From Sistotremastrum niveocremeum HHB9708 (taxonomy: Eukaryota > Basidiomycota > Agaricomycetes > Sistotremastrales > Sistotremastraceae), in NCBI GenBank assembly GCA_001630475.1, contig KV419397.1:937758-1001757 (forward strand): a DNA stretch of 64,000 nt. The letters are read 5' to 3'. Both the position numbers and the translations under genes were made by a program. Shown piece after piece: positions 1 through 64,000 of the stretch. The stretch's first letter is position 1. Each line of letters begins with the position of its first letter. The notes beneath the pieces are model-generated. The model saw nothing but the letters and a program-made list of their open reading frames with translations, did no database searches and was not told the DNA's origin.

Positions 1-390
1 ATGCTGGACCTGCAAGGAAACCGATAGAATTTCCTGAATAATGGAGGTTACACCCTTCAATGAGTCCGAATGTCGAAGACGTTTATATGGGTGTAGGATG
101 ATGAGTCGTTTGAGATAGATGGCATAATGAGTCTTTGGATCCTTCAGGAGTCCCAGAATTTGGGATGTCCAAGCCTCTAAATATTGAAGAGTTTCGGCGT
201 CAGCGATGAATAATTCGGACCACAAAACCGAAGTGGCTTCCCTCATCCAAAGCTTGGAGACGAGTGTTAAGGCCAAAAGCGTCTGGTTCTCGACCTGCCA
301 GGTTTTCCTCGACTTGTGTCTTTGTGCCTCCACTGTCAAGTCGCGCACTTCTTCGGCGATCTTTCCGCATATCTCTGGAGGGATATACAT
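1..390 (-). CDS. F-box-like protein F1, 5' part only (runs off the window)
   Basis: Reading frame on the minus strand from an ATG at 390, open without a stop to the window edge (130 codons). The N-terminus MYIPPEICGKIAEEVRD is nearly the same as F2 and F3, followed by the family's basic linker (QRHKSRKTW), ENQTLLALTLVSKLW and a VLWSELF core: a degenerate F-box-like domain at about residues 3-75. The start of the leucine-rich part follows (THYAIYLKRLIIL). The family role, as known for F-box proteins, is binding Skp1 in an SCF ubiquitin ligase; nothing here proves activity. It forms a tandem triplet with F2 and F3. Its leader, about 80 bp upstream of the ATG, is interrupted by a transposon (480-1092). 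The 3' end and intron state cannot be seen. Confidence 0.8.
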   Translation of the reverse strand, partial: MYIPPEICGKIAEEVRDLTVEAQRHKSRKTWQVENQTLLALTLVSKLWMREATSVLWSELFIADAETLQYLEAWTSQILGLLKDPKTHYAIYLKRLIILHPYKRLRHSDSLKGVTSIIQEILSVSLQVQH

Positions 391-479
391 CTCGAAGTAA
401 ATGTCAGAGTAGGCAAGACGACTCAGCTGTCGTCGAGAGTGGTAGAAAAAGAGCACGTCGGAGCCGTCCAGGTTGACTC

Positions 480-1092
480 AGGACCTCTGTTTATGTCATA
501 TAAGGTTTGATCCAGAGCTCCGGCTCACTTATCCGAATCCACGGCGACCCCGGTTATCCGAAACCCTCCTCATAGCTCGAAATTTGGGTCGATTTTATCC
601 GAATCATGGATGAAAGATTGCAAAAAAATCCCAAAAAATTCTAAACGATGGCCTGAGCGGCCATGACACCATAGCGATTGAAACTGAATGTAATCCATCC
701 TCTCGTCATTTTCTGCCTTGACTTGTATTTTTCTCTCGCCAGTCGTGTAAATGGCCCACAATATTCGCTTTTCCGCCTATATAGTATCTAGAACTCCGGC
801 CAGAATGATAAGACACTGCATTTTGCGTACAATCCGACCCATACTTAGGCAACATGATAAACAAAAATCGGTCAGGTACAGGGATATTGGGACGTGCGAT
901 CTGGCTGAGGTCCATTTATCCGAAGCCCCGCCCAAAGATGGCGAGCTGGGGCTCAACTTATCCGAGAACCTCCTGCAAGATTTTGACCAGTTTCAAGTCA
1001 TTTATCCGAGTACTGATCCAAGATTTTCGAAAATTTCGCCTCCGGCTTATCCGAGATCGGATGAGGCCCTACACCTAACAAACAGGGGTCCT
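480..1092. mobile_element. Non-autonomous DNA transposon (hAT-like MITE), 613 bp
   Basis: The element is bounded by a perfect 8-bp target duplication GTTGACTC (472-479 and 1093-1100). Terminal inverted repeats are AGGACCTCTGTTT (480-492) and, reversed, AGGACCCCTGTTT (1080-1092), 12 of 13 matching. The paralogous leader of F2 holds the empty site (GTGTTGACTCCGACC, near 2908), which fixes the boundaries. Inside are seven direct copies of TTATCCGA starting at 529, 554, 595, 916, 958, 1002 and 1047, looking like subterminal transposase-binding repeats. No coding capacity for a transposase is seen. The 8-bp duplication suggests the hAT superfamily; the superfamily call is inference. Confidence 0.75.
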
Positions 1093-1210
1093 GTTGACTC
1101 CGACTCTGATGTGCTCGGAGTTTCAATGAGTTGCTATTGCTACCGCTTTGCAACGTTGCCTGCCTTCCATTTTGCCTGCCTCAGTCGGCGAGAGGAAAAA
1201 ACAAGAGTTT
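1093..1210 (-). repeat. Duplicated leader/promoter segment shared by F1, F2 and F3
   Basis: The stretch with TGCTCGGAGTTTCAATGAG and GAGTTGCTATTGCTACCGC recurs upstream of F2 (about 2880-3015) and, more diverged, upstream of F3 (about 4395-4465). The duplication that produced the triplet therefore included upstream DNA, so the three genes probably inherited a common promoter. Confidence 0.65.
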
Positions 1211-1615
1211 AAGGCTGATCTAATGAAGTTTGAAGAAATATTTGCTCAGAACGCCAGAGTCAACTAGAACATCGGAAAATCGATGACATGGTCAATCGCT
1301 GACCAGTTGTGACGCTTGGGTTCAACCAAACAGACCGTTGATCCTGAATCTAGATTCTGTGAATTCGACGGACAGGCAGACCAAAAACAATGCATTGCGA
1401 GATTACAGCACTCAAAGCAATAATATCTAATTCTCAAGCGAATGTTGGGAAACCAAGTGAACTGCGGGCAGCGACATTCACATTCCAAGGACCCAAATTT
1501 CACCTCAAGAGCTTCATTATACTCCGTCTAGATTTTAGTCACCCTAGAACGTCGTAAGAGAATGTAAAAACTTGAGCATACCAAGTGGACGCTTAGTGAA
1601 TCATGCAAACTGTTA

Positions 1616-2821
1616 TTATTGGTATGCGGGTTGTGCTCGCTCACGCCGTTCGATGACTGTTCCTCCATCCGAGAAGACCATTTTCATCTCTCGAATCCCC
1701 CCCATAAGGACAAGAGTCCGATGGTGTTCCGCACAAACTATGGCTGGGAATGCTCGAGGAAGAGCGGCGAAGGCCTGTTCCACGGAGGTATCATCTGGAC
1801 GATCAAACTCCCCGCTACTGCAACGGCTAAAACCGTTCCGGGAGAGCCATTCTTGCATGACTAATCTGCGAAGTGCTGGAAGGCAATGAGATAGAACCTC
1901 GACCTGAGATTTCATCAAATCCATGAAAGCTGGGGAGATCTCCATTCCTTCCAATGTATGGAGTGCTGGAAAACTTCGGCCGATGACAGAGAAAGTATTG
2001 GCATCCGAAGGAGCGAAATGACCGGTGATGGACAGGTAGGTTACTCCCAGAAATGGGGACGATAAGGAGGAGAGTTCGCTGGCTAAATTGATGGACATAG
2101 AACGGCTGGGGATGGACAATGTGACCGTCCGCAAGTGAAGCGAAGAGCTCAACATGCGCATTTGTGGTAACGTTGCCGTGAAAGTCTCGATGAGGGGGAG
2201 TGGATTCGAGACCCGCAGTGACTTCCAATCAAATTCTACGCTTCTCGGCGAACCTCCCCGGAGCCTGACTTCGTATAGATATGGATGAGCCAGCAAAAAA
2301 GCTGCCAAGAGCTTTTTCTCATCCATTCCGAATTTAGGGACACCCAAGCGAAAGTGTCGCAACTGAGGGAACCTCAGAGGTAACACGTGTTTGAGCAGCG
2401 GCATCCAGAATTCCTCGGTGTAAATGCGCAGAAATTGAACCTGCGAGGAAGCGGATATAATTTCGCAAATATTTGAAGTGATACCATTCAATAATTTAGA
2501 AGATCCCAGTCCTCTATGGGGACGATAGAGGGTGAGCCGTTTGAGATGGGTGGCATAATGTGTCACAGGACCCCTAAGGAGCCCCAGGACATGGGATGTC
2601 CACACCTCGAGATCTTCTATATTTTTCCCACTAGTAACCAGCAATTCTGACCACAGAACCCGTGTGGCCTCTTTCTTCCAGATCTTGGATACGAGCGACA
2701 ACGCCAGGAGCGTCTGGTTCTCCGCTCGCCAAGTTTTGCTCGACTTATGTCGTTGACCCTCCACAGAAGAGTCACGGACTTCTTCGGCAATCTTCCCGTA
2801 AATCTCTGGAGGGATATACAT
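1616..2821 (-). CDS. F-box-like/leucine-rich protein F2, single exon
   Basis: 401 aa from the ATG at 2821, chosen because MYIPPEIYGKIAEEVRD matches the N-termini of F1 and F3; an in-frame ATG exists 50 codons upstream (2971) but adds sequence with no family match. Residues 3-80 are the degenerate F-box-like domain (LPP/IPPEI, TLLALSLVSKIW, RVLWSELL). Then come leucine-rich segments ending in FLGVTYLSITG and the C-terminal module with AFAALPRAFPAIVCAEH. Other members carry an intron after the xFxV motif. Here the frame runs straight through (SPAFMDLMKSQVEVLSHCLPAL), so the intron is precisely absent. Closest relative in the window is F3. Function as an SCF substrate receptor is inferred from family. 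Confidence 0.8.
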   Translation of the reverse strand: MYIPPEIYGKIAEEVRDSSVEGQRHKSSKTWRAENQTLLALSLVSKIWKKEATRVLWSELLVTSGKNIEDLEVWTSHVLGLLRGPVTHYATHLKRLTLYRPHRGLGSSKLLNGITSNICEIISASSQVQFLRIYTEEFWMPLLKHVLPLRFPQLRHFRLGVPKFGMDEKKLLAAFLLAHPYLYEVRLRGGSPRSVEFDWKSLRVSNPLPLIETFTATLPQMRMLSSSLHLRTVTLSIPSRSMSINLASELSSLSSPFLGVTYLSITGHFAPSDANTFSVIGRSFPALHTLEGMEISPAFMDLMKSQVEVLSHCLPALRRLVMQEWLSRNGFSRCSSGEFDRPDDTSVEQAFAALPRAFPAIVCAEHHRTLVLMGGIREMKMVFSDGGTVIERRERAQPAYQ

Positions 2822-3137
2822 CTGAGAGTGGTCCTCGAAAGAGACGACCCAGCTAACGGCGTGAGTGGTACAGCAGTCGAAAACGCACGCGTCGGAGCCA
2901 TGCGTGTTGACTCCGACCGTGCTGTGCTCGGAGTTCCAAAGAGTTGCTACTGCTACCGCCGTCACCTCCATTTGATATTGCTTGCCTCACTCATTCGCGA
3001 GTGGACAGAACAAGAGTCTGTTATTTTTTGAGTGGAAAGTCAAGAGACTCGAGGGTTCAATCAAATTAATGCAAGCATGTTGCCGGAGGATTTACAAATT
3101 GCTATTTGGAAATATACTTGGTCGATCGATAGGTAAT
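2822..3137. other. F2 promoter / F3 3' region
   Basis: 316 bp. The part near 2880-3015 is the F1-F3 shared leader. It contains the unoccupied version of the transposon target GTTGACTC. No gene seen. Confidence 0.6.
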
Positions 3138-4352
3138 TTACTCATCCTCAACGGCAACAGCAGGCTCTGGAGAAGAGCGACGTTTCTCTGTCAACACAGC
3201 CCTGTATGATGTAGAAGAGTAGAAGAACTTCATTGTTTTGGAAGCTCCCGCAAACCTGTTTCTCCTGTAGTTCTGGGCGAATTCGATCGCAGGGAACAAT
3301 CGTCGAAGAGCGCTGAATGCGTTTTTCATGGACTCGTCATCAGCGGTTAGGAAAGCATCGCCCCAAGACATCGAGTGCGATTTCCCGCACTTTGTTTCAG
3401 TCAAGTATAACTGACGGAGTTGAGGTAAGCATCGAGACAAGTCTTCGAGCTTGCTTCCCATAAACGTCAAGAAGTCGGGAGAGATCTGCAACCCGGAAAG
3501 TTTTTGTAGGGAAGGAAATGTTTTTCCCAGTGCTCTGACGACATCGGCCACAAATGGGATGTGTGCACTTGAGATGGTTAGATGGGTAACCTTGGCGAAT
3601 GGATTTGACCAATAGGACAGCTCAGATATGAACTGGAAGGTGTCCATTTCGTTTACACACTTTACGCGTTGCAAGTGTTGAGAAGAGGAGAGTAGGCGGA
3701 GTTGGGATAAACGACCTTCGAACCATTCAAGTTCAGGGAGGGGGTTCGATTTCTGTAAGCTCGACCAATCGAACGGTCCGAAACCCTTCTTTATTCTCGT
3801 CTCCTGTAAGCGCGGATGAGCGAGAAGGAACGTCGCCAGGTGCTGTTGCTCCTCTTTGTTCGATTGAAGAACCCCTAGACGAAGGGTACGTAAATGAGGG
3901 AAGCGCGATGAGGAGAGATGGTTCAGAACGAGAGTTGTTCGATTAACACAGTAGATGCGGAGGCATTGTACCTGCGTGGAGATGGAGATGATCTGCTGTA
4001 TGGTCGAGGCCAAACCCGCTGATACAGTTGATAATCCGAAACTTGGGTCCGGTTGGAGGATGACGAGACGTCTGAGAAATGTGGCATAGTGGGTCTCGGG
4101 GTCCCTAAGGAGCCCGAGAATCCTCGATGCCGAAGCATCGGAAAGTTCTACAGTTTTTCGTTCAGTAATGAATATTTCAGACCACAAAGCCCGGATGGCT
4201 TCCCTCATCCATGTTCTCGACACGAGAGTGAGAGCGACTAAAGTCTCATTCTCTCGGTCCCATTCCTTCTTTTTCTTATGTCGTTGGCTTTCTAGGGAGT
4301 TGTCACGGATCTCGTCGGCGATTTTACCGCATATTTCGGGAGGGATGAACAT
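3138..4352 (-). CDS. F-box-like/leucine-rich protein F3, single exon
   Basis: 404 aa from the ATG at 4352 (MFIPPEICGKIADEIRD), the position conserved in F1 and F2; an alternative ATG lies 21 codons upstream at 4415. F-box-like domain at residues 3-80 with TLVALTLVSRTWMREAIRALW; leucine-rich middle; C-terminal module with AFSALRRLFPAIEFAQ. Like F2 it lacks the intron after the xFL motif (SPDFLTFMGSKLEDLSRCLPQL), so F2 and F3 share one intron-loss event or one retro-copied ancestor. It ends in a basic and acidic tail (EKRRSSPEPAVAVEDE) not seen in the others. Role as ubiquitin-ligase receptor is family inference. Confidence 0.8.
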   Translation of the reverse strand: MFIPPEICGKIADEIRDNSLESQRHKKKKEWDRENETLVALTLVSRTWMREAIRALWSEIFITERKTVELSDASASRILGLLRDPETHYATFLRRLVILQPDPSFGLSTVSAGLASTIQQIISISTQVQCLRIYCVNRTTLVLNHLSSSRFPHLRTLRLGVLQSNKEEQQHLATFLLAHPRLQETRIKKGFGPFDWSSLQKSNPLPELEWFEGRLSQLRLLSSSQHLQRVKCVNEMDTFQFISELSYWSNPFAKVTHLTISSAHIPFVADVVRALGKTFPSLQKLSGLQISPDFLTFMGSKLEDLSRCLPQLRQLYLTETKCGKSHSMSWGDAFLTADDESMKNAFSALRRLFPAIEFAQNYRRNRFAGASKTMKFFYSSTSYRAVLTEKRRSSPEPAVAVEDE

Positions 4353-4793
4353 GATGAGAGAGTTTTTGGTGAGGCTGTTGAGACGAGGGTGGAAAAGACA
4401 GCACGTCGGAACCACTGACGCTGACTCGGATGTTGAAAATGTCGGAGTTCCAAAACGTTGCTATTGTACACGAAACACGTGTTGCCACGTATGCCTGTTC
4501 ACAGTCATGACTGGCGCTGTTATGGCTGTTCTGCGCTGCCCCTGTGGTGAACCATGCCATAGCCCTCTCAAGAGTGCGGTTTTCAATTTCCGAGAGTCCT
4601 CTGAGCAAAGTACACCGAAGTTCTATCACCGACAGAGGCAAGGACAGACGAACGGTTCGTCAATCACGCCTAGGGCTCGGTGACTCATCAGAGGACATCA
4701 GTTCTCTCATCGAGACGTTTGACTTTCGAAGCATTATCTTACATTCTTAATTGGATTATGACAGTGAGCAGGACATGACAGATCAAGTGAATT
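4353..4793. other. F3 promoter / F4 3' region
   Basis: 441 bp. The proximal part carries the diverged shared leader (CGTCGGAACC, GTCGGAGTTCCAAAACG). No gene recognised in the rest. Confidence 0.5.
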
Positions 4794-6073
4794 TCACGCA
4801 GTGGTACGCCTCTCTCCTCGCATTACTTCCATCCCTTTTTTAGAATAGATTACCTTCATCTCTCTCACAATTTCTTCGCGCAAATATTTCCGCACGTGTT
4901 TTGCTTCACGAAGTGCTGGAAAGAGTCGAAGGAGTCTTGAGAAAGCCTGCTCCATGGTCATTTCACTTGGTGTTTGGAATTCATAGAATTCCCAACGTGA
5001 GTGGATTGTTCTAGACACCATTTCGTAGATTACCAAACCACGAAGCTTGGGTAGACGTGACGAGATTCTCTTGACATTTTTTATGCCATGCTGCTATCTT
5101 CAATCAGACTTTTTATCTCTACAATTGATACGGTACTCACAATAAACTCAATGAAATCGGCCGATACACCAAATCCATCCAGAACGACCAAAGAGGGAAA
5201 AGTATCTGCCACGGTTTGCAGAATATCCAGAGTATCCAACGGTATCGGATGAAGCGCGAAAGTAATATGAGTGACGCCGACAAAAGGGTTTGGGAGTCGG
5301 TTCAATTGCCGGATAATCGATGGTCGACTGTCGTGACTGCCTCTTGGGTTGGAACGTGAAACCCTCAATATGCACAATGTCTTAGGTTGGGAGAACATCA
5401 ATAATTGTGCCAGTGTCCCTTCGAACCTGTTGACGAGGGGTAGGGGGTTGGATTCTCTCATCCTCTTCCATACAGATGTCCCCGTTCCCTCTCCTAACCT
5501 GACTTCCAACAACCCGGGATGAGCGAGAAGAAAGTTTGATACGATATCATTTAGTTGACTGTTATTCAGACGTATCCCGAGTCGGAGCATCTTCAAACGC
5601 GGAAAGATCAGCGTAGAAAGGTGGTTGAGTATGGGAATTGTGTCGTTGTTGCAATAAATTCGAAGACAGTCCAAATTTCGACAGGCAGTGAGTATTCTCT
5701 CCAGGGTAGAAGTGAGAGATGGAAGAGGCACAATAGGAGGCCAATGATCACCGTGTATAGTGTCCACGTGCAGGATAGATAAACGTTTCATATAGGTGGC
5801 ATAGTGAAAGTCGGATTGCTCGAGTTGGGCAAGAATGGGGGAGGCCCTGGCGTCTAGGACGGCGAGGTCCACTTTGGCAGAGATAATGACCTCTGACCAC
5901 AACGCTGGCACGGCTTCGCCGTTGAACATCTTCGAGGTAAGACAAAGAGCGAGAAGGCTTTGATTCTCGCTCGTCCACTCCTCCCTTGTCTTACGTCTGA
6001 GGCTTTCTGCGTTCGTTTTTCGAAGCGCGTACGCGACCTTGCCCCATAGCTCTGGTGGAAGACGGATGTACAT
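4794..6073 (-). CDS. F-box-like/leucine-rich protein F4, two exons
   Basis: 409 aa; exons 6073-5141 and 5090-4794 with a 50-nt GTGAGT...GCAG intron in phase 0. Start MYIRLPPELWGKVAYALRK. F-box-like domain with SLLALCLTSKMFNGEAVPALW; leucine-rich body (YATYMKRLSIL, FPRLKMLRLGI, AHPGLLEVRLG, NPFVGVTHITF). Exon 1 ends at the family motif SADFIEFI. Exon 2 opens HGIKNVKRISSRLPKLRGL and carries AFSRLLRLFPALREAK. It ends the first F-box group and faces the RPAP1 gene head to head across a 0.9 kb promoter region. Function by family only. Confidence 0.8.
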
Positions 6074-6974
6074 GGTCTACTGGATGATGACGCGGGGGCG
6101 AAGTGGTAGTGGTGGACAGGAACTCACTGTCGCAAATTTTTGATCTGGACTCCGAGAAATATAAGTACTGGTAAACGTCTGGCTCGGAGAAAACATTGAT
6201 TTCAAATTGCTCTTGCCGCAGCCATTGCCACACGAACGTGAAGGGAGCTGCGGATTGCCACTCAAACGCTTGCTCAAACAAGCAGGACAAAAGAGGTACA
6301 TTGTCTCTCAGATTAGACAGTGTCATAGACGGCTCCGGCGGCAAGGTTAACGCGACACAGTGACTCGTTATTGAACGACTTATTCTACCGAAATCATGAT
6401 CATGAGACGCACAGTCGACCGAGATGAAGGGAAGATGGCCGAGAAGTCCGCGGACTGGACTGACCGTCGAAATTGTGGTCGCACAACAATGATGATGGGG
6501 GCGGTGGTGCCCATTTTCTCATTGTTCGGAAGATCTGGAAGCCTCAGAAGATTCTTATCGCTGTTGAAACCTCGAGCCTGATGAACGTCTTTGCAAGAGA
6601 ATTCAAATTCACGAACAAGAAACTGACAATAATTGAAAATAGAATTCGTGTGGCCGAAGAGCCCATATGAAATAGTTCGAAGTATTGCCTCCATTGTACA
6701 GCCTCGGTTCCGCGACCAAAATGCAAGTGACTCTGCGTTGTCGAGTCGTCGCATCGCCATGGGAAGAAGTGTTGTCTGTATTCGGAGTTAAGGCTTTTGA
6801 GAGTCATTCCCTTGTCCTCCTCCATATAAAGAGCAGCGTGATCTCACGACTTACTCAAATTTCACCACCAAGCATTCTATACCTGCATTTCACCACATTG
6901 AAAAGCAGGTCGATATCATCAAACATCGTAGAAAACAAGTTTTTATCGGAGTTTCAAACCCATCCGTATTCGAA
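6074..6974. other. Divergent promoter region, F4 / RPAP1
   Basis: 901 bp between two divergently transcribed genes. Open frames on both strands are under 130 codons and unlike known proteins. An AT-rich stretch near 6810-6960 directly precedes the RPAP1 start. I see no RNA gene. Confidence 0.5.
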
Positions 6975-9900
6975 ATGACGTCCTTAGTCGGCGACATCGT
7001 CGAGCGGAAATCTGGCTCAACATCATCTAATGCCCCTCATACTAGACCGACGGGCACGAACACCACAGGATTCCCTCTTGTCCAGCATCGCTCGCAGAGT
7101 GCGTTCTCTAGAGCGCGACAGGCAGCCCAACGAAACCCTCCGACCACCTCAGTCCCAAGGATCATTCCAGTGGCATCGACCACTGGAAATTCGAAACACC
7201 TGCCGCCACCATCTGACGACATACAGTCTATTCAGAGTCAGATAAGCGAAGAGAATGAACGCAGGGTGGCTGCCATGTCTCCTCAAGAAAGGGAGCAGGA
7301 AATTGACAGCGTCAAAGAACATCTGGGAGTTGGGATTGAGGACATGATCAGAAAGATGCAAGAGGCGAGGAAACGGAGAAGGCTGAAACAAGGTACTTTA
7401 ACCTCCTCATGAAACGAAAGCCTTGTCTGATCAGCGCATCGACAGAGCTTGAAGACAGTACGCATTCCCGTGGGCGCCGCACCCGTTCTGGCGCAATAAG
7501 ATAAATACTCACATGCACTCTAGATAAACGACCATCATCACCACTTCCAGATTTTCGTGACGACGTCCCCACTGGTATGCTTGGTATATTAATGAAATTA
7601 TAAGCTGCTCAACCTCGACCCCAGAACCCTCCTCCGAGTCTATCGACATTGAATCTCACATCCCTACATCACCAACCCAATATCCTGTGCTTCGTGAGTA
7701 CATTGGTCTACCGAGACTCGCTCTTGATTAACGAGACACGTAGAAGCTTCTTTGAAGTCTGCTGTTGCTATCAAACGTACGACATCTGACCAGCAGTATC
7801 GGTCTCAGCTCACGAATGATATGATAGGACTCGGGCCTCCAGAAGCAGACCATCCTGACCGTCCTTCGTCCACACCCCCTCGAATGCGAAAACTCCGTTT
7901 CGCAGACCCGAAGCCATCCGATATCCATGTATACGAATCCGCCCCTTCTTCTCCCCGCCGAGTGATGGGACTTCTCCCCTTACCCGATGAAAGCGATCGA
8001 GCAGGGCCATCTTCGAACGTCGTTCAACTCCCTACCCTACCCTTCAGTTCCCTTCGTCGCCGAGTTCCACAGCCCCAGGAGAGCCAGGAGTCCCCGTCAG
8101 TTTCGGGCAACGATACCAGTGACGGTACACCGGAACATATTCGAGCACAGTACTTTCCTGAAGCTCCCTCGGACGATCCATCCCTAGCCTGGATCAGAAA
8201 CGTCCCTTCCTCCGTGGTTTCGTCTTCATCAGGGCAGCCCGAAGAACTCAGGTTTGACCTCCAGGGACGCACGCTATCTGCGGAAGATGCTTCTGCTCTT
8301 CCGACTCACTTAGGTCTACACCATCATTCTAATCCCTCTCAACTCGCCGGTTACACTTTAGCAGACCTCCTACACCTAAGCCGAAGCACAGTCCCAAGTC
8401 AACGTTCGACAATGTTGACGGTGCTTTCCCGCATCTTGCGCCGCGAGCGCCTATCGGAAGACACATTCAAGAAGATCTTCGCCGTAGGGCTGGAGGCTTC
8501 TCAAGTGGGAACGAACTTGAACGTCTGCACGAGTGGTGTAGAGCTTCTATGGTCAGCCCTCGTGAAGTCGGCATCACCTGTTGAGGAGAGCACGCTCAAG
8601 GGTATCCCGACGGAATCTGTCATCTCCCTCTTCGCGGACCACCTCTCGTCGCAAGTCCTCCCTATGACTTCTTTGCTCCAAATCTTGGAAACTCTCCTCA
8701 AATTAGTAACATTATCTCCTGACTTATGTGCATCTCTACTTTCGATACCCCAGCTCCTGCCGCTCATCGTCCGAGTCTTCCTCCCTCCTCCTATAGGCAA
8801 TGACGGACCGTCTGCCGAAGTCAACGCCCTCAGACTCTTTCACCAGTTGGCGCGGTCATCGCGTGCCAATGCCGAGAAGCTGTCAGAAACTGCAGACGCG
8901 GCTCTCCGGTTCCTCGTCATCGTCCCCGAAACCCCCAGCGCTCAGCTTCTCGCGGCCGAGACCCTCACATTTTATTCAATCTTGGGCCGCTATGGCTTAT
9001 ACGCACACATAGCTGCGACTGCGAACGCACACATCTCAAAATTGGGAAATAATCTACTGATTCAACTGCAGAGTGGAGTGCATTCGCCACCATTGGAGTA
9101 TCTTGCAGAAGCGTGGTTGCATCTTCTAGAGTGTTGGATCGTGTGCGCGATCGATCCGCATCAGACTTCGCCTCCGCATGAAATTTTATGGACGCAGATC
9201 AGTAATTGGGAGTGGGGCGAGACCATCTTGGAGCTGCTCCTACAATCTTCGTCGAGACTCGGCGTAGTCTGGACTGCCGCCTGCCGTGCCTTATCTGCAT
9301 GGCTTGATGGTGCGGCAGTCAATTCGCCAAGGAATGGAGAACAGGAACGAACGCTTGTTTATGAGAAGCTTCGCCATGCGATAAGTGATGGCGACATTCA
9401 GGACGCGTTGCAAGAAGATGTCAACTCTCTAATGATCTCGCTCCGAGATACTGGTCGAGACTCATTGTCCCTGACCGAAGAGCGATCGTTTGATCGCCTG
9501 AGTGCTACTTTGAAGCTGGTTCTCTCCACTCACCCGCCTTTTGGCTCGGATACCGAAACGCAAACAGCGCTTGATTTGCCGATCACTTTCACGTCTATGC
9601 AAGCATTAGCGGACTTGATTGTCGATGCGAGTTCCATTATCCCTTCCCCTCGTACCGCTGCATTCCTTCAGGTTCAGACAAGGCTTCGACGAAGGCTACG
9701 TCGCGAATCGGATATGGAGTGGTTGAGCTTTGCGATGACGCTGCCTACCTCCGTACCTCTCGGCGAAGAGGAGTTCATTGCGTGGTTGTTCGATCAAATC
9801 GCAATCCTGCTCACGAAAGACCTAGCCTCCGCCTTGTCAATTCCGACTCCACCTGACATGTGGGACGGAAAAGGCATTGAAACACTTCTACCTTTCCTCG

Positions 9901-11039
9901 TTGAATCTCTTTACCCATCTGAGATCCGTCTGGCGCCATTCTTCCCTACGCCAGAATCGCTAAAGTTTACTTTAACTCAATGCAATTCGCCATCTCCTTC
10001 GGCTAGGATAGCGTCGCTTCCGGCACCTAGATCATGGCCTCTATGGCCCCTAGATCATCTCCTTAGGTCAGGTACATCGCAGGTCTTCAGGAAGCTTCCC
10101 CCGAGTTGGGACGCTTCGGAGACCGATGTCGTCCGAGCCAGCCTGGTCTTGTGCCTCGTTTCGCAGAAGCTAGTGAAGTCTAAGATGCCTAGATCCGAGG
10201 CTATGTTCGGATGCATGAAAATTTTCATGTTGGAGCACGAACAACCTAATGACGCCTCAACCTCAGAGGTATACCGAGACAAGTCGGTTGAAAGTTCTAT
10301 GCGACTACTACTCAATCCGTACACTTGGGCGAACAGACATGACATCTCGGAACATTCGGACGATCTGAGTCTTGAAGACGCAGCCAAGGCCTACCTAGGT
10401 GCTTCAACGCCATTCTACCAATTCTACAGCGACTTCTTGGCTCTGTATGACGCGATATCGTTCGGGCATGATTTATTCGGCACGCTTCTTCTGGGACCTA
10501 TTTCGCAGCGCTATCCTCGGGACTATCGCAAGCTTCTGATTGGTGACCATCGCCATGTGCTCCGCTATATCCGGACCGAGCCTGGCCAAGTCCTATCAGG
10601 TGACCTTTCGGCATACCTTTATCCTGTTGAGACGAACGGCGAGAGCATTAGCTTATTCCTCGGCGCTTTGACATTGAATGCTGGTCTCTCGGGATTGGAG
10701 GGCTTCTTGAGACTCATTGCCGTACACCATGTATCGTGCAATATCTGGCCTGATTTACGCCACCATTCGGGATCGAAGCATGGGCAGGACGATCAGGATG
10801 CTAAGGAACAGGAAAGGGCTCGACGTTTGTTGGGTCTAGTTTCTAGTCAAGCACGCGCAGCGGTCGTGCGAGACGTCGTGCGCTATCGCCAAATGGGGCC
10901 AGAGGTAGATGTGCTGCTTTCACCAGATTGCTTCGACGCACCAAACGAAGTAGTGGAACAGAGAAGGGCGTGGCTGCGGTCGATCGACTCGAATCTTGCA
11001 GAGAGACTGAACGATCATTTCTCCGTTCCTTCAGTGTAG
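6975..11039 (+). CDS. RPAP1: RNA polymerase II-associated protein 1 (RPAP1/Rba50) homologue
   Basis: 1277 aa; exons 6975-7392, 7524-7574, 7625-7693 and 7744-11039. The RPAP1 N-terminal domain is clear near residues 90-130: ISEENERRVAAMSPQEREQE followed by IDSVKEHLG and a basic KRRRLKQ. The RPAP1 C-terminal domain begins near residue 348 with LRFDLQGRTL and GLHHHSN...AGYTLADLLHLSRS. A long alpha-helical repeat-like region follows to the end, as in family members. Known role: assembly and nuclear import of RNA polymerase II with GPN GTPases and linkage to Mediator. The third acceptor was chosen at 7624 because it continues a serine/proline-rich frame; an earlier AG near 7603 is possible. Housekeeping gene; nothing broken. 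Confidence 0.9.
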
Positions 11040-11355
11040 CTTAATTCGTGATCTTGAATACATGTAATGGCATTGGCAGAACGAGAGCTGACGCCAGCAT
11101 CGGAGTTTGAATCGCAGATTCACACTTGGACCGGCACCACAATTGATGTTGACATTGGGCGACTACTTTGCTCATCCATGGTGTGGACTGTCATGCGACG
11201 GCTTACTTAGCGAGTTAGCTCTGTGAAATGTCTATCTTATCGGGAAGCCGGGAGTTCCTCCCTGAGAATCGAAGGCACTTGCGTGCTTTGAGCATCTTTG
11301 GCGTCATTCAGCAAGATTCTCGCCCGTCTTGCGCCATTCTTTTTATCTGAACGTC
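11040..11355. other. RPAP1 3' region / MFS promoter
   Basis: 316 bp without a gene. Two in-frame non-ATG codons precede the chosen MFS start at 11356. Confidence 0.5.
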
Positions 11356-13508
11356 ATGTTTAAGGCACTTCGTGGAACACTGAAAAAGGCGAAGGATCCT
11401 CCACAAAGATCTCTGTACACCCCTCTCATCGACATGTCTGCTGTCAAACCACCTAGCTTGTCTTCTGGTTCTGAGGATGACGAAGTACACAAATTCGTCG
11501 ACAACGACGGCAACCCGGTCGACGTCAAAGCGGCGGAGGTTCCTGCAGATCTTGCGCCTCCGCGCTTGGAACCCTTTCGCTTGACCGATATCTTCTTCCG
11601 ACGCGACAAGCTGAAACCTTTGGACCCCAACGCTATCGCTACCCAGGTCTCGGTATACGACGATCCTGTCCTTTCGAAACACTACTGGCCCAGCGCGAAG
11701 TACGAGAATTTACATCGCTTCGATATCTCAGCGAGATGGACTTGGAAGGAGGAGCGAGCTCTTGTTCGGAAGATTGATTGGAGGGTCATGATGTGGGCCG
11801 CAGTCGCCTTCAGTGCTCTCAACTTGGTTCGTACCTCACTTGGTTTCACGATGGTCGCATGTGTTCTAATCTTGGCGTCTCAGGATCGTAACAACTTATC
11901 CCAGGCCAATACCGACAACTTCCTTCCCGACTTACACATGACCACCAACGACTTCAACTGGGGTAACAGTGTCTTCCGCATTGCTTTCCTTTGCGCCGAG
12001 TTGCCGTCTCAATTGGTTTCAAAACGTCTCGGCCCGGATCGGTGGATCCCTATTCAGATGTGCGCCTGGAGTGTGGTCACCATGTGCCAGTTTTGGTTGA
12101 CGGGACGAACGACTTTCCTGGTTACCCGGGCTCTTCTCGGCTTCATTCAGGGAGGGTACGTTTGCCTTTTTGTTTTCTTTCGAGTCTGAGACTCATCCTT
12201 CATTTATTTAGATTTATTCCCGATTTCATTCTCTGGATGTCCTACTTCTACACCAAAAACGAACTTCCCCTTCGACTCGCCGGTTTCTGGGCATCTTCAA
12301 ACGCCTGCTCTATCATCGCATCTTTCATTGCTTTCGGTGTCTTGCACATGCGAGGCGTTGCAGGACGAGCAGGATGGAGATGGCTTTTCCTCATTGAGGG
12401 TTTCATCACTCTCATCCTCGGCATTATTGGCTTCTTCATGATGCCTCCCAGTCCTACGCAGACGAAGAAGTGGTATCGTCCTAATGGTTGGTTTACCGAG
12501 CGAGAGGAAATCATCGCCGTCAACCGAATCCTTCGTGACGACCCCTCCAAGGTAAATACATTGTTTTCCTTTCACATTCTGGAAGCTTATCGGTTTTTTT
12601 TGGTAATCAGGGCGACATGCACAACCGTGAAGCTCTGTCCGTCAAACGTCTTTTCAAAGCGGCACTCGATTACGATCTCTATCCTCTCTACATTATCGGC
12701 CTCATGTTCGGTATTCCTATCACACCCCCAGGTCAATACCTCACCCTCGGTCTTCGGAGTCTCGGCTTCAGCACCTTCAAAGTCAATCTCCTCACTATCC
12801 CATCGACCGTCGCCGCCACTATCACTCTTTTCGGAGTGACCATTCTCAGTGAACTCTTCGACAATAGAAGTTACGTCTCGATGCTCGAGGATATCTGGGC
12901 CTTACCGTTCCTCGTGGCCCTGTATTGCCTGCCTAAGCACCCGAATCCCTGGGTGTATTTCGTAAGCTCATTTACTTCTCTCAGCGTCTCCCTGTCTAAT
13001 GTGTGCCTTGCTTAGGGTCTCGCAAGTGGCTTACTATCGTACCCATACACACATGCGATTCAGGTCGCATGGTGCTCGAGAAACGCTGGTGCAGTGGCTA
13101 GTCGCACCGTCAACGCATCATTGTACAACATGTTCGTTTGTCATCGCTTCTCTTCTTCTGCTTGATTCTCACGCAACCTTTTTAGGTTCGTCCAAGCATC
13201 ATCTGTCATCGCATCTCAGATCTATCGAGCGGATGATGCACCAAGGTACAGACGTGGCAATAAGGTGTTGATCATTATCACGGTCTTCAACTTGGTCATC
13301 ATGTATCCTGGAACGAAGGCATATTACAAGTGGCGTAACAGGCAGCGCGACCGCATTTGGAACGCCATGACTTCTGAGGTAAGCTGGATTTTAGCGCTCT
13401 CATTACTGTTTGCTCACTGCAGAATGCTTTCTCTAGGAAAAATCTCATTATCTTGCTACTACGACGGATGTCGGTAATAGGCGCCTCGACTTTAGATTCG
13501 CGCATTAG
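11356..13508 (+). CDS. Major facilitator transporter, allantoate/pantothenate (ACS) family
   Basis: 604 aa; exons 11356-11826, 11884-12155, 12212-12551, 12611-12961, 13016-13131, 13186-13378 and 13437-13508. Typical Dal5/Fen2-family marks: [20 protein letters not shown], then [59 protein letters not shown] and the central [12 protein letters not shown]. About 12 membrane segments are expected; the N-terminal ~130 residues are cytosolic and acidic/basic. The first intron (57 nt) is in frame and stop-free, so an unspliced read looks like protein. Its removal restores the family's conserved ALNLDRNNL junction. Family transporters carry anions such as allantoate, pantothenate, nicotinate or biotin by proton symport; the substrate here cannot be told. 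Confidence 0.88.
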
Positions 13509-14010
13509 TGCTATGCTAGAATCAGTTGAATGTACAAAATCTCAGATATTTAGTTTTCGCTTCTCACAATAGGGTTTTCTGTCCATCTTCTTTGCTGAGT
13601 GATGGAATCAATTCAATGCTTCACGGGAATAGGGTACACCGTACACATAAGTACATGAATACTGTTACGATAACTTCATTCTTACTCTATCAAAAATTGT
13701 TGTATATGATATAACTAGTCTCGCAACGAAAATCTGTTATCGCGTGATCTCTGGTCGAGCCTCGTCATAGAAAAAAATGCGAATGCGGCCGATGACGGTG
13801 AGAGACAGGAACAGGGAAGCGCCAAACAAAGATAAATAGCGCGGGGTGCGGATCAATCAATTACCGTTTACGTAATGACTCGAGCCACACGTTACCGCCA
13901 ACCGCCGTGGAAGCCAACCGTGACACTACAACAAGTGACGCTCCCTCGTTCTGCTTTGATCCAAACGCTCTCTTCGCTCTCTCCCTCGTTTCTTCGGCGA
14001 CCCTAAGAAA
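13509..14010. other. MFS 3' region / zf-PARP promoter
   Basis: 502 bp. AT-rich 3' flank of the MFS gene, then a CT-rich stretch near 13930-14000 just before the next start, as usual for basidiomycete transcription starts. No gene. Confidence 0.5.
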
Positions 14011-15407
14011 ATGTCTGACGAAGAAGGAGGAACGAAGACTAAACGCGGTGGTGGATATCGCATCGAACAGTCACCTTCTGGTATGTTCGTTTTTCATGTT
14101 GATTGTGGGCCGTCGACGGCGTGGCGGGGGGCGTGATGTGAGGTTATGGCATGTTTTATCGATTGCTAAATTTTCTTGATTTTTAGGTCGCGCGAAATGC
14201 AAAGGTACAGAATGCTCTCCTCGCTCTATGTTGGATAATCCAAGTTGACGAATACCCCTCGAACTTTCGTTTTTATCTCTCGTCGTTTTCCCTCGGTTTT
14301 TACTTTCGATGGTTCCCATGACCCTGTTATGTTTCGGCTTTGAAAATATGAAGGTCCCAAGCCGTGCAGTGGGACGGTGCTTGAAAAAGGGACTCTGAGA
14401 CTCGGTTCTCTCGTCGATATCAGGGGAAATCAATCCTTGTGAGTTTTATCAGGTTCTTCATGTCCCAAAATTGTTCTGAAATAATTCTGAATTTTCTGTT
14501 CTCCGTCAGCCAATGGAGACATTGGGGATGTACTACCGCCAAATTGATCGAAAACATGAAGAAAGAGCTTACTGAGGCCGAAGACCTTGATGGCTTTGAC
14601 GACATCACTCCGGAAAACCAAGAGAAGATCCGAAAAGCTTGGGAAGAAGGTCATGTTGCGGATGAAGGTAAGCCAAACTAACCCTTATTAACTGCGTTTC
14701 TGATATAAAACGGCGGGAATAGATATTCCTGATAGTGCGAGGAAACCTCCCAAAGACGCAGAGGGAGGTGACGATGAGAAGCCGAAGAAACGTGCTGCTG
14801 CCAAAAAGCAACCGATCAAGGAAGTAGATAGTGGTGCAGATGACGATGAAGACGAAAAGCCTAAGAAGAAGGCAAGGACGACGAAGAAAGCAAAGGTACA
14901 GGCACAGATTGATAATAGAGCCAACGCTGACTTCGGAATCTCAGGCTGCTGAGGTGGATGATGATGGCGAACCCAAGCCTGCTAAAAAGCGTGGCCGTCC
15001 ACCCAAGTCGGCAGAAGAGAAGGAGAAGACTGCCGCTAAGAAAAAGGCTGCTAAGAAGCCGAAGAAGAAGGTATGCGTTCTGTGAATCCCGCTCATCGAA
15101 TTTATTTCTTATCATTCTCGTGTTTGTTGTCTTGACAGGATGATGACGAAGACGACGAAGGCGAGAACTTCGAGGCTGAAATTGCCGCTGTACCCGAAGA
15201 GGAGGGTGACGAAGATGACGATGGCGAGGAAACTGGGAAGAAGCGAAAGGTACCTATCATCAACACTGAATCACTCTAGTTTATCGCATGAACGCTGATC
15301 CGATCTCTTTACAGCGCGCGACCAAGGCGAAGCCAGCCAGCGGATCCAAGGCTCCCAAGAAAACCAAAAAGTCCAAGAAGGAAGTGGAAGATGATGATGA
15401 TGAATAA
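14011..15407 (+). CDS. Stand-alone PARP-type zinc-finger protein with AT-hook
   Basis: 277 aa in eight exons: 14011-14080, 14187-14204, 14354-14438, 14510-14667, 14723-14895, 14945-15070, 15139-15249, 15315-15407. Residues about 12-65 are a zf-PARP domain: YRIEQSPSGRAKCKGPKPC, KGTLRLGSLVDIRGNQSF and QWRHWGCTT supply the Cys, Cys, His, Cys zinc ligands. The first pair is spaced C-x5-C rather than the C-x2-C of human PARP1. After a short helical segment (TEAEDLDGFDDITPENQEKI) the rest alternates acidic and Lys-rich blocks. An AT-hook (KKRGRPPKS) lies near residue 192. No ADP-ribosyltransferase domain is present. Likely a nuclear DNA-nick or chromatin-binding protein; the partner is unknown. Confidence 0.87.
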
Positions 15408-15795
15408 ATCTGTCCTCTTGTTTATACCCTATACCACCTCCCAAAGCGCTCCTTGTTTCTTGTAGTTCTGATCTAGTAGCTCTATTTGTCTCGATTTTCT
15501 TTGCTATCGTCATGCACTCCATGTAATCGCCAGTAACTACTGATCCGTTCTCGGGTCCCATTTAATATCATTGTTCTTGCTGTTTAATCTATGAATCTGC
15601 CGTTTGTACTTGGAATGATACTCGTATCGCGCCGGAAGATTATTCGTTCAAAGAACGGCGAGCGCTTCCCGGCGAAAACGGCAAGTGCAACTGTACGACT
15701 TTCAAACTCCGACTGCAGCTCGCCTGATCCATCAAACCTTGAAGAGACTCTTCCCGTAGTCTCACCAAAGGTTTGTCCTCCCCCCACTATCCAAT
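15408..15795. other. zf-PARP 3' region / RPS26 promoter
   Basis: 388 bp, no gene. The distal 200 bp is the promoter of a highly expressed ribosomal protein gene, with a CT-rich run just before the ATG (15776-15790). Confidence 0.5.
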
Positions 15796-16447
15796 ATGGT
15801 GAGTCAATTCGCTGTGTCTGTTGAGGAGCACCGTTCTGTTCAGCTCTAGCGTTCGATTTTGGTGTGGAACAGGCTGGATGGCTCGGTGTGCCTTTGGATG
15901 ACGCCGATACTGATATGCGTTCTTCTTCGTTTTCTAGACTAAAAAGAGACGGAATGGCGGCCGCAACAAGCATGGACGTGGCCATGTCAAATTTGTTCGA
16001 TGCTCTAACTGCTCGAGATGTTGCCCGAAGGACAAGGCGATCAAGCGTTTCACTGTGAGGAATATGGTGGAGAGTGCGGCTGTTAGAGATTTGTCGGATG
16101 CCAGCGTGTATCCTGGTGCGTTCTGTTCTCGTCTCTGGTCTTGTTCATATCACTGATGTCGAATTTGCTATTCATCGTGATACAGAATACGCCCTGCCTA
16201 AACTCTACATTAAGATCCACTACTGCGTAGGCTGTGCTATCCATTTGCATGGTACGTCACATTCGTGTTCTATCGCAACTCATAACCTGACTACATCATA
16301 CCCATAGTCGTGCGTGTGCGTTCACGAGAGGGCCGTCGCAACCGTGCACCCCCTCCCCGTGTGCGATTCCGTGATGGCAAGAAAATCTCCCCCGCTGTCC
16401 AGGCAGCTGAGGATGCCAAGGCGGCAACTGCTGCTGCTGCCAGGTAA
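15796..16447 (+). CDS. RPS26: 40S ribosomal protein S26 (eS26)
   Basis: 128 aa; exons 15796-15798, 15938-16115, 16186-16251 and 16308-16447. The first coding exon is the ATG alone, immediately followed by GTGAGT; exon 2 continues [20 protein letters not shown]. Conserved eS26 features: the zinc-binding cysteines in [12 protein letters not shown] and [27 protein letters not shown], and the Arg-rich [12 protein letters not shown] tail. Length is close to human (115) and yeast (119) with an Ala-rich extension. It sits at the mRNA exit of the 40S subunit and contacts the mRNA 5' leader near the start codon. Complete and certainly a housekeeping gene. Confidence 0.95.
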
Positions 16448-17347
16448 TGCGTTGGCGCATCATTGATAGCTTTTCTTGTTGAGAAGTAAAATTTTCTTCG
16501 CGCATGTTTCGTCTCATGTTACGCATATGCCAATACTATTGAGCATTACCATGATATATTCGCCTTCGTCTGCTTTGAGACCATAACTGTTCTCGCTTTC
16601 CATAACAACTTGCAAGGTGGAATGCAGTGCTGAATGGATGCCATTGATAATGCCAGTATAGCGAGAACACCTCGGTGCCTTTCGCCGATATCTCCAGTTC
16701 GGTCCCGAGTATGCCGACAGCAGTTCCGATGCTCCGCCCCTGTCTTTATCCTCATGCGGGAGTCTCTCACACTGGCCTCGACCACCTATTGCCTTGACCT
16801 TTTTGTTCCGGGCTTTGATCAAATTTGACTTGGAATTTCGGATCCTGCTCTTTAGTCTGTCACTCTCAGAGCGTTCATAGAGCCATCCAGTGGCTCAACG
16901 ACTCTGTGCGCAACCATCATGTTCTACTAGTTCTGCCGTTCTGGTTCAACTACAAGTTCCCCTGAGACCTGACATTGACGTGCTGCCAACATTGTACCAT
17001 AATCAGTCAACCGGGCGCCACGAAGCCTTAATACCATCAAGGATTTACCCTTGATAACATCAGACTTACCCTGTCCACAATCTCGATTAAGAACCACAAA
17101 CTTATAGCAACTCGGTCATCGGGAGCTATTGATCGCCGTTCTAACACACGAAACATGCCTTTATGCGACTGTACGTGGCAAATTAGGGAATTCCCTTCGG
17201 ACACAGAGCGCAGTATACTCAGGGTGGTGCTGTCAGATGTCAGAGAAGCACGATCCGTTCATTATGACATAGGCACTATTCTGCTGGCATATATAAAACG
17301 AATCTTCCTTCCCTGGATCTCTACATTCTACCTCTGTAGGTGCTGCA
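16448..17347. other. RPS26 3' region / carboxylesterase promoter
   Basis: 900 bp with no recognisable gene on either strand. A TATA-like ATATATAA at about 17290 lies some 60 bp upstream of the esterase ATG and is a plausible core promoter element. Confidence 0.5.
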
Positions 17348-19867
17348 ATGGTCCGCCAGTTTCATTCGTTTTATATAGCTGCGGCTTTTTGCTGTCTTCA
17401 CTCAGTACTATGTCATCCTGCTCAACGTTCTCTTGTACCGACTGTCACGCTTGATCAAGCTACTGTAGTCGGGATCCCAGGAGGAGTCGTAAATAGCTTC
17501 CTCGGAATACCCTTTGCGAAACCTCCGTGAGTCACATCATTCCATACTTTGTGGCTCAGACGCTAACGTTTGCGAAGAACGGGATCACTACGATTCAACC
17601 TACCCGTGCCCAATGATCCGTACACCGGAACGATCCAAGCCACCGCCTTTGGACCCTCGTGTCCACAACAGGCTCTACAAATACCTCTGCCAAGTATCCT
17701 CCCCAGTGCAGTGACGCAACTCGTTGATAGTATCACCGATTTCACGTTCGAAGTGGTTGAGCCCGCTTCCGAAGATTGTACGCTTCTCGAAGAAAGTCCT
17801 TTCTTTGACTGATGCAGTGTAGGTTTATCGCTCAACGTCTTTGTACCTGCTAGCGCTACGCCGTCATCAAAGTTACCAGTCGTAGTAGTGAGCTTTCTGA
17901 CCAACTTGATCAGGACGAGTTCTGACAAGGTTGCATCCGCAGTGGATTTTTGGCGGTGAGGAAACTCTGTCTGCGGAAAATCACAGGCTTTGATATGTGG
18001 CATCTCGGAATATAGGTGGCTTTGAAACGTATGTATTTAGCTTGTCGAACGGATGAACCACACTAAGTATACCCTGATTTTCTTAGTGGCAGCTCGAGCA
18101 CTTATCCTGGAGGCATCATCGTCTCTCGGTCCATTGCTCTGGGCAAACCGATAATCTACGTGTCAATCAATTATCGGTAAGCATTGATTGTCCCTGATGA
18201 AGGAACATCAAGCTCATCCACGCATTGTACAGTCTATCAGGTAAATCCAACCCAGTTTCGTTATGGGGCCGCTAACACCACGCGGACCAGCCCTTGGATT
18301 TTTGGCTTCTCAGGAAGTGAAGGACGCTAAGATTGGCAATCTCGGTCTTCAAGATCGTCAGTGTTTTGTCCTTTTCGGCAGCTTACTTAGTATCTCATCG
18401 TCCCTCGAAGAACGACAAGCATTCCGCTGGGTTCAGAAGTATATTTCCCAATTTGGAGGCGACCCCTCTAAAGTCACTATGTAAGATTCTCCAGGTCAAA
18501 TTCACCTCACAAAACTAACCGTTCAATCCAGCTGGGGTGAATCGGCCGGCGCGATTTCAGTTGCTTTACATATGGTCGCAAACGGTGGTAACAACGAAGG
18601 ACTCTTCCGCGCAGCATTCATGGAATCCGGTTCTCCTGCACCATCAAAAGACATCACTGCCGGCCAAGCAAACTACGATGCCTTAGTCTCTGCAGTTGGC
18701 TGCAACGGAGCGTCGGATACACTGGCGTGTTTGAGGACTGTTGATTTCCAGAAACTTCAAATAGCGATGGACAATTCTGCCAACCTTTTCGGTTCACAGG
18801 TAGTCACACTTCTATCGTACTTGAGAGATTCTCATCAATACTTCCTAGTCTCTGAATCTCGCGTGGGGTCCTTCAGTCGATGGGGTGTTCATTACAGCTG
18901 CGCCTCAGAAGCTGGTACAAACCGGAACCGTGGCAAAAGTACCCTTCGTGACAGGTAGAGTTCTATGATTCATTTTATTTAACCGAAATCATGTTTAATC
19001 GTCGACCATAGGTGATTGCGATGACGAGGGAACGTAAGTCTTGCCGCTTCCTATCATTCTTTAATTATCTTGATTTTATTCTCAAGGATCTTTTCGCTTT
19101 CGCTGCTCAACATAATGTAAATCCACATTGGATCCTCTAAATGTTGAGACCTGCTCATACTTCTTCAGCACCGACACGGATTTTGTCAATTATATGACTT
19201 CGAATTACTTCCCGACAGCGAACACGTCGGTACAAACCCAGATGTCGACCCTCTGGCCAGCAGACGTTACACAAGGCTCTCCGTTTAATACCGGACTCTT
19301 GAATGCTATCACTCCTCAATTCAAGAGATTGGCAGCTATTCAGGGCGATCTGGCTTTCCAGGCTCCTCGACGGTTAGTCTTCGCCGAAGCGCCCGGATGA
19401 CGAGTCGGATAACGAATGACATATGCAGATTCTTCCTTCAACAACGTTCTAGCGTACAAAATACTTGGTCATTCCGTGCGTACAACCTACCTTTCAGGCC
19501 CGTGCTCAAATCTGACCAAGGCTTGCAGTAAATAAGCGCCTGAAATTAACGCCGGTCGTGGGCACGGTCCGTTGATTCTACGCCGCCCATCTCCGGTGCA
19601 CTGATGTTCTGGATTGCACAGGCACACGCAACGGACTTGTTGCAGGTCTACGTAGCAGGGGAATTGCAAGACGCATTAATAAATTTCGTCAGCAATTTGA
19701 ATCCAAATGGTGCCACTATACCTACTTGGCCTCAATATTCTACCTCATCGCCGCAATTATTCACTCTCACCGACGATATTCTATTTCCGGTATCTATAAC
19801 ACAGGATACGTACCGAGCGAATGCGCTTGCTTTTGCGACACAACTGACTTTGGACCTTGGGCTATGA
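17348..19867 (+). CDS. Secreted type-B carboxylesterase / lipase, 17 exons
   Basis: 554 aa. Exons: 17348-17526, 17578-17777, 17823-17887, 17943-17955, 18016-18028, 18087-18176, 18233-18240, 18291-18356, 18411-18480, 18532-18799, 18849-18954, 19012-19033, 19087-19116, 19169-19372, 19429-19475, 19529-19566, 19622-19867. A signal peptide is likely ([20 protein letters not shown]). Family marks in order: [30 protein letters not shown], the nucleophile elbow WGESAGA (Ser about 239), GSPFNTG with RLAAIQGD, and the likely catalytic His in AHATDLL. Hydrolyses esters, probably extracellular lipids as in Candida rugosa-type lipases. Four exons are only 8-22 nt (13, 13, 8, 22), yet the joined frame is exact. 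F5 begins close behind its stop. Confidence 0.85.
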
Positions 19868-20069
19868 GGCTGGGAGTTTCTTGTAATGAGGAACGGAGGA
19901 ACTTTGGGACTATTGCAGGCGAATCCGATCGTGGCACTCGTATCATAGCATTCGCTTCCAATACATGTCAGCTTTCCGTAAAATTGTGTTCAAGTGAAAT
20001 TTTCAGTTGCCCATCCTGGTATCATCGCCGAGTCTGCCGAAACCGACTGCCGATCGGGGACTCGGCTTC

Positions 20070-20101
20070 CGGAGTGCAAAGTTTACTCCGCACTCCCGGT
20101 G
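20070..20101 (+). repeat. Upstream segment duplicated between F5 and F7
   Basis: TTTACTCCGCACTCCCGGTG occurs identically at 20082-20101 and at 25802-25821. Weaker matches (GGGGACTCGG) lie on the left. Both lie about 65-90 bp before the conserved NLPRD start, so the duplication included upstream DNA. Confidence 0.6.
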
Positions 20102-20166
20102 CCTCACTCGAGCTATCACCACATCCTGGCAGCAGACTCTCTACTGCGGCGTCCATCATCGTCTCA

Positions 20167-21574
20167 ATAAATCTACCCAGAGACATATGTCGCGAAATCG
20201 CCGCAACGCTCCGAGAATCGGATAGGGATGCATTCCGCACCAAGTCGATAGCGGAATGGAAGACCGAAACGTCGAACCTTCGAGCACTGTCTCGTACTTG
20301 TCGTAAATGGGAAGCGGAGGCGATCCCGATCCTGTGGTCAGAGCTGTTCATTGACTACGCCTATCGCGGCCCTTTCGAAGACTTCGAGCGGTCCGTCTCA
20401 CAAGCCCACAAGATGGTCACAGGGCATGGATATGGGAAATATCTCAAACGTCTGGTGATAACATTGCATTTTTGGAGACGGGACCGGAAGTTGGACTTCG
20501 GTCCTATTGTCAAGGACCTCAAGGATATACTATCCTCTTCGCCAAATATCCAGACTCTCCGATTTCGATGTGGAGCCGAAGGAACACCTCTTATCTCCCA
20601 TCTTACCTCCTTGAGCTTTCCTTCGCTGAGGGTCCTAGATCTCGAGTATTCCTCACGATACAAAAGCGACGAGGCCTCAGCGATAGGACAATTCTTGCTG
20701 AAACATCAAAGACTGGAAGAATTAAGGTTAGACACCAATAGAGGCTTTCATTGGGACACCCTCCGGAAGGACAATCCACTGCCGAGAATCGAAATCTTCG
20801 ATGGCGATTTTGCTCACCTGGCAATATTGGGATCGAGCGAACATTTGTCGACGGTCAAAGCTAAACTGAGCTTTCCCTTCCATTCTGAGGAACGTGATCA
20901 GCTCGTGTTCGTCAGCGAGCTGGCCCTCCTAGCAAATCCATTTTCAAACGTGACAGTGCTGAAGCTTCCTACTTGGCCCAGGGTTGAATTGCGTTCTATC
21001 ACCTTGGAGGCCTTGGACCGTAGTTTCCCGGCACTCGAACACGTAAAAGGGCTTGATCTGAAACAGCCCTTTGTTGTAAGCATAGTATTTGATCCCTTCC
21101 TCATTACTTGCTCATCCGTTATGTCAGAACTTCATGGCATCTGAAGATATCGACCAGCTCGCCTTCCTCCCGAAACTCCAGACTCTGTCGACGTCTGAGT
21201 CGTTCGATTGGATCAGTCTCGCCGAATCTGGAATTCAGTTTCCTAGCCTCGACGAGCTAGAGCTCGCTTTCTGTTCCCTTCGCCGCATTTTCCCTGTCTT
21301 TCGCACTGCGGAACTGAAATGGCGGGCGGGTATTGAGGACGAAACTGAGTGGACGACTCTGCGGGTATCTTTCAAAGAAAATGGAGAAGATATTATGTGT
21401 TTCAAGAAGATCACGCACTCGCATCGTCCGGAACTCAACTTGATCGACGAATATCATCCAACTGCAGGCAGATTTTTGCCCGATCCGCCTAGCCCTGAGC
21501 AGCCGATCTTCGACGTTGTGGAGGTGGAGCCTTTTGACTTCGACCTCGACTTCGATCTCGACCTAGCCCCATGA
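20167..21574 (+). CDS. F-box-like protein F5, two exons, conserved start codon lost
   Basis: Conserved coding part: exons 20167-21075 and 21128-21574 (52-nt intron, phase 0), 451 aa. Starts at the family motif xNLPRDICREIAATLRESDRD; F-box-like core ALSRTCRKWEAEAIPILWSELF. Leucine-rich body, then after the intron NFMASEDIDQLAFLPKLQTL and AFCSLRRIFPVFRTAEL, and an acidic Asp-rich tail. F6 and F7 have ATG exactly at the first codon; F7 has another four codons earlier. F5 has ATA and ATC there. The nearest upstream in-frame ATG is at 19864, overlapping the esterase stop, and would add 101 residues unlike the family. It may be translated from there, from an unseen upstream exon, or be a recent pseudogene with its frame still intact. 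Confidence 0.65.
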
Positions 21575-22099
21575 TCAGGACCTATTTCTGGCGCTCGCTT
21601 GAAGGGTTCGTGTCTTTTTTGCGCTTAAACTTATCATCGATGTTGATCCTCCTTAGGTGTGAGTGGCACCAAAGAGATGATCGATCTTAGATAGACAAGA
21701 GTACTGGGCTCGAAGGGTTGCAACTTCAGCTTGACTTTTCTCTGCGTCCCTCCGTAGGAAAGTAGGCTCAGAACAGCGCCCCTTTCCGACGACTACGTCC
21801 ACAAAACTTTCCAATTTATTGTTACGCCTCCTCTATCTTTATCAAATAAATTCAGTTCAAGTTGGTTGAGCATGTATGTTTATCTCGCTTCAATTTCACT
21901 AGTATTTATGGCTTTACTCCGTTGTGATGATGAGGAGGCTTTTGGCGGCAATGATAGCTTTGTACATAGTCGCGGAAATATCGAAGCGGGTCCGGCGTCG
22001 GGCGTCGGGATCCATGCCACCGGTCTCGGCATTGACTGGCACCCCGGCTCCTTTTTGTGTCTCACTATCGTCTTGACTATCATCTCATCCAGGCCAGAC
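21575..22099. other. F5/F6 intergenic region
   Basis: 525 bp. F5's 3' flank and the F6 leader. The frame of F6 stays open upstream to 21866 but without family similarity. No other gene. Confidence 0.5.
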
Positions 22100-23513
22100 A
22101 TGTCGCTGAACAGCACTCAATCTCTCCCAATGAACCTTCCCAGAGATATTTGCCGTGAAATCGCAGCAGCAGTACGAGAGTCGGATAGGGCCACATTTCG
22201 CACCAAGACGGAGGCGGAATGGATTCTTGAGACATGGACCCTCAAATCAATTTCACTGACATGTCGGATGTGGCGAGAGGAGGCCATACCAATTCTGTGG
22301 TCAGAGCTGTTTCTCTGTTATGATGACCAGACTTCATTCAATGACTTCGACTATGATGTCTCAAAAACGTGGAGCACGATGATCTCGAAACGCTACACGA
22401 AATATCTGAAACGCCTGGTGATATCATTCTACGTCTGGGGACGGGACCTCCTTATTCCCTTTGGTCGAATTGTTCGAGATGTCAACAACATCCTCTCTCT
22501 CTCGCCAGGTTTCCAACACCTTCGTTTCCGGTGTGGAGCCGAAGCAAAACCTCTTATCTCCCATCTGACCTCCTTGAAATTTTCCTCGCTGAGGGCCCTA
22601 GACATCGAGTATAACGTCACTCTCGAAACCGAGGAGGCCTCAGCGATAGGAAGATTCTTCCTCAAACATCCTAAATTGGAAGAACTGAGGATAGAAACCG
22701 ACAGCGACTTCCATTGGGACACGCTCCGAAAGGACAATCCACTTCCCCAAGTTGAAATATTCGATGGAAATCTTGCTCATTTGGCGTTATTGGGGTCGGC
22801 CAACCATCTGTCGACCGTCAAATCTCAATTGAGCGCACCCTCCTATTCTGAGGAAATTGATCAGCTTGCGTTCGTCAGCGAGCTGGCTCTCCTATCGAAT
22901 CCATTTCCAAACGTTACCGTGTTAAAGCTCCATCCTTGGCCCACGGTTCATTTAGATTCCAAGACCCTGGAGGCTCTGGATCGCAGTTTCCCTGCACTCG
23001 AACACATAGATGGGCTTGAACTGAAACAGCCATTCGTTGTGAGCAAACTATTTGCTCCCTTGCTCATTAGTTGCTCATCTGTTATGTCAGGATTTTATGG
23101 TATCCGAAGAGATCGACCACCTTCCCTTCCTCCCAAGACTGCGGACCCTGTCAACGTCTGAATCGTTCGATTGGATGGGTGTCGCCGAAGCTGGGATCCA
23201 GATCCCTAGCCTCGACGAACTTGAACAGGCATTCTCTGCTCTTCGTCGCATTTTCCCTGTCTTTCGCACTGCGGAACTGAAATGGCGGGCGAGTATTGAA
23301 GATGAAATTGAGTGGACGACCATACGGGTATCATTCGAAGAAAATGGAGAAGACATCGTGTGCTACAAGGAGACGACGTACTCGCATTGTCCGGAACACA
23401 ACACGGTTGAAGAGTATCACCTCACTGCTGGCAAATATCTGCCCAATCCACCTAGCCCCGTGCGGCAGATCTACACCGTTGTGGACGCTGAGCCCGTCGA
23501 AATGAACCTATGA
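22100..23513 (+). CDS. F-box-like/leucine-rich protein F6, two exons
   Basis: 453 aa; exons 22100-23038 and 23091-23513, intron GTGAGC...TCAG of 52 nt in phase 0. Start at the ATG of MSLNSTQSLPMNLPRDICRE; a second ATG ten codons on is the family-conserved one, and the frame is open further upstream to an ATG at 21866. F-box-like core SISLTCRMWREEAIPILWSELF; leucine-rich body with HLTSLKFSSLRALDIEY and FLKHPKLEELRIE. Exon 1 ends KQPFV; exon 2 starts DFMVSEEIDHLPFLPRLRTL and carries AFSALRRIFPVFRTAEL. Very close to F5 and F7: a recent tandem triplet. Probable SCF receptor by family. Confidence 0.82.
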
Positions 23514-25892
23514 TCGTCACCTATACTCTGTTCTTAATTTAAAGGTTCGTTGTTTTGCGCTGGCAAATCGAGCTTTTCATCAATATTGATCTTCTGTAGA
23601 TGTGCGCGACATAAATCGATCGATATATGACGGACACGAGTACTGGAATCAAAGGCGCGCACGGGCAGCCTGACTTTTCTCTTGGTCAAGTTTGTGTATC
23701 AATCGAACGCCGGACTCAAACTAACGTTGCAGTGACCACTTCCACAAAATTTTCCACCTGTTTTTCACCGTTTTCTATCTGTATTAATATGTTCACTTTG
23801 CTTTATCCGTGTATGGCCTATAATCCTATCAGTAGTATTTATGATTTTTATGACCTTGGTATTGATGAGATGGCATTTTTTGTTCGGATGTATCCTTAAT
23901 TCACAGCCTTCCATCACGTTTGGACTTTTTTTTAGTTGTCAGCCTCGAATGAGCGTAACTTCGATCAACATAAATATTTTTCGAGATCGACTGCGGCTGG
24001 ATTGACCAGGGCGCTTATGAGTACGTCCAGCTTTCGACCAAGCTTTGGACGTTGACTCTGAATCTGTGGTATCGCGACATCCAGGCTACAATCCTCTGGC
24101 ATCAACTCTGATCCTCATCCATAGCCGGAGCCATAGCCGGAGCTTGGTGACGACTCGGAATTGTGGTTGAATGCTGTGTCGGTGAAGAAGGACAATTGGC
24201 GGGCTTGGTGAGTGACCTTCCTCCATGTCTTGACGAGATCCCGTTACTGATTACGATGTCTGCAGCAGATGGTCCTATTGGTCCTTCCAGATGCTGTTTG
24301 TTATTGGTTCCAGCGTCCCATTTGAGAAGTGGATTCTCCTTAGTGCTGGGGCTTATATCGACATTATTCTTGGCTGATCACCTCATCGCAGACAGTATTT
24401 CTCTGGAACTTCATGAGACTTCTATCAAACGGCAAAGGCAAATGAGAATCATATACGGTCAGTTGGACGTGGATAGAGTTGTAGGCTCTTCGTCAAGATT
24501 GAGCGAGAATTCGATGCTGACGTGTCAGTCACTTTTCTAGGGGTGGCTGGTCGCAAGGAATTTCTGGTTGGTTTTAATTAGAAGGCATGCTTTCATTACG
24601 CTCTGGACTTGTCACGACCTCACTTGTATCAGTTGTCAGACTACAGCCTCGATATCGTCGATTTCCTTCTCCTTCCCAGTCCTCAGGCTCCTACCATGCA
24701 CTCGGCGTTATCTGCTCTATTGGCCGACGTCGTTACTGCAGGCCCCATGTCTGGGAAATAAGCTCACATAGGTCCCGGTTGCTTCGTGTGCGATACCACT
24801 GCCGAAGAGGAGCGAACATCCAATGATGGAGGGTTTACTCAAGGAGACGATGAATTGAGCTCCTCTGTGTCGACGAGAAGGCAAACTTGGAGAAGCCTGG
24901 CTCCGAGATTATATTTTCAAACAAGAATGTGCGTCAATGATACTACTTGGTTGATGACGGCTGACGGTTGATTATAGTATGTGCCCTTGACCGCTGCGTC
25001 GACCCGATCCGAGCCATATCGCCTGCGACCAGTGACCTGAAGAACTGCCACCATCGAAGCTTCAAGATTTTCAAGGCCATCTTTCTTCTCTGGTCGTGCC
25101 GTCTTTTGAACAATGGCTTGTCTTCGACGCGTCGGTATACGAAGTGTCCAGACTCTACCCTTATTCAATACCGCGATGTGTTTCAATGGCTTTACTCTCC
25201 TCCATTATTATTCCTGGTCGTCTTCAGCGAATGCTCCTCGCCATCCCTCGACTTCCGACTTAAGCTTTCTTCCACATGCTTTTCGGTTGTCTGAATCGCA
25301 CTGAGTTGATCGACTGCATGTGGCTTCTGGATTTGCGGCCACGCTAGGACTTCGAGTGACCTGATTATGCCACAAAGAACAGCACAGAACAGTCTCAAAT
25401 TCGCAGCAACCGAGCCCCTTGAAGGCCTTCGACCTTCAAAGCCTACACACTCTGACTTACGTAGTCGGTTCCGCCTCGTATTGTGTGGACACTTTCTGGT
25501 AACGTTGCACCTCTTCGTCGTACGGACTCACTTTGCACTTCTGTGCTCGGACTTTTACTTGAAGTTTTGAGAGCTTCGGCTCGGCGACGCCAAAAATATC
25601 ATCTTGAATTCAAGTTCCCTATCCGGGCAAATAGTAGACGCTGACTCTATAGTGATATTGTGACAGCAATCTCAATCAATAGACGGAGACTTGGCATGCA
25701 GTGATGTTGAAGATTCGACTGCGACAGAGCTTTCGTCAATGAATCGTCTGAGTCGCCGAAGCGGGGACTCGGGGCGCGATGCCGCTCTCGGAGTTGCCCG
25801 ATTTACTCCGCACTCCCGGTGTCTCACTCTTGCTATCTGTCACTACATTCGTGCTATCATCATCATCTGGCAGAATTCCTGCTACGGCGCCC
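23514..25892. other. F6/F7 intergenic region, 2.4 kb
   Basis: Several open frames up to 125 codons on both strands, none with a domain I recognise or similarity to the flanking genes. A short tandem duplication CATAGCCGGAGC occurs near 24119-24146. The part next to F7 (about 25745-25840) matches the region upstream of F5. It may hold decayed sequence; I see no gene I can support. Confidence 0.4.
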
Positions 25893-27289
25893 ATGAGCTT
25901 TCCTATGAATCTCCCCCGAGATATATGCCGTGAAATCGCTGCAGCGGTCCGGAAGTCGGACAGGGAGACATTCCGCACCAAGTCACTAACGGAGTGGGAT
26001 AGCGAGACCTTAACCCTTCAAGCACTTTCACGTACGTGCCGTATGTGGGAAGCGGAGGCTCTCCCGATTTTGTGGTCAGAGCTGTTCGTCTATTACGACA
26101 GTCGCGGCCCTATCGAGAACTTTGAGCGGTTTGTCTCACAAGCCCACAATATGGTTCTCAGGCATCGTTATGGGAAATACCTCAAACGACTAGTGCTGGA
26201 ATTCCACATCTGGAGAAGTAATGATGAGCTCGAATTCGCCCGAATTCTTCAGCATATTAAGAATATACTCTCCCGTTCGCCAAATCTTCAGACTCTCCGG
26301 TTTCGATCTGGTGCCGAAGCAAGGCCTCTTATCTTCCATTTATCCTCCCTAAATTTCTCGTCCTTGAGGGTCCTAGATTTCGAGTGCAGACCAGCTCTCG
26401 ATCATCAAGAGGCCTCAATGATGGGACAATTCCTGCTCGGACATCCCAAGTTGGAAGAAGTGAGGATAGTAACTCACAGCCAGTTCCGTTGGGACACTCT
26501 CCGAAGCGACAACCCACTCCCAAACGTCGAGATCTTTGACGGAAACCTTGCTCATTTGGCGATGTTGGGATCTTCGGAACATTTGTCGACCATCCTCACT
26601 CAACTGAGCTCGCCTTCCTATGTTGAAAATGTCGATCAGCTCAAATTTCTCAACGAGCTAGCCCTCCTCTCCTCCCCGTTTTCAAATGTCACAAGGCTGA
26701 ATCTCAGTCATCACCCGAGCAATCATATGACTTCTAATATCTTGGAGGCATTGAATCGCACCTTCCCAGCCCTCGAACACATAGCGGGACTCGATATGTC
26801 TCAGGGTTTGGTTGTAGGGATACTTTGTTTATCGTTTCTTCTGTAAGCGCTTATCCTCGACTTCAGAATTTCATGGCAAATGAAGAGATCGACGAACTCG
26901 GCTATCTTCCCAGACTCCAGACCTTATCGATGTCTGAGTCGTTTGATTATGAGTCCGTCGCCGAAGCTGGAATCGAGATCCCCAGTATCGATGAGATAGA
27001 GAAAGCTTTCTCTGCTCTTCGTCGCATTTTCCCGGCATTCAGAATAGCGTTCCTCCAAAGGGTCGAGGGATGCGGGGGCGATGATCTGTTGACGAATTTG
27101 CAGATCTCCTTCAAGTCAAATGGGGAAGACTTCGTGTGTTACAAGGAGACTAGCTATTCCGATCGTCCGGATTTGGACAAAGTCGAGGAATATCACCCAA
27201 CTGCAGGCAAATATTTGCCCAATCCGCCCGGATATGTGCCACCCTTCTACGATTTAGTGGAAGCCGAACTCTGGGACCCAAACCTATAA
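25893..27289 (+). CDS. F-box-like/leucine-rich protein F7, two exons
   Basis: 447 aa; exons 25893-26813 and 26867-27289 (53-nt intron, phase 0). Start at MSFPMNLPRDICREIAAAVR; an in-frame ATG at 25779 would add 38 residues whose LLRTPG stretch also exists, untranslated or not, upstream of F5. F-box-like core ALSRTCRMWEAEALPILWSELF; body with YGKYLKRLVLEF, FSSLRVLDFE and GHPKLEEVRI. Exon 2 starts NFMANEEIDELGYLPRLQTL and has AFSALRRIFPAFRIAFL. Third of the F5-F7 triplet. Complete and intact. Confidence 0.82.
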
Positions 27290-30200
27290 TACCATGCTCT
27301 TTCCTAAGTGTTTGTCCCGCTCTAAAAACTAGATTGTTACATGCATTGAGATAATTTTATCTCTAGGTTGAACGAATGCGAGCAGCGGCAAGCTGCTTTC
27401 GCAAGACACGAAAGATGGATTCGAATGGCTGGGCCTGATGCGATAGTTTCTCGCTAGGATCCCCGCTTTTGTTCCCCACTCCTCGGCGGGCTTGTCAGAC
27501 TTTCAATTTATCACTATTAATAATGGCCTCTAAATCTGTTTGGAATGAAAGAACCGCCATCGTGTGTACTCACCTCGTGATCGTTGATGTAATACTAGTA
27601 TCTATGATATATCTTCACAATCGGTTGTCGGGTAAGTTCGAGGCTCTGCGGTGACAAGCTGATCACCGTGCAAGCACCCGACGTGAGAGTGGAATCGACT
27701 GGGATGATTTTATGTTCTTTTTTCAGACAGATCTACTGGTCTAACCCTCTTCAAGTCGAGTTCATCGTTGTCATTTCTCAGTCCCTCTAGTCGTACATGA
27801 TGGGAAAGCTCTCAGATCGATACGGAACCTGGAATTGAGAGCGATCGATTTCAGTCCTGGTCATCAGTCCATCAAACGATTGACACTACTCTGCGATTGA
27901 CACTTCAACAGTTTCAACGCTCGTTGAATCGGACCTGGAGAGGGTGGGAACATACGCGCATTGCGAAACAGATCTAGATTCCTCAGCCGAAGTCGAAGGC
28001 GGGTAAGAAGCCGCGCCACATAATTCATCCTCGGCCAGGGTACTCCTTATAGCAGGCTTCTGAGTTCGTTTTGGGATGTGGCGTTACGCGGTACTACTAA
28101 CGTTTTGAGTCGGCCAAGACATGGCTGACCAGCAGAAAGGTTCGATAGAAAACGACGGTAATAATTGAAGACGTACGAAACAATTGTCACATGCAGATTG
28201 TTGATCAGACAGGTATCAATAAATATATTGAAGAATATTCGCCGGAAACCGGGAGCGGTAAAGCGCTAGCCGGGACATCCGTTGGCTCGGGACCAACATG
28301 TTCGAACAAACCAAAGCAAGAACTTCTTTCATTGCCGTCTTCAGCACGGGCGAAAACAGAATTGCCCTGTGTTGTATAAGGTCGCATCCATTGGCTGGAG
28401 AATAATCCACTACGCACTTTCTCATTGCTGAAGCTCTTCCTTAGATATTCATTACGACACGGCACCCCATTTGTGACTAGCCGTACAACGGGATTTTTTG
28501 TCCAATTTGTCAGGTGCACAAATGGGGCCCGAACTTTACCGACAGGAACGACGGCATTGGCCGAACCGCGGGAGACGTAACTGTGCAATTCTCCCCTTTG
28601 ACCTCTAAACGGTAACACTCTTCGCCATTGCCAGCTGAGACAGTTTTGCGAGTCTAAATCTTTGGTCGATCACTGTTTCAATGCTACCTCTTCTTGAGTA
28701 GGCACCGCAGGCTGATCTCAGCCTAGAAACTGTGTCAGGAACGTTATCAATCTCATGACGAAGAACTTGCTGTTTTGATTCCGCTGTCAATAGCTTCCCC
28801 AACCTCGAAATGATCAGGTGCTGCTGGTCTCCCATTATGGAATTTCGCATATTTTCCAGCCGCTTTTCTGATGGCCCATGTTCAAAGTTGCGCAATCTTG
28901 AAAAGTGTTCGCCGTCGTCTCCCGCATCGCTTATCGAACTCTTGACCCTAGGGCGGATCGACGCTGCAAAATTACTTTCGCGTGTCAGCTCGATCAATAT
29001 TTATCTTGGACCGCTTCGTCACCTGGAGTCCATGGCATCCGCCGATGAGGTCTAAAACCTTTTGTCTCTTTCCTCTTACATCACACGTGATCCAGTTTTG
29101 ATATCCCTGAAGTACTAGGCGTCAAAACAGGCAAATGGAAAAATTCAGTGGAACGGAAGGAAAAAGTGAGATTCACTCCACTCGCCTGGTTCATGTTTAC
29201 TTTCAATGCAATCCTCTAGTGATGCAATGGCATGAGTAGACCACCCTCTTTTTTCGTCCAGCTCCTTCCGCTATCCCTCCACTCTCTCCCAGGCCTCTAA
29301 TTGTTTCCCTCTATGCGGCACAAGGTCGTCTTGGGGTAGACCATCGTTCGATCGTAGCGTATTCTCTGGTTGCCATTCCCATCGACCGATCTACCGAACG
29401 GAACCCATGCGACGCACGCGGGTGCCACATGCGCAAGGACCGTGACAGCCTGAGCCGGGAACAAAGCCAACGGCCGAGGACATCCGAGAGACTCTGAGTG
29501 AGATCAGTACCTGCCGTGCAATCCCAGCCAGTCATCTCGTCTTCTACGTCTTCCCCATTCTACACCCGCAGCACTTTTTGCTTCAACTGCCAATCACAGA
29601 TGTCCATCGGTGCAGTAGATGTACCGCAGAGTAGATATCGGGAACGCCACAGGGCGAAATCAAGAGATTGGCCTCAAAATGGATGGTCATTTGATTCCGA
29701 TTTGCTCTTGTTTGACCCACGCACATTCTCGTCCTATCCCGCTCCATGGACCGCACAAGCGTCCTGCCGAACTCTATCGATTTGTAAGTTCTGAATCCCG
29801 ACATACTCCTCTTGAGCGTCTCTCTCAGCTTTTTTCCACCTGCTTTACAGTCTTCCTTCGCCGACCTGATGCTGAGAAGACGCCGCATCGCTTTGCCCCT
29901 CGTCTTGGCTTTGGCAGATGTTTTACATACATACATTCTACCTTTATCATGGACAACTTTTACTTACTTTGTTCCATCACTCTCCGCGGCCTTCTTCGAC
30001 GGCTGATTGCGAATCGTGGTCCTCGCTCTCGATTCTATGGAAACTTTTGCAGTCCCGGAGGCAGAGATGTATGGTAGCTCCCCTGGGATCTCCGGCCCAT
30101 CTCACTTGATAGATGTTCTCATGTCTGTTCTCTTTCTCTCGGCTGTCACTCTCCCAACCATTCTCGTCTCTATCCACTTCTCCTTCTCTCGCTTAAACAT

Positions 30201-32964
30201 CCCCACTCTCTTCTCTCTCGCTCTCTCGCTACCGGTCTTCCTGTTTAACTTCCGCCGATCACTGGTATCTAGCCGTTATCGTATCTGCTCCGCTTCGCCT
30301 CACCGGTCTACTAGTCCTGCGTCGCCCAGACAATCTAAGGAGAACACGATGGGAGCTAACCCGAAAAGGAGATTGAGAAGGGGTCGTTCGTTCATTTGTT
30401 CATTTCAAGACATAGACATAGATATCTGGAGAAACTAACGCCCTTGCATTCGGTGGAGCTCAGCAGACCACTTTCTGTGCCTTCGTTCGATCGTAAGCGT
30501 GGGTCCCACCGGCGAGTTCGCTCTCAAAGCATGTCGTAAGTCGTATGAAAACAGGTCGGGTCAACAGAGCTAAGTATGAATGTATGAGCTGGGTGATTTA
30601 GGCCCCGTATGGGCTCTTCCCATCGTCCCTCGCAATGCAATGAATCTTCCAACCCTACTTCTTCGTACGTATCGTAACAGAATCGCCGTCGATACAGTGG
30701 TGGCATCGCACGTTGGGTGTTAGGGGATAAACTTGCGAACGGGGCTCAACTATCGCCCTTGAGAAGACGGGGAAGTGCAGGGTTTTTATTGAACCTTACC
30801 CACGAACGAGTCAATTAAATTTCGTAGAGATAGACAATTAAGGTATGGAGCCTCGTGAGCAATAGACCGAGCGAACGTAGCTTATTTCTTGTTTTGTTAA
30901 TGTATACAAAAGTCAAAATTCTGTCTCTCGCATTGGCTCGAGTTCGACCTCGAGAGAAGAGATGGAGAGATGGAAATTGAACGGAGCGGCGGATATCCGT
31001 CGAGTCTCGTGAACGACTTGAACTCTGTTCTCGACGAGGACGATGTAAGGGCTCGCTCGAGATGATCGTGTTCCTAAAATTGCGTTAGGAGGATAGATCC
31101 GCATGTAGTACGATCAGGAAGAGGACGATACATAGCCCGAAAGACTGCGAGCTTCATCACAGCAGATGCTCGAGCGACGGACCGAGACGAAAATGGCGGA
31201 TGGGTGGGGGGTAAGGTCAAACCCCAAGAAAGGAGTAGAGAGAAGCAAGGCTGGACATTTGCTTCCATTTGCTTCCATGGAGCCAAATGGATGGTTGAGG
31301 ATCGCGGAGAGCTGCTATTCGTCGTTGAGTTCAGCTAAACTGCTAGCTTCGTTTGTCATACTCCGGCATCGCATCGCAAGAGATCTATAGAATAGAGTCT
31401 ATAGCATTTTTCCATTCGATCGTTCGTTCATGAAGGACCGGACCCGCGTGCGTGCGCGCTCATCTACGTCTATTGGACCCGTTCGTTCCCGTCTTGGATA
31501 CCAGGGGCGGAGGACGGAGGGGGTGGCCTGTTGCTACTTCCGTAAGCTCCGGATCAGGATGAGGAGTAAAAAGGAAGGAAGGAAGCAGGGGAGTGGACAC
31601 ATTCCATAGCGTCGTTACGATCGGTGTATTAGTTCTTAGCGATTACGATTAGCGATCTACGGCACTCCGCTGATTGTTTGATTTTAGAATAGTAATGAAT
31701 GATGCGGGACAGGGTCCTGTGCTCTGTTCTTTCGAGATTCGATAGAGAAGATATGGGAGAGACGAGATTGCGGAGACGGGTCGGGCCTAATGGAACCAAA
31801 TGTTTTGAGAAACCGGCGTCTAGGAGCTAGATACCTGTGACGTCAAGTACAAGTTTGAGCAGATGAGTAGCGTTATGTAGTCAACAGATTTACGACAGTG
31901 GCTTGGAAGATTGTTTTTGAGATGAAGGCTCGGCGGAGACAAGGGACGATCTGGTTGACTTGGAACCGGAGAGTTGTCATCGAGCGATTGGCAAGTTCTG
32001 CGGGTGGCCGTTCAAAAATAAAATAGGCAAGAGAGAGTCGCTTAGATGGATGAGCTCAATTACAACGGGGGCGGTTCCCACAGGCATCTGGGGCTTCTTT
32101 GGTGTTGAGCGGCAATCCCCAGTCGGTTTACTCAGAGGAGATGCTCGGGCTGGGCAGCCGACGCGGGTTCGGATTATGGAGCGAGCCGGAAGAAGGATAG
32201 ATCGAGAATAGTCTGGGTATCATGCAAGCAGAGGAAGGGTCAGTGTGGGGTTCATGGGATAGGATCAGGGTTGCGATGATTGGTTCCGCGGGCTCGGCTG
32301 GTTGCGGTAGCGGGTTCGAACTCCGGCTTTCGGTTAACGGAACGAGAGTGGGCGTGTGTGAGCACGGGTTACGGTTCGGGCAATGGCTTACGGGTGGCTT
32401 CCAGCGACGCTTTCTGATCTTGTCGGAGTGAAGATCAAGTGCAGCTCTTACCATTTCGGGCTAACGCGACCCTGAGTTTGCCATATCGGGAATCTCGGCA
32501 CGTGATATATAATGACTCCGGAGAAGCGTCGAGTGTCCGCTGTCTGTAGCGCAGATTACGTGTTCCGTATTTACGCAAGTGGGCGGGGCGCTAAAGACTC
32601 CGAAGATTCCACGAATGGTCTGGACCGAGTCGCAGATCGGTCGGCATGCAAGCCGAAGATTTGACTCTGGCTGGGCCTTTGCTCCCACGGCCCAAAGGAA
32701 GACGGGGGTAAGCCCCGATCTGGAGATAGCGGAGATATCATATTCGTAAATCATCTTCGCCGAAAGCAGAAACACGCAAACCAGATTTTGAAATGGGACG
32801 GATGATCAGAGATTCCCACGTGGGGAAGAAGCGAATTTCCTTTTATGGTTCGCTCGACTAATATTAAACCTGGTTATTCGAAAAGCGCCGTGCTCTCCTC
32901 TCGTCCTCCCCGTACGCTGGTCACAACCTAAATATCCCCTCGCAACACACCGCATTAAAGCTCC
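27290..32964. other. Gene-poor region upstream of the Zn2Cys6 factor, 5.7 kb
   Basis: No gene I can support. Minus-strand frames at 28205-28618 (137 codons) and 28605-28997 (130 codons) look protein-like but match nothing I know. A CT-rich tract at 30120-30260 resembles a basidiomycete transcription start region on the plus strand and is followed by short open frames. 31140-31260 is purine-rich. The distal part may be a long promoter or 5' leader of the transcription factor at 32965. Confidence 0.4.
28205..28997 (-). other. Possible unrecognised or decayed gene
   Basis: Two minus-strand frames overlap by 14 nt: 28997-28605 (rich in Arg/Leu/Ser, helical) and 28618-28205 (ends GEYSSIYLLIPV). 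A splice-like TTTTGCAG precedes the first. They could be exons of one small gene or remnants; I recognise no domain. Confidence 0.2.
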
Positions 32965-35287
32965 ATGATGATCCTCTCTCCTATCTACCACGGCCAACGT
33001 CAGGACTACCACCCGCCTCCAGGTCCACCCCCGTTCCAGTTCCCACTGCTACCTTCGCCTCCTGGCTCGCCAACTCGTCTTGCGCAACTGGATCCAGATC
33101 TAGCAGACTCTATTCCGTACCCCCTGCTATCCAACAGACTCAGCCTCAGGTCTCAGTCGTCGCTGTCATCGCCAGCGACGCCGCCCCACCTCGAGCCTTC
33201 CTCGCTCCCACCGGCCGTGGCAGAAGACGACCCAGAACAGCCGTGGAACCTCGTCCCGTACCACGTTCCCTGGGGCTCGTCATACGTTGGCTATTCCTCT
33301 GGCACTCTACCAGGTCCAGAGGGTGGCAAGAGCATCTTTCTCCGCAGCCCAACCCCTACCAAGAACCAGCGCACCAGTCAGGCTTGCGAAAAGTGTCGCG
33401 AAAGGAAAGCCAAGGTTCGTTCGCATTATATCATCATTGACTCGTTCATCAGCTTCATCTAATATTCTCATTGGCTTCTAGTGTTCAGGATCTCGTCCGG
33501 CCTGCGGAAGATGTATCGCACGGGGACACGTCTGTGAATATGGCCCTGAGATCAAAAAAGTCGCTGCTCCCCACGGTGGTCGAACCATTTCGACGTCATC
33601 TGTCCCATCGCCCGCCTCGAGCGACCATTCCGAGCCAAAGCGACAACGATCCAATACCACATCCTCTGCATCCACCTACAACTCTTCCCAGGACGAGTTT
33701 GAGTTTCAACCAAAACACCAGGCACGCGCTCGGGGAGTTATCGGAGAAATGGCCCACGGCGAGATGAAGCCCTCTTTGGAATTTCTCAACGCCCCTGTGG
33801 TCGTCGCTACTAGCAACCCCTCTACTCCTAAAAGGCCAACGACTCGTTCATGTGCCAGCGTCCCCAACTTTTCTCTGCTCAACAAATCACCTACTTCGGC
33901 CGGTGGGAGAGTAGGCCGGAAGCGGACCGCGACGGAAAGCTATGGGTACGGCTTTGGATATAGCGCGACGGGTAGAGGTGCGGAGGGCGGTAGGGGCAAA
34001 GTCAATGGTGGTGACTTTGTTGCAAAGTGCCAGGCAGCGGATGCAGCGGCTGTAGCTGCCGGGATGGCGGTTCAAACGTCCATGACACCGATCAAGATAC
34101 CCGTTCCTCTTTCCCTTCCTCAACTCACATTAGCCTCCGCTGAACCCGTCGAAGCACCCTGTCTCACTGCGAAGAACATCCCTACACCCGCTCCGCCAGC
34201 CCCTCCCACGGGAGATACACCGTGGTCTACACATGGACATGCGCAAGTCATATCCCCGCCTCGTCTCTATCGCCTTGACATACCTGCCATGCCATCGGTT
34301 GACCACCACAACCACAACCATTCGCATTCGCAACCGCAGTCCCTGTCGACGCCGATTTCTCCAGAGGTCGATATGGACTTCGCATTCCAAACTGGTGAAG
34401 AAAGGGACGTTCACACTCACACCCTGCCATCCCAGGATGGGGTGTTCAGGTCCGAACAGCCGCCTTCGACTCTCGATTCCTCCTTGTATCGCTTTTCTCT
34501 CAACGCGGACGGAGTAGGGGTTAGGATCGATCATGAGAGCGATCGGAATAACTCTCAGTTCCATGGGCTTCGTTATTCGATGTCGATGCCTCATTTGGGC
34601 GGATATACTATTTCAAACAGCGGTGAAGGGAACGGGCACGGCATGGAGGGTGGCGGAATGGACGGGACGGGGGATGTTCGTTTGGAGATGGATATGGAGA
34701 ATGATAGCAGAGGCGTTGGCATTGGTGTTGGCGTCGGAGGCGTCGGTATAGGAGAGTTTGCAACGACCTACGATCAAGCAGGGCTTTTCCTTTCTCCAGG
34801 ATACGGGTACGTGATTCATGTCTTCTTTTTCCCTCGCTTGTATCATCCGTTCGGTCAGAAGCTCATCGTTCGTTCTTTGATTAGATCAGATTCGCAATCG
34901 ACTCCGACCTCCTATAGCTACTCGCCCACCACTAGCACTTCACCTATCACGGCCTTCGAACATCATATCTCCCCTCCTTCGTCGTTGCCGTACATGCCGT
35001 CTCCTCCTTCACAACATCATCTTGATTCACAAGGACAGGGACATACTTCCCTCCTCTTCGCTCCGCGCGCCTCGATGGCATACAATTCTTCCGTCCATAC
35101 CCCGACGGACAGTATCGCTGATCCGTTGGCTAATTGGAACATCAGCGAGGATATGTGTCAAGATGAAGCAAGTCTCTTGCGCGGGTGTTTTAACCCGAAC
35201 GATGGTATCCAGTCCCACCATGCTCATTCGGCTGATGGTAGAGGGATGAGAGGATTTGATGAAGATATTGTGGTGCTCAGCATTTGA
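32965..35287 (+). CDS. Zn2Cys6 (GAL4-type) transcription factor
   Basis: 725 aa; exons 32965-33414, 33482-34806 and 34885-35287. The binuclear zinc cluster spans the first intron: Cys 141, 144, 151, 158, 161 and 168 in C-x2-C-x6-C-x6-C-x2-C-x6-C spacing, with the basic RERKAK between. The start was taken at the first ATG of a Pro-rich N-terminus; a second ATG follows directly. Downstream are low-complexity regions: a His/Asn/Gln run (HHNHNHSHSQPQS), Gly/Val repeats near 34700-34750 and Ser/Thr/Pro-rich stretches, typical of activation regions. No fungal-specific middle homology domain (MHD) is evident. DNA target unknown. Long, gene-free flanks on both sides suggest complex regulation. Confidence 0.87.
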
Positions 35288-36739
35288 CGACGGGAGGACG
35301 TCGTCAATGTCTCTCTTAATTGAGAAGACATTATATCCCTCGATGCCTATCGGTGCAGAACGACAAAAAACTACTTTGAAAATAATCCAAGACTTTCGGC
35401 GCGGATGATTCTTTTCCCCTGCCTTTCGGGGCGCTTATATCCTTCCTCTTCCTGTTTCAGTTCACCTCTTTTGAACATTCACGATGTGTCACCATGTACT
35501 GTGTGTGTACTCTCTGTGCTTCGCTATTCTTGTTGTATCTCTGTCCATCTCATCTCATCTCATCTCCAACCACCTCCCCCTCGTTATCGTCCTGCTATCT
35601 CTCCATCCAACTTATACTCGCACCATCACTCGTCGTTCCTGTTGCCAGTACCCTGCACTCCTTTCCCCGTGTTGCCGCAGTTATTTACCATCCTCTTCGA
35701 AGGATTTTTGTCTCACCACCCTTCGTCTTCGTCTTCGTGTACTTACGTTCTGGACTTTCTTCTCGTCGAGTGTAATATTTCCCTTTCATGCCTCCCTTCA
35801 TCACTTCGTTCCCCTCTTCGTTCGGTGATCATCACCTTTTACATCGTCTCTCTGTTGTAAAACCACACTGTTTCATCCGCCCTCGATAGTCGGCCTTTTC
35901 CGGCCCCACAATAATATTCTGCACAGGCCCGAGAAATTAGTCCGAAGTGCTATGATCATAATCCACCGATAAGATATTTTAATTTTAAAAATAACGTTGC
36001 TCATTCGCTCGATCATGGATCACCATCAAAAAGACCCTGCAAGGTTATCTTCATATCATCGAGAAATAAGCCGCAAATCATGTGGCTCCTCCATGGATCC
36101 CCGCACGTCTCAGCGTCAGCGGGCCGAGAACAAAACCCCTGATCGCTCGTCGATCGTCCTCGATGCGTTATATTTACCGTTATAAGCCATGCGCGCCATA
36201 TGCCAGCGAAGCAGACCGTAATTTTTTCGTGCGCCCCTGGGGCGTGAGGTGGAAAATTGCTCCGCATTTGAGCATAGCGGAAACAGAACATAGGACAAGT
36301 GGGAGTTGGTAACAAGTCCCCTTCCAACGTTTTCAGCTTTTACAAAGTCAAGTTTCTCCGAGTCCGCGGTTCAGTTACCGGTGTTTCAGCAATCGGTGAT
36401 TTCGGAACCGAGGCTCATACTTTTAGCAGTCCCATAAAATTTTAATATTGGGGCCACAAGACCACATTCGTGTGTTTGAGGGTTCTCTCGAGATAAATTG
36501 GCCGGGAGATTTGCGTTGAGTGAACTGAAACTGACACCCCTGTACCTGGTTTCCAAGTCGTGTTACGTTCAAGACAGGAAGGCATATAGATAAATGGTAC
36601 AAGATGGATCTGTTACAATGAATTCGAACCAGGAACGAGGCAGTCGACGGCGGCGAAAGTCAGGGGAGGGAAGAAGAATTGAAAATGCCAAGACTCGTAG
36701 ACTCAATATCCTAGATATTTGACATGAGAGTTCAATGTG
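35288..36739. other. Convergent 3' region, Zn2Cys6 factor / D-amino-acid oxidase
   Basis: 1.45 kb between two convergent genes. 35410-35860 is strongly CT-rich on the plus strand and probably holds the 3' UTR. No gene or RNA recognised. Confidence 0.5.
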
Positions 36740-38231
36740 CTATGCCAAGGCCTCCTTAAGTAAATCTGTAGCGATTCTAGCGCTGCCCCAGGACGATTGG
36801 TATCCATATCCGCCATGTCTGAATTCGACTAGCGTCAGCGGAGATTAATAACGGCAGCAGGAGATGACGTACCCATAATTATATACGATTGGAATTGAAT
36901 GCCCGTCGATCGTTTGGAATAATCCACGCTCCAATCTTATGCCACCCTTCCGACCGGGACGCAGACCACACCCGGTTTCAAGGATGATGGGTTGGAGATC
37001 CTCGGGTTTGGGATCGATGCCCTTTCTTCGCAATTCGGCCAATTTCTCAGGGGGGACGAGCTCTGGACAAATACTCAGAGTACGCTCCAAAATGTCAGTA
37101 GTTGTTTCCGGTCTTGGGTGAGGATGCCAGTCGTCGTTGGCTTTAGTGCCGCCCAATATAACCTGAGTAGCCTTTAGCTCAGACGCATACCAACATTGAC
37201 TACAATAGGACTTACGTCTCCACTTCGACGAGGGATTATATATGTCCATGTACCGTCCACAGAACTCAATGTACGTCCAAAGTTAACCCACGGCGCTCGG
37301 ATCAGCACCGTCTGACCCCTAATGGGAAAGACATCCCGATCTTCGACTCCGCCTAGATTCAGGATACTTAGCGATGTATGAAAGATTCGGGAAAACAAAT
37401 ATTACCTAGGGTTCTGGCTCCTATACCAGCACAGACGACCAGCGCATCCGGTTTACTGGTGAGAAACCCGCCGGAAACAAGTTGTGAAATGTGCTGGACC
37501 GATGCACGCTTCACCTGCCCTCCATTCTGAAGGAATCGAGTTAGAAGATAAAGAAGATACACAGGGCTGTCAATCGTGACGGTCTCAAATTCGACGCCCG
37601 ATGCAGCTCCGGCCTTCAATTGAGAGGGTTCAAGGTAACGAAACTACGAATTCGAAAGAGAAACGAGTGGGTATGAGCGATAAGCACGTGGTTGTCTTAG
37701 CGAGTTGAATACTCACATTGGGCATTACGTCAAGAGGGTTCGGAGCTGCTTTGGGTTCGGCATAGTATTCGGTTTGTTGAATCCTCATGAAACAAGCCTC
37801 TGCAGGACCAGCCGACATCTCCCACATAACTCGAAATGTTTCTCGGTCCATATCTGTGAATTATCGAAACGAGGTTAAGTCTCTCACGTTTGCTCGAGGA
37901 AACGGCGTGTGTACCTCTTTGCTTGGGATCTTCGTCGCCGAAAAAACTCACGTGGTGAGCTCCCTGTCGAGAGAAATGTAAGACGTCGACGCAATTGGTT
38001 ATCTGATTGTTGAAGCTGATAAGACTTACCGCCCATGGAGACGTATACCGGATACTCTTCTCATCCCCAGGCAGATACTCTGCAACAATGGTCACGCGAT
38101 GACCTAGTTCTTGAATCTTGAGCGCCGTCGTCAAACCTACAACGCCTGGATAGCTATGATTAGTTGCATTACGCATTGCTGTTGAGTATCGCCTCACCCG
38201 CTCCGATAAGAGTGATATTTGACGATGACAT
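36740..38231 (-). CDS. DAO: D-amino-acid oxidase (FAD-dependent), eight exons
   Basis: 359 aa; exons 38231-38198, 38145-38030, 37963-37915, 37853-37717, 37643-37406, 37352-37216, 37162-36873, 36818-36740. FAD-binding Rossmann start MSSSNITLIGAGVVGLTTAL; family motifs YTSPWAGAHH, ALVVCAGIGARTLGG, FPIRGQTVLIRAPW and the C-terminal signature YNYGHGGYGYQSSWGSA. Oxidises D-amino acids to 2-oxo acids, releasing ammonia and hydrogen peroxide. Most family members are peroxisomal through a C-terminal SKL-type signal; this one ends KEALA, so PTS1 targeting is not evident. Every junction keeps the frame. Intact. Confidence 0.9.
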
Positions 38232-40691
38232 TGTGGTTGTAGGGGTAAGATATAGCAAGTGCGATAAAGCGTCCGGGTGTGAGATGAAAGACTGCCAGTG
38301 GGGTTAATGAACGACTCGATGATACTATTCTCTCATATAGTCGTGAGCGGAATCTGCGAGGAGATGTAGCCTGTGTATCTTCAATGCATGAACTGTCTGC
38401 GTCCTAAGCCCTGGGTAGGGCTCGACGGTAACGAGCAGCAGCCGGATTACGGTCGGAATGTATGTCTGGTTACGTAAGCGAACCTTCACCGGAGGAGTCG
38501 CATTCTTAATCACAGGATGTCTATTGGCGGCTTCTAAACACACAATTCTGGATGCTAGATGGATCTCTACAAATTTGTAGATTACTTAGACAATCGAAAT
38601 CTATTGACGCTTTTACCCTCTCAGTTTCCGTAAATTATTTAGCAATTTATTGCGTCGCTCCAAGGCTAGTGGCCGCCGGACAAAGCGCCTTCTTCGGTCG
38701 TTCAGGGCGTGGTCGGGATCAAGCTTTTCAACGACTGAATACCATCGAGACGCTCATGGGAAGACCTAGATTGCATCTACATCTCACGGCTCAACCGATT
38801 AAACCTGTCTCGCCTGAGCCGAATTGTGCCGTTGATTCGTCAGGGACAGAGCCCTTTTCGCCATTTAATGTCTCGTTTTCGCACCGCAACTTACTTGCCC
38901 ATTTTCGTTTCCTTCTCGACTGCAAGCCTTCAGCGGGGAGTTATATATAGTCGCCTTTCTCGGTCCTGTGAATCCTGGCATGAATGCCATCGCGGCATAG
39001 AGATTTGACGGAGACATGTCGGCGATTTCGTAAAGAACGGTGGGCAACACAAGGTCACTTTGCGACTGTCGTCGAAAGGATTTCCAGTCCCATCAGAAAG
39101 CCTCGGTAGACCGGAATCCTGCGAGCTCCCAAGTATGCTGTCGATGTCATTGGGTAATCCATGTTGGAGATCCATATTCGCCTTAGACTCGGACCCAAAT
39201 CTACCTCAAATGGCTAGCCCAGTATGAGCAATTGTCTCCGGTACTCTGTGCCGTTACTTTACGAGATCAGGGGAGGGTCAGCTGCTTGTGCGATGCTGTA
39301 CCTGTTGTAACGGGATGGTAAGGCTAGGTTATCATCAGAGTATTTGCAGAGCTTACTTCATCGTCACGGAGGTGAGAGAATAGGTTTGCAGGGTATAGAA
39401 ACAGCCGACGCGTGGGTCTTATTCAATCGGCAAGTTTAGTTGACAAGGGACAACCGTTGGGTGAAGCTGAAGCGGGAGCAACATTCGGGTTTCATTCAGC
39501 TTCAAAAATGGGTCGGGGACGAGTCTATCGTTCGGCGGAGAATGTCCATATCGCGTTTATCCGAGAACTCTTAGCAAGGATTGCATCTTAGGACAGAAAT
39601 CGCCTCGAAGGAGTTCACCCTCTGCCCTAAGGAAGTCCAGGGTGTTATTGCAAAATGTCCTCGTGGTCCTCTCGGCCGCCAACATCCGATTTTGTAGAGA
39701 TACAACAGGGGATCGCCAGATTATGAGTAATCTAATCTTCTGAGCAGAACGAAGCCGATTGACAGAGTGGGAACATCCTTCAGTAGTGTTCCGAATTGGG
39801 CACGGTGTCGCAAGAAAATTTCACCGCTCGTCTCGTTTCGAGCGGATGAAGGCCCGCGGAAGGCGAATCCATAGACAGACGTGAAATGTATGAGGCACAC
39901 GGTCGGCTGAGTTTTCGGAGAGGTCATTGAGACATTCGTCCCCTGGTTGCGGGTAGGGTGGCCATCGCCTCAAGATCTATATTCGTGTAGGATAGACCTA
40001 GTCGATCATCGGGCGTAGACAAGTCCCGATACAGATTTGGGGAACATGGGTTCCTCGAACAGTCTAGCACTCATATTCTGCGAAAACAATGGTGGTGTAG
40101 GTGGTGTATTCGGTTCGGGTGGTCGGCGCGCTTTCCAGCCAAGTATACAGCAGGCGTCCAGACTTGGACGACGGTGACGACGATGACGACCTGTACCTTA
40201 CAAGCGATGTCGGTCAATAAAGTCCACAACGATATCCCCCATGTGTTTGTCGACATGAATTCCGATGAATCAAATAAGCAGGAGATCTATTGCGCTGTGA
40301 GGGTTGCAGGAGAAAAGTTAACATTGTGTGACGAGTTGTGACAGATTGACACAGCCACTGACTCGGTGATCGGTGCCCGGGTCCGAACCGTCGGCCATCA
40401 GCTCGGCCATCCTGCTCAGGCGCTCAAGCGCTCAAGCTCTCAAGCCATCAAAGACTCTGTCGTCCATAGAAGTCACCTCCGAGTCAAGCAGCCACAGTAT
40501 TTCGGTACGTAAAATGATTCCAAGTCTTTCTTTACGCTGAAAACGAAATTCAAGGAGAGTCATCAGAGCACCACGACTTGGCCCAAACTTGTGTTCAACT
40601 TTTCATTTCAGATCCTCGAACGTTGCCTGCAGAATTCCAGTGTCTACGCTCATCTACTGATAGCTCCTACTTTTCAACTTCGTATCCACTC
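38232..40691. other. D-amino-acid oxidase promoter to F8, 2.5 kb without a gene
   Basis: Near 38865-39175 two overlapping minus-strand frames (one with LPTVLYEIADMSPSNLYAAM, one with NDIDSILGSSQDSGLPRLSD) read like real protein but in different frames: perhaps a broken gene or two exons. Elsewhere only small frames. Short CTCAAG-type repeats lie near 40415-40450. Confidence 0.35.
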
Positions 40692-41928
40692 ATGATAACT
40701 CTACCGCCCGAGATAATAGGCAAAATCGCCCAGGAATTACGGGCCTTACCCTATGCCGAAAAATCCGAACCTGTGCGTCGACACGAAGACGCTGCTTTGG
40801 CCAGCCTATGCTTGGTGTCTAGGATGTTCAGGGAAGAAGCTGTGCGCCCTCTCTGGGAAGACATCTGTATACGGGTCACCGTGCCAGATGTCCGTGTCGC
40901 AGCAGTCAGCCTTCAGATCTCCAATCTGAAAGAAAAATACTTTCAACGTGTTCTCTCTCTTCATATCATAGCCGACTCCACGTCGCTTCATGCATTAAAC
41001 ACTTTCAACATGAATAATCTTCTTTTCCAAACACGCTTCACCCTTCGTCGTCTTAGCGCCTTGAAGAATCTCGCCCTGAATATATCGGCGACTGTATGTG
41101 CGCCGATGCTCGAGGAACTATATTCCCTCACCTTCCCTTCGCTTTCCTCTTTGCGTCTCCACGTCTCCCAATCATCGGAAGAAATAGAGGGAATCTGCAT
41201 GTTTCTGTTGCGTCATCCCAGTCTTGAGTATCTGGACTTGCACATCAGGACTATGTTGGCACCATGGGTCCCTGAGGTAACGTCATTGCCTTGGGGAAAT
41301 TTTAGAGTCCGTCCCCACGGACAGATACCCTTTCCGAGATTGAGGGAGCTCACTGGATCTGCTGATACCCTCGCGCTGTTCGCTCGAGAGACACCCTTGG
41401 AGTCGTGCACGTTGATCAACGTGCCCGAGGAATCCTCACTATTCATTCTCAAAACTGCGCCTTTAGACGGGCCATTTTTGCATCTTACCAGCTTGAAAAT
41501 TACCGAGCAGGAACCAGTCCTCGATCGCGAGTTTCTGGAAGTCCTGACCGAACTCACACCGAATATCCGGAAGTTGAAAGGGTTCCGGATAAACGAGGAA
41601 TTCTTGGTGAGTGGCCGGGATGAATGCAGTGATTTAACATGACTCACGATGATGCGAGCAGCGTCTTTTTCAGTCGGAGGACCCTAGAAAAGCCATCTGC
41701 CTAGGGAAGCTCGAACGTTTGGTTATATCAGAGCATGCGTACAAATATGCACCTCTGGATAAACGGGGCGTTCAACGGGCGATACTCGAGCTACCTTCAA
41801 TATTTCCTTCCCTTGCCACAGTCATCTACACACATGCGAATATGCACTGGAAAGGGACACTGCGATTCCATTTTAATCACAAGGGATATCGCATGTTTGA
41901 GAGGGGATTTCCTCCATCTTATTATTGA
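40692..41928 (+). CDS. F-box-like/leucine-rich protein F8, two exons
   Basis: 393 aa; exons 40692-41606 and 41662-41928 (55-nt intron GTGAGT...GCAG, phase 0). Start MITLPPEIIGKIAQELRAL, picked because it matches family N-termini; the frame has another ATG 38 codons upstream (40578). F-box-like core SLCLVSRMFREEAVRPLWEDI; leucine-rich body. Exon 1 ends NEEFL; exon 2 has RLFQSEDPRKAICLGKLERL and AILELPSIFPSLATV. It is the most diverged member and the only one on the plus strand in the right-hand group. Function by family. Confidence 0.78.
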
Positions 41929-43396
41929 TCGGGCGTGATGGGGTAACACTGTGATTAGCATTGACCCATCGAAAATGCCGCTGCCCAGTATATAGTCTCG
42001 TATTTTATTGTCCTTGGGCTAAACAAGAATGTACTTGTAGTGATGACTGAAAAAGACTGGGGTAAGGCTTCTGGCTTCAAGTTGCGAGTCCGGCGTCTGC
42101 CGGGATCCGATTAATCTTCTCTCCCCGGAATCCCCGCCTTGCCATCATTTCCCTTCACGTCAAATTGCCGTCATACTTATCAAGCTCTCAGTCACTCTGT
42201 GCAGTCGTGCTCCTAATATCCTCGATTGTGTTGGGTGATGCGGGCGCAAAACGACCTTCCTCTCGTTGTAGGCGACATCAGCATGCTGAAGATTTCTGAC
42301 GACAGGTAAAATCTGACGGACTTCCCGCTGGTTGAAGCATACTTACTTTCGGCTAGGGACATATTCTTTGCAGACAACCTCGACTTGCAATGAGTATTTG
42401 TTGTCAGTTTTCTGTCAGAATCAAAGAAGGCTTGTCGCGAATGGGGTCCAGCTGGTCTGAGAATGAAGAACCGTTCTTCGTAATAACTCTAGGTGGCGAA
42501 GCTCTCACCTTCACATTCATATCTGATTACTCTGATACATCGAATATGTCGAGATATATATCTGCAAGGTCGGCTTCCGAATTTTGCCTCCGCCGACGCA
42601 GGTTGAGACTCGGAAACTCTTATACTTCGGTCGCAATGCTTCGACTCAACAGACGAAGGCGAAGACCTTCTCAATCACGAGGAAACACTCCTCCGACTTG
42701 ATCAATAGAGTTACGATTACTGAGTCCTCAAGACTGCATGCCCTCCGTCTCACGCTCGGGATCAATTTCTCACGATCATACTCCTCGTCACTTCTCGACT
42801 GCTTTCCGATCCAATAATAAGTACATCGTCCACTGTCAATCCAGCGCTCGACACTCATGCTTCTCATCTATTACTATATCTGGGTACTTGATCCCTCGCC
42901 GAGTTACTGGTAGAACACACCCCTGTTGTAATATCGACCTCGAGCTTGATGGGCAACATGGATTCCGCTTTGCCCGATCTAACCACCTTCCGAGCCATCT
43001 CCCTTACAATACTCTCGAATTCTTGAATTCGCCAAATCGAACTCAGAACACTAATGCACGACATCTACCCAGCGAAAGCCTCAAACAATCTACAGCCGAG
43101 TACTTTTCGATGGAAACGGAAGCTGTAGGTTTATCCCAGGGGCCTATGTGTGCTAACCGATCTTCACCTGATCCGTCTTTGGATCGTGTCATGCTATCAG
43201 TCAAAATACTGCGTTGTCTTCATTAATCTGACCATGCGATACAAATTGAAATTTGTGTCCTATTAGGTTTGACAGTTATATTATACAATTCCAAGAAGAT
43301 AAAGAGTCATGCACCAAGAACCCGAGGCTGTGACAAACAACCTTTTCCAAATCGCCTAAACCAACGATATGGCTATTTTGATCTCAACGCCCACAC
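41929..43396. other. F8/F9 convergent intergenic region
   Basis: 1.47 kb between convergent genes. A plus frame at 42738-43226 (162 codons) has no recognisable domain. Nothing else seen. Confidence 0.4.
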
Positions 43397-44613
43397 TCAG
43401 GACTGCTGAGCCAATACCGAGATTTCACTGTCGAGCCATTGTAGGAGCACATCAGGTGCCCCCTTGGCTTTCCCTACAAATTTTGCCGATTTGATTGAGG
43501 GAAAGAGATAGTGGAGTCGGAAAAGGGACTCCTTGATTTCCGGGTTGAGAGCGTCGCCCATGGCGTGTGAACTTCCCATGTCCTCACTTTCGTAAATAAC
43601 AAGGTTTTGGACGTCGGGCAGTCGCCATGCCATGCCTTCGAGATTAGTTTTCATCAAGTCCTGATTAAATCGTTCAATATTAATGATGAATCGACAACTG
43701 TGCTTCTCACAATGAAGTCGTCCGCAACATCGAACCCATCGATATCAACAAGAGCAGGGAGATACCTAGACAACGCATCGATGTTGTCACGTGTCAAACC
43801 CGGACGAGTGCCATTGAAGGAAAGAGATGTGACCTTCGGAAATGGGCTTTCCAAGGACAAAAATGGTCGTCTCAGTTCGGCGTAGCTCGGCAGAGGTATT
43901 CTCAACTTCAACGATGTGATCTCTGGCGAAATTTCGAACACTCTCAAGAGGATAGGGTTCCCGTGAAAAGCTTTCAGATTTGAGAATGAACCGAATTTGG
44001 AACGAGCTTGCAGAGTCCATCCCACAACCGGAAGCATAAAGCTTATGTCTTCCAACCTCGGGTGTAGCGCTAGGAACGACGCAATGGACAGCTGTTCCTC
44101 TGCAGACAGCGCAATAGAAAACCCCCCATCAAATTTCAGGTCCAAAACTCTCAACGCGGGAAGTTGGAGAGATGGTAAAAGCGTGTCTGAGTCGAAATTG
44201 AGGTATTGAAAGTATCGAACTTGGGTGGAATGTGAAAGTAATTGTTGGATAAGTGAGATGACATGCTTTTTACGACGTTCCGAATCGGTTGAGCAGACTA
44301 AGAGGGATAGGCGTTTCAGGTAGAAAGCGTAGCGGGGTGATGGAATCGCGAGCAAGCTCACTATTTGAGCAATGTGTGAATCCATGGCCTCTATATCAGT
44401 GCTCTCGCCTGACAGGAATTCGAGGACCATATAGGACCACAGAACCGGCGTAGCCTCTATTCTCCACAACTTCGATGTAAGGGACAGAGCCACCAGACTC
44501 TGATTTTCGCTGGACCAAGCTCGACGAGTTTTCCAGCCTGTCGTCTCTGAGCCCGACTCTCTTACACAACGTGCGATTTCGCCGCAGATTTCAGGCGGCA
44601 GGTGAGGAATCAT
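43397..44613 (-). CDS. F-box-like/leucine-rich protein F9, two exons
   Basis: 388 aa; exons 44613-43711 and 43660-43397 (50-nt intron GTGAGA...TCAG, phase 0). N-terminus MIPHLPPEICGEIARCVRES; core SLVALSLTSKLWRIEATPVLW; body with YAFYLKRLSLL, LPALRVLDLKF, LHPRLEDISF and FPKVTSLSF. Exon 1 ends ADDFI; exon 2 opens DLMKTNLEGMAWRLPDVQNL and carries LFRLHYLFPSIKSAKF, the C-terminal family motif. Shorter C-terminal tail than F5-F7. Probable SCF substrate receptor by family. Confidence 0.8.
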
Positions 44614-46684
44614 TTGAACCTCGTCGTAGGGCTTTCAGGTTTTTCCAAGTCTCAGTGTCACACGGTCGCATCAGGAGGGCGCCCATGTTTGAGCGCTGGG
44701 CGCCTGGCGTTCGCAGGCTGACTTGTCGGGGGAGTCAACACCGGTTCTGTCTAATAATAATTCCATAATCACAGTATATGTAAAGTCCACATCTACCGAA
44801 GTCGCTTTCTACAGATCTTGATAGATTCATCAAGGGAAAGGTCTAAGGTCATGTTATCATCATATTTCGATGAAGCGTGGACGGCGAACTCGAATTAAAA
44901 CAAGCTCTCGTGCTTGAGTCAACGGATGACCGGAGCCCATGTAGAACATCGGGTGAAAAGCGAGCACCGAAGTGTAGGTACAACGACGAGGAAGGAAGGC
45001 GACGGACAGAAAGGGACGACCCTATAGAACGCGGAATAGATACACAACTCAGAATGTGTGGGCTTCAAGGTCAAGTACTTCAAAGAGTTCATTACTAAAA
45101 GCCTATGCTCCTTCTGGCGGGGTCTTTTTGACATAAGTCCGGTCGCCAGAAGCCCTAGCAGGGCCGTATATCCAGGAGCCAGTGCGAAGCAGATGTCCAA
45201 AAGCATGCGCAAGAAAGGCGGGGTCGTATGTAAACGGACGATGATGAACCTTCGACCAAGACACTCAGTAATCAAAAGCAAGTAGAGTGAAACCGTTAGA
45301 CCAGAGCGTGTTCTTCGCTAACGGTGGCGTCTCGATACGTCTGATATCAATACGTCGAAGAGGAGCCATTGTTCGGAAGAGGACATTAAGAAGGGCATAG
45401 GATAGCTTGAGAAAAGCTTGAGCTTGTGTTGATTCTCCAAGTCACTAGGTCACTAGCCGTCATCGTCGAAGCTCGGATCGCGTCGATACACCTGCCAACG
45501 GCACATGCTATGATCAACCGTCAGTTCTCATCACAGGAGTAGTATTGTAGTGGTATCATCGACACACATTGTTGTATAATGATGCAAGTTGAGACCTCTG
45601 CTTCTTGCCACGTTTGCCTTCTCGTCGATCCTGATGTTCATTTCATTGTCTCCGTAATTCGACACTCTATTCTGGGATTCCTGCTCGTTTTCCAACGGTG
45701 GCATTGTAAGGGGAGGTAGGGGGAGTGAAAGACCACACGAGTGTATGTCGTGGTTTGGAGACTCGAAGTGGTGACGTCCGCCAACAGAGGACATGTGCAT
45801 CTTGGGAGGCTCCGCGGGGAGGAAACAGAAGGAGGACCGCGTTATTCAGGATCTAGCGCGACGACTAATATTCTTTTAGTACGGACATGATAGCTGCAGA
45901 GCATAATGTGGTCATACCTTGTGGACAAACTCGAACCCCCAATCCATTCAAAGCAGCCAACCCTGGAGGAATGGTCGACACGTCACCACCAAGTTCCTCA
46001 CTCAATGCAACGAAGGGGCCCACACGTCTATCCACGTCCAACTGACTACGTCTCCGTCTCGTTCGTCGGCCAACAAAGGCCCCAATAAGTTTCAGAGAGA
46101 AATGTTTGCGATAAGGTGATCAACAACCAAGAACAATGTCGGCACAAGCATCAATAATGAACGCCCACTTTTGAGGAGAATACTGGGACCGATCAAATGT
46201 TAATATCTGCAATGGCCGATATCATTCGCTGGAGATATGGCCGTCAGCAATGTGGTTCTCCAAAAATATAAAGAAAGATCACCAGGTATGCCGCATCTTG
46301 CTCGGTGGTCCTTCTGCTGACCGACATCCAATCCGATCGCAAATTCGTTTACATCAAGAAGAATGATACGATTTCGGGGGACATGAGGAGAGAGCTGCAG
46401 AGTATACGTCGCTATAACCCAGAGTTGTCGTCGAGAGCCAGAAGACCTGGTCATAAGCGCCCAACTACAGCTGCAGCCAATTTCGGGGAAAAAATCGTTC
46501 CGATCAAGCTTGTTGAGTCAAAGCCCGCAGATCGTTCATTCAAGCATGATAGAAGTCTTTGAAATAAGAATTACATAGGAATTATCATTGAAGCTCGCTA
46601 TATAAATTATATCAGAAACCGACCCGTCAAGCGAGGTAACCCAAGAAGCTTGCGAGTAAAAAATACAGCCGAAGGTGAAAGTGG
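44614..46684. other. F9/F10 intergenic region, 2.1 kb
   Basis: No supported gene. Minus frames at 44919-45281 (120 codons) and 46200-46454 (84 codons) match nothing known. A small hairpin (TTCTGGCG / CGCCAGAA) sits near 45114-45152. Confidence 0.4.
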
Positions 46685-48030
46685 CTATGCTAACGTTAGG
46701 AGCAACTCAGTACCCTCGGGGGCATCAAAAAGTTTGATTGTCTTCGTGCGATTGATCAACAGCCTCGGTCTCCGAGTAACCGCGCTCTTGCAAACTACGA
46801 CATAGAATATGTCGGGGAAAATCCGAGGAAGAGAGTTCAAGGTGCGGTCAACTTCGCCATCACTGAGCTCTGCGTATCGAACACCGTTTAATACGCTGAC
46901 ACCATCCGTGACTGATTCATAGAGGATCAATTCTCGAAGTTTGGGAAGGCATGTTCTCTTCTCTTCCGCATCCATGTAAGACTGGACAAAGAAGTCAGAC
47001 ATTAGGATGCGAAGGCAGGATCAAAGGGGGGTTTATACTCACAACGAAGAGCGGGGACATGGCGAGTCCGTTAAGCGTTTCTAGCGCTGGGAAGCGCTGA
47101 GCGATAGCACGCAAATTTTTCGCATCCATTGCAGGCCTGGCATCTCCGAGTTCAGTTGCCAATATGTACAGATCCTTAAGCTTCAGGATAGGATTTTGAG
47201 ACAGAGCCAATGCCTAAATGGTTCGGAATGATCAATATTAGTTGTGTGAAGTTCGTAAGGGATGATGAACGTACATGAGATAGCAGCCCTTCGAATCGCT
47301 CCAGATTTGGCCACTCAACTATGTCTTGTACATACGCAAGATCTATGATGGAATTCTCCGCCAATCGTAAAGTCAAGTTTTCGAGTGTCGTGTGGTTACG
47401 AAGGAATATCTCCAAGGCCTCTTCGCTGGAGTCGTTGTGCTTCCGATCATCGACGTAGAGTGTGGTTAAGTGCGGAAAATGCAGCTGCGGAAGATACTGG
47501 ATGATATCTTCTGAAGTGTGCTGGAAAGAACGAGGAGCAATGCGAAGGCATTGTAGTCGAGGTGCGAGGGATAGGATTCCTTTGATGGACGCCGTCAGCT
47601 TCTCGTTGGCTGTACCGTCCCAGAAGACATTGTCCAAAGTGATAGACAACCGCTTAGCGAAGTGTACAAAGCTACGGGTTGAACCGTTGCCTTTTGCCAG
47701 CTCCAGCATAGCAGCATATTTCTTGATGATTGGTCCGTGGTCGACGTGGTCCCCCACAACAGCACTGGCTGCTCCAGCGTCAAGAAAGAGTTCCGACCAA
47801 AGAACTGGGAGGGCTTCGTCTCTCCACGTTTTGGAGACGAGCGATAGAGCGATAAGATTCTTGTTTTCGCTGTGCCATTGCTCCTTGGTCTTCTCTCGAA
47901 AGTTGGCGTTATCGAGATCTCTGAGCTCTTTGGCTATGAGCCCGCACAGCTCTTCTGGTGGGTTGAAGGAAGGTCTCCGGGGACCTCTTAGTGAGCGTAG
48001 GAAGGAAAGCATGATATAGCGCAGCGACAT
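46685..48030 (-). CDS. F-box-like/leucine-rich protein F10, three exons
   Basis: 407 aa; exons 48030-47275, 47213-47043 and 46981-46685, both introns 61 nt. N-terminus with SFNPPEELCGLIAKELRDLD after a short basic extension; core LIALSLVSKTWRDEALPVLWSELF. The second intron is at the family position (SPLFV, then SYMDAEEKRTCLPKLRELIL). The first intron splits the leucine-rich body (FEGLLSH, then ALALSQNPILKLKDLYIL) and is unique to this member. C-terminal motif TLNSLPRIFPDIFYV. Joined frame exact. Confidence 0.8.
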
Positions 48031-48414
48031 GGGTAGCAGGAGAATAAGTACGAGCTAGCATAGTGACAAGCCAGACAACAGGGCGAACAAAAGCGAGGCG
48101 CGGATGTAACGGACATAGGAAGTACAAGATCTACGTCACGCCACGTCACATGTCACGACTATAAAAGGCGGAAGCAAATGTTCTTTGCGAAGTGAGCTTG
48201 AGTCGATACTGAAACTGACTGATCAACGGCGTCAGAATATGAGAATTCATACGCTCGATTTACGCGGAACATCTGCGGAAGGGCAAGATGGTCAGAACAT
48301 CATCTTAGTCTTTATCAGTTCACCGAACATCACCTTCTATCATGTATCATTTGATTTAGCGTCCTCTACTCAAGCGCTTCGTCAGTAGCATGGCATTGTC
48401 CGTCCTCCGCTTCG
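48031..48414. other. F10 promoter / F11 3' region
   Basis: 384 bp. A TATAAAAG at about 48161 lies about 130 bp upstream of the F10 start on the opposite orientation side; significance unclear. No gene. Confidence 0.4.
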
Positions 48415-49606
48415 TCAAAATCGATCCGTCCGGGTTTTCGGCCGGATGACGATGCGGGCTTGAGAGATGGCAGGAAATAGACGTCTAAGTAAGCGGACAG
48501 ATGCAGCTCTGATATCCTCCGGGGCCACAGTGGGGGTGTTCGCTTGTTCGGAGCCAATGGTTTCGAGGTGCATGGTCAAGGCCGTCAGTCGAGGCAAGCA
48601 CCAGCTCAGACTCTCGACATCCGAAGCTAGAAATTCCTACATAGGCATCTGGTAAGTTTCCAACCGGCAAACTGCAACATGGAGGACTTACCAGATACTC
48701 GTTGTTGGCTTGAAACCCGGTAAGTATCTCCAAAGAAGGAAAACTTCGAGCGAGTGCCGTCAATGTCACTCTATTGAATGGAATATTTGGAGTGTTGATG
48801 CAGAGTGTGGTGACGTAAGGGAGTGGATTTTCCAGAAGTGAGAGCTCATGCACAAAACTTTGTTGGACTGATGTGTGCGCGATTCCACGTCGATGAGATA
48901 TGCCAACCTCGACCGCCGTCAATCGTGACTCTGAAGAAAACATCCTCATTTCCGATAGTGTCCCGATGAAATTTCGAATGTTTGGCAGGGGATTCGATGG
49001 TCGAAGATCCTGTCCCTGAAACTCACTCCCGAGTGCTAGATAAACATCTTCAAGCCCTGGATGATTGGTAAGAAATTCTCCCATCAATTGGGGCCGCCTT
49101 GTATTGGACGGTAGAAGGTTAAGCGAGAGAATCTTCAAGTCCGGGAATATCAGAGATGAAAGTCGAGGACTGAGAGTAATCCAATCTGCATTGAACCACA
49201 CTCGAAGATATCGAAGACGCGATGAAATCGATATCAGTTCTTCGAGATTATGGGTGAGTATCGGAGAGGGCCACCCGCTTGCAGATTTCAAGGCGAGATG
49301 GACAGATAGTCGTTTAAGATGGACAGCGTAAGAAGCCTCCGACTGGGAGCTTGTTAGTACGCTGAGAAGCTTAGCCACTTGAGCCTCGAGGCGATCCAAT
49401 TCCGCATAGTCAGATGAATAGACGAATATCTCTGACCATAGAACTGGAAGGGACTCGTCTCTCCAGATTCTGGAGACACTCGACAAAGCAATGAGTGTCA
49501 GGCTCTCCTCATGCCATTGTTCCCATGTTTTTCTGCGTAAGCTCTCACGATCCGATATTCGGATGGACTCGGCTATTTCGCGAATGAGCTCAGGAGGGAT
49601 GAACAT
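48415..49606 (-). CDS. F-box-like/leucine-rich protein F11, two exons
   Basis: 378 aa; exons 49606-48692 and 48636-48415 (55-nt intron GTAAGT...GTAG, phase 0). MFIPPELIREIAESIRISDRE; core LIALSSVSRIWRDESLPVLWSEIF; body YAVHLKRLSVHL, FPDLKILSLNL, NHPGLEDVYL, LPYVTTLCI. Exon 1 ends NNEYL; exon 2 EFLASDVESLSWCLPRLTAL and VRLLRRLFPAISQARI. An earlier AG in the intron would bring a stop, so 48637 was chosen as acceptor. Tandem sister of F12. Confidence 0.8.
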
Positions 49607-50112
49607 GGGTGCGACCTAGAGTTTTGTTTGATTTCCTTCGATACTAGGATCGATGTGAGAGGACAAAGGAACCTTTCATACACCCAGGCGGCTACAACTG
49701 AGTGAGTCATGGGCTGCGGCATGTCGGCTGGAGATGCCTTTCCGGCTGACATGCCGCTCTTGCCGTTCCGCCGTGGACTCCATGACTGACTCGTTATATT
49801 CAAAACGCCTCCCCAATACTGAATAATCTGATCTTATTTATCCACAAGATATCTAAGGCTTCCAACAAACCCCGATGTTCAACAATTTTTTTGCATTGGT
49901 ACACCTCGATCTCGCCGAATCAATCATTTATTCGTCCACCATATTCACGAGTGTTGGCAATAGCATTAGCAGAATGAAACCTTGTCATACTGCCCTATGC
50001 ACGAAGTAAACCAGTCGTTCCATGGGCAAGACGGTCCGCGAGAGTAGGGGTCACCTCCTCCGTCTTGAAAAGTAAATATTTGACCTGAAGGACTGCTTCC
50101 GCAGCATCGACT
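49607..50112. other. F11 promoter / F12 3' region
   Basis: 506 bp. Apart from the inverted repeat at 49700-49792 I see only AT-rich sequence (49800-49930) and no gene. Confidence 0.5.
49700..49792. repeat. Imperfect inverted repeat upstream of F11
   Basis: Outer arms GAGTGAGTCATGG (49700-49712) and CCATGACTGACTC (49780-49792) pair at 12 of 13 positions. Inner arms GCGGCATGTC (716-725 of 49 kb) and GACATGCCGC (748-757) pair perfectly. It lies about 95 bp upstream of the F11 ATG, so it could be a regulatory palindrome or a small mobile remnant. Confidence 0.55.
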
Positions 50113-51303
50113 TTAATCCGTTCCGACCAATGTCTGAGCTGAAAGCCTAACCTGGACGATAGAAGGGAATAGGCGTCGTGAGTCGTTGAAAGCGCGTTTC
50201 AAGTCATCATGACTAGGGATGTCGGTTTTTCCTGAGGACCTTGTGTCATTTTCGGCTTTTGGACGTTCATACATCCGCAGAGTGTGTAGTCGAGGCAAGC
50301 ACCAACTCAGGCTCTCGATATCTGTTTTCATGAAGTCCTGAATACCAATCCAGTAAGAATCCATAGAGAGAACTCTACTGTGGGTTCAACGAATTACCAG
50401 ATATTCCTTCGTGGCTTGGAGACCATCGATGTATTCCAGGGAGGGAAAACTTGCAGCGATCGCCTTCAAACTGACGCTGGTCAATGGAACGTTCCTGCTG
50501 CTGATGTAGAGGTGCGTGACATGGGGAAAAGGATTAGCCAAAAGCGATAGCTCCTGGGCGAGTGTTTCGTCGATGGACTGGTCATATCGCGGAGCTATAG
50601 TGCATTCCACCGTCGTTAAATGTGACCCTGACGATAACATCTTCAAATCTCCTAAACTCCCTTCGAACCTTTGAAGGTTCGGTAATGGATTCAATGATCG
50701 GAGAGCCTGTGGATCAAAATTGTTCTCCAACGACAGATTCGCATCTTCAATACCTAGATGGTTTAGGAAAAATTGACCCAATAAGTCAAATCGCTCCTTA
50801 TTCGGTGGGGAAAAATGAAAGGATATCATTTTGAGATCAGGGAGTGCCAGGGACGAGAGTCGCGGAATGAGGGGGATCCCATGTTCATGGTGGGACAGTC
50901 GAAGATATCGAAGATGGGGTGAAATCAACAATAATTCTTGAATGCGAGAAATCAATGTTTCAGGAGTTGAAGCATATAAGTTTTTGAAAGCAAGGTTGAG
51001 AGAAAGGTGCTTCACGTGGCTAGCGTAAGAAGGTTTGGACAGGGAGCCTTTGAGTGCACGGAGCAAGTTGCTCACCCGGCCCTCCAGGCGACCGATGTCC
51101 CTCCAATTCCCCGAATAGACAAAGACCTCCGACCATAGCACCGGAATAGTCTCTTCTCTGCACATCTTTGACACGCTCGAGAGAGCGATGAGCTCAAGGC
51201 TCTCGCTGTGCCAGTTGCTCCATGTTTTCGTGCGTAGGCTTTCGCGGTCCGACTTTCGAATAGACTCAGCTATTTTGCGAATTAGCTCGGGAGGGATGTG
51301 CAT
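50113..51303 (-). CDS. F-box-like/leucine-rich protein F12, two exons
   Basis: 376 aa; exons 51303-50398 and 50337-50113 (60-nt intron with GTAATT donor, phase 0). MHIPPELIRKIAESIRKSDRE; core LIALSSVSKMCREETIPVLWSEVF, where the usual Trp before the RxE is Cys. Body YASHVKHLSLNL, LPDLKMISFHF, FPHVTHLYI. Exon 1 ends TKEYL; exon 2 DFMKTDIESLSWCLPRLHTL and AFNDSRRLFPSIVQVRL. Clear tandem duplicate of F11, similar from first to last residue. Confidence 0.8.
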
Positions 51304-51564
51304 CGGAGGTGAGTACTATTGGCTAAGAGTCGCGTTAGAGCTGCGATGGACAAGGCGTTGGGGAGAAACAAGCCCGAGAAGCCCGTGCAACTCAGCCGAG
51401 CACGGCTAAGCGGCGGCATCTACGGGTTTCATCTATAGCTAGAACATGCGCTTTACACTTTTCACTGTCAACCAACATTTCTCGAGGCTTTGTACATATG
51501 TTGGTTTGGATCAGCTGGACGACGATGTCGTGTTTCCTACAACATGAAGAACCTGATCATCATC

Positions 51565-52947
51565 TCAAGTATTCATGAAGAACTCGACGGGATCAGGTAT
51601 TTCCTCCGTGCGCTCCATCGTATTTCCTGAAGGCAGATAACGCATCTCGAGTCGTCGAATGATGGGAATTGGATTGGCCTCGTTTTTGACGTGTATTGCC
51701 ACGCGAATGGTGGGGAAGAAATGAGGAAGGGATTCGAAGGCTCTTTCCATAGATTCGTTGTCTATCTCCGGTTCCATTACGCCGTCCACATACGACGTGC
51801 CGAATCCCACGCGTTCGGACATGGCTATTGTTTGTAGTCGAGATAAGCAGCCGGCGATTTCTTCCGCAGGTGATTTCATGAACTCCTGTTAGATGCCAAT
51901 GAACATTAAAATTGAGTGAGCTGCGTCATACGACTTACAATAAATAATTTAGTTGCGCTCAAGCCCTCTAGAGACTCCAGAGCAGGGAAGATCTGAGAGA
52001 TGGCTCTTACTGTGTCAACGTAGAGGGGAATGGGGAGGGAATAGAGGCATAGGTGCTTCAGAAAAAATTAGACCTCCTATTTTGACTCCTGAGCGCTCTG
52101 GAGTACTTTGGAGTACTCAAGAGTCAAAATAGGAGGTCTAATTTTTTCTGAAGTGTGTAACATTCGGGAAGGGGTTGGCTAAGAGCGACAGTTCATTGAT
52201 GAAATCCAGTCGCACCAGCGTTCGCCGAGTTACTTCACACTCGACCGAGGTCAACTCGGGAGCTGAAGCGAGGAGTCCCAGCTGGGAAAAGTTGCCGATA
52301 AAACGCTTCACCTGTGGCAGTGGATTGTATTCCCGGAGGCTGCGCCACTGAATTGGCCTTTCGACAACGAGTCGGACGTCTTCGATACTCGGGTTATTGA
52401 CGAGAAATTCGCCCAGCGAAAGCTGGTCATTCCTTCTTGAACTTTCATCAAAATCGATGTCAACAACTTTGAGGCGTGGGTATTTTAGGTAGGAGAGGTG
52501 AGTTAGGACCGGAACTCTACTGGGATTGAGCATGATCCTGAGATAGCGGAGGTCGGAGGTAAGAGAAAGCAGCTTCATAATGTGAAGGTCGATCTCGGTA
52601 TCCTGCACCGCACGAGTGGAAGGATTCTTGATGTAGATCGTTAGGCATTCAACATATGTGCTGAGCTTAGGCTCGGATTTGGGGCGGGAATACGCGAGGA
52701 TGTGGGACGCGTGGAATATCTGGTCAGACACGGCTTCGATATCACCGTACTTGACGGTGACAAAGTTAAGCTGTGACCACAGAATTGGTGTCACTACGTC
52801 TCTCCATATTCTTGAAACGAAAGAAAGAGATGTAAGAGTTTTGTGTTCGGTTTTCCAGTTTTCGTGCGATTTTTCCTGAAGGCTTTGGCTGTCTGTTTGA
52901 CGGATGAATTTAGCTATACGGCAGCATAGCTCCGGAGGGAGAGCCAT
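51565..52947 (-). pseudogene. F-box-like protein F13, exon 1 interrupted by a fold-back element
   Basis: F-box-like gene: MALPPELCCRIAKFIRQTD, core SLSFVSRIWRDVVTPILWSQL, body with YPRLKVVDIDF and NNPSIEDVRLV. Exon 1 runs 52947-51939 and exon 2 51885-51565 (EFMKSPAEEIAGCLSRLQTI, AFESLPHFFPTIRVAI). A 98-bp palindromic element (52056-52153) plus a 2-bp duplication is inserted in the conserved NPFPNVTHL motif. Without those 100 bp exon 1 is 909 nt and the gene 409 aa, in frame. With them translation ends four codons into the element. Exon 2 downstream is still intact, so the insertion is recent or the element is removed by splicing: GT at the NVT codon and a pyrimidine-rich AG at the element's end would restore the frame minus two residues. 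Confidence 0.75.
52056..52153. mobile_element. 98-bp perfect fold-back (MITE-like) element
   Basis: Two perfect 33-bp inverted arms, 52056-52088 and 52121-52153, begin CTTCAGAAAAAATTAG and end with its complement. A 32-bp centre carries GGAGTACT repeats. Flanked by a 2-bp duplication TG (52054-52055 and 52154-52155). Removing element plus one TG restores a conserved reading frame in F13, which proves it is an insertion. Perfect arms mean it is young. Superfamily unclear. Its end TTTTTTCTGAAG (minus strand) resembles a 3' splice site. Confidence 0.85.
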
Positions 52948-53522
52948 GATGCGTGTGATTGTTGCTGATGAAGGCCTGGACTGATGGATTCGACGCTAAG
53001 CGGTCAGGTCGTGGGTCGGGTGCCAGCTTGGTGAAGGAGTTTGAATTTTTGCTTCCGGCGGTACTATATCGCAGTGAAGCGGGTTTCGGAAGGGAGTTGG
53101 CCTGATAATGCGACAGCGACAAGAATGGAAGGAATGTCATTAATGCGGAGAGTTCAAGGATTCGATTTGGGAAGGATTCGATTTGGGATGATCCAGAGCA
53201 TGACCAGGTGGGATCTCCCGAAAGGATGGCGTGCAAATATCCTATAAAGCTCGATCGAAATCCCATTGCGCCGGAAGCTGCTCATGAAAGATGGATTGAA
53301 GGGTTTGAATCAGGAAGCACAGATATCAGCCAACTTCTATGTTAAAAATTCCGATGGGTCTTCGTCTACCTATTCACCCCAAATCCCAACTGGTTCTTGG
53401 AGAGTGTGGACAAGATCTCCGGGTCGATCCTAGCACAGAAATCAAGTTTAGTCAACACGAAGTCAAAACTTCAGATGAGCCAGGGGATACCTGTGTGTGG
53501 CTAATCTCAAGACGCTTGCGAG
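52948..53522. other. F13 promoter / F14 3' region
   Basis: 575 bp, no gene recognised. A GGATTCGATTTGGGA pair of short direct repeats lies near 53158-53188. Confidence 0.45.
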
Positions 53523-54815
53523 TCACACAAAATCGTCGGAATCGGGTGCTACCCGATGCATCTCAAATTCTCCAAAGACCTGGCCCTCTCCACGAAATCC
53601 GTCGTGCATAAGGTATGTCAAAGATACAAAACTTTCGAATAAGCTGGGAAGCTTTCTGATAGCAGACTCTACGTTGAAGGGTATACAGATTTCTCGGTTT
53701 TCGTCTCGGAAGAGATCGGCGAAGAGGTCGGCTTGAAAATCATGTACAACCATCGTGCGCATGCGAGGGAGATACCATCTCTTATCATCGAGTATGCCAT
53801 CCATGAAGTCCTGCATATAAGTTGATTAGGGATGGAGAAACGTTTGCGCGATAAGACAGCCTACCGTGAAATTTTGACCTGCCTCGAACCCATCTATGAA
53901 CTCCAAGACCGGAAAGCTTCTCGCTAACGCTTGGAAGGTATCGAAGCAGAGATTGATATCGCGGTTTGTGAAAGTGAGATGGGTGACGCTCGGAAAGGGG
54001 TTCGATAGTTTGGATAATGCAGCCACGAATATGGTTTGGCTTGACACCCTGGGGGTCTTACGGCGACCATTCCAGCATTTGATGGTCGTTAAGTGTTGTA
54101 ACGAATGCAATCTTGCTAGATGCTGCAAATTTCCTTCGTAGCGTCTGAGATTGGGAAGCATGTCTGGCTTCAACCCGTGGTCGGGCTTCATGACAACACG
54201 TCGGCGATCGGAGCGAAGTTTGATTGATGCGTCCTCTATTCCTGGGTGGTTCACGAAGAACTGTCCCAACAGATCATCTTCGCAGGTTGTGCAATTGAAA
54301 AGTTGAAGAGATGCTGATTTGAGGCTTGGGAATGGGAGACGGTGAATCAAATGAACAACAGGGTTGGCGAGGCAAACGTTCTGGCATGTGATCTGAAGTT
54401 GAAGGGATTGAAGACCCGTGAAATATTCGAGCATTTCTTCCAAGAGCAATGAGGTATCGTTGATTAGAGTTTCTGGTACAACGTAATGTTTGAGATAGAT
54501 GGAGAGCCGTTTCACGTGCGTTCCATAACCGCCTTCGGTATTCCTCAGATCGTTGAGAAGCAGCCAAAGTCGCAACTGCAAGTCCTCTATATCGAACTGT
54601 CCTGATGGTGACATGATGAGTATTTCGTCCCAGAGAACTGGAAGGGTCTGTGCTCTCCAAGCCTTTGATACCCTCGAAAGCGTAACCAATACTTTGTTCT
54701 CCCTCTGCCAATCATGAAGACTTTTCGTACGCCATGCTTCGCTGTCTGACTGACGAATTGATAGCGCAATTTCGTGATACAGTTCCACAGGGAGGAAAAG
54801 AGCCATTTTCGTCAT
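53523..54815 (-). CDS. F-box-like/leucine-rich protein F14, two exons
   Basis: 412 aa; exons 54815-53865 and 53810-53523 (54-nt intron, phase 0). MTKMALFLPVELYHEIALSI; a second ATG three codons on is equally possible. Core LVTLSRVSKAWRAQTLPVLWDEI; body YGTHVKRLSIYL, FPSLKSASLQL, NHPGIEDASI, FPSVTHLTF. Exon 1 ends GQNFT; exon 2 DFMDGILDDKRWYLPRMRTM. The C-terminal motif is weaker here (AIRKLPSLFESFVSL): the Pro after LF is replaced. Otherwise intact. Confidence 0.8.
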
Positions 54816-55119
54816 TGAAAGTCAATACAATTTTTGCAGTACAGGAAGATACGCGGCAGGTTGGGGAGAGAGGAACAATGCACCGGTGTTGCCATAACAG
54901 GACGTTGAGGTCGGAGTTACGTAAGCTCCGGTATCTCCGCTGTCATCCCCACGCCTGACGTCACGCCCCAGTTTGACATATATATCCAATCACGACGACA
55001 CTGCGATGGTTAATTATAGCTGTCTCCCCTCGTATCCCAGTCGTTCCCCACTACCATCACCAGCGGAATCAACGACGCCATTCACGACGATAAGCCGATA
55101 AAAAGATTTGAAGCCCACG
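54816..55119. other. Divergent promoter, F14 / phosphatidylserine decarboxylase
   Basis: 304 bp separating two divergently transcribed genes. A TATATATCC-like box sits near 54978, about 140 bp upstream of the decarboxylase ATG. Confidence 0.45.
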
Positions 55120-56556
55120 ATGAGCTCATTGCACTCCGATAACGCTGGCAACGTCCACGATGTCACTAATGATCACCTCGACGAAGGTAACGCCCCAAAG
55201 ACTATCTCTTAATTTCAACGAAAGATAACACGTCGGGGCTACAGGAGTTGATCAAGAACATCTTTCCAAGGGACTCACTGCCCTGGTCGATAAATCGATA
55301 ACGCACCCCGATGTCTCCGAGACCATCCATGCACCCACTCATAAACCCGAAAAACATTCCATATTATCCAAGTTCATTCCTGGATTTGAGAAGCTTGCTA
55401 CGCGTTACCATGTCGGCAACTTCGTCATCGTGAGAGGAACAAATGAGCGGGTGTTTGAGAGTATGCCAATCTATGCCAGGTTCGTCGTTTTCGACTCCCG
55501 GCCGGAATAAGGAAGAGATGTTGATTTGTGGATCAGAATTGGCATGCATCTTCTGTTCTATGGGAAGGAGCAAGTCAGATTTTTGGAGTACAAAACTGTC
55601 GAGGAACTTCTCCACGAGCAGTCAGTCAAGGTTCGATACGCTCTTCAGCTATGCCATATGTGCCTCTCATTCGCCCACACTCACAGGAGGGAAAGCTCTA
55701 CGATTCTCCTGATTCGGTCGCATCGATCCCATCTTTCATCCAGACCTATTCGATTCAACTTTCCGAGCTGCTTTATCCGGAGATCAGCTCATATAAAACG
55801 TTCAACGAATTTTTCTACCGCAAGTTACGCGAAGACGCTCGTCCGGTCCAGAACGCTGAAGACCCCAACTCATTCTGTTCCGCTGCTGATTCGAGATTGA
55901 TGGTATTCGACAATCTTGATCAAGCCACTTCAATCTGGTATTGTTTTCCTATCTCGTCGAAGTACTTATTACTAATCGGTACTGCGCAGGATCAAGGGCA
56001 AGCAGTTTACGATACCGAATCTACTTGGAGACGCCGCTCTGGCTAAACATTTTGAAGGAGCGAGTCTCGCAGTCTTCCGTCTCGCTCCCGCGGACTATCA
56101 TCGATTCCATTCCCCTGCGGATGTGATTGTTGGCGATACCACCGATATCCCAGGGTGAGTGTTTCCTTCACGAAAATGACCCATAATCTGAATTGGCCTT
56201 CCAGCCAATACTACACCGTCAATCCTCAAGCAGTCAACGAACCCAACTTCGACGTCTTCACCGCCAACCGACGATCCGTCCTCTTACTGCAACACCAGCA
56301 GACTAACGTCCCAATCGCGTTCGTGGCCATCGGCGCTTTGTTAGTTGGGTCGATCGTCTTCACCGTAAAGCCCGGGCAAGTTGTTAAACGCGGAGAGGAG
56401 TTGGGATATTTCAAGTATGGAGGAAGCACATGCGTGGCGTTGTTCCCGAAGGGGTTGATCAAATTTGATGAAGATCTTCTGAAGAACAGTCTTGAAGAGA
56501 AGATTGAGACTGTCGTTAAAGTAGGGTATTCGCTTGGAAAGCGGATTGGTGCGTAG
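55120..56556 (+). CDS. Phosphatidylserine decarboxylase family protein
   Basis: 387 aa; exons 55120-55186, 55245-55479, 55537-55630, 55687-55937, 55990-56154 and 56205-56556. Family motifs: FNEFFYRKLREDARP, the proton-shuttling His region DYHRFHSPADV, FTANRRSVLLLQ, VAIGALLVGSI and the self-cleavage site GGST (residues 343-346), where Ser becomes the pyruvoyl prosthetic group of the alpha subunit. Known reaction: phosphatidylserine to phosphatidylethanolamine plus CO2. No mitochondrial presequence or membrane anchor is visible at the N-terminus, and the IYARIGMHLLFYG segment is shared with the short fungal subfamily. The substrate in that subfamily is less certain. The gene stands alone inside the F-box array. 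Confidence 0.88.
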
Positions 56557-56688
56557 CTGGGTATGCTGGCACGAGAAGATAAAATAATCATTGTATAAAT
56601 GTATGAGACAGAAAGTTCAGTGCGTGTATAAGATATAAATCGGTATCCAAAACTTTGCTACCTGTCTAGCAACAGAGCAATATTTTGA

Positions 56689-58075
56689 TTATATCTCCTC
56701 GAGTGGCGGTGTAGTGCGATTCTGAGTTGTCTCTCGCCGGAAGAGTGTGGACCATTCCATCACAGGAACGTCGACACCCGAGAGATACTCCGCTTTCAAC
56801 ACGCGGACCCCGAAGGAACCGGCCCGGGACCATACGATTTCAGTCTTTCTCAACTTGGCCCGCTTGAGATGTGGAAACAATCGACGGAAAATGCAGAAAG
56901 CAGCTTCGATAGCTGCATCTGAGAGAGATGGAACGCGGATGTCTGCAAGGTCCATCTCCCCCTCAGTAGAGGTTTCACATAGGGACAACTGTTGCAGCTT
57001 AGAAAGATGCCATGCGAAGATTTCAGGAGCCGTTTGCAGGAAGTCCTGGACATCAGGTCATTACGGTCAGTCGGATAAACACAATGACACGGCAACATAC
57101 CACTGAACGTTGAGTGAGACGGAGACCTTCCAACACTCTGAGGGAAGGGAAGGTTCTGGCGAGACTTTCCAGCACCTCCGCGTCTAGAGTGATATCCGGT
57201 TCATCAGATACCGGTCTCACGTGAATAATGAGATGGGTGACGTTCTCGAATGCAACTGAATTCCTGGACAATTCACGGATGAACTCGTCTTGACTCCAGG
57301 CCAATCCGGGATCGTTCGATAACCAACATTGGACACTTTTCAACTTCGGGCAAGCGCCGAGTAACCTCAGGCCGGCAATGTGGCCTTCGAAACGTCTCAC
57401 TTCGGTAAGTCGATTGGGGTGTGGTGCCGACACCCAATAGGCATTTCCGGTTCCACGAGTCGACACACTGAGGTGCCGCACTTTTGTTAGTCGTGTTATG
57501 AACCTGGACAGTAGATGGTGTCTGGCATCCATTTCGGCAAGGTTATGAAATTCCAAATGCACGTAGACGATATTGTGGAGGTTCAGCTTGAGTAGTTCGG
57601 GAAGAAGCGGGATGACGGATGCATCGATATCCAGGCAAAGCCATCGGAGACGAGGTGTGAGGGACAGGATCTCTGCTACGTGAAACGTAACAGTGGGATC
57701 TACTTCCTCTGGGATTCTGGGGCCAAGTGTGTATGGTTGGATGTCGACAAGTATAGTCTTGACGTAGGTGGCATACCCTGGATTCGTCTTCAGCAGCCGT
57801 GCGATGTTAACTATTCGCTCCGAGGCTGCTGCTGTCGTTGTATTCGAGTTTTTCCAACCCATACTCAGCACTAAGTCAGACCAAATGAATGGTATCACCT
57901 CAGCCCTCCAGGTCTTCGAGACCACGGAAAGGGTCAGGAGAGTGTTCAGATGAGCACGCCGGCATTGGATTGCAATGCTGATTTGCATATCCAGACGCAT
58001 CATTTCCGGGACTGGTTCACTGTCAACTAGTGATTTGGCGATATAACCGCAGATTTCTGCAGGACATATCGTCAT
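56689..58075 (-). CDS. F-box-like/leucine-rich protein F15, two exons
   Basis: 443 aa; exons 58075-57101 and 57045-56689 (55-nt intron GTATGT...CCAG, phase 0). Start MTICPAEICGYIAKSLVDSE; an in-frame ATG 36 codons upstream (58183) is less likely. Core LLTLSVVSKTWRAEVIPFIWSDL; body YATYVKTILVDI, TPRLRWLCLDI, FENVTHLIIH. Exon 1 ends LTQRSV; exon 2 DFLQTAPEIFAWHLSKLQQL with AFCIFRRLFPHLKRAKLRKTE. It has a longer basic loop in the F-box region (CRRAHLNTL) shared only with F16: the two form a separate subfamily. Confidence 0.8.
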
Positions 58076-58908
58076 GGCTTTGTACTCCAAAACTAACCCG
58101 CTGCCAGTGGTTGAACCTGCCAGTGGTTCGGATGGAGGATGAGAGAAAATAATTCGGCAGTTGGCTAAGATCAAAATTATCACGAGCGGAAGTATCGATG
58201 CGAAGGACCAGAAGCCAAATCAATCAGCCCTGCAGAGCGTTCACCAGACTCCAGGCCTCATGGAGCGTTGAGAGCAGACCGCGAGCGGACTTCCAATATA
58301 CCACTCTCATTCTTGCATTGTTCTTGCCGCAACGGCGCAACCTTGCGACAACCACGACTGTGTGAAGCTTTCCAGTATGCAAAAATTTGGATCTACTAAG
58401 GCCTATTATCTGTTGAGGCTCATACGCAGGCTTTATCGCTGCGGCAGATGACCGAGATGACCGGATAACGCTTTCTTGGCCGGTCCAAACCTGAAGATGA
58501 CTTTATTCAGAACTAAGTCAAGACCAGCTGCGGTGCACAGAGGAGACTTTGGAAGTTTTGTTGACTGCTATGTAGAAATCAGGCTAACAACCACTTCGCC
58601 AATGTTTCCGAGACATTATTATAATAAAACAAGACCACCTCGAAGACAATGACTTATGCACACTTGATCTCTCCCAAGCAAGCGTGATTCCTTGAGGCTC
58701 CATCGGACGAATTATGTACAAGTTATTTTGTTGGCTTCCATACATATTACTCCGCCTAGATTCAATGGCACATTACGTTGAGCCTTTACCTAATACTAGT
58801 ACATTCTTGCTTATTTCTCTACATTGCCCGCGCCGACAGCATGCTTTTGAGCGCGACAATAAGTACAGAGGGCCTTGGTACATCGCACTCACAGAAATAT
58901 CTCAACGC
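58076..58908. other. F15 promoter / F16 3' region
   Basis: 833 bp, no gene recognised. The stretch 58560-58830 is AT-rich. Confidence 0.45.
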
Positions 58909-60322
58909 TCAGTGCGCTGTGGTGTCGATCTGAACCCGCCTTATTAATAAATGACCCTTGTAATCCACGACCAGGGTCCATTCCATGATAGGGCTGTCGC
59001 CAGCCGATTCATACAGTGCTTTCAATGTGCGCACCCGGAACCTGCCTCCTGAGCGATCGGTGGACTCGGTCTTTTTCAGCTCTGCCAGCCTGAGTTGTGG
59101 TCTAACTTGTGGAAACAATTGACGGAAACTGCAGAAAGCGGTTTCGATAGACGCATTGGACAGCGTCGGGAGCTCGATATTCCCAAACTGCGTAATGCCT
59201 TCGCGAGATCTTTCAAATAGACCCAAGTACTGGAGGTTTGGAAGACGCCACGCGAAATCTTCTTGTGCTGACCGTAGCATTGCCTGAGCATATGATTGGA
59301 TTCGATTTACAGATAATGACGTTTCAGGAACTTACCACGGAACGTTGATCCAAAGAGAGACCTTCCAGGTGTTGAAGAGAAGGAAAAGTCTTCACAAGAA
59401 CCTTCAATACTTGCGCATCTAACGAAATCGTAGTCTTAGTTCTGAAGATACTCAGAGAAATCCCGAGATGAGTAACGTTCTGGAATGAACACTCGAGCAG
59501 GTCCAGTCTGCTGACGAAATCGTCTTGATCGGAGAGCAACATAGGTTTCTCTGGTGACCAATGTCTGATAGACTTCAAGTTTGTGCATGCTTTGAGCAGC
59601 CTCAGCTCTCCAACATGTCCTTCGAAATGGGTAACGTGAGCGAGTTGATCTGGATGGGGTGCTGAGAGCAAATCTTCATTCCGGGATCCATACCTCACCA
59701 TACTCATCCTTCGAAGTCCTGCCTGCCGTGTCACAAACCTGGACAGGAGTTGCTGCTGTGCATCCAACTCCGAAAGCTCCCGAGTCTCTAAATGCAAGCA
59801 CTCGAGGTCGGGAAACTGGAGAGTCATCAGCTTAGGAAGAATTGAGGACTTCTTCCCGTAAAAGCTGAGCGAAAGCGTTCGCAGACGAGGCGTAAGCGAC
59901 AGAATCTCTTCCACATGGGCATTGAGAAGTTCAAGACTCTCTAGGTCTTGTGCTGACGGACGGATGCTGCGAAGATCAACGCACAGAGTTCTGACGTAAA
60001 TGCCATAGCTTGAATTGGGGTTCTTCAGTAGCTGGAGGATATTAGCCGCTCTTTCTGTCACTTCGGGGAAGTAAGTCCAAACCAACGGCGCGCGCGCCAG
60101 GTTTAGTGATAAGTCGGACCATATCAACGGGGTCACTTCAGCTCTCCACGTCTTCGAGACGAGGGAGAGAGTGAAAAGCGTACTCAAATGAGTACGCCTC
60201 TTTGTTATGCCATCTCTGATTTGGCGGTCCAGAGTCAAAGTCACCAGTTCTGTTGCAGTTACTTCATACTCAACTAGTGACTTGGCGATGCCCCCGAAAA
60301 TCTCTGGTGGAAATGTGATCAT
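58909..60322 (-). CDS. F-box-like/leucine-rich protein F16, two exons
   Basis: 453 aa; exons 60322-59336 and 59283-58909 (52-nt intron GTAAGT...TCAG, phase 0). MITFPPEIFGGIAKSLVEYE; core LFTLSLVSKTWRAEVTPLIWSDLSL; body YGIYVRTLCVDL, TPRLRTLSLSF, FPDLECLHLE, FQNVTHLGIS. Exon 1 ends LDQRSV; exon 2 AMLRSAQEDFAWRLPNLQYL with AFCSFRQLFPQVRPQLRLAELKKTE. Tandem duplicate of F15 over the whole length. It is the last F-box gene before TRL1. Confidence 0.82.
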
Positions 60323-60951
60323 GGGATGTTATCCCGATGATAGCACAGCGTTTAGGATGCAAAATGTGAGGAAATGGAATGGGACTCGCTCGCGGTTGGG
60401 CTGTGTCTGCGTCCAAGTTGGGATTCGAAGGCGGGAGTTCGACTAAATGTCGTCAACGCTGCCTCCGGTAGAATCTTGAGGATGGTAAGGGCTGGTCTTC
60501 AGCTGGAGTGAACCTTGAGTCGATGAGCCTGTATTATATATAGGGAGCGGACTTTCAATAGTCCGAGTCATCAAGAATCAAGATGGTTAGCCGTCAAAGC
60601 CGTCAAAGCCGTCAAAGCCAACCAGCATGAGTCCGAGTCATCTCTGTATTGGGACTAATTGATATACGTATCTTCAACACATAATTTGAGTCATCATCGT
60701 CAGACCCGGGCCATGTTCATTTATATCGGCAAGACGGGCACTAAGTTGATCAGCTTTCAAAAGTCCATGACTTGTGATCAGGAGGAAACCCTCAATGAAG
60801 ACGGATACAGTAAATTCCATTGCGAATGTTCCATAATGATACATGTATAGGAGTGGTGAACGACAGAAAACTGAGCAGAGCAATGGTTCGACCTCAATGA
60901 CAGGGATAAATGCAAACTTTGAGAAGAAACACAAACAGTAGCCCTAGGCGA
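60323..60951. other. F16 promoter / TRL1 3' region
   Basis: 629 bp. Holds the small tandem repeat at 60590-60616 and a TATATATAG box at 60536, about 210 bp upstream of F16. No gene. Confidence 0.5.
60590..60616. repeat. Minisatellite GCCGTCAAA x3, flanked by a direct repeat
   Basis: Three perfect 9-bp units GCCGTCAAA and a partial fourth. On both sides lies GTCCGAGTCATC (60561-60572 and 60631-60642), a 12-bp direct repeat bracketing the array in the F16 upstream region. Confidence 0.7.
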
Positions 60952-63838
60952 TCATCTCATCCCGCGAATCCTGCCTCTTGCTTCAATACCACCTTCCCCA
61001 ATCTCGATTATTCCCTCCTTTCCATTCGACCCTGAGCTGGGAAAAGTCCCCTTCTTCCAGCTAGCAATGACGTCTCCCGCCTCAACAGGCTTGACGCCGC
61101 TGTCCCTTGTCCCAACAGTGATATGCATTCGCTCCTTCACCTCCTTCGGTATCTCATTCAATACCCCCTGAGCGCGCGGATCCACTCCGCTCTCTTGTGC
61201 ACCGTCATTATGAGCTTTATTCGATGAAGCGGTAGTAGTGGATTGTATAGGAGCGAGAGAGGTAGGTGAGATGGAGAGTGCGATGAGCCGAGGTGTGAAC
61301 AGAATGTGTGAGATTGTGAATCGGAAGAGCGCGCTTCCATTTTCGGAATTGGTGAAGCTTTCGAGGGTATCCCATAAGGGCTTTGCAGTCTCATGATCAC
61401 TTGCGGAGGACGAAAGGGAAGCGGAGTGGACGAGGGTGATATGCGGGTCGAAGGTTATACGGCCGGATGATTTAAGTGATTCGAAGAGGGTTTGGAGTGA
61501 GGGTGGAATTGAGGGATGGGATAGGTGCTTCTTGAGGCTGCGTTCGAGATCGAGCTCGACGTTGAAGCCGTAATAGCGAGCTTCCTTAGCTTTCTTCTTC
61601 TTCTTCCCCTCTGTTACTTCCACCTGCTCCTTCGTCTCGGGTTTAGATTTCGATTCGGATTTGGTCTTCGACTTCGCTCCTTTTTCGTCCTTGTCGACAA
61701 CGTATCTCCTCACGAAACCCACCGCTTCGCCCATCCTCTCCCCATCCGGAATAGCATCGCCCATCCCAACATTTTCATCCCCACTCATGATATCCCAAAG
61801 CCCCTTCACGGCCCTAGATACACCCTCATCCAACCCCTCCTCTAAATCCATCTCAACGACATCATCCAATTCGCCTTCCTGCACCTCCTCCCGTCCACGA
61901 ATAAACATCCATACAACCTCCTCATGCTGCTTCCCCCCATCTTCATCAGGGATCAACTTCAGATGATTATCACCCCTCTCGGTGATTCGATCAGAACATA
62001 TCCGGTGAACAGTACCAAGCGGAAGATTTGTCTCTTCCGGGTTCAGAGACCAATTCAACCCGACTAACCGAACCTTCGTCCCACTCCGTCGCTCGTAGTC
62101 CTTCGCTACCGTCCGTAATGCATCTCGGTGTTGCGCCAAGTGATTATTTTTATCCGCGATGACCACTTTCGTATCGGGCTTAGTGAGGAGAGCAGCAACG
62201 TTTCCTTCGAAGACTTTGGCTGCGTTCTTCTTCTGTTTGACAGCGTCGGATTGGGTGTGGGTCCAGGTAGGGAAGAGATGCGTGAGGGCGAGTGCGATGG
62301 ATGTTTTACCGCACCCGGGTATGGCGATGGGTACGATGATCGTCTTCACTTGCTGCTTCTTCTGTCCCTCCTTTCCGACAGCGGTAGTATCTGTGGAAGA
62401 GGAATCGGCTTTGGGAACGCGTTCTCCGCGTTCCTTTGCGAGAGCTTTCACGCCCTCGTCGCTCGCTAACCATTCTAAGAATCGCTCGCGATTCCGAATG
62501 ATACCGCGCTGTTTGACGTATCCCTCGAACTCGCTTACATCGCGGATTATCTCCTTCTTGACCCAGTCCATATAAACCCGGGTTTCGGGCCGTTTTGATC
62601 TGGCCTTAGATGGCGCGGCAGCCATCAGTGCTCCTTCCCCTGCCTGTACGAATACATCGAATCAGCCCAGATCATAGGGAAGGGGAGCGAGCAAACTGAC
62701 CTTGGAGAACGTCGAAAGGAGATTCTTCGTGATCTCACGCCAATCACGATACATCATATACGGCTCGTCGAATTTAACTTTAAAGAAGAACGAAGCACCG
62801 TCGTCATAAGGCGGATTATCACGCTTTCCAACTTTCTCGGTAGAGTGTTGGACGTGAGTACGGACGACAAAGCCTTCGACAGCTTCGTCCTTCCATTTTC
62901 CTGTGCGAGAGACTTCATCTGTGAATTGACGGACGTCTGAGATGGTGGCAAGCGTGAATGAGGGTGTGGGGATGAATCCCCATTCTTTGGCGAAGCCTTC
63001 TACGGTTGTTATCGATTCTGTTGCGGAGGAAGAAGTAGAGGTCGGAGGATCAGTTGCGGAAGATAATGTGGAGGACGACGAAGGGAGAGTCTGGAATGCG
63101 AGACTCGAGTGGTTTATGCCATGTAAATGAAGTCCGGTGACGTTCTGTGCGTAAGGCAGAACGTGCTCTTCGAATGAATCGTCACACAGCTAATCGTAGT
63201 CGCATCTCAGCAAACGTGAAAGCTGCATTGGCTAAAGCCGAAGACGAACCTCTGCAACAGCTGTCCAATTATTATCCCACAGCACGCTGGCAAGGTCCTC
63301 TTTCGTCTTCCCCACTGACGCGAGATGTCTTTCGAGATGGCGTTCACCCACTTGTGCGTGGCTTTCTTCGACGCCTTTGATGGGCCCCAATGAATGTTTC
63401 GAGGTTATGAGGAGTTGGGTTTGGGAAAGTGCTGCGATGAATATTATGCAGCCGTTCGATTTCAGCGTAAGTGTATAGGGGGGTTTCGTATGCCTCTCAA
63501 TCGCATCCCACTGATCAACCGAATTTCCATCAACCAACTGGAGAGTTGCATGACCAGGAGAAAGAACATACAGTCGTCCAAGGCACCTCTCCAATATTGA
63601 AAAATTTATCGTAACCCCTTGCAATAATCCTTTCATCAGCGCCATCGCTTGTGAAGAGCCCTCTCGCCAGCGTAGGAAATGGACTGGGTACATCATAGTA
63701 CTTGAACTCATTCATTTTCCACGAACGGATCGTGATGGATGAGTCGGCGGGAGCTTCATAGGTCGACGAGCGTATTAACTTGGGATTTTTGCGAGAGATT
63801 TGATGAAGCTTCTGGATCAGGTCTGTATCAGACATCAT
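60952..63838 (-). CDS. TRL1: Fungal tRNA ligase Trl1 (ligase-kinase-phosphodiesterase)
   Basis: 911 aa; exons 63838-63572, 63537-63250, 63189-62701 and 62643-60952. Domain order as in yeast Trl1. N-terminal ligase with the nucleotidyl-accepting Lys in LKSNGCIIFIA (Lys about 115), plus EGFVVRTH and FFFKVKFDEPY motifs. Polynucleotide kinase with P-loop PGCGKTS (about 457-463). C-terminal 2H cyclic phosphodiesterase with the two HxT motifs HITLVHS (about 749) and HITVGTRD (about 855). It joins tRNA halves after intron removal and, in yeast, the HAC1 mRNA of the unfolded protein response. A Lys/Ser/Glu-rich linker interrupts the kinase-phosphodiesterase region. Two ATGs are adjacent at the start. 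Complete. Confidence 0.92.
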
Positions 63839-64000
63839 CTTGGTCGTCGTGCTCGTTTTGAAGCGGATGTGTTGGGCCTGGCGATGGCGTGGACTGAGGG
63901 CTCGTAAATCGACTAACGCTGGTCGGGAAAGGACGAGGCGAAGCTGTGGGGAGACATGAGCGAATAAAGCCAGAGTCTTATAATCGACTCGAACACAGCC
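63839..64000. other. TRL1 upstream region
   Basis: 162 bp to the window end; no feature seen beyond the likely promoter of TRL1. Confidence 0.4.

Follow-up and report, generated by a model that had tools for sequence, protein, structure and literature searches.

Among fungal MITEs, those of the Tc1/mariner type target TA and those of the hAT type duplicate 8 bp. PlavakaB transposons, in the available part of their published description, are characterized by target-site duplications (TSDs) of 2 or 3 bp and termini of the form CATCA..TGATG (PMC12730594). For introners, the accessible portions of the literature name the Pezizomycotina as the fungal group (PMC9860276; PMC4457414), and in other eukaryotes introners are described that carry their own 3' splice site and borrow the 5' site (PMC9860276). 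For Plavaka non-autonomous elements or MITEs in basidiomycetes, no such family is evident from titles and the opening lines of abstracts. The end sequence of the element described here had no match in the literature searched, which took in a minority of the subscription papers.

The element lies in the window, i.e. the whole analysed stretch of 64,000 nucleotides from Sistotremastrum niveocremeum HHB9708 (contig KV419397.1), within the coding sequence of an F-box-like gene that runs on the minus strand from 52947 to 51565 (Table 1). Since the 2-bp duplications match those published for PlavakaB and its ends recur on a Plavaka in this genome that encodes a transposase, it is classified with high confidence as a non-autonomous Plavaka-type MITE (CMC/CACTA-related, PlavakaB-like) that inserted in this F-box-like copy and very probably inactivated it.

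Table 1. Features of the interrupted F-box-like gene and its insert (positions in the window).
Feature	Position	Strand	Basis
98-bp fold-back MITE, very probably of Plavaka type (CTTCAG...CTGAAG)	52056..52153	.	arms, fold, genome copies, C8 ends
33-bp arm	52056..52088	+	first 15 bases recur at either end of the 6,515-bp C8 Plavaka
Other 33-bp arm, perfect inverted copy	52121..52153	-	arm comparison
Core, three 10-bp near-palindromic units (GAGCGCTCTG GAGTACTTTG GAGTACTCAA)	52089..52120	.	
TG target-site duplication	52054..52055	.	sequence
TG target-site duplication	52154..52155	.	sequence
F-box-like exon 1, interrupted (1009 nt including the insert, 909 nt if left out)	51939..52947	-	frame and paralogs
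Putative native intron GTAAGT...CAG, 53 nt (or 56 nt)	51886..51938	-	frame
Exon 2, open up to the stop	51565..51885	-	frame reading

A 98-bp fold-back whose two 33-bp arms are perfect and which is bordered by a duplicated TG, as stated in the original prediction, is confirmed at this position. The pairing of the arms, perfect over 33 nt, can be extended to 43 nt at 93 %, and the RNA fold of the element reaches -65.4 kcal/mol (z -15.3), a value equalled by none of 200 shuffles. No further copy was seen inside the window, either by a search for shared 12-mers or by a search with the end pattern, which returned the two ends of the element and one place with one mismatch (1.1 expected by chance). 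Such a highly stable stem, present in numerous copies, could suggest that the hairpin, once transcribed, acts as a regulator of the F-box family or as a source for small-RNA silencing. However, a MITE with long inverted ends already accounts for the stem, and the copies show no specificity for F-box genes; a role of this kind is considered exceedingly improbable.

When the host frame is read into the element, a stop codon is met in the first arm, and the resulting ORF of 269 aa ends in ...NVTHFRKN*. Joining the flanks without the 98+2 bp gives ...LANPFPNVTHLCLYSLPIPL..., where paralogs read NPFPHVTHLYISS and NPFPSVTHLTFTN, and the joined product NPFPNVTHLCLYSLPIPL agrees with the uninterrupted paralogs. 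Without the insert, exon 1 as counted on the sequence has 909 nt up to the GTAAGT donor. Two earlier claims therefore hold: the insertion in a conserved motif of an F-box-like gene, as paralogs read through this position uninterrupted, and the restoration of the family frame by removal of 100 bp with exon 2 undamaged, as the frame reading indicates. The exon-1 protein matches PF12937 (F-box-like) with an E-value of 2.1e-4, which is under the curated cut-off. It has 33 matches in the genome including itself, 24 of which lie in C4:868730-1012386, and this region and the window contain a large cluster of F-box-like paralogs. Judged from the sequence, the insertion very probably inactivates this copy because it introduces an in-frame stop and a frameshift. 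We infer that the insertion is recent and that the gene has lost its function.

A genome-wide search for the arm, proposed in the original prediction, showed the sequence to be multicopy. Allowing up to three mismatches, the 22-base arm end was found 81 times in forward and 77 times in reverse orientation in the 34.7-Mb genome, whereas the reversed-pattern control gave 0/0. At E <= 0.001, the complete 98-bp query matched at least 41 genomic places (40 of 78 candidates scored), and the first eight places showed 97-100 % identity. Therefore, the repetition is not due to chance. Further end searches gave 32/31 matches for a 128/129-bp family (control 0/1) and 26/31 matches (control 0/0). Among the copies listed, at least 51 are 98 bp long, and the others measure 70, 78, 88, 128 or 129 bp. 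The 98-bp family is short, non-coding and repeated. In the 128/129-bp family, of which 19 copies were read, 16-bp ends (CTTCAGAAAAAATTAG) are held in common with the 98-bp element.

Several copies stand out by their composition or context. The 128/129-bp MITE family (L087-L105 and L059:1724-1851) has a core of GCTATT repeats that resemble the subterminal motifs of the Plavaka at C8. One of its copies (L100:299-943) is split by about 500 bp, from TAGTGTTC to GAACACTA, and this insert is perhaps another transposon; the copy at L017:1501 is interrupted by a similar start. Six loci (L073, L076, L078, L079, L080 and L082) carry one 98-bp insertion with identical flanks close to several contig ends, a context that resembles a duplicated, perhaps subtelomeric, repeat.

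Target-site duplications were assessed in 75 two-ended copies from the two families (56, and 19 of the 128/129-bp one), leaving out one-ended copies (such as L071, L072, L081, L083, L085, L090, L106 and L008) and the interrupted L100. A 2-bp duplication was present in 61 of the 75 and only a 3-bp duplication in 2, while 12 had neither. With the right flanks shuffled 2000 times, 2-bp duplications averaged 6.2 and did not exceed 14 of 75. All 16 dinucleotides were seen among the 2-bp duplications, TA being the commonest (11). For this reason, a MITE of the TA-targeting Tc1/mariner type or of the hAT type with its 8-bp duplication was rejected. Empty sites were recovered for two insertions: a LINE-type ORF copy (C13:629038-629237) and a Helitron-type copy (C16:566804-567003), which align ungapped over 200 of 200 positions at 84 % and 80 % identity, respectively.

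The genome contains 38 matches to the Plavaka domain PF18759, 37 of them above the cut-off, and no match was found in 14 control genomes. An element of 6,515 bp at C8:707362-713876 (L031/L110/L058) is flanked by a TA duplication and has at both termini CTTCAGAAAAAATTA, the first 15 bases of the window element. Two of its ORFs match PF18759 (E-values of 1.3e-17 and 9.9e-73), without an internal stop in the matches. It also contains a nested 98-bp MITE copy, and 13 of its 14 AATAGC/TATAGC motifs lie within 400 bp of an end. One end of the 128/129-bp family continues in the same way as the left end of this element (CTTCAGAAAAAATTAGGCCAGGT). A second Plavaka of 6,464 bp (C19:374807-381270; L117/L118) has the ends CATCAGGAAAAT, a TT duplication and a Plavaka match with one internal stop; TGTAGC is repeated near its ends. 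As to the termini, the window copy has CTTCAG..CTGAAG, copies such as L084 and L094 have CATCAG..CTGATG, and CATCAG ends also occur in L086, while the C8 element has CTTCAG, the C19 element CATCAGG and PlavakaB, as far as its description is available, CATCA (PMC12730594). The GAGTACTC core motif of the 98-bp family, and with it a direct parent of this family, was not found in the C8 element or in those portions of the C19 region that were retrieved. For a Plavaka at C40 with its left end at 86346, no right end was found in C40:97000-99500, and a match at C8:986378 turned out to be another 128-bp copy. The claim that a mobile element had inserted in the F-box-like gene is supported by the copy number, the duplications, the empty sites and the transposase-coding element with the same ends.

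In the proposed mechanism, a larger element would make the Plavaka transposase, which would recognise CTTCAG/CATCAG-type ends, and the MITE was presumably mobilised by such a transposase. It would insert at nearly any 2-bp target, which would then be duplicated. In the window, the target would have been a TG within exon 1 of a single gene from the large F-box-like family, and the in-frame stop and the frameshift very probably leave that copy inactive.

The symmetry of the arms was followed in an alignment of 37 copies of 98 bp, for which mostly non-identical ones were selected (33 distinct). Both-sided changes were present in 12 of 33 arm pairs, 98.3 % of the cells pair, and the arm covariation was 0.191 versus 0.055 in shuffles. 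Because related sequences easily exceed such shuffles, this covariation shows only that arms are matched within subfamilies. The matched subfamily arms would offer a handle on how palindromic MITEs maintain their symmetry. The core differs by whole ten-bp near-palindromic units, with one, two and three of them in the 78-, 88- and 98-bp copies shown. This size ladder comprises L007:1101-1178, L063:1501-1588, L021:750-837 and the window element, and the 70-bp copy at L021:469-538 falls outside it.

The element could alternatively be a new, introner-like spliceosomal intron with an element-borne CTAAT branch point and acceptor (TTTTTTCTGAAG) and a GTTACA donor borrowed from the exon, 8 nt upstream in coding-strand orientation. 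This reading is rated as very unlikely, even though part of its basis stands. The frame arithmetic holds, as 106 nt would be removed against 100 gained with the loss of Val-Thr, the GT lies at the stated distance, the acceptor-like arm end is present in both orientations, and the host exons are open apart from the insert. However, the donor is as weak as the original prediction had assumed, lacking both a purine at +3 and a G at +5. Donors picked in paralogs of the window have these letters in 13 and 12 of 14 cases, respectively, which is illustrative only since the picker favours them. Furthermore, the branch point and the pyrimidine tract are paired within the -65 kcal/mol stem. The acceptor-like end is common to the transposase-coding C8 element, and therefore transposition explains this stretch.

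The other copies were compared with random points with respect to frame-keeping donors. Of the 33 exon-like copies, two others, L058 (GTATGT) and L103 (GTATGC), likewise have a frame-keeping GT at -8, but no such GT is constant across the 33, only 11 aa of frame follow the element in L058, and the frequency of a GT at this position (3 of 39 copies) is close to that among random points (4.6 %). The mean donor score was 1.18 versus 0.85 at random for 39 copies with frames of at least 100 aa, 1.04 versus 0.85 for 26 copies at 120 aa, 0.83 versus 0.82 for 18 copies at 149 aa, including the window copy, and 0.76 versus 0.83 for 17 copies at 150 aa or more, a cut-off under which L058, L103 and the window copy with its 149 aa fall. 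Donors scoring at least 4 occurred in 3 of 39 copies versus 2.7 % of random points at the 100-aa cut-off, and in none at 150 aa. The donor excess is thus slight and confined to the cut-offs where coding is least sure. With ORFs as a proxy for genes, frames of at least 150 aa pass through the site in 23 % of 73 copies versus 19 % of 6,259 random same-locus points, and frames of at least 190 aa in 15 % versus 9.5 %. The copies lie in open frames at roughly the rate of random points, with a small surplus.

Because of the poor donor, the acceptor-like end that is a transposon end within a stem, and the missing donor excess in strong frames, the introner reading is not supported; the copies have no usable shared donor pattern. 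Splicing of the window copy is unlikely as predicted from its sequence. Since the ends read CTAAT-TTTTTTC(A/T)G-AAG in either orientation, the Plavaka-type MITE may nevertheless supply a complete 3' splice site at any place of insertion. There is a slim chance that a copy near a chance donor, perhaps GTTACA, is occasionally spliced and becomes an intron; if true, this would be a nascent introner in a fungus that is not a member of the Pezizomycotina.

The frames interrupted by other copies were searched against Pfam with 20 protein pieces from 19 of the 33 exon-like copies. A name was obtained for 8 of the 19 copies, and 12 pieces had no match (4 of 10 and 8 of 10 in two batches). The interrupted frames encode an endonuclease-reverse transcriptase (L033), reverse transcriptases (L044, L057), a Helitron-like protein (L064) and a NACHT protein (L066); integrase (L070) and F-box matches (L097, window copy) were below the Pfam cut-off. 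In these named cases, i.e. transposons, NACHT and F-box, the tolerance of insertions requires no splicing. The L006 ORF has 8 additional matches in the genome. The L065 ORF is single-copy and has no Pfam name; therefore, the hosts are not all repeats, and the element may simply have broken a gene there.

A would-be introner is now read as a transposon insertion, and a 98-bp palindromic MITE family, together with a 128-bp one, is tied to Plavaka elements. The element, best read as a MITE of Plavaka type that interrupts an F-box-like gene, is of an ordinary kind. Like fungal MITEs of the Tc1/mariner or hAT type, it is short, has inverted ends and carries no genes, but it differs from them in its 2-bp duplication with all 16 dinucleotides. 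As far as the available parts of the introner literature go (PMC9860276; PMC4457414), introners are likewise short, repeated and located in coding sequence, some with TIRs, TSDs and one splice site, whereas this MITE lacks a usable donor pattern and is not confined to open frames. With PlavakaB of the CMCT clade, as described in the accessible part of the source (PMC12730594), the family shares 2- or 3-bp duplications. Its ends are of the CATCAG/CTTCAG type, compared with CATCA..TGATG in PlavakaB, and such ends also occur on the C8 and C19 elements with Plavaka transposase matches. The window copy differs from PlavakaB in a T instead of an A at position 2 and, in contrast to PlavakaB transposons, measures 98 bp, has no coding capacity and is almost wholly palindromic.
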